This document shows, piece after piece, positions 1-32,275 of a DNA stretch of 32,275 bases; position 1 is the first letter of the stretch; every line of letters begins with the position of its first letter. The notes beneath the pieces were generated by a model that had not been told where the DNA came from, did no database searches, and saw only the letters and a list, made by a program, of their open reading frames with translations. Origin of the DNA: Lysobacteraceae bacterium (GTDB taxonomy: Bacteria; Pseudomonadota; Gammaproteobacteria; Xanthomonadales; Xanthomonadaceae); contig JAIXVL010000274.1 in assembly GCA_027483045.1 (NCBI GenBank), positions 1 to 32,275 on the forward strand. The letters are read 5' to 3'. Position numbers and translations under genes: made by a program.

Positions 1-660
1 CCGCGCCTCGGCCAAATAGCGTTCCAACCAATGCTGCGCTTCGTCACCCAATGGCACGAGGCGCTCCTTTCCGCCCTTGCCCGCGACCCGGACCACGCCC
101 TGTCGCAGGTTCACAGCCAATGTGGGCAATCCAGCCAGCTCCGACACACGCAAGCCCGTGGCATACAGCAGCTCCAACATGGCGCGCTCACCCAGACCTG
201 CGGGCGAGGTGAGATCGGGGGCATTCAACAAGGCATCGACCTGCGACTCGACCAAGGCCTTGGGCAAGCTGCGCGGTAACGCCGGCAAGTCGAGCAAGGC
301 GGTGGGGTCGACCTTCAGGCGCTGCTGCCGCAAGGCATCCGCATAAAAGGCGCGCAAGGCGGCCATCAGGCGCGCGGTGCTGCGCGGCGCATAACCTTGC
401 GCATTGCGCTCGGCCAAGAATCCGAACAACTGCGCACGACTGGCATTGAGCAGTCCCGGCGCACCTTTCAGGGCCAACCAGCGCGCTGCACCTTCCAGAT
501 CGGCGGCATAGGCGGCCTGTGTGGCGCGCGCACTGCCGGTCTCCGCCCAATGACGACGCAAGAACGCCTGTAAATCGGCGGCATCCTGCTCGGGCAGGTC
601 TGGCCACGCTTCGCGCAAACGGCGGCGTTCGGCAGGCGAAAGGCGATGAGGCGCGGTCAT
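1..660 (-). CDS. xerD: Tyrosine recombinase XerD (3' end cut off by window)
   Basis: XerD acts with XerC at the dif site in the terminus to resolve chromosome dimers. The first 220 residues are visible from ATG at 658-660; the C-terminal part, with the remaining catalytic residues and the nucleophilic Tyr, lies outside the window. An N-terminal SAM-like core-binding domain (about residues 25-115) is followed by the start of the catalytic domain, with the catalytic Arg in ATGLRVSEL (Arg171) and the beta-hairpin Lys in GKGGKER (Lys195). Their 24-residue spacing equals that of E. coli Arg148/Lys172. XerC is the alternative paralogue; the conserved neighbourhood next to RDD and lptGF favours XerD. 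The gene diverges from the RDD gene across only 38 bp. The hexamer TACAGT lies six bases before ATG, so the mRNA may be leaderless. Confidence 0.88.
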   Translation of the reverse strand, partial: MTAPHRLSPAERRRLREAWPDLPEQDAADLQAFLRRHWAETGSARATQAAYAADLEGAARWLALKGAPGLLNASRAQLFGFLAERNAQGYAPRSTARLMAALRAFYADALRQQRLKVDPTALLDLPALPRSLPKALVESQVDALLNAPDLTSPAGLGERAMLELLYATGLRVSELAGLPTLAVNLRQGVVRVAGKGGKERLVPLGDEAQHWLERYLAEAR

Positions 661-666
661 GCACTC

Positions 667-692
667 ACTGTAGCCGAGGCGGCCGGTATCCT
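667..692. promoter_or_regulatory. Divergent -10-like elements of xerD and the RDD gene
   Basis: The 38-bp gap between the two divergent start codons holds TACAGT on the minus strand (672-667), six bases before the xerD ATG, and TATCCT on the plus strand (687-692), six bases before the RDD ATG. Neither start has a good Shine-Dalgarno sequence at normal spacing. This is the geometry of leaderless transcripts. No good -35 box is visible for either, so this is an inference from spacing and hexamer quality. Confidence 0.35.
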
Positions 693-698
693 TCGCGC

Positions 699-1214
699 AT
701 GACTTCAAACGCAACTACTGCCACGCCCGCCCGCATCGGCTGGCGCCTTGTGGCACTCATCTACGACATTTGGCCGATCATGGCGCTTTGGCTCGCGGCC
801 AGCGCCCTGATGCTTTTGCTACGAGGAGGCGAACCCGTCACTCCCGGCAGCGCTGCCGCATTGCTCGAAGCCGTCTGGTTATGGACCGTCACGGGGGCGT
901 ACCTCGTGCTGAGCTGGTCGCGCGGTGGTGCCACCTTGGGCATGCGCCCTTGGCGCCTTCGCGTCGTTGCCGCCCACGGGCAAACCGCCCAATGGACCGC
1001 ATTAGCAGCGCGCTATGCATGGAGTACCGCACCGGCGCTGCTCACGCTGGAACTCGCGGCCCTGTTGCCATGGAGCAACTCGCACATGCCCTTTTGGCTG
1101 GCGAGCGCGGTGGCACTGATTGGCCCGCTTTGGAGCCTGTTCAACGACGAACGTGCTGCGCTCTACGACCAGCTCTCCGGCACACGTTTCGTGCGGCTCA
1201 CAGCCGCCGCCTGA
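699..1214 (+). CDS. RDD family membrane protein
   Basis: This is a 171-residue inner-membrane protein of the RDD family. The N-terminal helix starts with the family pattern of Arg-Leu-x-Ala-x-x-Tyr-Asp (RLVALIYD), and two further hydrophobic segments lie around residues 60-75 and 120-150. RDD proteins are mostly uncharacterised; some have been linked to ion transport. ATG 699 is chosen because it begins just before the conserved helix; the open frame upstream overlaps divergent xerD and is not protein-like. The 3' end overlaps lptG on the other strand by 17 bp. The xerD / RDD / lptGF neighbourhood is typical of xanthomonads. The cellular role cannot be stated. Confidence 0.85.
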   Translation: MTSNATTATPARIGWRLVALIYDIWPIMALWLAASALMLLLRGGEPVTPGSAAALLEAVWLWTVTGAYLVLSWSRGGATLGMRPWRLRVVAAHGQTAQWTALAARYAWSTAPALLTLELAALLPWSNSHMPFWLASAVALIGPLWSLFNDERAALYDQLSGTRFVRLTAAA

Positions 1215-2295
1215 TCAGCACATAGCCCAAGGCCACGAGCAACAGCACGGGAACGAGGTACGCCAAGACAATCGGCAGCTGGTAAGCCTTGGCGAGGTTC
1301 ACCAGCATGGGTTGCAGAAGACGCGCCACCAGCGCAAACACGATGCCCACGAATAAGCGCATGCCGAAGCCGCCGCTGCGCCGCTGGCCAAACGCAAAGG
1401 GCGCCGCAGCAAACACGAGCGCCACAGCTGTGAACGGGAAGAACCAACGCGACCAATAGGCGTCCTGCAAGGAGCCGGCATCCAAGCCGTTGCGTTGCAG
1501 TTGGGCAATTTGCGCGCCAAGCGCTGCAGTCGAGAGGTGGTCTGGCCGAAGCAAGCTGGCCTCGATCACGCCAGGACGAAGCTCCGTGTCCCAAGCCTGC
1601 TCAGGGAAGGTCTCGACCGCGACGCTTCGCGCGCTGAACACGGTGCGCTTCACGTCGCGCAACTCCCAGCCAATGCCTTCGCTGTATTCGGCTTCCGCGG
1701 CTTCTTGAATCCAACTCAAGCGGCCCTGCTCATCGAAAGCAAAAACCCGAACGCCCTCAAACACGAGCTGGGTTTTGCCATCCACCACGCGCTTTTGACC
1801 GCCGCGAGCGTTAAACACTTCGCTGCCCTCGCGGGCCCAAACATTGGCGCCGGAAGCGAGGGTCACTTCGGTTTGTGTCGCCGCAAGCTTGAGTGCCTGC
1901 GCACGCTGCTCAGCCCAAGGCGCAAAGGTTTCGGTCAGCACAGCAAGCGGTATCGCCAAGGCCATCACGACGAGCAGCGCGTTTTGCACCATGCGCCAAG
2001 GTGAAAGACCGGCCGCACGGAACGCCACCAACTCAGAGCGAGCCGCCAATCCGCCCAAAGCCAGCACGCTGCCAATCACTGCCGCCATGGCGAAGTTTTC
2101 GTAGGCGCGTCGCGGAAGTTGCAGCGTGACGTACAGCAGCGCGTGACCAAGGCCGTACGTGCCTTGATTGAAGTCATCCACTTGACCCAGCAAAGCACCC
2201 AGAACGTTGAAGCCCGTGAGCACGGCCCAAGCGCCCAACAGCGCCAACAGAACCGAGCGCCCGATGTAACGCCGATGCACAGGAAACAGCGTCAT
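1198..2295 (-). CDS. lptG: LPS export ABC transporter permease LptG
   Basis: LptG is one of two inner-membrane permease subunits of the LptB2FG transporter, which extracts LPS from the inner membrane and passes it to LptC/LptA. The 365-residue protein has the expected plan: N-terminal transmembrane helices (about residues 12-120), a periplasmic beta-jellyroll domain (about 130-260) and C-terminal helices (about 280-360). The N-terminus (YIGRSVLLALLGAWAVLTGF) and the coupling-helix region with LAARSELVAFRAAGLS are characteristic of LptG. The ATG overlaps the lptF stop codon (ATGA), so lptF and lptG are one translationally coupled operon. The length is normal for the family. Confidence 0.93.
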   Translation of the reverse strand: MTLFPVHRRYIGRSVLLALLGAWAVLTGFNVLGALLGQVDDFNQGTYGLGHALLYVTLQLPRRAYENFAMAAVIGSVLALGGLAARSELVAFRAAGLSPWRMVQNALLVVMALAIPLAVLTETFAPWAEQRAQALKLAATQTEVTLASGANVWAREGSEVFNARGGQKRVVDGKTQLVFEGVRVFAFDEQGRLSWIQEAAEAEYSEGIGWELRDVKRTVFSARSVAVETFPEQAWDTELRPGVIEASLLRPDHLSTAALGAQIAQLQRNGLDAGSLQDAYWSRWFFPFTAVALVFAAAPFAFGQRRSGGFGMRLFVGIVFALVARLLQPMLVNLAKAYQLPIVLAYLVPVLLLVALGYVLIRRRL

Positions 2296-3371
2296 GCCGC
2301 AGCCCTCCGTAGCGCAAGAAGTGCGCCATCACGCCAGACCAAGACCATGGCCAGCAGGAAGACCGGCACGTGCAGCCACCACAGGCCGAGCTCCATCGGG
2401 ATCTGCCCCGCGGCCAACCATGCCTTGCCCAACACCATCAGGTTCATGCCGAACACATAGGCCAGCACCGCCACAATCATTCTTCCGTAGCGAGCCTGCC
2501 GTGGCGGGCTGCGCGATAGCGGTAGCGCAAGCAGTGCCAAGGCCAGAGTGAGCAGCGGCACGCCAATGCGGTAGTGAAACTCGGCGCGGGCACGCGGCGT
2601 GGCGGTGGGCGTGATCAGCGCCATGGTGGGCCGCCCGGCCAAGGGATCGCCGCGCGCATCATCTGGATCGGGCAAGCGAATCTCGTTGACCTGGAAGCGC
2701 TGCAAGCGGAAATCCCGCTCACCAGGCTTACCTTCAGCGCGAAAACCGTCGCGCAAACGCAAGAAACGCCCGCCGCCATCCAGGAACATCTCGCCTTCCA
2801 CAGCGGTGATCACATCGACACGATCCTTCCGCTGCATCTGCACGAACAAGCGCTTAAAGCTGCGCCCATCGGGCGAGAGCTCACCCACAAACACCACGCC
2901 CCGCCCTCCCGGCAACTCAACGAAGCGGCCGGCATCCAAACCCGCCACCAGAAAACTTCGATTGGCATCTTGAACGGCTTGGCGCGCCACACGCTCGGCC
3001 AAGGGGCCCAGCCAAAGAGCCGCAGTGGCGATGACCAGAACGATCGGCAAAGTCACCGCCGCCATGGGCAGCAGCAGCTGCCGGGGTCCTTGGCCCAAAG
3101 CAGCAAGCACCGCCATTTCGCTGTCGCGATACAGGCGGCTGATGCCCATCATCAATCCGATGAACAAGCCCAAGGGCAGCACCAAAGGCAGGAACGACAC
3201 CACGCGCAGACCCAACTGCGAGAAAAGCAGCGGCGCAGGAATACGGCCGCGGGCGATCTCCGACACCAGATCGGCAAAGACGCCACCCAAGCTCACCAAC
3301 AGCAGCACCACCACGCTGGCGAGCACGCTGGCCGCCAGCTGTCTGACGAGGTAACGCTGCAGGGTCGTCAA
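2292..3371 (-). CDS. lptF: LPS export ABC transporter permease LptF
   Basis: LptF is the partner permease of LptG in the LPS exporter. The 359-residue protein has N-terminal membrane helices, a periplasmic jellyroll domain (about residues 120-260) and C-terminal helices; the motif [17 protein letters not shown] marks the cytoplasmic coupling helix that contacts LptB. The start chosen is TTG at 3371-3369 ([12 protein letters not shown]), because it begins exactly at the conserved amphipathic N-terminus and has an AGGA-type ribosome site a few bases upstream. The open frame continues 47 codons further, but that extension is arginine-rich, not LptF-like, and would overlap the pepA upstream region. 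It diverges from pepA. Confidence 0.92.
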
Positions 3372-3394
3372 GGCTGTCCTCGCACGGGATCGAT

Positions 3395-3400
3395 TACACT
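3395..3400 (+). promoter_or_regulatory. Possible -10 element for pepA-holC
   Basis: TACACT, followed by CGCGGCCCC, lies 106 bases before the pepA start codon in the gap between divergent lptF and pepA. The hexamer matches the -10 consensus at four of six positions, but no convincing -35 box is seen. A similar arrangement (CATACT followed by CGCGGGCCC) precedes trpE on the other strand, which suggests a shared promoter style. Confidence 0.3.
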
Positions 3401-3505
3401 CGCGGCCCCTTCGGGTACCGCCGCGGTCGCGGCCGGTGCTCTCGCTCCGAACCGCATCTTCCCGGAAATGACCGGCAAGCTGCCGCATTCTACGGAAAGT
3501 CGTCG

Positions 3506-4972
3506 ATGGCACTCGAATTCGAACTGAACCAAACCCCCGTCATCCAGCAGGCGACCGACGCGATTGTTGTCGGCGTGTTCGCCGATGGCACGCTCTCGCC
3601 GTCCGCAGCCGCCGTCGACGCGGCGAGTGGCGGTCGATTGGCCGCTCTTCACGCGCGCGGCGACCTGCCCGGCAAGACCGGCCGGACCACCCTGCTCACC
3701 GATCTTCCAGGCGTGACCTCACCTCGCGTTCTTGTGGTCGGCTTGGGCGACGCCGCTAAGTTCGATGCGCCCGCCTTCCAGAAGGCCATCGCCGAAGCCG
3801 TGCGCGGCTTGAAGGCCACACCCGCAAAGAAGGCCACGCTGACGCTTGCCGAAGTCGCCATCGTCGGTCGCGATGCCGGGTTCGCCATTGAGCAAGCCGT
3901 GGCCGTGGCCGATCACACCGCGTATCGCTACACCGCGACGCGTAAGGTCGCGGCGGACCAAGGCCTCTTGGCGCTGGCCATCGTGGGCAGCGACAACGCC
4001 GCTTTTGAGCGCGGCAAGGCCATCGCCGCCGGCACGGAATTGGCGCGCGAGCTCGGCCACCTGCCGCCTAACATTTGCAACCCGGGCTATCTGGCCGATG
4101 TGGCACGCAAAATCGCCGCGGAAAACGCCGGCGTGAGCGTGGAAGTGCTTGAAGAAGCCGACATGCAGGCGCTCGGCATGGGCTCGCTGCTGGCCGTGGG
4201 CCGTGGCTCTGCCAACCGCCCGAAGCTGATCGTGCTGAAGTGGAACGGCGGCGGCGATGCGAAGCCACACGTGCTGGTCGGCAAGGGCATCACCTTCGAT
4301 ACCGGCGGTATCAACTTGAAGGTGCAAGGCGGCATCGAAGAAATGAAGTTCGACATGTTGGGTGCGGCCAGCGTGCTGGGCAGCTTCCTCACCGCAGCCA
4401 AGCTGAAGCTTTCGATCAATGTGATCGCGCTCGCCGTGGCCGTTGAAAACATGCCTGACGGCGACAGCTACCGCCCGTCCGATGTGCTCACCTCCATGAG
4501 CGGCAAGACCATCGAAGTCGGCAACACCGACGCCGAAGGTCGCCTGATCCTTTGCGATGCGCTGACCTATGCGCAGCGCTTCGAGCCGAAGGCCCTCGTC
4601 GATGTGGCCACACTCACAGGCGCAGTCATCATCGCGCTGGGCAAGCACGCCACGGGCTTGATGACCCATCACGACGATCTGGCTGCTGAGCTGGTCGCTG
4701 CGGGTGACTACGCGCACGACCGCGCTTGGCGCCTGCCGATCTGGGACGACTACCAGTCGCAGCTCGACTCGATTTACGCCGACGTCTACAACATCGGCGG
4801 TAAAGCGGCCGGCTCGATCACCGCGGCCTGCTTCCTTGCGCGCTTCGCCGAAGGCCAGCGCTGGGCGCACCTCGACATCGCGGGCAGCAGCTCGGATGAA
4901 GGCCGCAAAGGCATGGCCACCGGCCGACCGGTCGGCCTGCTGACGCGCTGGCTGATCAATCAGGCCGCCTGA
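3506..4972 (+). CDS. pepA: Leucyl aminopeptidase PepA (M17 family)
   Basis: PepA is a cytosolic dizinc/dimanganese aminopeptidase that removes N-terminal residues; in some bacteria it is also a DNA-binding accessory protein for Xer recombination. The 488-residue protein has the N-terminal macro-like domain and the C-terminal M17 catalytic domain with the signature NTDAEGRL. Inferred metal ligands are Lys260, Asp265, Asp283, Asp342 and Glu344, with catalytic Lys272 and Arg346; all are shifted by exactly ten from E. coli PepA (270, 275, 293, 352, 354, 282, 356). It diverges from lptF and is followed by holC after 37 bases. The start is ATG with a weak GGAAAG ribosome site. Confidence 0.95.
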
Positions 4973-4978
4973 GCATCA

Positions 4979-5003
4979 GGGGCGGGACTTCACAGCCCGC
5001 CCT
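4979..5003 (+). other. GC hairpin between pepA and holC
   Basis: GGGCGGG (4980-4986) can pair perfectly with CCCGCCC (4996-5002) around a nine-base loop. No U-run follows, so it is not a standard terminator. It fills nearly all of the pepA-holC gap, and its 3' arm ends seven bases before the holC ATG. It may protect the pepA mRNA or affect holC translation; this is inference. Confidence 0.5.
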
Positions 5004-5009
5004 CCTCTC

Positions 5010-5435
5010 ATGTCTCGCGCCGATTTCTACCTGATCGACAAGCCTCGTTTCCGCGAGCAGCCCTTGCTGCTCGTGTGCGAACTGGCAAAGCGTTGCGAAG
5101 CCACCGGCAAGGGCACTTTGGTCTTGTGCGACTCGCAAGCACAGGCTGAAGAGTTGGACGACCTGCTGTGGTCCTTCGAAGAGGACAGCTTCATCGCGCA
5201 CCAGATCGCCGGCTCGGAAGATCAGGAAGAGGACGTGCCGGTGCTCATCGCGGCGCCAGGAACGGATGTGCCGCTCCGCCCGCTCGTCATCAACCTACGA
5301 GCAGCCCCAGTTGCCGAAGGTTTCGAGCGCGTCCTTGAAGTTGTTCCCGCCGATGCAGCGGCACGTGTGCCGCTTCGCGAGCGCTGGAAGCAGTACCAAG
5401 CGCGAGGCTTGGCACTGCACAAACACGATATGTAG
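5010..5435 (+). CDS. holC: DNA polymerase III subunit chi
   Basis: Chi bridges the clamp loader (through psi, HolD) and single-stranded DNA-binding protein at the replication fork. The 141-residue protein is close to the E. coli length (147). It shows the family start (ADFYLIDKP, for F-Y-L) and the central Leu/Trp-rich patch DDLLWSFEEDSFIAHQ. It sits directly behind pepA as in many gammaproteobacteria, but the usual next gene valS is absent and a convergent small exported protein follows. The ATG is preceded by CCCGCCCTCCTCTC, with no Shine-Dalgarno sequence, so its translation may depend on pepA translation or on the hairpin just upstream. Confidence 0.9.
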   Translation: MSRADFYLIDKPRFREQPLLLVCELAKRCEATGKGTLVLCDSQAQAEELDDLLWSFEEDSFIAHQIAGSEDQEEDVPVLIAAPGTDVPLRPLVINLRAAPVAEGFERVLEVVPADAAARVPLRERWKQYQARGLALHKHDM

Positions 5436-5438
5436 ACG

Positions 5439-5837
5439 TTAGCCGCCGCGTCGCGCGGCTTTGGCTTGTTCCTGCATCTGACGGCGTGTACGGCATACAC
5501 GCGTCATCCGGTTGCTACCGATTTCCTTCTCGCGAGTGCACACAGGCCTATCCAACTGTGCGTCGGTCATCAAGGCATCGATCTCGCCGACCAAGGCGAC
5601 GGCTCGCGCGTCAGCTTCCAAGCCACCTGCGGGATTAATCCCCGCCAACTCCTCCTGCAGGGCCGCAATCTTTTGCCTATGGCCACGCTGCACGTAATCG
5701 AACTCACCGCTCTTGAGTTTCTTCACCACCGCCTCTTGGCTGGCCTGAGCCTGAGCCACGGTGGCGACCTCTGAAGCCAACGCCGCGGGGAATTGCACAC
5801 ACACAAAAAGGCCGAGGGCCAGGCAAGCAAAACGCAT
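5439..5837 (-). CDS. Small exported protein with paired-Cys GSNR motif
   Basis: The 132-residue product begins with a clear signal peptide (hydrophobic MRFACLALGLFVCV, cleavage predicted after Ala-Leu-Ala-Ser near residue 22). A charged, probably helical middle (about 30-95) leads to a C-terminal element PVCTREKEIGSNRMTRVC, in which Cys100 and Cys115 flank a Gly-Ser-Asn-Arg core and may form a disulphide in the periplasm. I recognise this element as recurrent in small secreted proteins of xanthomonads but know no function for it. ATG 5837 is chosen over an ATG 18 bases upstream because GGAG lies at good spacing before it. It lies 88 bases downstream of pepP on the same strand and nearly touches convergent holC. 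Confidence 0.72.
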   Translation of the reverse strand: MRFACLALGLFVCVQFPAALASEVATVAQAQASQEAVVKKLKSGEFDYVQRGHRQKIAALQEELAGINPAGGLEADARAVALVGEIDALMTDAQLDRPVCTREKEIGSNRMTRVCRTRRQMQEQAKAARRGG

Positions 5838-5925
5838 CGAGTACTCCGGATTCATGGGGGGCAAAACGAAAGACAGCGGGGGATTTTGCCCACTTGCTCG
5901 CAAGGCGCAAGTGCCGACGAAACGC

Positions 5926-7257
5926 TTAGCGCCCTGCCATCCAGTCCTGTACGGCATCCACTGCTTTCGGCACCACCGACGTGATGACTTCATGCCCCTC
6001 AGCGGTGATCAGCACTTCGTCTTCGATACGAATGCCAATGCCCTGCCACTTCGCCGGCACCTTGCTGCCCGGTGCAATGTAGAGCCCCGGTTCAACCGTG
6101 AAGACCATGCCGGGCTCCTGGAGCCGCGATTCGCCAGCGATTTTGTATTCGCCCACGTCGTGCACATCCAAGCCAATCCAATGGCCGGTCTTGTGCATGT
6201 AGAACGCCTTGTAGGCCTCGGTTTCGAGCACTTTCTTCAGCGTGCCCTTGAGGAGCCCGAGCGACAGCAAGCCCTCGGCCAGAGTGTGCACTGCAGCGTC
6301 ATGCACAGCCGCATACGGCCGGCCAGGCCGAGCCTCATGAATGGCCGCCGCTTGCGCGGCGAGCACCAGCTCATAGAGCGCCTTCTGCTCCGCATTGAAG
6401 CGGCCATTCACGGGCCACGTGCGGGTGATGTCAGAGGCATAGCCTCGAAACTCGGCGCCCGCATCGCACAACAGCAAATCGCCATCGAGAAGCGGCGCGC
6501 GGTTCGCCACGTAATGCAGCACGCAGCCGTTACTTCCCGCCCCCACAATCGGGTTGTACGCAGGCACGGTGTCGTGCTGCCGCCATACCTGCCACAGCGC
6601 CGCTTCGACTTGGTACTCGAAGCCGCCGGGGCGCGTGGCGCGCATCGCGGCTTTTTGGGCTTCGGCCGCCACGTTGGCTGCAAAGCGCATCTGTCGCAAT
6701 TCGGACGCCGATTTGAACAGGCGCAGCTCGTGAAGCAAGTGGCCGAGTTCTAGGAATTCATGAGGCGGCTGCGCCCCTTGGCGAACCTGTGCGCGCACCC
6801 GGTTCACCCAACCGATCAATTTCAAATCGAAATCGGTATCGCGGCCGAAGTGGTAGTACACGCGACTGCGGCCTTCGAGAAGGCCGGGAAGAATCTCGTC
6901 GATGTCGTCGATGGGGTAGGCATCGTCCACGCCATACACATCGACCGCCCCTTCGGGGCCCGCACGCGGACCATCCCACTGCTCACGCTCCGGGTGGCGT
7001 TCCCGGCAAAAAAGCAGGGTTTCGCCATGCGGGCGCCCGGGCACCAGAACCAAAACCGCTTCAGGCTCTGGGAAGCCAGTGAGGTACTCGAAGTCTGAGT
7101 CCTGACGGTAGGGGTGATGGGTATCGTGGCTGCGTACCCGCTCAGGCGAAGCCGGAAGAATCAAGATGGCATCGTCTTGGGCCATCTGCAGCAGAGCGCG
7201 GCGGCGGCGCTGGTATTCCGATCGCGAAATCGGAGCGGGTGGCTTCAGGCCAGCCAT
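5926..7257 (-). CDS. pepP: Xaa-Pro aminopeptidase PepP (M24B)
   Basis: PepP is a cytosolic dimanganese peptidase that removes an N-terminal residue preceding proline. The 443-residue protein has the N-terminal aminopeptidase-P domain (about 1-170) and the C-terminal pita-bread fold. Metal ligands can be assigned by motif: Asp265 (CDAGAEFRGYASD), Asp276, His359 (HKTGHWIGLDVHD), Glu389 (FTVEPGLY) and Glu412 (IRIEDEV). The length matches E. coli PepP (441). The start codon overlaps the stop of the upstream UPF0149 gene by one base (TGATG), so the two form a coupled operon, in the same order as E. coli ygfB-pepP; the ubiquinone genes ubiH and ubiI that follow in E. coli are absent here. Confidence 0.95.
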   Translation of the reverse strand: MAGLKPPAPISRSEYQRRRRALLQMAQDDAILILPASPERVRSHDTHHPYRQDSDFEYLTGFPEPEAVLVLVPGRPHGETLLFCRERHPEREQWDGPRAGPEGAVDVYGVDDAYPIDDIDEILPGLLEGRSRVYYHFGRDTDFDLKLIGWVNRVRAQVRQGAQPPHEFLELGHLLHELRLFKSASELRQMRFAANVAAEAQKAAMRATRPGGFEYQVEAALWQVWRQHDTVPAYNPIVGAGSNGCVLHYVANRAPLLDGDLLLCDAGAEFRGYASDITRTWPVNGRFNAEQKALYELVLAAQAAAIHEARPGRPYAAVHDAAVHTLAEGLLSLGLLKGTLKKVLETEAYKAFYMHKTGHWIGLDVHDVGEYKIAGESRLQEPGMVFTVEPGLYIAPGSKVPAKWQGIGIRIEDEVLITAEGHEVITSVVPKAVDAVQDWMAGR

Positions 7258-7802
7258 CAGTGCAGACGCTTCCGGTCAGTGCGCGCGGCCATGCAATCCC
7301 CATGGATCAGCAGAGCGGCAACTCGAACAAACTCTTCAATCTCGGCCAAGGCTTCTTCGTCGGCCTCTGGATCGTCATAGCCCACGTCTGACTCAGCAAT
7401 GCGCGCCACGTCTTCAAGCGCTTCGGTCGCCTCATCACTCAGCTGCGCCACGAAGCCGGCCAAGCCTGCGCCACCAATAAACCCGCGACACCACGCCACA
7501 AGAGCTTCGCCGCGCTCGCTCACCGGCGTTTCTTCCTCGGGTAGCAAGAGCTCCAAGCCGAAATCCGCGCCGTCCAGCTGCTGCGCCGTGACCGAGGCGA
7601 GAAGTCCGAGCGGCGAATGATCCGGCGGCAGGGGCACGCTGTCGTCGCTCATGGCCTCCGCCAACCAATTGGCACGATCGGCATTGCCGCAGCGCAGTGC
7701 GCAAAGGGAACCATGCAATTCAGCCGGATCAACCGAAAGCTGGAGGGCCGAAATCTGATCGGCGACGGCAGCATACGAAGGCAAGGACTCGGACACAGGC
7801 AC
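7257..7802 (-). CDS. UPF0149 (YgfB/YecA-like) family protein
   Basis: The 181-residue acidic protein belongs to the UPF0149 family; motifs such as ELHGSLCALRCG near residue 28, WCRGFIGG near 103 and the acidic C-terminal helix EADEEALAEIEEFVRVA support this. The structure of the family is all-helical and its general role is poorly known; Pseudomonas YgfB has been described as a modulator of amidase and antibiotic-tolerance genes. The neighbourhood with pepP equals E. coli ygfB-pepP. The start is GTG at 7802 with no strong ribosome site; a GTG two codons later is possible. Confidence 0.85.
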   Translation of the reverse strand: MPVSESLPSYAAVADQISALQLSVDPAELHGSLCALRCGNADRANWLAEAMSDDSVPLPPDHSPLGLLASVTAQQLDGADFGLELLLPEEETPVSERGEALVAWCRGFIGGAGLAGFVAQLSDEATEALEDVARIAESDVGYDDPEADEEALAEIEEFVRVAALLIHGDCMAARTDRKRLH

Positions 7803-7847
7803 GGCGCCGCAAAAAAGTTGGACGGCAGTCTACCAGCCCCCCGCAAC

Positions 7848-7876
7848 TTGGAGCCTTCGCGCCGTCTGCGTACACT
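7848..7876 (+). promoter_or_regulatory. Predicted sigma-70 promoter for the GGDEF-EAL gene
   Basis: TTGGAG (7848-7853) and TACACT (7871-7876) are separated by exactly 17 bases and each match the consensus at four of six positions. The predicted start of transcription is near 7883, about 30 bases before the ATG. It is the only strong promoter-like pair in the short gap between the divergent genes. Confidence 0.5.
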
Positions 7877-7912
7877 GGATTCCACTGAAACACCTCGAGG
7901 TGGCGCCGCGCG

Positions 7913-10234
7913 ATGCCCGCTGGACCTGCCGCAAAGGCTCACCACTGCCGCTATTCGCTCGCCACTCGCGGGCCGCTACTCCTTGCGCTCGCCACCGGCT
8001 CAGCGCATTCGCAAAGCATGAGTGGCGATGGCAGCGCGGCCGATGCCTGGTTTCTGCTGACAGTCCTTGGTCTGGTCTTCGCTGGCGTTCTACTGCTTTG
8101 GCTAAATGATCGCCGTCGCGCGCGGCGGGAGATTGAGTCAAGAACCGCATTACTGCGGCGTCAGAAGCAGCAGCTTGATTTGATCCTGTCGACTTCCGGC
8201 GACGTGGTTTGGGAACTCGACATCAAGACTGGCGTACTGCACCGCCAAGGGATTCAGCGCATCACGGGGGATTCGGCACCGAATGATGTGGCGCTGGCGA
8301 AGTGGCGCACCGAAATGGTGCACCCCGACGATGTCGAGCGACTGCGGCGCTTGGTTGAGCGCCATGTCAACGGTGAGACCGAGAACTTCGAATCCGAGCA
8401 CCGAATTCGCGGCGCTGACCAAGAGTGGATCTGGGTGCGAGCACGCGGTCGCGTGACTGATCGCGATGCGAGTGGCAAGCCCAGCAAGCTGGGTGGAACG
8501 ACGCGCGATATCGGTGAACTGCGTCGCGCCGAGCGCGAGACCCGCGTGGCCTACGAAGTGTTTCGCAGCATGAGCGAAGCGGTTTCTGTCATTGATTTGG
8601 ATTTCAACTTTGTCGCCGTCAACCCTGCGTTTTCGCGCATCACGGGCTACAACGACGAGGAAGTGATCGGGCTGGCGGCCAACCTGCTGGATTCAAGTCA
8701 GCACAGTGGGGAGTTCTATCAGCGTGTGCGCGGCATTCTTGTGCGCAGCGGGCATTGGTCCGGTGAAATGTGGCAGAGGCGCAAGGATGGCGGCGAGTTC
8801 CTGAGTTGGATTGAACTCTCGGAAGTCACCGATACGCACCAAGAGCGCACGCACTTTGTGGCGGTGGTGAACGACATCACGCAGAAGAAGCGCGCTGAGC
8901 AAGAACTGCGCTATTTGGCCAATTACGACACGCTGACTGGCCTTCCCAATCGCTCGCTGCTGTCGGAACGCCTGTCCCGCGCCATCATTCGCGCACGTCG
9001 GCAAGAGAGTCATGTCGCGGTGTTGTTCATCGACCTTGACCACTTCAAGGACATCAACGACTCCTTGGGGCATGCAGCGGGCGATCGCCTCCTCAAGTCG
9101 GCAGCGGCGCGACTTCAGGCCTCGGTTGGCCCCACCGACACCGTGGCGCGCTTGGGCGGCGACGAATTCACCATCATCGTCGAAGACATCGACGGCGTCG
9201 CCGCGGTGGAACGCTTGGCGCGCGAAATGCTGGGCGCCTTCAGCACGGCGCTTGAAGTAGACGATCGGCATACGGTGAGCATCACGCCATCCATTGGCAT
9301 CAGTCTGTATCCCGACCACGCGATGGTGCCGACTGATCTGTTGAAGTTCGCAGATACAGCCATGTACCAGGCCAAGTCGAAAGGAAGAAACACCTTCGAG
9401 ATCTATGACGAAGCCATGGATGCCGAGTCGCGCCGCAGAGCCACCATGCTCGCCGCACTGCGCCGTGCGCTGGCGCTGAATGAATTTCGCCTCGTCTTCC
9501 AGCCCCGGCTCAGCTTGCGCACTAATCGCATCGTCGGCGTGGAAGCCCTGCTGCGCTGGCGGTCCGCGGAGCTCGGCGAAATCGGCCCGACGCAGTTCAT
9601 TCCGCTCGCGGAAGAAAGCGGCCTGATTCTGAGCATCGGCGAATGGGTTTTGCGCGAGGCCTGCCTCACGCTACGTCAATGGCAGGACGCCGGCCTGACA
9701 GACATCGCCTGCAGCGTGAATGTGTCGGCTCTCCAGCTGCTTCGCGCTCCCTTGGCCGAGCAACTCAAGGCCATTTTGGCCGAAACGGGCATCGCTCCGA
9801 GCCGTGTCGAGCTCGAAGTGACCGAGAGCATGGTGATGCAGAACGCAGAGCAAGCGCTTTCCGTGCTGCATCAGCTGCGTCAAGTGGGTGTTCGTGTCGC
9901 CATTGATGACTTCGGCACTGGCTACTCTTCGCTGGTGTACTTGAAGCGCCTGCCGATCGACACACTGAAGATCGACAAAGAGTTCATCGGCGACCTCACC
10001 GATGACCCGGATGACAAAGCCATCACCGCCACCATCATCACCATGGCGCATTCCTTGGCCTTGCATGTGGTGGCCGAGGGCGTGGAAACCGAGGCGCAAC
10101 TGGGTTACTTGCGCGGACAGGGCTGCGACGAGATTCAGGGCTATTGGTTGTCGCCTCCGCTGGAACCCACCCGCTGCCTCAGCTTTATTCGTGATCGACA
10201 AGACAGCACGCGCTTTAGCGCACCGACCGCTTGA
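7913..10234 (+). CDS. Membrane PAS-PAS-GGDEF-EAL cyclic-di-GMP protein
   Basis: The 773-residue protein combines synthesis and breakdown modules for cyclic-di-GMP. The order is: hydrophobic N-terminus (about 18-33), transmembrane helix (about 46-64), PAS/PAC (about 85-205), second PAS/PAC (about 212-325), GGDEF (about 335-500) and EAL (about 510-765). The cyclase loop RLGGDEF (413-419) is intact, but the usual inhibitory RxxD is GPTD (406-409), so the Arg of the I-site is missing. The EAL motif EALLRW (544-549), Asn603, VELEVTES, DDFGTGYSSL (665-674), LKIDKEFI and EGVE are all present, so phosphodiesterase activity is likely. PAS ligands are unknown. ATG 7913 lies about 30 bases after a good promoter. 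Which activity dominates in vivo cannot be told. Confidence 0.93.
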   Translation: MPAGPAAKAHHCRYSLATRGPLLLALATGSAHSQSMSGDGSAADAWFLLTVLGLVFAGVLLLWLNDRRRARREIESRTALLRRQKQQLDLILSTSGDVVWELDIKTGVLHRQGIQRITGDSAPNDVALAKWRTEMVHPDDVERLRRLVERHVNGETENFESEHRIRGADQEWIWVRARGRVTDRDASGKPSKLGGTTRDIGELRRAERETRVAYEVFRSMSEAVSVIDLDFNFVAVNPAFSRITGYNDEEVIGLAANLLDSSQHSGEFYQRVRGILVRSGHWSGEMWQRRKDGGEFLSWIELSEVTDTHQERTHFVAVVNDITQKKRAEQELRYLANYDTLTGLPNRSLLSERLSRAIIRARRQESHVAVLFIDLDHFKDINDSLGHAAGDRLLKSAAARLQASVGPTDTVARLGGDEFTIIVEDIDGVAAVERLAREMLGAFSTALEVDDRHTVSITPSIGISLYPDHAMVPTDLLKFADTAMYQAKSKGRNTFEIYDEAMDAESRRRATMLAALRRALALNEFRLVFQPRLSLRTNRIVGVEALLRWRSAELGEIGPTQFIPLAEESGLILSIGEWVLREACLTLRQWQDAGLTDIACSVNVSALQLLRAPLAEQLKAILAETGIAPSRVELEVTESMVMQNAEQALSVLHQLRQVGVRVAIDDFGTGYSSLVYLKRLPIDTLKIDKEFIGDLTDDPDDKAITATIITMAHSLALHVVAEGVETEAQLGYLRGQGCDEIQGYWLSPPLEPTRCLSFIRDRQDSTRFSAPTA

Positions 10235-10266
10235 CCGTTGTTCCTCCGCCCACAGAAGATGCCGGC

Positions 10267-10491
10267 ATGAATCGCGCTCCCGACCCACGAGACGACTTGG
10301 CCACTTTGGCCGCACGCATCGATGCTCTCGCTGCGCTGTGTCAACGCCTTTCCGAAGAGAACCAGCGGTTGCGCAGCGCTCAGGAGCAACTTGCCGGCGA
10401 GCGCGCGCAGCTTCTTTCGAAGAATGAACAAGCGCGAACCCGTGTCGAAGCCATGATTCAGCGCCTGAAATCCCTAGAGGCCAGCCCGTGA
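10267..10491 (+). CDS. Small coiled-coil protein next to zapA (TIGR02449-like)
   Basis: The 74-residue protein is almost entirely one heptad-rich helix (DLATLAARIDALAALCQRL onwards, about residues 8-72) and resembles the small conserved proteins often found immediately before zapA in gammaproteobacteria, of ZapB-like appearance. A role with ZapA at the Z-ring is a guess from context. ATG 10267 has AGAAG at normal spacing; an in-frame TTG at 10231 overlapping the previous stop would add 12 residues. The stop overlaps the zapA start. Confidence 0.75.
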   Translation: MNRAPDPRDDLATLAARIDALAALCQRLSEENQRLRSAQEQLAGERAQLLSKNEQARTRVEAMIQRLKSLEASP

Positions 10492-10787
10492 CTGAAGGCG
10501 TATCCGTTCGCATCCTTGATCGCGAGTTCACCATTGGCTGCCCGCCAGAGGAGCGCGACGTCTTGCAGGCCGCAGCGCAGTTGCTTGACGCACGCATGCG
10601 CGGCATTCGCGGCGACAACCGCATGGCCGCGTTCGACCGCGTGGCGGTCATTGCTGCGCTCAATCTGGCCGCAGAGGTCAACAGCTTTCGGCGCGAGCTA
10701 GACGGTCGCGATGGCGACTTGCAACGCGGCATTGCTGACCTCAATCGCAAGGTCGAAGCGCTTCTTGGCGCACACGCCGCGCGCTGA
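10488..10787 (+). CDS. zapA: Cell division protein ZapA
   Basis: ZapA binds FtsZ and cross-links protofilaments at the division ring. The 99-residue protein has the family layout: beta-rich head (VSVRILDREFTIGCPPEE, residues 5-22), then helices with the conserved DRVAVIAALNLAAE and a C-terminal coiled coil (about 70-95). The start is GTG overlapping the preceding stop codon (GTGA). The position directly before 6S RNA and fau is the classical gammaproteobacterial arrangement. Confidence 0.93.
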   Translation: MTEGVSVRILDREFTIGCPPEERDVLQAAAQLLDARMRGIRGDNRMAAFDRVAVIAALNLAAEVNSFRRELDGRDGDLQRGIADLNRKVEALLGAHAAR

Positions 10788-10828
10788 ACGGCGCACACCG
10801 TCACACCGCGCGCGCATGGCCTCGCCGC

Positions 10829-10834
10829 TATACT
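10829..10834 (+). promoter_or_regulatory. -10 element of the 6S RNA promoter
   Basis: TATACT matches the -10 consensus at five of six positions and lies eight bases before the predicted first paired base of 6S RNA. The -35 region is poor (GC-rich), as is common for strong -10 promoters. Confidence 0.6.
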
Positions 10835-10842
10835 GCAGGCGC

Positions 10843-11028
10843 GTCCTCTGCTGTGCTCGACAGCGTGCGCTAACATTTCGCCTTGACCCATAAAAACGGC
10901 CCGGGAGTACAGCTTCATCGCTGGTGTGCATGTCCGCCCTGTTGCGGAAAGCCTAAAGGCGATGACTGCATTCCCACTTGATCCCTCTGGATCAAGGTCG
11001 TTACGTACGCATCGGCATGGCGGAGGAC
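10843..11028 (+). ncRNA. ssrS: 6S RNA
   Basis: 6S RNA mimics an open promoter and sequesters sigma-70 RNA polymerase in stationary phase. The 186-base span lies between zapA and fau, the standard gammaproteobacterial location, and is nearly the length of the E. coli RNA (184). The 3' half aligns by eye with E. coli 6S: the GGTGTGCATG block near 10923, GAAAGCCTAAA at 10947-10957, CATTC at 10969-10973, and the hairpin CTTGATCC / GGATCAAG (10977-10996), which forms eight perfect pairs. The closing helix pairs 10843-10856 with 11015-11028 over 14 continuous pairs including G-U. Exact ends are inferred from this helix. Confidence 0.9.
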
Positions 11029-11034
11029 GTTTAC

Positions 11035-11664
11035 TTGAACCCGACTGACGCGGCCCGCACTCAGGCTGAGCAGCGCGCCGAAGCGCGGCAGATGATGCGA
11101 AGCGCCCTGCGCGAGCGTCGCCGCAAACTGCCGCCGCGCGAGCGCCTCGAGGCAGCCGCTGAGGTGGCGGCTCTTTTGCGCCCCGTTCTCAGCCAGCGTG
11201 CTGGACGCATTGCCGGCTACTGGGCGGTCGGTGGCGAACTGCCCTTGCACGCAGTGCAAGCGAGCTTGGAAACACAACACGCCTGGTGTTTGCCCGTTCT
11301 GCACGAGGACGGTGTGTTGCGCTTTGCCGAGTGGCGCGCAGGGCAGGCCTTAGCACCCAATCGGCATGGCATCCCAGAGCCGCAGGATTCACCCCTGCTT
11401 GAAGGCAGCGCGCTATCCGTTGTGCTCGTTCCCTTACTGGCCTTTGGACGCTCCGGCGAGCGGCTCGGCCAAGGCGGCGGATGGTACGACCGCAGCTTCG
11501 CATCGAACGCCGCAAGCGGCCCGTTACTCATCGGTGTCGGCTATGCCTGGCAGCAAAGCGATGATCTGCTCTCAGAGCCTTGGGACGTGCCACTCGATGC
11601 GGTGGTCACCGAACGTGCAGTGCACCGTTTTTCTGAACGCATGAAGGACAAAAGCCATGGCTGA
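11035..11664 (+). CDS. fau: 5-formyltetrahydrofolate cyclo-ligase
   Basis: The enzyme (YgfA/Fau, MTHFS family) converts 5-formyl-THF to 5,10-methenyl-THF with ATP. The 209-residue protein shows the N-terminal basic helix (MMRSALRERRRKLPP), the IAGYWAVGGELPL substrate region and the ATP-binding FGRSGERLGQGGGWYDR near residue 160. TTG at 11035 is chosen because GGAGGA (11022-11027) lies seven bases upstream; an in-frame ATG at 11017 lies inside 6S RNA and lacks such a site. The ribosome site is part of the 3' strand of the 6S closing helix. The gene is probably made from a 6S-fau transcript as in E. coli. It overlaps the next gene by eight bases. Confidence 0.9.
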   Translation: MNPTDAARTQAEQRAEARQMMRSALRERRRKLPPRERLEAAAEVAALLRPVLSQRAGRIAGYWAVGGELPLHAVQASLETQHAWCLPVLHEDGVLRFAEWRAGQALAPNRHGIPEPQDSPLLEGSALSVVLVPLLAFGRSGERLGQGGGWYDRSFASNAASGPLLIGVGYAWQQSDDLLSEPWDVPLDAVVTERAVHRFSERMKDKSHG

Positions 11665-12139
11665 GAAGAAACGCCAGTTTTGGCTCATGAAGAGCGAGCC
11701 CGACGAGTTTTCCATCACCGACCTTGGTCGCGTGGGTGAAGAGCCATGGACCGGCGTGCGCAACTACCAAGCGCGCAACTTCATGTGGAAGCAAATGAAG
11801 GTCGGCGATGGCGTGTTCTTCTACCACTCCAACTGCGCTATTCCGGGCGTTGTGGGCCTAGCCACAGTGGCGTCCACGCCCTACCCGGACCCGACGCAGT
11901 TCGTGGCAGATTCGGACTACTTCGACCCCAAGAGCAGCCCCGAAGAGCCGCGCTGGTGGTTGGTCAACATTGGTTTTGAGCGCGCCTTGAGCCGAACCAT
12001 CAGCCTGGACGAGATTCGCAACCACGCTGAAGCGCTCGATGATTTCGCCCTGCTGCGTCGTGGCAACCGCCTGTCCGTGCTGCCGGTCACTGCCGCGCAG
12101 TGGAAACACATCCTTTCGCTGGAGAAGAAAACCCCATGA
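11657..12139 (+). CDS. EVE domain-containing protein
   Basis: The 160-residue protein is a single EVE domain of the PUA-like superfamily, homologous to eukaryotic Thy28/THYN1. Diagnostic elements are [13 protein letters not shown] at the start, [13 protein letters not shown] near 32, [11 protein letters not shown] near 49 and the WWLVNIGF strand near 99. EVE domains bind modified bases in nucleic acids; in this housekeeping location the ligand is unknown. A ribosome site (AAGGA) lies within the end of fau, and the stop overlaps the rpiA start (ATGA), so it is in the fau-EVE-rpiA operon. Confidence 0.92.
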
Positions 12140-12789
12140 GCACCGCCGACGAACAAAAACGCGCGTCCGCCGCCAAGGCCCTCGACTATGTCGAAGACGG
12201 AATGATCGTGGGCGTGGGCACAGGCTCCACAGTGAAGTACTTCATCGATGGCTTAGCCAGCATGAAGGACCGTATTGAATCCGCCGTTTCCAGCTCCGAG
12301 CAAAGCACTGCGCAACTCAAGTCGCTGGGCATCCGCGTGATCGACCTGAATGCCGCGGGGCCGCTGTCCCTATACGTGGATGGCGCCGATGAATGCGACC
12401 CGCACAATCGCCTCATCAAGGGCGGCGGCGCTGCGCTCACGCGCGAGAAGATCATTGCGGAAGCCAGCGCCAAGTTCGTTTGCATCATCGACTCCGCGAA
12501 GGAAGTCGATGTCCTCGGTCGTTTCCCGCTCCCCGTCGAGGTGGTGCCGATGGCGCGCTCGTTGGTGGGCCGCAAGTTGGTGGCACTGGGCGGGCAGCCG
12601 GTGTGGCGCGAAAACGTCACTACCGACAACGGCAACTGGATTCTGGATGTGCATAACATGCGCATCGTTGATCCGCTCGGGCTGGAACGCGAGATCAACC
12701 AGATTCCCGGCGTCGTCAGCGTGGGGCTGTTTGCGCGCCGACCCGCGGATGTGGTCATCAGTGCGGGAAACGTGCGCGCCAATCGCTAG
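12136..12789 (+). CDS. rpiA: Ribose-5-phosphate isomerase A
   Basis: RpiA interconverts ribose 5-phosphate and ribulose 5-phosphate in the pentose phosphate pathway. The 217-residue protein matches the family length (219 in E. coli). Substrate-binding motifs are [11 protein letters not shown] (residues 25-35), the catalytic DGADE near 82 and [12 protein letters not shown] near 95 with its catalytic Glu. ATG 12136 overlaps the EVE gene stop, and GGAG lies upstream. The other pentose-phosphate enzyme of this step, rpe, is at 27.2-27.9 kb. Confidence 0.96.
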
Positions 12790-12833
12790 GCCTGCGCAGC
12801 GTGTAGCGCGCCGCGAAGCCTGCAGCCCATGGC

Positions 12834-13925
12834 TTAGATTGGAGCTGGCCCAGTACTGTTTTCCGCGGCCGCCTGCTGCTGCGCTTGCAAGCGCAGCATC
12901 GCGCCTAGCCCGCCATGGATGGCAGACACATCGCGCTCCAAGCGCGACAGAATGAAGGCCGCCGCCGCGGAACGCTCGCCCGTGTTGCAGTAGACGATGA
13001 TTGGCCTGCCCGCAGGAAGTTGCGCCGGGCCATCCTCGCGCAATCGCGCTAAGGGGATATTGAGCGCCCCTGAAATCGAACGCTGCGCGACCTCTTCGGG
13101 CAAGCGCACGTCGAGCACAATCGCGCCTTCCTGCGCTTTTCGCGCGGCCTCAGCCGGCAGCAACCACTTGATGACCGGCGGCTTCAGTACCGCCTCAAAC
13201 TCCACTCGGCCCAAACGCAGCAAGGTGCCGCCCTGCAGCATGCGCACGGTGGCGTTGCGCGGCTGATTCGACAGCAGACCGTCTTCGCCAAATGCATCGC
13301 CTTCTGCAAGGTAGGCCACCACTTTGGCGCTGCCATCCAGGGTTTTGGTGACGGACGCGGTGCCCGAGCGAATCACAAAGAAATCGCCAGGCGGTTCGCC
13401 TTCAGCGACCACGACCTCGCCTGACGCAACGGTCTGCTCGACGAAGGCCTGAAACAAGCGCTCGAGATTTCCGGTAGGCAAACGCCGGAAAGCCGGAGCT
13501 TGAAGCAGCCGATACGCCCACTCATTGCCGTTGGCGCGCGCATCAAAAAAACGAAAATCCGGTTGGCGGCTGATCTGGTCCCAGGCGATGAGCTTTTCGA
13601 CTTGGCGGCGGTTCAAGCGCAGCACGCGCGCATCGCGGCTGACCACCGTCGCTGTGAAGCGGCGCGGCACCGCATCATTCAACGGGTAGCGGCCGTGAAC
13701 GGGCGAGTCCGCCTGATGCTGGGTGCTCCGCCCATCCGGGTAGTCGCAGCGCACCACGCCCCGAGTCACATAGACCGTGTCTTCGTCGATATCGCCGGCG
13801 CGAAACACCACATCATCGCGCGCCGAGGTGATTTCGAGCGCCTCGCGCCCCAGATACTGCCGCGATTCAGGCCGCAGAGACTGCAGCGGAAAGAGAGCTT
13901 CCAATTCGTGGCTCGAAACCGTCAT
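12834..13925 (-). CDS. Double cyclic-nucleotide-binding domain plus rhodanese fusion
   Basis: The 363-residue cytosolic protein has two CRP-like cNMP-binding domains (about residues 10-115 and 145-250) and a C-terminal rhodanese domain (about 255-345). The second binding domain has a good phosphate-binding cassette (FGEDGLL 212-218, PRNATV 222-227); in the first the cassette is degenerate (SPVHGRYPLN), so it probably does not bind a nucleotide. The rhodanese loop CNTGERS carries the active-site Cys313. There is no DNA-binding helix-turn-helix, so it is not a transcription factor. A ligand-gated sulphurtransferase is a reasonable guess. ATG 13925 is chosen because the open frame further upstream runs through a tRNA gene. 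No clear ribosome site. Confidence 0.82.
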   Translation of the reverse strand: MTVSSHELEALFPLQSLRPESRQYLGREALEITSARDDVVFRAGDIDEDTVYVTRGVVRCDYPDGRSTQHQADSPVHGRYPLNDAVPRRFTATVVSRDARVLRLNRRQVEKLIAWDQISRQPDFRFFDARANGNEWAYRLLQAPAFRRLPTGNLERLFQAFVEQTVASGEVVVAEGEPPGDFFVIRSGTASVTKTLDGSAKVVAYLAEGDAFGEDGLLSNQPRNATVRMLQGGTLLRLGRVEFEAVLKPPVIKWLLPAEAARKAQEGAIVLDVRLPEEVAQRSISGALNIPLARLREDGPAQLPAGRPIIVYCNTGERSAAAAFILSRLERDVSAIHGGLGAMLRLQAQQQAAAENSTGPAPI

Positions 13926-13978
13926 CGGGGGGTATCCGCAGGGCCGAAGCACAGCATGCCGCGTTTGCCCAGAAACGC

Positions 13979-14002
13979 AAAACGGCCCCGAAGGGCCGTT
14001 TT
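13979..14002 (-). terminator. Rho-independent terminator with UUCG loop after tRNA-Gln
   Basis: On the minus strand AAAACGGCCC and GGGCCGTTTT form a perfect ten-pair stem closed by the tetraloop UUCG, ending in a U-run. It lies 13 bases after the tRNA 3' end and probably terminates the rplM-rpsI-tRNA transcript. The A-run makes it potentially bidirectional, though no plus-strand gene ends here. Confidence 0.88.
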
Positions 14003-14015
14003 GGATGAGCTCGAG

Positions 14016-14090
14016 TGGCAGCCCGTGATGGATTCGAACCACCGAATGCCTGAGTCAGAGTCAGGTGCCTTACCGCTTGGCTAACGGGCT
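14016..14090 (-). tRNA. tRNA-Gln (anticodon CUG)
   Basis: The 75-base gene, with encoded CCA, folds into a full cloverleaf: acceptor AGCCCGT / ACGGGCT, D arm with AAGCGGTAAGG, anticodon stem CCTGA / TCAGG with loop CTCTGAC (anticodon CTG), and T arm GGTGG-TTCGAAT-CCATC. It closely resembles E. coli tRNA-Gln, including discriminator G. It begins 26 bases after the rpsI stop on the same strand with no evident promoter of its own. Confidence 0.97.
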
Positions 14091-14106
14091 GCAGATGCCT
14101 CAAGCC

Positions 14107-14127
14107 CGAAGCGCGATTAGCGCTTCG
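14107..14127 (-). other. Hairpin spanning the rpsI stop codon
   Basis: CGAAGCGC and GCGCTTCG form eight perfect pairs around a five-base loop that contains the rpsI stop codon. No U-run follows, so it is more likely an mRNA-stabilising or processing structure between rpsI and the co-directional tRNA than a terminator. Confidence 0.5.
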
Positions 14128-14509
14128 AGAACTGCGTGGCGCGACGAGCTTTGTGCAGACCGACCTTCTTACGCTCGACTTCGCGTGCGTCGCGGGTCAT
14201 GAAGCCCGCCTTGCGAAGTTCCGGCTTCAGAGTGTCGTTGTACTCGACCAGCGCGCGGGCAACGCCCAAGCGGATGGCGCCGGCCTGACCCGTGGTGCCG
14301 CCGCCTTCAACGGTGACCAAGATGTCGAACTGGTCGGTGGTCTTGGTCAGCTCGAGCGGCTGGCGCACGATCATGCGCGAGGTCTCGCGGCCGAAGAACT
14401 CATCGAGAGCGCGACCGTTGACAGTGATGTTGCCCGAACCCTTGCGCAGGAACACGCGAGCGGTCGAGGACTTGCGGCGGCCAGTGCCGTAGTTCTGCTG
14501 AATTGCCAT
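14117..14509 (-). CDS. rpsI: 30S ribosomal protein S9
   Basis: S9 sits in the head of the small subunit and its C-terminal tail reaches the P-site tRNA. The 130-residue protein is the E. coli length, begins [18 protein letters not shown], and ends in the canonical basic tail with terminal QFSKR. It is second in the rplM-rpsI operon, 14 bases after rplM, with AGG upstream of ATG as ribosome site. Confidence 0.98.
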
Positions 14510-14523
14510 GTCTGCCTAATCCG

Positions 14524-14958
14524 TTACAGGTCCAGCGGCTTCGGCTGCTGGGCGGTGTGCGGGTGCTCGGCACCCGTGTAGACCTTGAGCTTGCGATACA
14601 TCGCACGGCCCAGCGGATTCTTGGGCAACATGCCCTTGACGCCGATCTCGATCACGCGCTCGGCGTGGCGTTCGAGGGCCTGCTGCAACGACTCGGACTT
14701 CAGGTTGCCGATGTGACCGGTGAACCGGTAGTACATCTTGTCCTGCAGCTTGTTGCCGGTGACGGCAACTTTGTCGGCATTGATGACAACGAAATAGTCA
14801 CCGGTGTCGACGTGCGGGCTCCAAGTCGGCTTGTGCTTGCCGCGCAAACGGAATGCCAGCTCCGAGCAAAGGCGACCCAAGGTCTTGCCCGAGGCGTCGA
14901 CGACGAACCAGTCGCGCTGGACGGTCTCGGCCTTGGCGCTGACGGTCATGTTCTTCAT
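14524..14958 (-). CDS. rplM: 50S ribosomal protein L13
   Basis: L13 is an early-assembly large-subunit protein. The 144-residue product contains [32 protein letters not shown] and [11 protein letters not shown], all typical. ATG 14958 has GGAG at good spacing; an ATG three codons later is the alternative and would match many homologues. It is the first gene of the rplM-rpsI operon, with tRNA-Gln downstream. E. coli rplM is autoregulated by L13 through its leader; the leader here (14959 to about 15050) contains a GC hairpin (CCCC/GGGG type at 15013-15034), but I cannot confirm an L13 site. Confidence 0.97.
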
Positions 14959-15141
14959 GACGGCTCCAGAAGCAAAAAGTGAAAGTAAGACGGAAAAGGA
15001 TAGCTGGGCGCCCGTCCCTTTGCAAGGGGCGGGGGCTGGCTAAGCGTTCAGGGGTCGCGCCAGTCGGCCGAAAAGGGCTCTGGCGTTGGGCCGTGAGGGT
15101 GCGCGAGGATACGGCAACTTTCTTCTGTGCTCCAGCCCCCC

Positions 15142-15789
15142 ATGCGCAATGCGTTCCGCGATAGCAGCCCGTTCGACCATTGGATTGGCGAACTGCAGGC
15201 CGGGTTGGCCACCGTGTTTGCCAGCCCCACGGCGGCGCGGGCCAACCCCGCCGGCAACGAAGCGGATGTGGCGCTGGAGGACTCCGAGCGCCGCCACGCA
15301 GCCGGGCTGATGCGCATCAATCACACTGGGGAGATCTGCGCTCAGGCCCTGTACTGCGGCCAGGCCGCTGTCGCCCGCGAGGAAGCCACCCGCCAGCAAC
15401 TGCTCGATGCGGCCCAGGAAGAAACCGATCATCTGGCCTGGTGCGCGGACCGCCTCGGGGAACTGGATAGCCGCCCCAGCCTCCTTAATCCGCTCTGGTA
15501 CGCCGGCAGCTACGCCATCGGCCTCGCTGCAGGCCTGCGCGGCGATGGCTGGAACCTCGGCTTCGTGGTCGAAACCGAGCGTCAAGTCGAAGCGCATCTG
15601 CAGGAACACCTCGAAACACTGCCGCCCGCCGATCTGCGCTCGCGCCGCATTCTGGAAACCATGAAGGCCGACGAAGCCCGCCACGCCGAACACGCTTTGG
15701 ACGCCGGCGCACGCGCCCTGCCCTCGCCGATTCCGCAAGCCATGGCCGCCAGCTCCAAAGTGATGAAGGCCTTGGCCTACCGCTTCTGA
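15142..15789 (+). CDS. coq7: Ubiquinone biosynthesis hydroxylase Coq7
   Basis: Coq7 is a di-iron membrane-associated hydroxylase for the last ring hydroxylation in ubiquinone synthesis, replacing UbiF in many proteobacteria. The 215-residue protein carries the expected ferritin-like ligands: Glu64 in RINHTGEICAQALY, Glu94/His97 in EETDH, Glu144-Glu146 region in VVETERQ, and Glu178/His181 in DEARH. ATG 15142 is used; a GTG five codons upstream (15127) is possible, and neither has a clear ribosome site. A weak promoter pair (TTGGGC 15086, GATACG 15108) lies upstream. It diverges from rplM. Confidence 0.93.
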   Translation: MRNAFRDSSPFDHWIGELQAGLATVFASPTAARANPAGNEADVALEDSERRHAAGLMRINHTGEICAQALYCGQAAVAREEATRQQLLDAAQEETDHLAWCADRLGELDSRPSLLNPLWYAGSYAIGLAAGLRGDGWNLGFVVETERQVEAHLQEHLETLPPADLRSRRILETMKADEARHAEHALDAGARALPSPIPQAMAASSKVMKALAYRF

Positions 15790-15817
15790 CGGCAACTGGC
15801 GAGGCCGCAACGCAAAC

Positions 15818-15868
15818 GCCCGCCGAAGCGGGCCGTTCTAGGCAAGTTCCAAAGCGCCGAAGCGCTTA
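15818..15868 (-). terminator. Two tandem UUCG hairpins after speD
   Basis: On the minus strand AAGCGC-UUCG-GCGCUU (15852-15867) includes the speD stop codon, and GCCCGC-UUCG-GCGGGC (15818-15833) follows it, trailed by GTTTGCG. Both have six pairs and the stable UUCG loop. U-runs are weak, so termination may be partial. The second hairpin may also serve coq7 from the other side. Confidence 0.5.
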
Positions 15869-16687
15869 GGTTAAGTTGCGACCGTGGAACAGCTCTTCGA
15901 TCTCGCGCTTCAACTGCGCTTCGATGCGCAGGCGATCCTTGAAGCTCAAGTTCTTGGCCTTCTCTTCGAACAAGTAAGTGTCGAGGTCGAATTCCTTCAG
16001 GTGCATCTTCGTGTGGAAGATGTTTTCCTGATAGACGTTGACGTCGATCATTTCGTACTTGCTCTTGATCGGCTTGGCCAAGAAGTCCTGGATCGAATTG
16101 ATCTTGTGGTCGATGTAGTGCTTGGTGCCGCGCACATCGCGGGTGAAGCCGCGCACGCGGTAGTCGGTGATCACCAGATCCGACTCGAAGCTCTCGATGA
16201 GGTAGTTGAGTGCCTTCAGCGGTGAAATCACACCGCAGGTCGCCACATCGATGTCCGCGCGGAACGTCGCAATGCCGTTATGCGGATGCGTCTCCGGGTA
16301 GGTGTGCACCGTGATGTGGCTCTTATCAAGGTGAGCCACGACCGAGGCATCGACCTCTTCGTGCTCGACGACTGCGTCGGAAATGAGTTCCTTGCCAGCC
16401 GCCTTCTTGTCGATGATCGGCTCCTCGGAAATGAGGATGGTCACCGACGCGCCCTGCGGGTCGTAGTCCTGACGGGCCACATTAAGGATGTTGGCGCCGA
16501 TGATTTCGGCCACATCCGTAAGGATCTGGGTCAGACGCTCGGCGTTGTAGGCCTCATCGATGTACTCGATGTAGCGCTTGCGCTGGTCTTCGGTGACCGC
16601 GTAGCACACGTCATAAATGTTGAAGCTCAACGCCTTGGTCAGGTTGTTGAAACCCTGAAGACGCAGGCGCGGCAGAGGCTTGACCAC
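15866..16687 (-). CDS. speD: S-adenosylmethionine decarboxylase proenzyme
   Basis: SpeD makes decarboxylated AdoMet, the aminopropyl donor for spermidine. The 273-residue protein is the long E. coli type (264 residues). It self-cleaves at Ser123 in [13 protein letters not shown], which becomes the pyruvoyl group; the following His/Tyr/Glu motif is intact. The start is GTG at 16687 with GAGGA seven bases upstream. No speE is visible in the window. It diverges from clp, as in xanthomonads. Confidence 0.95.
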
Positions 16688-16724
16688 GGGGATTCCTCGG
16701 AGGGCGGGGTGCGAAGAGGGCGCG

Positions 16725-16730
16725 ATTATC
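16725..16730 (-). promoter_or_regulatory. Possible speD -10 element
   Basis: GATAAT on the minus strand matches the -10 consensus at five of six positions and lies 37 bases before the GTG start. The -35 region (GC-rich) is poor. Confidence 0.4.
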
Positions 16731-16767
16731 GGGCAAGGATTTCGCCGGGGCCACCTTTTTGACCGAG

Positions 16768-16783
16768 ATCACGCTAAAAAGGC
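16768..16783. promoter_or_regulatory. Candidate Clp/CRP operator between speD and clp
   Basis: TTTGA-N6-TCACG (16768-16783) matches the CRP/Clp consensus TGTGA-N6-TCACA at eight of ten half-site positions and is flanked by T- and A-runs (TTTTT ... AAAAA). It sits just upstream of the predicted clp -35 box (16786) and could mediate clp autoregulation or speD control. Site assignment is by eye. Confidence 0.4.
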
Positions 16784-16785
16784 GA

Positions 16786-16815
16786 TTGAATCCACAATCC
16801 CGCGGGCCCTAAGCT
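16786..16815 (+). promoter_or_regulatory. Predicted clp promoter
   Basis: TTGAAT (16786-16791) and TAAGCT (16810-16815) are separated by 18 bases, four of six matches each. Transcription would begin about 20 bases before the clp ATG, leaving room for its AAAGGA ribosome site. Confidence 0.4.
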
Positions 16816-16843
16816 AGGGGAACCGCTTGAAAGGACGCACCTG

Positions 16844-17545
16844 ATGCAACTCGCTTCCTCCGCCTTCATGACGCCCCAGATCCGGTCCGCACTGCCTCCC
16901 AACTCGCCGCTTGAGCTTGATAAGCCCACGCTGACGCGCTTTTTGGACCAGTGCCATCGCCGCAAGTACCCGAACCGCACCGACGTTTTTCGCCCCGGTG
17001 ACGCGGCGAGCACCCTTTATTACGTGGTGTCAGGCGCCCTGAGCGTGATCAGCGAAGAGGCCGACGAACGCGAATTGGTGTTGGGCTACGCCAACCCCGG
17101 CGACTTTGTCGGCGAGATGGGTCTTTTTGTTGCCGCCCAGAAGCGTGTGGTGACCTTGCGCACACGATCCACCTGCGAGCTGGCGGAAATCAGCTACGAA
17201 CGCTTGCACCAGCTGCTCACCGGCCCGTTGGTCGCCGATGCGCCCAAGCTGCTCTACGTGATTGGTGCACAGCTCTCGAAGCGCCTGCTGGAAACTAGCC
17301 GCAAGGCGAGCCGCCTGGCCTTTCTGGATGTGGGCAGCCGCATCATTCGTGCGCTTCACGACCTGTGTCAGGAGCCAGATGCGATGAGCCATCCGCAAGG
17401 CATGCAGATTCGCGTTTCGCGTCAGGAATTGGCGCGCATCGTGGGTTGCTCGCGCGAAATGGCCGGCCGCGTGCTGAAGCAACTACAAGAACAAGGCGCG
17501 CTGCACGCTCGCGGCAAAACCATCGTGGTGTATGGCACCCGTTGA
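16844..17545 (+). CDS. clp: CRP-like global regulator Clp
   Basis: Clp is the xanthomonad CRP homologue that controls virulence, exoenzyme and biofilm genes; in Xanthomonas its DNA binding is inhibited by cyclic-di-GMP. The 233-residue protein has a cNMP-like domain (about 30-150), a long dimerisation helix and a C-terminal helix-turn-helix (RQELARIVGCSREMAGRVL, about 193-211). The nucleotide cassette reads FVGEMGLF ... RVV: Glu91 is kept but the Arg-Ser of CRP is Arg-Val, consistent with loss of cAMP specificity. ATG has AAAGGA nine bases upstream. The GNAT gene downstream overlaps its end. Confidence 0.92.
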   Translation: MQLASSAFMTPQIRSALPPNSPLELDKPTLTRFLDQCHRRKYPNRTDVFRPGDAASTLYYVVSGALSVISEEADERELVLGYANPGDFVGEMGLFVAAQKRVVTLRTRSTCELAEISYERLHQLLTGPLVADAPKLLYVIGAQLSKRLLETSRKASRLAFLDVGSRIIRALHDLCQEPDAMSHPQGMQIRVSRQELARIVGCSREMAGRVLKQLQEQGALHARGKTIVVYGTR

Positions 17546-17999
17546 GGGACTCTTCGTAGCGTCGATTCCGCGGGTGCGCGACGCCCGCTTCAGCGATGGC
17601 GCTGATGTGGCACGCCTATTGGGCGAACTGGGCTACCCCTGCGAACCCGAGGATGCCGCCCAGCGCATCCTGTCGCTCTCGAAGGACTCGGCACAGAGCC
17701 TGTTGCTCGCCGAAGTGGAAGGGCGCTGCTTGGGCCTGATGGCGCTGGATAAACGCTACTACCTGCCGCTGGGTGGGTTGACCTGCCGGATCACTGCACT
17801 GGTCATTGATCCGGTCGCGCGCCGCAGCGGCGTGGGACGCCTCCTGCTTCGACACGCCGAAGCCATGGCGCGCGATGCGGGTGCGCTACGCGTGGAACTC
17901 ACCACCGCCTTGCATCGTGAAGAAGCGCACAGCTTCTATCGTGCATGCGGCTACCGCGATGGCGCGCTGCGCTTTGTGCGCGTGTTGGGCGACTGCTAG
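17532..17999 (+). CDS. GNAT family N-acetyltransferase
   Basis: The 155-residue protein has the GNAT fold: N-terminal VRDARFSDGADVARLLGELG, the central strand ITALVIDPVARRSGVGRLLL with the acetyl-CoA pyrophosphate loop RRSGVG (about residues 97-102), and the C-terminal HSFYRACGYRD. The substrate is unknown. The ATG lies within clp (14-base overlap), so it may be coupled to it; GTG at 17574 is an alternative start closer to the conserved domain. Confidence 0.85.
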   Translation: MAPVEGLFVASIPRVRDARFSDGADVARLLGELGYPCEPEDAAQRILSLSKDSAQSLLLAEVEGRCLGLMALDKRYYLPLGGLTCRITALVIDPVARRSGVGRLLLRHAEAMARDAGALRVELTTALHREEAHSFYRACGYRDGALRFVRVLGDC

Positions 18000-18014
18000 C
18001 TCGCCTGTGTTGGT

Positions 18015-18803
18015 TTAGGCGAACAATTGCGCCAGAGCGCTGCCCGGGTCTTCGGCGCGCATAAACGCTTCGCCGACCAAGAAGGCATGGATGTCCGCAT
18101 CGCGCATTCGCTTCACGTCATCGGCCAGAAGAATGCCGCTCTCTGTCACCAAGCGCCGATCAGCGGGCACCAAGGGCTTCATTGCGAGCGTGGTGTCGAG
18201 CGACACCTCAAAACTACGCAGGTCTCGGTTGTTGATGCCAATCAATGGCGAAGCAGTCTGCAATGCGCGCTCAAGTTCGTCGGTGTCGTGCACTTCCACC
18301 AGCACGTCCATGCCTAAGCCCATGCCCAAGTTACACAAGCCCGCCAGCTGCGCATCGTCCAGCGCGGCCACGATGAGCAAGATGCAATCAGCACCCAGAG
18401 CCCGCGCTTCGTGAACCTGGTACTCATCAATCGTGAAGTCTTTGCGCAACACGGGAAGTGCGCAGGCTGCTCGAGCCTGCTGCAAGTAGGCATCACTGCC
18501 CTGGAAAAAATCGATGTCGGTCAGTACCGACAGGCATGCTGCTCCGCCACGCTCGTAGCTGGCCGCGATCGCTGCTGGCTGAAAGTCGGCGCGAATCACA
18601 CCCTTGCTCGGGCTGGCCTTCTTCACTTCCGCAATGACGGCAGGCTGCCCCGCAGCAATCTTGCGCTCCAAGGCGCTAGCGAATCCGCGCACGGGCGAAG
18701 CTTCCGCGGCGCAGGCCATCACCTCTGCGAGGGGCGCACGTGCACGACACGCGGCCACCTCTTCCGCTTTGCGCGCCAGAATCTTCCGAAGCACGTCGCT
18801 CAC
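18015..18803 (-). CDS. trpC: Indole-3-glycerol-phosphate synthase
   Basis: TrpC closes the indole ring in tryptophan synthesis. The 262-residue TIM barrel starts with [19 protein letters not shown] and shows catalytic [39 protein letters not shown] and IGINNRDL, with TESGIL at the phosphate site. It is monofunctional (no TrpF fused). The start overlaps the trpD stop (ATGA). It is the last gene of trpG-exported protein-trpD-trpC and converges on the GNAT gene. Confidence 0.96.
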
Positions 18804-19843
18804 GAGAGCGCTCCCGTGCTGACGCGCTGAGTGAGCGCGACGAACTGGTCTGCCTTCGCACGCGCCGCCCCGCTGCCCATAACGGCACGTGCGCGATCCA
18901 AGCCATCCTTGATGCTGACGGCCACGTTTGCGGCGTAAAGGGCAGCGCCAGCGTTGAGCGCCACCACATCGCTGGCCGGGCCCGCTGCACCATTCAGCGC
19001 ATCGAGCAGCATGAGCTTGGATGCTTGCGGATCTTCCACACGAAGAAGCGACAGCGGCGCTCGCGCAATGCCGAAATCCTCGGGCGCGATTTCGTACTCG
19101 CTCAGGTCGCTGTTGCGAAGCTCGGCCACGAGCGTGCGTTCGCCAAGCGAAATCTCATCCACGCCGTCACGACCCCACACGACAAGCGCGCGTTTGCTAC
19201 CCAGTTCACGCAATACACGAGCTTGGATGCCGACCAGATCGGGGTGAAATACACCCATCAAGATGTTCGGTGCACCCGCAGGATTAGTAAGCGGGCCAAG
19301 AATATTGAACAAAGTACGCACGCCCATTTCGCGCCGTACCGGCGCCACGTTCTTCATGGCCGGATGGTGGATGGGCGCATACATGAAGCCAATGCCAGCA
19401 GAGTCGAGGCAAGCCGCGACTTGTGCAGGCTGCAATTCGATCGCGCAGCCCAAAGCCTCGAGTACGTCGGCGCTTCCCGACTTCGAGCTCACGCTGCGAT
19501 TGCCGTGCTTGGCCACTTTCGCACCTGCAGCCGCGGCCACAAACATGGCCGACGTCGAGATATTGAACGTATGTGCGCCGTCTCCGCCCGTGCCCACGAT
19601 GTCGACAAAGTGCGCCGGATCCTGCACCTCGACCTTGGCAGAAAACTCGCGCATGACCTTCGCCGCACCGGCGATTTCACCCACGGTTTCTTTGCGCACG
19701 CGAAGCGCAATGAAGATGGCGGCCGTCATGACCGGCGAGACATCACCACGCATGACCTGACGCATCAGATCAATCATTTCGTCGTGGAAAATCTCGCGGT
19801 GTTCGATGACGCGTTGGAGCGCCTGCTGGGGGGAGAACGGCAT
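18800..19843 (-). CDS. trpD: Anthranilate phosphoribosyltransferase
   Basis: TrpD joins anthranilate to PRPP. The 347-residue protein contains the PRPP motif [14 protein letters not shown] (about residues 85-98), [21 protein letters not shown] and the anthranilate-site [19 protein letters not shown]. It is monofunctional and of normal length. It starts two bases after the stop of the small exported protein and overlaps trpC by four. Confidence 0.96.
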
Positions 19844-19845
19844 AG

Positions 19846-20187
19846 TCAGGTGTCGTCGTGAGGTTCGATATCGATGGTGATGCTGGATGGCGTTCCAGCC
19901 GCCATGGCGTTGATGTCGTCGATGCTTTTTCCGTCCAGTGCTTTGGCAAAGCTCTGGTCATCGATGTGGTGACCCTGCTTTTCCGCCAAACCACTGCGAA
20001 TCTGTGCCAGCTTCATATTGAAGGCGAGGCGTTGCTCAAGAGACATGTGCTGCTCGAGCGCGACGCGGCTTTCCAAGAAAGCCTCAGCACTGCTGCCATC
20101 CAAACGCTCAACCGGCGCGGTCTCAGCCGCATGCACCGATGTGGCGAGAAGGCAAACAACAAGCCATGTCCAAACGAGGGCGCGCAT
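19846..20187 (-). CDS. Small exported protein within the trp operon
   Basis: The 113-residue product has a classical signal peptide ([16 protein letters not shown], cleavage after residue 20 or 21). The mature part has a pattern [12 protein letters not shown] ... [17 protein letters not shown] ... [14 protein letters not shown], which resembles small proteobacterial exported proteins I associate with DUF6694 (D-x-S-S-x-E-A-F, then a helix and a L-x-G-K-S/T-x-D-D/E-I motif). No lipobox Cys. Its ATG overlaps the trpG stop by one base (TGATG) and its stop is two bases before trpD, so it is translated as part of the operon. Function is unknown; a periplasmic protein has no obvious task in tryptophan synthesis. 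Confidence 0.8.
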
Positions 20188-20768
20188 CAGCGGCGCTCGA
20201 CAAAATTTTTCAGCAAGGCGTGACCGTGCTGCGTCAGGATGGACTCTGGGTGGAACTGCACGCCCTCGACTGGGTACTCGCGATGGCGCAGACCCATAAT
20301 CTCGTCGATACCGCCGCCTTCGGCTTCGGTCCACGCCGTCACTTCGAGCGCCGCTGGCAACGTGGCCTGCGCCACGACCAGCGAGTGGTAGCGCGTCGCT
20401 TCAAAATCATCCGGCAGACCGGCAAAAACGCCCTTGCCGCCGTGGCGAATCTGTGAGGTCTTGCCATGCATGATGACTTTGGCGCGAACCACATCGCCGC
20501 CAAAGGCCTGACCCAAGGACTGGTGCCCGAGGCAGACGCCGAAAACCGGAATGCGTGGCCCGAGCTCCTTCATCACGGCCACAGAGACGCCCGCCTCTGT
20601 GGGCGTGCAGGGGCCCGGCGAAATCACGATGCGGTCAGGCTTCAAGGCATCGATCTGCGCCACGGACAACTCATCGTTGCGAACGACGCACACTTCTTCA
20701 CCTAACTCCTGCAGGTACTGCACGAGGTTGTAGGTAAAGCTGTCGTAGTTGTCGATCATCAGCAGCAC
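20187..20768 (-). CDS. trpG: Anthranilate synthase component II (glutamine amidotransferase)
   Basis: TrpG releases ammonia from glutamine for TrpE. The 193-residue class I amidotransferase shows [14 protein letters not shown], the oxyanion [11 protein letters not shown], nucleophile Cys79 in GVCLGHQ and the His-Glu pair in [10 protein letters not shown]. It may also serve as PabA. The start is GTG at 20768 with GGAG about seven bases upstream. It heads the trpG-exported protein-trpD-trpC operon; its TrpE partner lies 1.7 kb upstream beyond the amylase. Confidence 0.96.
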
Positions 20769-20922
20769 AAAGCGCTCCTGCGGGGTCTAGACCGCTGGCT
20801 TGGGACGAGGGGGCGCCAGTGTGCCAGATCGCTCAGGCTGAATACGTATGCAAGGCGTTGTGGAGAAAGCGTGCGCGGCAAAGGATGGCTCGCCGCCATT
20901 GCAGCTCCAGAGCCGAACGCCC

Positions 20923-22452
20923 ATGCCCGCCCTTCACGCACCGCTTCGCCGTCTGTTTTTGGCCTTCTGCTTTCTTTGGATGGCGGGGCAAGTGCATGCC
21001 GAAGCCATCCTTCACGCCTTCAATTGGCGCTATGCCGACGTGGAAGCGCGCGCCAGCGAGATCCGGCTTTTGGGCTACTCCGGCGTTTTGGTGGCGCCGC
21101 CGCTCAAGAGCGAGGGTGGCCAGTGGTGGGCGCGCTACCAACCGCAGGACTACCGCGTCATCGACCACCCGCTGGGCAACACCGAAGATTTCATTCGTAT
21201 GAGTGCGGCGCTCGAGGCACGAGGTCTCGCGCTCTACGCCGATCTCGTCTTGAACCACATGGCCAACGAGGCCGGCCAACGTGCCGACCTCAACTACCCC
21301 GGCCAACGCATTCTTTCGCTCTATGCCGGCAACCCTGCCTATTGGGAGCGCCAGCGCCTGTTTGGCAACTTGAGCAACCAACTGTTTGTTGCCGGTGACT
21401 TCAATCCGGCGTTCTGCATTACCAACTACAACAGCGTGACGGACGTGCAGACCGGCAGGTTGTGCTCGGGCGGCAGCGACCCTGGCCTTCCCGACTTGCA
21501 AGGCAGCAGCAACGTGATCGCGCGCCAGCGAGAGTATCTGGCTGCTTTGGTAAGCCTTGGCGTCGATGGCTTTCGCTTGGATGCCGCCAAACACATGACG
21601 CTTAGCCACGTAAATGCGTTGTTTGCACCGCCGTTGATTGGCGCACGACCGGTTTACGGCGAACTGATCACCGGTGGCGGAACAGGCAATGGCGAGTACG
21701 AACTGTTCCTGCGCCCATGGATGCAACAGACCACGCTCGGTGCCTACGACTTCCCCCTATTCCATCGCATGCGTACTGCGTTTGGATTCGGCGGCAATTT
21801 GGCCATTCTGGTGGACCCCGAAGCCGATGGACAGGCCATCGATGGAACACGTGCGCTCACTTTTGCGGTGAACCACGACATTCCTTTAAACGGCATCTTT
21901 CGCGGCCAGATCATGGATGCCACGGATGAAACGCTGGCGTGGGCCTGGCTGTTCGCGCGCGGTCGCGGCACACCTCTGCTGTACTCGGACAACAACGAGA
22001 GTGGCGATGGTCGTTGGGTGAACTTGTATCGGCGCACGGACATTGCGGCGATGCTGCGCTTTCATAACGCCACAGCTGGCGATGGCTTGGTCATGATTTC
22101 AGCGAGCGCCTGTCATCTGTTGTTCCGCCGCGGTGCACGCGGCGTGGTCGGCATCAACAAATGTGGTGAACCGCGCAGCTTCGATATCCCCACCGAAGAG
22201 AACGGGTTGCCGCCGGGCCGCATCTATCGCGATGTGATTGCAGGCGATTCGGTTTCTATCCGCGGCGAAATGCTGCGGGTTGAGGTGCCGGCGCGCACGG
22301 CACGACTATGGCTGTTGGATACCGCCAACAACACCTGCGGCACGCTGCGCCAGCGCATCAAGGAGCGAATCAGCTGCACGTCCACGATGCCGGATGCACC
22401 GAGTCCACCCCTTGATCGCCGCGACAACGCGCGACGCGGCGCGCTGAACTAA
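20923..22452 (+). CDS. Exported alpha-amylase (GH13)
   Basis: The 509-residue protein hydrolyses alpha-1,4-glucans outside the cytoplasm. A signal peptide ([16 protein letters not shown]) is followed at once by the barrel start [10 protein letters not shown]13 regions are complete: region I DLVLNHMA (Asp107, His112), region [11 protein letters not shown] (nucleophile Asp220), region III VYGELIT (acid/base Glu247) and region IV FAVNHD (Asp319). A C-terminal all-beta domain (about 395-475) follows, without a starch-binding module. ATG 20923 is chosen because it starts the signal peptide; the open frame begins 25 codons earlier. It lies opposite in strand between trpG and trpE, and its stop overlaps that of trpE. 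Confidence 0.92.
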
Positions 22453-23921
22453 AGGCCCTTCGCTGCCTGTGCCACCGCGCGGAACAGTGCGCGGCTTTTG
22501 TTCATCGTCTCTTCCCACTCTTTCTCGGGGTCTGAGTCGTAAACGATGCCTGCGCCAGCCTGCACATGCAGTTGGCCATCGGCGATCACGGCCGTTCGAA
22601 TGGCAATGGCGGTGTCTGCATCACCCCACCAATTCACGTAGCCCACAGCGCCCGCATAGATGTTGCGCTGGTGCGGTTCGAGTTCGCGGATGATCTCCAG
22701 CGCGCGGATCTTCGGCGCACCGCTGACCGTTCCGGCCGGGAACGTTGCCTTGAGCACATCGGCATACGTGAGGCCCGCTTTGAGCGTGCCCTGCACTTCC
22801 GAAACGATGTGCATGACGTGGCTGTAGCGTTCGATCACGAACTGCTCGGGCACGCGAACAGTGCCTGCCTCGCTTACGCGGCCCGCATCGTTGCGGCCTA
22901 GGTCGATGAGCATCAAGTGCTCGGCGCGCTCTTTCGGGTCAGCCAACAATTCGGCCTCAAGCGCCTTATCGGCTTCGGGCGTTGCACCGCGCGGGCGCGT
23001 GCCCGCGATCGGGCGAACAGTGACGGTGCCTTGCTGCTGGCGCACCAAGATCTCCGGCGAAGAACCCACAATCTGCAAGTCGCCGAGGTCGAGGAAGTAC
23101 ATGTACGGCGAGGGATTCAAAGCACGCAGTGCGCGATACACATCGACAGGGCGCGCCTTGAACGGCACCGAAAGGCGCTGACTCAACACCACTTGGAATG
23201 CATCGCCGGCCTGGATGTACTCCTTAGCCTTGAGCACCGCCGTCTTGAAGCCTTCTTTAGTGAAGCTCGAAACGAAATCCGATTCCGCCAACTGGCCCGG
23301 ATCAAGTACATCAGGATAGGAGGCCCCGGCATGACGCAAACGGTGAGCCAAAGAATCCAAACGCGCCTGCGCACGCGCCAAGGCCTGCGGCTCGGAAGGA
23401 TCGGCATGAACCACGACGTAAAGCTTGCCCTTCAGGTTGTCGAACACCGCGAGTTCTTCGCTGAGCATCAGGAAGATTTCGGGCGTGCCGAGGTGATCGG
23501 GCGCGACGGGCGCGGCCAAGCGCGGCTCGATGTAGCCAATGCACTCAAAGCCAAACCAACCCACCAAGCCGCCCGTGAACGCGGGAAGGTCGGCCATACG
23601 CGGCACCGAGAAACCCGCGCGCAGCCGCTCCACCTCGCCCAGAGGATCGGCGACATGGCGGGTTTCAACGCACTCGCCGTACTCGTGAACGGTGAGCGTG
23701 TGGCCGCGAATGGTCCAGGTGCGCCGCGCCGGCAGCCCGATGATGCTGTAGCGGCCCCAGGTCTCACCGCCCTCTACGGATTCCAGCAGGTAGGCGTTCT
23801 TGCCATCGACCAGCTTCAGATACACCGAAAGCGGCGTATCGAGGTCGGACAGCACCTCGCGCACGACCGGAATGCGGTTGTGGCCCTCAGCGGCAAGGCG
23901 GGCGAATTCAGCGGAGTTCAT
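22449..23921 (-). CDS. trpE: Anthranilate synthase component I
   Basis: TrpE makes anthranilate from chorismate and ammonia. The 490-residue protein has the feedback-site motif [19 protein letters not shown] (about residues 44-62), and the chorismate-binding core with [47 protein letters not shown] and [15 protein letters not shown] 23921 has no Shine-Dalgarno sequence. A -10-like CATACT lies 27 bases upstream; alternatively a short upstream frame with a strong ribosome site overlaps the start (ATGA). The 3' end overlaps the amylase by four bases on the opposite strand. Confidence 0.96.
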
Positions 23922-24052
23922 GGGCGGCGCACATAACGTGGGCCCGCGAGTATGCCAGCGGGTCCCGCGACCCGCGAAGAACTGTCACGGTTGATGCGGA
24001 GAATGCCGCTCGCATCGTCAAGGATGGTCATGGGAGCCACGGAGGGCTCCAC
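23918..24052 (-). other. Possible 44-codon upstream ORF overlapping trpE
   Basis: GTG at 24052-24050 follows the perfect ribosome site GGAGGA (24065-24060) at seven bases and opens 44 codons ending in TGA that overlaps the trpE ATG (ATGA). The peptide ([16 protein letters not shown] in the middle) contains no Trp, so it is not a classical trp attenuator peptide, and its 3' half covers the GC hairpin at 23958-23975. If trpE is transcribed from the CATACT element at 23949-23954, this frame would be largely outside the mRNA and not real. Confidence 0.22.
23949..23975 (-). promoter_or_regulatory. Possible trpE -10 element with adjacent inverted repeat
   Basis: CATACT (23954-23949, minus strand), preceded by TGG and followed by CGCGGGCCC, is a plausible -10 element. 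Just upstream, GCGGGTC and GACCCGC (23958-23975) form a perfect seven-pair palindrome with a four-base centre, in the position of an operator overlapping the -10/-35 spacer. Whether it binds a repressor is unknown. Confidence 0.33.
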
Positions 24053-24090
24053 TTTTCTCTCCTCCGCGCGCTGATGCCGGGTGGGCCGGT

Positions 24091-26073
24091 TCAGCGCAGG
24101 GGAAGGCGCAGCCGAAACAGCACGCCGCTGCCATCCTTGAAGTTCTCGGCCTCGGCGCTGCCGCCATGTGCAGCAGCAACCAGCTTCACCACGTGCAGGC
24201 CAAAACCCAAATGCACGGAGCCGTCAGTGCTGCGCGCCCGTTCTCGCAAAGACACCAACGAGTCGAACAAACGATGGCGCATGGCTTCCGGCAATGCCGG
24301 GCCTGTGTTGCTCACTTCGAGCACCGCCTCTCGAGCAGTACGCCGCAAGGCGATCACGATGCGTCCCTCTGCAGGCGTAAACCCACGCGCGTTATCAACC
24401 AGCTTGTCCAAGGCTTGCACGATCAAATCGGGCGCACCATCGAACAGCAGCGGCGCCTCTGTGCCCTCCACGAACAAACTGCGCGGCGCCAGCATCGGGC
24501 GATAGCCTTCCGCAACGTCGGCCAGCAAGCGAGCGAGATCAAAACGTTCGTGCTCTGCCGCGGAAATGGCGTGTTCGATGCGCGTGGCTTCGCTCATGGT
24601 TCGAACCAAGCTGCCCATGCGCTCAACGCCGTCACGCGCGCGAGCAAGATAGGGACGCGCTTCTGCAGGCATGGCCGCAAGATCAAGGTTGTCCAAGGAG
24701 CTGCGCACAATGGCGAGCGGCGTGTGCAGCTCGTGCGAGAGCTTTGATGCGAGTGAACGCAAGTAATCGGTATAGGCCGCAATCTCATCGAGAAGCCGCG
24801 AGAAGCTTCGCGAGAGATCACCAATTTCGTCGCGTGCCGAAGACACAGGAAAACGCCGGACCTCTCCGGTTCGACCGAGCGCTTGCTCTGCCGCATCGCG
24901 CAGGCGACGAATGCGCCCCGAAAGCTGTGTTGCGAAAAGGAAAGCCAAGCCTGCCGAAGCCAAAAAGGCCAACACCGTCAGCCCAAGCAAGTGCACCACC
25001 GCACGATCGGCAAGCAGGAGTGCTTCGGCATTGCTGCGCTCAAGCAGAAGTACGGCGCGCACCTTGCCTGCCGCGCGAATCGGCACAGCCGTCGTCAGCA
25101 CCAGTTGCGTACCCTGTGGATCGCGACGCCATTCGGCACCGCCCTGCCCCGCACTCGCAGAAACGCGTTCCGGGCTGTCATCGCGCAACGGGTTGCTGGG
25201 CTCAAGCATCTCCGCGATGTCGGCTGCGTTGAGCAAGGCGCGATACAGCCAACGCCGCCAAGAGACCACGTCATCGCGAGTGGCGTCACGACGCAGACTG
25301 CCTTCGCTGGCCAAGGCCCAGCCGCGAACATCCACAACCCTTCCGCGCACGTCCTCGGGCAAGAGCGCGGTCAGCTCACCGGGCAAACGTGCCGACGCCC
25401 GGTAGATGGCGAATGACGGAGTTCGAATGTCGGCAACAACACTTTGCGCATCAGCATTGCGCTGAAGAACGCGCAATCGGTTGACGACCAAGCCCTGAGG
25501 AAGCGCAAGCTCCACCGCAAATCCAGAAGCCGTGTTCTTCCATGCTGCGTCCACCCGCACAGGGAGCGGCGACGATTGCGCATCAGTCACGCTGACTGGG
25601 CCATCGACCCGACCAGCGACGCGCAAGGACATCGGCCCCATGCTGGTGTTCAAGTCGATCAATAGGCTGTCGATCGCAACATCCGCAGGCCAGTGTGATT
25701 CGCCACGCTGCGAAGACAGATCAGTCGCTTCGACGAACACATAGCGACGGTCGTTATAGACACCCAGCGCAAAGCGCAGGCTTGGCGCGGACTCATCCGC
25801 ATCAAGAGGCAGTGCGACTTGCTGCCAGTCGCTGGATTCACCATCCAAGCGGGGTGCCTGCTGCAAAACATGTAAGGGCAGTGCCGGCGACGCCGGAGGC
25901 AAAAGCTCCGGGCGGAGGGCCAAGCTACGGGCTACGGCCTGCGCTGATGCCTCAAGGGCTTGCTGCTGCCCTTGGCGAAGCAAGCCCTCCATCTGCGTGA
26001 GGGCCTGCCACGCCGCCCACGGCAACACCAAGACCGATAACGCGAGCAGCAAGAGTTGTTGGCGAAGAGTCAC
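24091..26073 (-). CDS. Sensor histidine kinase, dedicated sortase system type
   Basis: The 660-residue inner-membrane kinase has a first helix at about 7-24, a large periplasmic region (about 28-355) that starts with a carbohydrate-binding-like beta domain (LDGESSDWQQVALPL onwards, about 75-215), a second helix at about 360-382, HAMP (about 383-437), the phospho-acceptor motif SHELHTPL (His447) and an ATPase domain with the N-box DNARGF and GFGLHVVKLVAAAHGG. The architecture matches the histidine kinase of the proteobacterial dedicated sortase system. The G1 box is NTGPALP, without the usual Asp. Start is GTG overlapping the regulator stop (GTGA). No sortase is in the window. Confidence 0.85.
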   Translation of the reverse strand: MTLRQQLLLLALSVLVLPWAAWQALTQMEGLLRQGQQQALEASAQAVARSLALRPELLPPASPALPLHVLQQAPRLDGESSDWQQVALPLDADESAPSLRFALGVYNDRRYVFVEATDLSSQRGESHWPADVAIDSLLIDLNTSMGPMSLRVAGRVDGPVSVTDAQSSPLPVRVDAAWKNTASGFAVELALPQGLVVNRLRVLQRNADAQSVVADIRTPSFAIYRASARLPGELTALLPEDVRGRVVDVRGWALASEGSLRRDATRDDVVSWRRWLYRALLNAADIAEMLEPSNPLRDDSPERVSASAGQGGAEWRRDPQGTQLVLTTAVPIRAAGKVRAVLLLERSNAEALLLADRAVVHLLGLTVLAFLASAGLAFLFATQLSGRIRRLRDAAEQALGRTGEVRRFPVSSARDEIGDLSRSFSRLLDEIAAYTDYLRSLASKLSHELHTPLAIVRSSLDNLDLAAMPAEARPYLARARDGVERMGSLVRTMSEATRIEHAISAAEHERFDLARLLADVAEGYRPMLAPRSLFVEGTEAPLLFDGAPDLIVQALDKLVDNARGFTPAEGRIVIALRRTAREAVLEVSNTGPALPEAMRHRLFDSLVSLRERARSTDGSVHLGFGLHVVKLVAAAHGGSAEAENFKDGSGVLFRLRLPLR

Positions 26074-26759
26074 GGGCGCCAGCGATAGCCCGCGCCATGC
26101 ACGGTATCGACTTCATCGAACGCAACATCGATGGCTTGGAACTTCCGGCGCACACGCTTGATGTGTGAAGTCACCGTCGCGTCATCGACCACGACCTGCG
26201 CTTCGCGCATCAACTGCTCACGATTCTTGACGTGGCCGGGATGGCGAACCAGCGCATGCACGATCCAGAACTCGGTCACGGTGAGCGGCACCTGCTCTCC
26301 GTTCCAGCTCACCTGCATGCGCTCGAATTCCAGCTTCAGTCCGCGCAGCACAATCACGGAGTCGCGCGTGGCCGGCGTGCGCAAGGCTTCAACTCGGCGC
26401 AGAAGCGCGTGAATGCGCGCGGTGATCTGCGGCAAGGAAACACTCTTGCTCAAGTAGTCATCGGCACCCAAGCGCAAGCCGGAGATCACGTCGAGCTCGG
26501 AATCGCGTGCAGTCAGAAACAGAATCGGCAAGCTGGACGACCGCGCGCGCAGCTCGCGGCAGAGTTCGTAACCGCCCTCCAGTTCATCGCCCAAGCCCAC
26601 GTCAATCATGACCAGATCGGGCAGCTTGGCCGTAAATGCAGCGCGCGCCTCAGGACGTGAGGCATAGGCTTGCACGGCAAAACCGTGTTTGCGCAAAGCC
26701 TCGGCGTAGTTGTCGCGGATGGCGGGTTCGTCTTCGACGATGGCAATGGTGTGTGTCAT
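26070..26759 (-). CDS. OmpR-type response regulator, dedicated sortase system type
   Basis: The 229-residue regulator has a receiver domain (about 1-120) with acidic pocket VEDEP, phospho-acceptor Asp53 in MIDVGLGDE, LFLTARD and YLSKSV, and a winged-helix DNA-binding domain (about 130-228) with the recognition-helix region DDATVTSHIKRVRRKF and terminal GAGYRW. It is the partner of the kinase that follows with a four-base overlap. ATG 26759 is preferred over GTG 26765, because the -10-like TAGACT ends directly before the GTG and six bases before the ATG, pointing to a leaderless mRNA. Confidence 0.9.
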   Translation of the reverse strand: MTHTIAIVEDEPAIRDNYAEALRKHGFAVQAYASRPEARAAFTAKLPDLVMIDVGLGDELEGGYELCRELRARSSSLPILFLTARDSELDVISGLRLGADDYLSKSVSLPQITARIHALLRRVEALRTPATRDSVIVLRGLKLEFERMQVSWNGEQVPLTVTEFWIVHALVRHPGHVKNREQLMREAQVVVDDATVTSHIKRVRRKFQAIDVAFDEVDTVHGAGYRWRP

Positions 26760-26765
26760 GGCCAC

Positions 26766-26771
26766 AGTCTA
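26766..26771 (-). promoter_or_regulatory. -10-like element of the response regulator gene
   Basis: TAGACT (minus strand, 26771-26766) lies six bases before ATG 26759, and no Shine-Dalgarno sequence is present. The same GCTAGACT octamer precedes the cytochrome c gene at 28618. No good -35 box. Confidence 0.38.
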
Positions 26772-26895
26772 GCCACGGCAGAACCCAAGGAAAGTGCCTG
26801 CCCGCGTTTTGCCACGAGCCGTCTCGGCATCGCCGTGTTGTGGCCGCGCCAACGCATGGCAGGCGCGCTCAATAGGCACACCAAGGAGACCCCCC

Positions 26896-27048
26896 ATGCC
26901 CACGCTCAACGCTTTGCTCTTCTCCCGGCCCGCAGAAACCCACCGCATCACCCGCTCCCCGCGCTTCCATCGCGACGGCGGTGCGCTGTGGCTCGGCGTC
27001 GGTTTGTGCCTGATGACCTTGCTCGTTCTTCACCGCAATGGTCGTTGA
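26896..27048 (+). CDS. 50-residue single-pass membrane protein
   Basis: The short frame has a near-perfect ribosome site (AAGGAGA, 26883-26889) before ATG and a rho-independent terminator 84 bases after its stop. The protein has a basic N-terminal half (RPAETHRITRSPRFHRDGG) and one transmembrane helix (ALWLGVGLCLMTLLVL, residues 30-45) close to a basic C-terminus (HRNGR). It diverges from the response regulator. I recognise no family. An open frame that continues from 27038 and 27059 lies across the terminator and antisense to rpe, and is not accepted. Confidence 0.6.
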   Translation: MPTLNALLFSRPAETHRITRSPRFHRDGGALWLGVGLCLMTLLVLHRNGR

Positions 27049-27131
27049 GGCGAACGCCATGAGCCTGGATATCGAAGACACCCGACCCACTCGCCCTCCT
27101 TTTCCGCGGAGCGCGCACGAGGGCGAGCCAC

Positions 27132-27166
27132 CGCGCAATGAAGCGCTGGCGATTGCGCGTTTTTTT
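27132..27166 (+). terminator. Rho-independent terminator of the small membrane protein gene
   Basis: CGCGCAAT (27132-27139) and ATTGCGCG (27152-27159) pair perfectly over eight bases around a 12-base loop and are followed by seven Ts. Only the plus-strand reading has the U-run, so it terminates the 26896-27048 transcript rather than rpe. Confidence 0.72.
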
Positions 27167-27214
27167 GGTCGCGTGCCCACGCCCTCCAGCGTGGCCAGCA
27201 CGCAGCGCTGCGGC

Positions 27215-27889
27215 TCAGCCGCGAGCGCGGGCCACTTCAGCACGCATGGCGGCGATGACCTGCGCGTAATCCTTGGCACCGAAAATGGCGGAGCCGGCAA
27301 CGAAGGTATCGGCACCAGCAGCAGCGATACGACCGATGTTGTCGGTCTTCACGCCGCCATCGACTTCCAAGCGGATCGCTTTTCCACTGGCATCAATGCG
27401 CTTGCGGATGGCCTCGATCTTGCGCAGCGCGGCGTCGATAAAGCTCTGGCCGCCGAAGCCGGGGTTCACCGACATCACCAGCACGAGATCGAGATTCTCT
27501 AGCGTGTAGTCGAGCACCTCGACCGGCGTGGCGGGATTCAACACCAAGCCCGCCTGGCAGCCCGAGGCCTTGATGAGCTGGATGGTGCGGTCGACATGAC
27601 GGCTGGCTTCGGGGTGGAAGCTGATCAAGGACGCGCCTGCTTTCGCAAAGTCCGGAACGATGCGATCCACTGGTTCGACCATCAAGTGCACATCAATCGG
27701 CGCGGTAATGCCGTGCTTGCGCAAGGCCTCGCAAACCAAGGGGCCGATGGTGAGATTCGGCACGTAATGGTTGTCCATCACATCGAAGTGCACCCAGTCG
27801 GCACCCGCCTTCAACACGGCATTCACTTCGTCGCCCAAGCGTGCGAAGTCAGCGGAAAGGATGGACGGGGCGATCAGACAGTTCGACAT
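27215..27889 (-). CDS. rpe: Ribulose-phosphate 3-epimerase
   Basis: Rpe interconverts ribulose 5-phosphate and xylulose 5-phosphate. The 224-residue TIM barrel shows [14 protein letters not shown], the metal-binding [40 protein letters not shown] and the catalytic LEVDGGVK, with FVAGSAIFG at the phosphate site. It is the last gene of a minus-strand cluster cytochrome c / J protein / rpe, 33 bases after the J-protein gene. Confidence 0.97.
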
Positions 27890-27922
27890 GGGCGAGTCTC
27901 GGAAGGGGAGCGCGTGTTGGCG

Positions 27923-28249
27923 TTACTTGCTGCGACGTTGCTGCTGGATCTGGTCGTACGCTCGATTGATGTCGCGCAGGCGCTGGTCAGCTTGAGCGCG
28001 CAAGTCCGGTGCCGCGCCCTGCAATTTGTCGGGGTGGTACTGCGACACCAGTCGCTGCCACGCGCGTCGAATGCTTTCGTCGTCATCGCTGGGCGAAACA
28101 TCCAGCACCATGTAGGGGTCGGGCCCGCCGCGACGAAACCACCCTCGGTCAAACGCGTGACCGATCAGGCCACCCAGTAGCCCGCCTGCCAGGTGGCGCA
28201 GCAAGAGCCAGCCGGCAAGAAATCCAAGAACCGTGCCGTACCAGCGCAT
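27923..28249 (-). CDS. Short DjlA-like membrane J-domain protein
   Basis: The 108-residue protein joins a glycine-rich N-terminal transmembrane segment (about residues 5-33, AGGLLGGLIGHAFDR) to a C-terminal J domain (about 43-104) with the DnaK-activating YHPDK (His72-Pro73-Asp74). Both ends resemble E. coli DjlA, which starts with a similar glycine-rich helix ending in GLLIGHMFD; the TerB-like domain of about 150 residues that lies between them in DjlA is missing. It should be a membrane-tethered co-chaperone of DnaK. ATG 28249 lies one base after the stop of the cytochrome gene, so the two are coupled. Confidence 0.8.
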   Translation of the reverse strand: MRWYGTVLGFLAGWLLLRHLAGGLLGGLIGHAFDRGWFRRGGPDPYMVLDVSPSDDDESIRRAWQRLVSQYHPDKLQGAAPDLRAQADQRLRDINRAYDQIQQQRRSK

Positions 28250-28250
28250 G

Positions 28251-28610
28251 TCAGCGCTGCCCTGCCGGCACAAAGCCGGGCTGGCGCGCATACCAACGCG
28301 CGAGATCATCAATGTCCTTGGGTTGCAACGCATTGCTGATGGCGTTCATCGCAGAGCTTTTGCGGTCGCCATCACGGTAGGCCAAGAGCGAGTTCTTCAG
28401 GTACAGCTCGTCCTGACCGCCGATGTGCGGGGTGCCGGGCACGCGGCTGGTGCCGTTTTCGCCATGGCAGGCCGCACACAGGCCCAATTGCGCCGGCTTG
28501 GCCACGGCCGCCGGCGCCGCGGGTGCCTGAGCACAGGCGGCGAGTGGCAGAAGCATCGTGAGGAGGGACGCGTGCCGCAGTGCGCGGCCGTGGGGAAAGC
28601 GGTCAGTCAT
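28251..28610 (-). CDS. Monohaem cytochrome c lipoprotein
   Basis: The 119-residue protein has a lipoprotein signal (LLTMLLPLAAC, lipobox Cys26), an Ala/Pro linker and one class I cytochrome c domain with CAACH (Cys45-His49) and Met88 as probable sixth ligand; the C-terminal helix is DIDDLARWYARQ. It resembles cytochrome c553/c4-half proteins. It is likely an electron carrier anchored to a membrane face in the periplasm. Its mRNA may be leaderless (TAGACT seven bases before ATG). The open frame extends far upstream antisense to purC, but that part is not real. Confidence 0.88.
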   Translation of the reverse strand: MTDRFPHGRALRHASLLTMLLPLAACAQAPAAPAAVAKPAQLGLCAACHGENGTSRVPGTPHIGGQDELYLKNSLLAYRDGDRKSSAMNAISNALQPKDIDDLARWYARQPGFVPAGQR

Positions 28611-28617
28611 AGTGTGA

Positions 28618-28623
28618 AGTCTA
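28618..28623 (-). promoter_or_regulatory. Extended -10 element of the cytochrome c gene
   Basis: TAGACT (minus strand, 28623-28618) with the extension TGC directly before it lies seven bases before the ATG. The start of transcription would fall at or next to the start codon. Confidence 0.42.
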
Positions 28624-28633
28624 GCAGCGGACC

Positions 28634-28662
28634 GTGAAGCTCCCGGCGAGGCCCCGTACAAT
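28634..28662 (+). promoter_or_regulatory. Predicted purC promoter
   Basis: GTGAAG (28634-28639) and TACAAT (28657-28662) are 17 bases apart; the -10 box matches at five of six positions. Transcription would begin about 30 bases before the purC GTG. It overlaps the divergent cytochrome promoter region. A purine repressor site is not evident. Confidence 0.48.
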
Positions 28663-28700
28663 GCAGGCTTCCTTTTCTGGCGCCTTGGGCGGAAGTCTTC

Positions 28701-29594
28701 GTGGCCACCACACTGCACACCTCCCAGCTTGCTCTGCCATTGCGCCATCGCGGCAAAGTGCGCGACGTCTACGACCTTCCGGATAACCGCCTGCTGATGG
28801 TGGCCTCGGACCGACTCTCGGCCTTCGATGTCGTGCTGCCCGACCCGATTCCCGGCAAGGGCGAGATGCTGTGCCAGATCTCCAACTTCTGGTTTGCCAA
28901 AACGGCCCACCTGATCCCGAACCACCTGACCGGCATCGAAGTGTCCACAGCCCTGCCCGCAGGCACCGACGCAGGGCTTTACGCCAAGCGTGCGGTAGTC
29001 ACGCGCCGCCTGAAGCCTCTGCCGGTGGAAGCCATCGTGCGCGGCTACATCATCGGCAGCGGCTGGAAGGACTATCAGGCCACCGGTGCCATTTGCGGCA
29101 TCGCCCTGCCGCAAGGACTGCGCCAAGCCGAGCGCCTGCCAGAGCCCATCTTCACGCCCAGCACCAAGGCGGCCGTGGGCGACCACGATGAGAACGTGAG
29201 CTTCGATGCCATCGTTGCCGCGATCGGCGGCGACCTTGCTGAGCGCGTGCGCGACGCCACGCTGGCCATCTATCGTTTTGCCTCGGCATACGCCTTGGAG
29301 CGCGGGATCATCATCGCCGACACCAAGCTGGAATTCGGTCTCGATGCCGACGGCACCCTGTGCGTGATGGATGAGATGCTGACGCCGGATTCCTCGCGAT
29401 TCTGGCCGGCGGATTCGTATTCGGTCGGCATCAGCCCGCCCAGCTATGACAAGCAATACGTGCGTGACTATCTGGAAACCTTGGACTGGAACAAAACTGC
29501 TCCCGGTCCTTCCCTGCCTTCAGAAGTGATTGCGGTCACGCGCGCAAAATACGCGGAAGCCCTGCAGCGGCTTGCCGAAATTTCGGTGGACTGA
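28701..29594 (+). CDS. purC: SAICAR synthase
   Basis: PurC ligates aspartate to CAIR in purine synthesis. The 297-residue protein is the longer form of the family, with [14 protein letters not shown] (ATP site), [52 protein letters not shown] and the metal-site [10 protein letters not shown] and [13 protein letters not shown]. The start is GTG with GGAAG just upstream. The Mpo1-like gene follows after one base. Confidence 0.97.
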
Positions 29595-29595
29595 C

Positions 29596-30060
29596 ATGAG
29601 CAAACTGCACACGCTTCTGGCGAACTACGGCGACGACCATGTCAACGCCACCAACCAAACCATTCACCTGATCTGCGTACCCGCCATTGCGTGGTCGGTG
29701 ATTGCGGCGCTGTGGACCATTCCCGTACCGGGCACGCTGTTTCAGCCGGGCGCTTTCTCCGGCGCCATTATGGCCGCCGCTGCGGCGTGGTATTTCCGCC
29801 AATCGCGGCCTCTGGGCATTGGCGTCGCGATTGCTTTTGTCGTGTCGGGTGCCCTGTGCTGGTGGCTGGCCAGCATGATCGGCATGCGCGGCTTGTTGTT
29901 CACCGCGATCGGCGTGTTTGTGGTGGCGTGGGTGGGCCAGTTCATTGGGCACCACATTGAAGGCAAGCGACCCAGTTTTTTCACTGATCTGATCTATCTG
30001 GCCGTTGGGCCAGCATGGACAGTGTCCAAGCTTTACCGCCGGCTCGGCATCACCTATTGA
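29596..30060 (+). CDS. Mpo1-like (DUF962) membrane protein
   Basis: The 154-residue protein has about four transmembrane helices (about 28-43, 52-68, 74-91, 98-118). The family signature is complete: YGDDHVNATNQTIHLICVP near the start (His15, His24) and QFIGHHIEGKRPSFFTD near the end (His119, His120). Yeast Mpo1 is an iron-dependent dioxygenase in alpha-oxidation of 2-hydroxy fatty acids; bacterial substrates are not established. The gene is one base downstream of purC and its stop overlaps the start of the EamA gene. Confidence 0.87.
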   Translation: MSKLHTLLANYGDDHVNATNQTIHLICVPAIAWSVIAALWTIPVPGTLFQPGAFSGAIMAAAAAWYFRQSRPLGIGVAIAFVVSGALCWWLASMIGMRGLLFTAIGVFVVAWVGQFIGHHIEGKRPSFFTDLIYLAVGPAWTVSKLYRRLGITY

Positions 30061-30947
30061 ACACGACCCTGCCGCCGCGTGACCTCGCTCTGGTCACGCT
30101 GGTGTGTGTGGTCTGGGCCATCAACTTCCTGACCTCGGCCTTTGCCCTGCAGGAAATTCCGCCGCTCTTGTTTACCGGCCTGCGCATGGCGGTGCTGGCC
30201 GCGATCCTTTGGCCGTTTTTGAAGCCCGCCGCACCCGGCCAATGGCCGCGCCTCATCGCCATCAGTTTCGGTTTGGGCACCATCCACTTTGGCCTGAGTT
30301 TTTGGGCGCTGAAGTTGGCCGGTGACTTGGCCTCGCCGGCCATCGTGATGCAGAGCTATGTGCCCATGGCCGCCGTGCTCGCGTGGTGGCTGTTGGGCGA
30401 ACGCTTCGCGTGGCGAACGGGCCTCGCGATTGCGGTGAGTTTTGCCGGCGTGCTTGTGCTGGGCTTCGACCCGCTCGTGCTCGATCGCCCCGAATCACTG
30501 CTGATGATGCTCAGCTCGGCATTCTTTCTGGCGCTGGCGACGGTGCTGATGCGCGGCTTGAAGGGCCAAACCCTGTGGAGCCAGCAGGGCTGGCTCGCTC
30601 TGATCAGCGTCGGCCCCCTGCTTGGGCTCAGCGCGGTGATCGAAGGGCCACTGATGAATTCGCTGAGTCAGGCGACCTGGATCGGTTGGAGTGGCGTGCT
30701 GTACTCCGCGTTGATCTCTTCTCTGCTCGGGCATGGCCTGTACTACACCTTGGTGCAACGCCATCCGGTGGCGCTCATCACGCCGTACTTGCTCACGGCG
30801 CCTTTGCTCGCCGTAGGTCTGGGTGTGATGTTCTGGGGTGACCGTCCCGGACCCAAACTTTGGATCGGCGGCGCCATGGTGCTCGGAGGCGTGTTGGCCA
30901 TTGCCTTGCGCGGCTGGCAGAAGCAAAGAGCCGCGCGGCTGGCCTAG
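30057..30947 (+). CDS. EamA/DMT family transporter
   Basis: The 296-residue protein has ten predicted membrane helices in two EamA repeats (about 8-135 and 148-285), with typical VVWAINFLTSAFAL, the first-repeat end AVSFAGVLVLG and the second-repeat end GGAMVLGGVLAIALRGW. It is likely an inner-membrane exporter of amino acids or metabolites; the substrate cannot be deduced. The TTG start at 30057 overlaps the previous stop codon (TTGA) and begins just before the first helix. Confidence 0.88.
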   Translation: MNTTLPPRDLALVTLVCVVWAINFLTSAFALQEIPPLLFTGLRMAVLAAILWPFLKPAAPGQWPRLIAISFGLGTIHFGLSFWALKLAGDLASPAIVMQSYVPMAAVLAWWLLGERFAWRTGLAIAVSFAGVLVLGFDPLVLDRPESLLMMLSSAFFLALATVLMRGLKGQTLWSQQGWLALISVGPLLGLSAVIEGPLMNSLSQATWIGWSGVLYSALISSLLGHGLYYTLVQRHPVALITPYLLTAPLLAVGLGVMFWGDRPGPKLWIGGAMVLGGVLAIALRGWQKQRAARLA

Positions 30948-30964
30948 CCAGCACGGGGCTTTTT
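30938..30964 (+). terminator. Possible terminator after the EamA gene
   Basis: GCTGGC-CTA-GCCAGC (30938-30952) includes the EamA stop codon and is followed by ACGGGGC and five Ts (30960-30964). An alternative shorter stem, AGCC / GGCT, lies right against the T-run. Termination is plausible but not strong. Confidence 0.42.
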
Positions 30965-31007
30965 CACCCATCCATCACTCTTTGCCGTTACCATCTACAT
31001 ACGACTG

Positions 31008-31133
31008 CGGGCCCCTCTGGTCGTGCGCAATGCACGGCGATGTCGGAGTCGAGTACCGATGCATAGGCCCGTAGAACTGTTTTCCGCTTAGCGGGCCCGG
31101 TATCGATCCCAACCCTAGCTTTCGGAGTGTCCG
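31008..31133 (+). promoter_or_regulatory. Structured leader of terC with competing stems
   Basis: Between the EamA gene and terC lie 186 bases without a gene. CGGGCC (31008-31013) can pair with GGCCCG (31066-31071), enclosing two hairpins: GTCGTGC / GCACGGC (31020-31038) and TCGG / CCGA (31043-31059). A second CGGGCC (31092-31097) can pair with the same GGCCCG, which would break the first stem. The terC ribosome site GGAG (31124-31127) is itself within the small palindrome CGGAGTGTCCG (31123-31133). This is the layout of a riboswitch-like switch. E. coli alx has a manganese yybP-ykoY element, but I do not see its conserved GGGGAGUA core here. Confidence 0.45.
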
Positions 31134-32180
31134 ATGGAACTGTTAACCGGCCTATGGCTCGGTATGCCTGTTTGGATTTGGCTCGCCTTTTTGGGCGCCG
31201 TCCTTGCCATCCTTGTTTTCGATCTTGGCGTGCTTCACAAGGAAGCCCACGAGATTGAGGTGAAGGAAAGTCTGTGGATGTCGGCGCTCTACATCGGTCT
31301 TGGACTGCTGTGGGCTGTGGCCGTGTGGTGGATTTACTACTACCACGGCGGCGATAAAGCCATCGACCCACAAATCGCACTTCTGCCCACCGCTGAAGCC
31401 AAAGCTTGGGAAGCAGTGAAGCTGTACATGACCGGCTATCTCGTCGAGAAAGCCCTGGCCATGGACAACGTGTTCGTCATCTCGATGATCTTCACGTACT
31501 TCGCAGTGCCGCGCATTTATCAGCACCGTGTGCTGTTCTGGGGCATCTTGGGCGTCATCGTGCTCCGCGCCATCATGATCGGCTTGGGCGCCGCGCTGGT
31601 GATGAACTTCGCGTGGATCCTGTACGTCTTTGCCGTGGTCTTGATCGCCACCGGCGTGAAGATGCTCTACTCCATTGATGATCAGCCGGACATCGAGAAC
31701 AACAGAATCCTGAAGTTCTTGAAGGGCCGCATGCGGCTCACCAACGAACTGCATGGCGAACGCTTCTTCGTGAAGCAGGCCGACACGACCGGCAAGGTGC
31801 TGTGGTTCGCGACGCCGCTGTTCCTTTGCTTGTTGCTGGTCGAAATCGCCGACGTCGTGTTTGCGATTGACTCGGTGCCGGCCATCTTCGCGATCACGCC
31901 TGATCCGTTCATCGTCTACACCTCGAACATCTTCGCCATCCTCGGCCTGCGCGCCCTGTACTTCGCCCTCGCGGCGATGGTGCATCGCTTCCACTACCTG
32001 AAGTACGCGCTGGCTTTCGTGCTGATCTTCATTGGCGGCAAGATCTTCGTGGGCGATTTGTTCTTCGACGGAAAAGTGCCGGCCGAGATCAGCCTGATCG
32101 TCACCTTCGGCCTGCTGTTCGGCGGTGTGGTGTACTCGCTTTGGAAGTCGCGAGATACCGAAGCGCCTCGCCAAGCCTAA
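31134..32180 (+). CDS. TerC/Alx family membrane protein
   Basis: The 348-residue inner-membrane protein has about nine helices and the TerC signatures: LVFDLGVLHKEAHEI (residues 27-41), YLVEKALAMDNVFVISMIF (about 102-120) and LLLVEIADVVFAIDSVPAIF (about 233-252) with conserved acidic residues in the membrane. Family members (Alx, TerC, YceF/YkoY) are linked to manganese export, including metalation of secreted enzymes. The soluble loop at about 185-220 (DIENNRILKFLKGRMRL) is typical of Alx-type members. The gene is monocistronic, between a structured leader and a strong terminator. tellurite resistance genes are not nearby. Confidence 0.92.
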   Translation: MELLTGLWLGMPVWIWLAFLGAVLAILVFDLGVLHKEAHEIEVKESLWMSALYIGLGLLWAVAVWWIYYYHGGDKAIDPQIALLPTAEAKAWEAVKLYMTGYLVEKALAMDNVFVISMIFTYFAVPRIYQHRVLFWGILGVIVLRAIMIGLGAALVMNFAWILYVFAVVLIATGVKMLYSIDDQPDIENNRILKFLKGRMRLTNELHGERFFVKQADTTGKVLWFATPLFLCLLLVEIADVVFAIDSVPAIFAITPDPFIVYTSNIFAILGLRALYFALAAMVHRFHYLKYALAFVLIFIGGKIFVGDLFFDGKVPAEISLIVTFGLLFGGVVYSLWKSRDTEAPRQA

Positions 32181-32198
32181 GCGCAACGAGTCAGTCAC

Positions 32199-32231
32199 AA
32201 AGAAGCCCGCGAGTCTGCGGGCTTCTTTTTT
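32199..32231 (+). terminator. Rho-independent terminator of terC
   Basis: AGAAGCCCGC (32201-32210) and GCGGGCTTCT (32217-32226) form ten perfect pairs around GAGTCT, followed by five Ts. It lies 20 bases after the terC stop. Confidence 0.92.
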
Positions 32232-32250
32232 GGAGCGAGAGAATTCACAC

Positions 32251-32275
32251 ATGAGCACAGCAGAATTGAGTGATC
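32251..32275 (+). CDS. Possible start of the next gene (cut off)
   Basis: ATG 32251 opens eight codons (MSTAELSD) to the window end, 20 bases after the terC terminator. There is too little to identify a product, and the ribosome site (GGAG at 32232) is too distant to be convincing. Confidence 0.25.

Follow-up and report, generated by a model that had tools for sequence, protein, structure and literature searches.

The terC RNA leader

The window, by which we mean the whole 32,275-nt stretch of DNA analysed, encodes at 31134–32180 on the forward strand a TerC/Alx family membrane protein of 348 aa (Pfam TerC, 6.4e-50; NCBIfam TIGR03718, 382.9 bits against a cut-off of 246.4). Upstream of this gene the sequence reads CGGGCC at 31008–31013, GGCCCG at 31066–31071, a second CGGGCC at 31092–31097 and the palindrome CGGAGTGTCCG at 31123–31133; the elements from which a riboswitch-like leader had originally been predicted are thus real and correctly placed. 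Elsewhere the window holds a 6S RNA (10842–11030, + strand, 108 bits) and a tRNA gene (14019–14090, − strand, 64.1 bits). All leader elements described below lie on the + strand.

A search of Rfam with cmscan identifies the RNA at 30999–31055 as ‘terC RNA’ (RF03067), a cis-regulatory family; the score of 44.1 bits exceeds the gathering threshold, 39.9, and the alignment covers the full model (positions 1–59 of 59). No other Rfam family reaches gathering level within the terC leader, and the source genome (2.8 Mb in 313 contigs) has this single RF03067 match. From the end of the match at 31055 to the TerC start at 31134 the distance is 78 nt, on the same strand. In the cmscan alignment the 5′ strand of helix P1 (31004–31010) pairs with 31043–31049, with one G.G mismatch (31007/31046); the conserved core GCCCCUCUG follows at 31011–31019, then hairpin P2 at 31020–31038 (31020–31026 with 31032–31038), and at 31039–31049 the conserved GAUG of the internal loop together with the P1 3′ strand UCGGAGU. 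The leader is therefore a copy of a catalogued RNA, and the suggestion that it might represent a new class falls. Its first CGGGCC lies inside this candidate aptamer.

The yybP-ykoY manganese riboswitch is associated with TerC/Alx genes, and the protein family downstream (TIGR03718, named R_switched_Alx) is common to both settings, so that the leader could be imagined to be that riboswitch or a divergent relative of it. Its model RF00080, however, finds nothing in the window at the gathering threshold, nothing in 30700–31300 when E-values up to 10 are admitted and nothing in the 2.8-Mb, 313-contig source genome, the last in a search whose control was positive in 5 of 14 known genomes, while RF03067 matches at full length. 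We reject this identity as very improbable; the view that the leader does not resemble yybP-ykoY, for which an Rfam search had been proposed as the check, is borne out. terC RNA reportedly first came out of a 2017 comparative screen. Search listings and the opening lines of abstracts in the open-licence literature gave no ligand or function for it, and it looks like an orphan motif.

Within the taxonomic family of the source genome, 14 leaders share the organization described in the next section. Their core GCCCCUCUG is invariant, two P2 pairs are changed on both sides with pairing retained, and the block of GAUG and P1 3′ strand has one column with T instead of G in 3 of the 14. Constancy of the core in the leaders L013–L131 is by construction, because the core was part of the search pattern that collected them.

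Two pairings of one GGCCCG

The comparison took in 21 leaders. Fifteen are from the same family, including L170 and L171, which score below the Rfam cut-off, and 14 of these share one architecture; the exception, L167, is a short leader, and the leaders from other families (L003, L004, L012, L132, L133 and L134) also lack it. L012, L132 and L167, whose start codons were wrongly placed in this comparison, entered no family count. In the 14 leaders GGCCCG is invariant, starts 27 nt after the start of GAUGUC (28 in L135) and is the only invariant block longer than one base downstream of P1. It belongs to a strand, 31056–31074 in the window, that can serve either as invader of the aptamer or as the 5′ arm of a hairpin, P3.

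P3 joins 31057–31062 to 31100–31105 and 31066–31071 to 31092–31097, its 3′ arm (31092–31105, which we call the rescuer) containing CGGGCC at 31092–31097 and GUAUCG at 31100–31105. The second of the two pairings originally proposed is thus present, and the hairpin is longer than had been stated. At positions −13 to −10, −8 to −4, −2 and −1 relative to GGCCCG at least two Watson–Crick pair types occur among the leaders, position −8 showing G-C, C-G and U-A. Since the arms were fitted by each leader's own best duplex, the pairing itself is by construction, and a swap test provides the independent control: in nine of the 14 leaders, hand-picked to drop near-duplicates, own arms average −21.3 kcal/mol and swapped arms −17.7 (permutation p ~0.0008). 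The signal lies in the sum and not in each row, because the arms of L011, L135 and L170 placed fourth or lower when set against the regions of the other leaders, and among the nine arms the 3′ region of the window came sixth. Covariation, which had been proposed as a check on both pairings, thus favours P3.

The alternative partner of GGCCCG is the CGGGCC of the aptamer. In the window this gives a 9-bp helix (31005–31013 with 31066–31074) beside a second hairpin at 31042–31060, in which GUCGG (31042–31046) pairs with CCGAU (31056–31060). Folding of 30997–31075 returns a three-way junction in which the 9-bp helix closes around two hairpins, as had been read from the sequence. RNAalifold on the 14 leaders also yields the anti-aptamer stem as the consensus. 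No variation occurs at the six CGGGCC:GGCCCG pairs among the same-family leaders, so covariation speaks neither for nor against this pairing; the eighth pair of the stem is broken in 9 of 14 leaders and the ninth in 3 of 14. In L135, L170 and L171, all of one genus, GUCGG carries U in place of a G and the partner strand a matching A, which may be a single event. The case for the anti-aptamer pairing therefore rests on invariance, on the folding course and on weak parallels in other clades.

These data bear on a rival explanation, that terC RNA is genuine and P3 only an independent stabilizing or insulating hairpin; P3 would then be what preserves GGCCCG, whose complementarity to the aptamer would be a chance match with no exchange in cells. 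In favour of this, P3 pairs in 11–14 of the 14 leaders at every GGCCCG position and covaries, and the anti-aptamer stem has no covariation within the family. On the other side, the P3 positions outside GGCCCG vary with compensation and the six bases of GGCCCG never do, and complementary sites recur in other clades, where formal tests give weak to moderate results.

Among those clades, L012 has an 11-pair complementary run adjoining the start codon, and several leaders whose downstream part starts GCATCGAG place GCCCGG or GCCCGT opposite CCGGGC or ACGGGC. Anti-aptamer covariation in leaders of this type is suggestive only (30 of 40 possible pairs in 10 leaders, p = 0.083, with 7 further leaders that have no GCCCG in range left out of the test). 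Complementarity to the 5′ core strand of the aptamer is raised over a set of 168 leaders, comprising the distinct leaders with at least 70 nt downstream and five family leaders: 31 reach p ≤ 0.05, and the mean z is 0.73, against 0.12 for a reversed-strand control and 2.02 in the 14. A duplex-energy test is weak in the 64 terC leaders whose start lies no more than 150 nt from the aptamer: the mean z is −0.49, and 9 of the 64 have p < 0.05. As a separate observation, the core of L127 reads CAGGGCCCC, a variant form, and is followed closely by GCCCTGATC, which complements it perfectly over 9 nt; this may be a chance match to the pattern.

Folding course and access to the ribosome site

When the window's leader is folded at increasing transcript length, the lowest fold holds the aptamer up to 31068, the anti-aptamer stem from 31071 to 31104, and the aptamer together with P3 from 31107 to 31122. 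For transcripts ending at 31074–31089 the anti-aptamer state is ahead of the aptamer by 10–11 kcal/mol; for those ending at 31107–31122 the two states are 1.1 kcal/mol apart, with the aptamer ahead. From 31125 a third fold is lowest, 3 kcal/mol under the aptamer state at 31125 and 1.5–3.5 at the later lengths folded.

The same course, from aptamer to anti-aptamer to aptamer with P3, is predicted in all 14 leaders, for which the length series ends 14 nt short of the start codon. Until GGCCCG is made, the aptamer is disfavoured by 0–4.6 kcal/mol (L135 has the 4.6, and no other leader exceeds 1.6); the gap then climbs to a maximum of 8.0–15.5 and falls to a later minimum of 0–1.3 in every leader; in L011, L135, L166, L170 and L171 it rises again at the end, to 1.9–4.0. 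This recovery is equalled by 0–4 of 100 spacer shuffles in 13 leaders and by 15 of 100 in L005. Opening alone is not unusual, being equalled by 1–71 of 100 shuffles, and that opening is common in GC-rich shuffles is a further point for the insulating hairpin; its counterpart is that the opening rises as GGCCCG is made (partly earlier in L135) and then recovers, a sequence of events that shuffles rarely reproduce. On balance we regard the insulating hairpin as unlikely. The claim that the leader has two mutually exclusive pairings is supported by the conserved GGCCCG, the compensation in P3 and this open-and-recover folding; with the RF03067 match, the two pairings also uphold the broader prediction of a riboswitch-like leader upstream of terC.

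These calculations are thermodynamic and the leaders compared are related sequences. Folding energies are also limited as proof, because other folds win once gene sequence is included: with 60 nt of gene added, all 14 leaders have an unconstrained fold 0.5–7.5 kcal/mol lower than the aptamer state, which also lies above the anti-aptamer state in 11 (the exceptions are L001, L007 and L169). A larger set of 69 leaders, made up of the 64 terC leaders with at most 150 nt from aptamer to start and five family leaders, was used for P1 probabilities and for the effect of forcing P1. Unconstrained P1 probability reaches 0.4 in only four of the 69 (L001, L019, L086 and L124); the window's leader is among the four, at 0.83 with 30 nt of gene. 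The generally low P1 probabilities and the folds that include gene sequence would fit a switch whose aptamer depends on a ligand for closing.

The likely Shine–Dalgarno sequence, CGGAGT at 31123–31128, is assigned by position. The palindrome around it, CGGAGTGTCCG, had been noted from the sequence; it is present in the window but is not conserved in relatives, which read for example CGGAGTAATTC and CGGAGTTCCTC, and we reject it as a conserved part. The heptamer TCGGAGT at 31122–31128 repeats the P1 3′ strand (31043–31049), a repeat that by eye is common to 8 of the 14 family leaders and absent from the other 6. Accessibility of the ribosome site does not change in a consistent direction from one state to the other across the 14 family leaders. 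Nor, in nine representatives, does the freed 3′ arm of P3 prefer its own ribosome site and early reading frame (own mean −18.8 kcal/mol, all pairs −19.2, p = 0.72). In 30850–31250 there is no consensus promoter and no terminator-like site, which leaves intrinsic termination unsupported.

A more direct output would be sequestration of the Shine–Dalgarno sequence by the aptamer core, CCCCUCUG acting as an anti-Shine–Dalgarno so that the aptamer frees the ribosome site (translational ON), with P3 an accessory. In the predictions, forcing P1 opens the ribosome region in 23 of the 69 leaders (an opening above 0.1) and closes it in 3. The effect favours such an output in the leaders with short spacers, where 15 of 28 open by more than 0.1 and one closes, against 27% opening and none closing in 45 control genes (p = 0.011). 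The Shine–Dalgarno sequence of L014, L092 and L164 reads GGAGGGGC, complementary to GCCCCUC, and the window's lowest fold to 31133 pairs CUCUG with the Shine–Dalgarno CGGAG and CGGGC with the adjoining GUCCG. Leaders with long spacers, the window's type, show no clear excess, however (8 of 41 open and 2 close, against 9% and 5% in 58 control genes; p = 0.14), and the swap test of the aptamer strand against the ribosome site and early reading frame is flat (p = 0.67, nine representatives). The window's own prediction depends on length, too: P1, probable with 30 nt of gene, is absent from the lowest fold with 60 nt. For the present leader we consider direct sequestration possible but improbable.

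Gene context, proposed switch and known systems

Our preferred reading of the terC RNA leader is a candidate riboswitch that would control the TerC/Alx gene by means of a strand-exchange platform, and we give this a probability of about 0.58. Mutually exclusive, conserved pairings link the aptamer to a downstream strand, the anti-aptamer stem itself being without covariation. In the proposed mechanism, P1, P2 and the GCCCCUCUG/GAUG core, which make up the aptamer, would fold first. The switching strand, 31056–31074, would then open it, GGCCCG taking CGGGCC and CCGAU taking GUCGG. Once made, the rescuer strand, 31092–31105, would recapture the switching strand into P3, allowing the aptamer to re-form. 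A ligand that stabilizes the aptamer would favour the aptamer with P3; in its absence the leader would stay in the anti-aptamer or some other fold. The computations show membership of the RNA family, conservation, covariation of P3 and, as far as the ribosome site, the order of the predicted energies. From these we infer that a ligand would bias the choice of fold and thereby terC expression; that control is exerted at translation or early elongation is a guess, made because no intrinsic terminator was found. A compensated, conserved hairpin that lies beyond the Rfam model and is able to trade strands with the aptamer points concretely to a switch, and the strand-exchange model supplies defined strands to mutate.

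RF03067 matches occur in 12 of 60 relatives and 6 of 8 genus genomes, in 15 of 395 family genomes (13 of them over the cut-off), 11 of 398 genomes of the order, 1 of 369 of the class (the window's own) and, at the level of the phylum, 64 of 398, with 63 over the cut-off; the window's genome is part of every count, the samples share members, and filters were stricter in the larger searches. Two genomes of the same genus, G003 and G005, have no terC RNA match. Five matches in one genome, G1070 (L157 and four other places), suggest a regulon. A DNA pattern finds at least 119 stretches in genome records, and among the 80 matches listed with titles 71 bear alphaproteobacterial names and 6 the name Pseudomonas, by reading. 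L117 has two terC RNA motifs ~350 nt apart (~5351–5746), a possible tandem, and the motif match in L057 lies on a contig labelled as an Oscillospiraceae MAG, where mis-binning or transfer is possible.

By tblastn, TerC lies within 1.5 kb behind 75 of 166 collected motifs. The other 91 motifs gave 86 ORFs of at least 70 aa and, in five cases, none; ORFs were picked by length and codon composition, not annotation, and the family counts that follow are rough because this choice was automatic. Pfam assigns the 86 ORFs to TerC (25), DUF475 (17), YegS-type lipid kinase (11), TerB (6), Tim44 (5), Bax1-I, DUF4112 and zinc ribbon (4 each), NhaA, Na/Ca exchanger, peptidase M48 and DUF2076 (2 each) and to families found once, including an MnhE-type antiporter subunit. 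MntP, Nramp and UPF0016, which are manganese-riboswitch partners, are not among the 18 Pfam families listed behind the motifs. The list suggests which signals to test first. It also invites a wider and distinctly tentative reading, which we think the less probable outcome, that terC RNA constitutes a functional class of riboswitch, separate from yybP-ykoY, which runs through three timed steps (aptamer, then obligatory anti-aptamer, then P3 rescue) in this lineage, relies on direct anti-Shine–Dalgarno pairing elsewhere, and senses ion or pH imbalance across the membrane; the last element is proposed because lipid kinase, TerB, NhaA, Na/Ca exchanger and MnhE-type ORFs stand beside TerC and DUF475.

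With the Rfam terC RNA model the window's leader shares P1, P2, the core and the position upstream of a TerC-family gene. The 59 positions of the model reach as far as 31055, whereas the switching strand and P3 (31056–31105) lie outside it. The leader thus carries a lineage-specific candidate platform that is new relative to the model; listings of the open-licence literature, a scope outside which the founding paper falls, gave no description of such a platform. The yybP-ykoY riboswitch is likewise tied to TerC/Alx family genes, through NCBIfam names of the form R_switched_* and otherwise as general background, and differs in that the window's leader does not match its model RF00080. The E. 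coli alx leader is a member of yybP-ykoY. It reportedly responds to manganese and to pH (PMC9603457). Like the putative switch in the window it controls a TerC/Alx gene, but it does so with an aptamer of a family other than the window's terC RNA.
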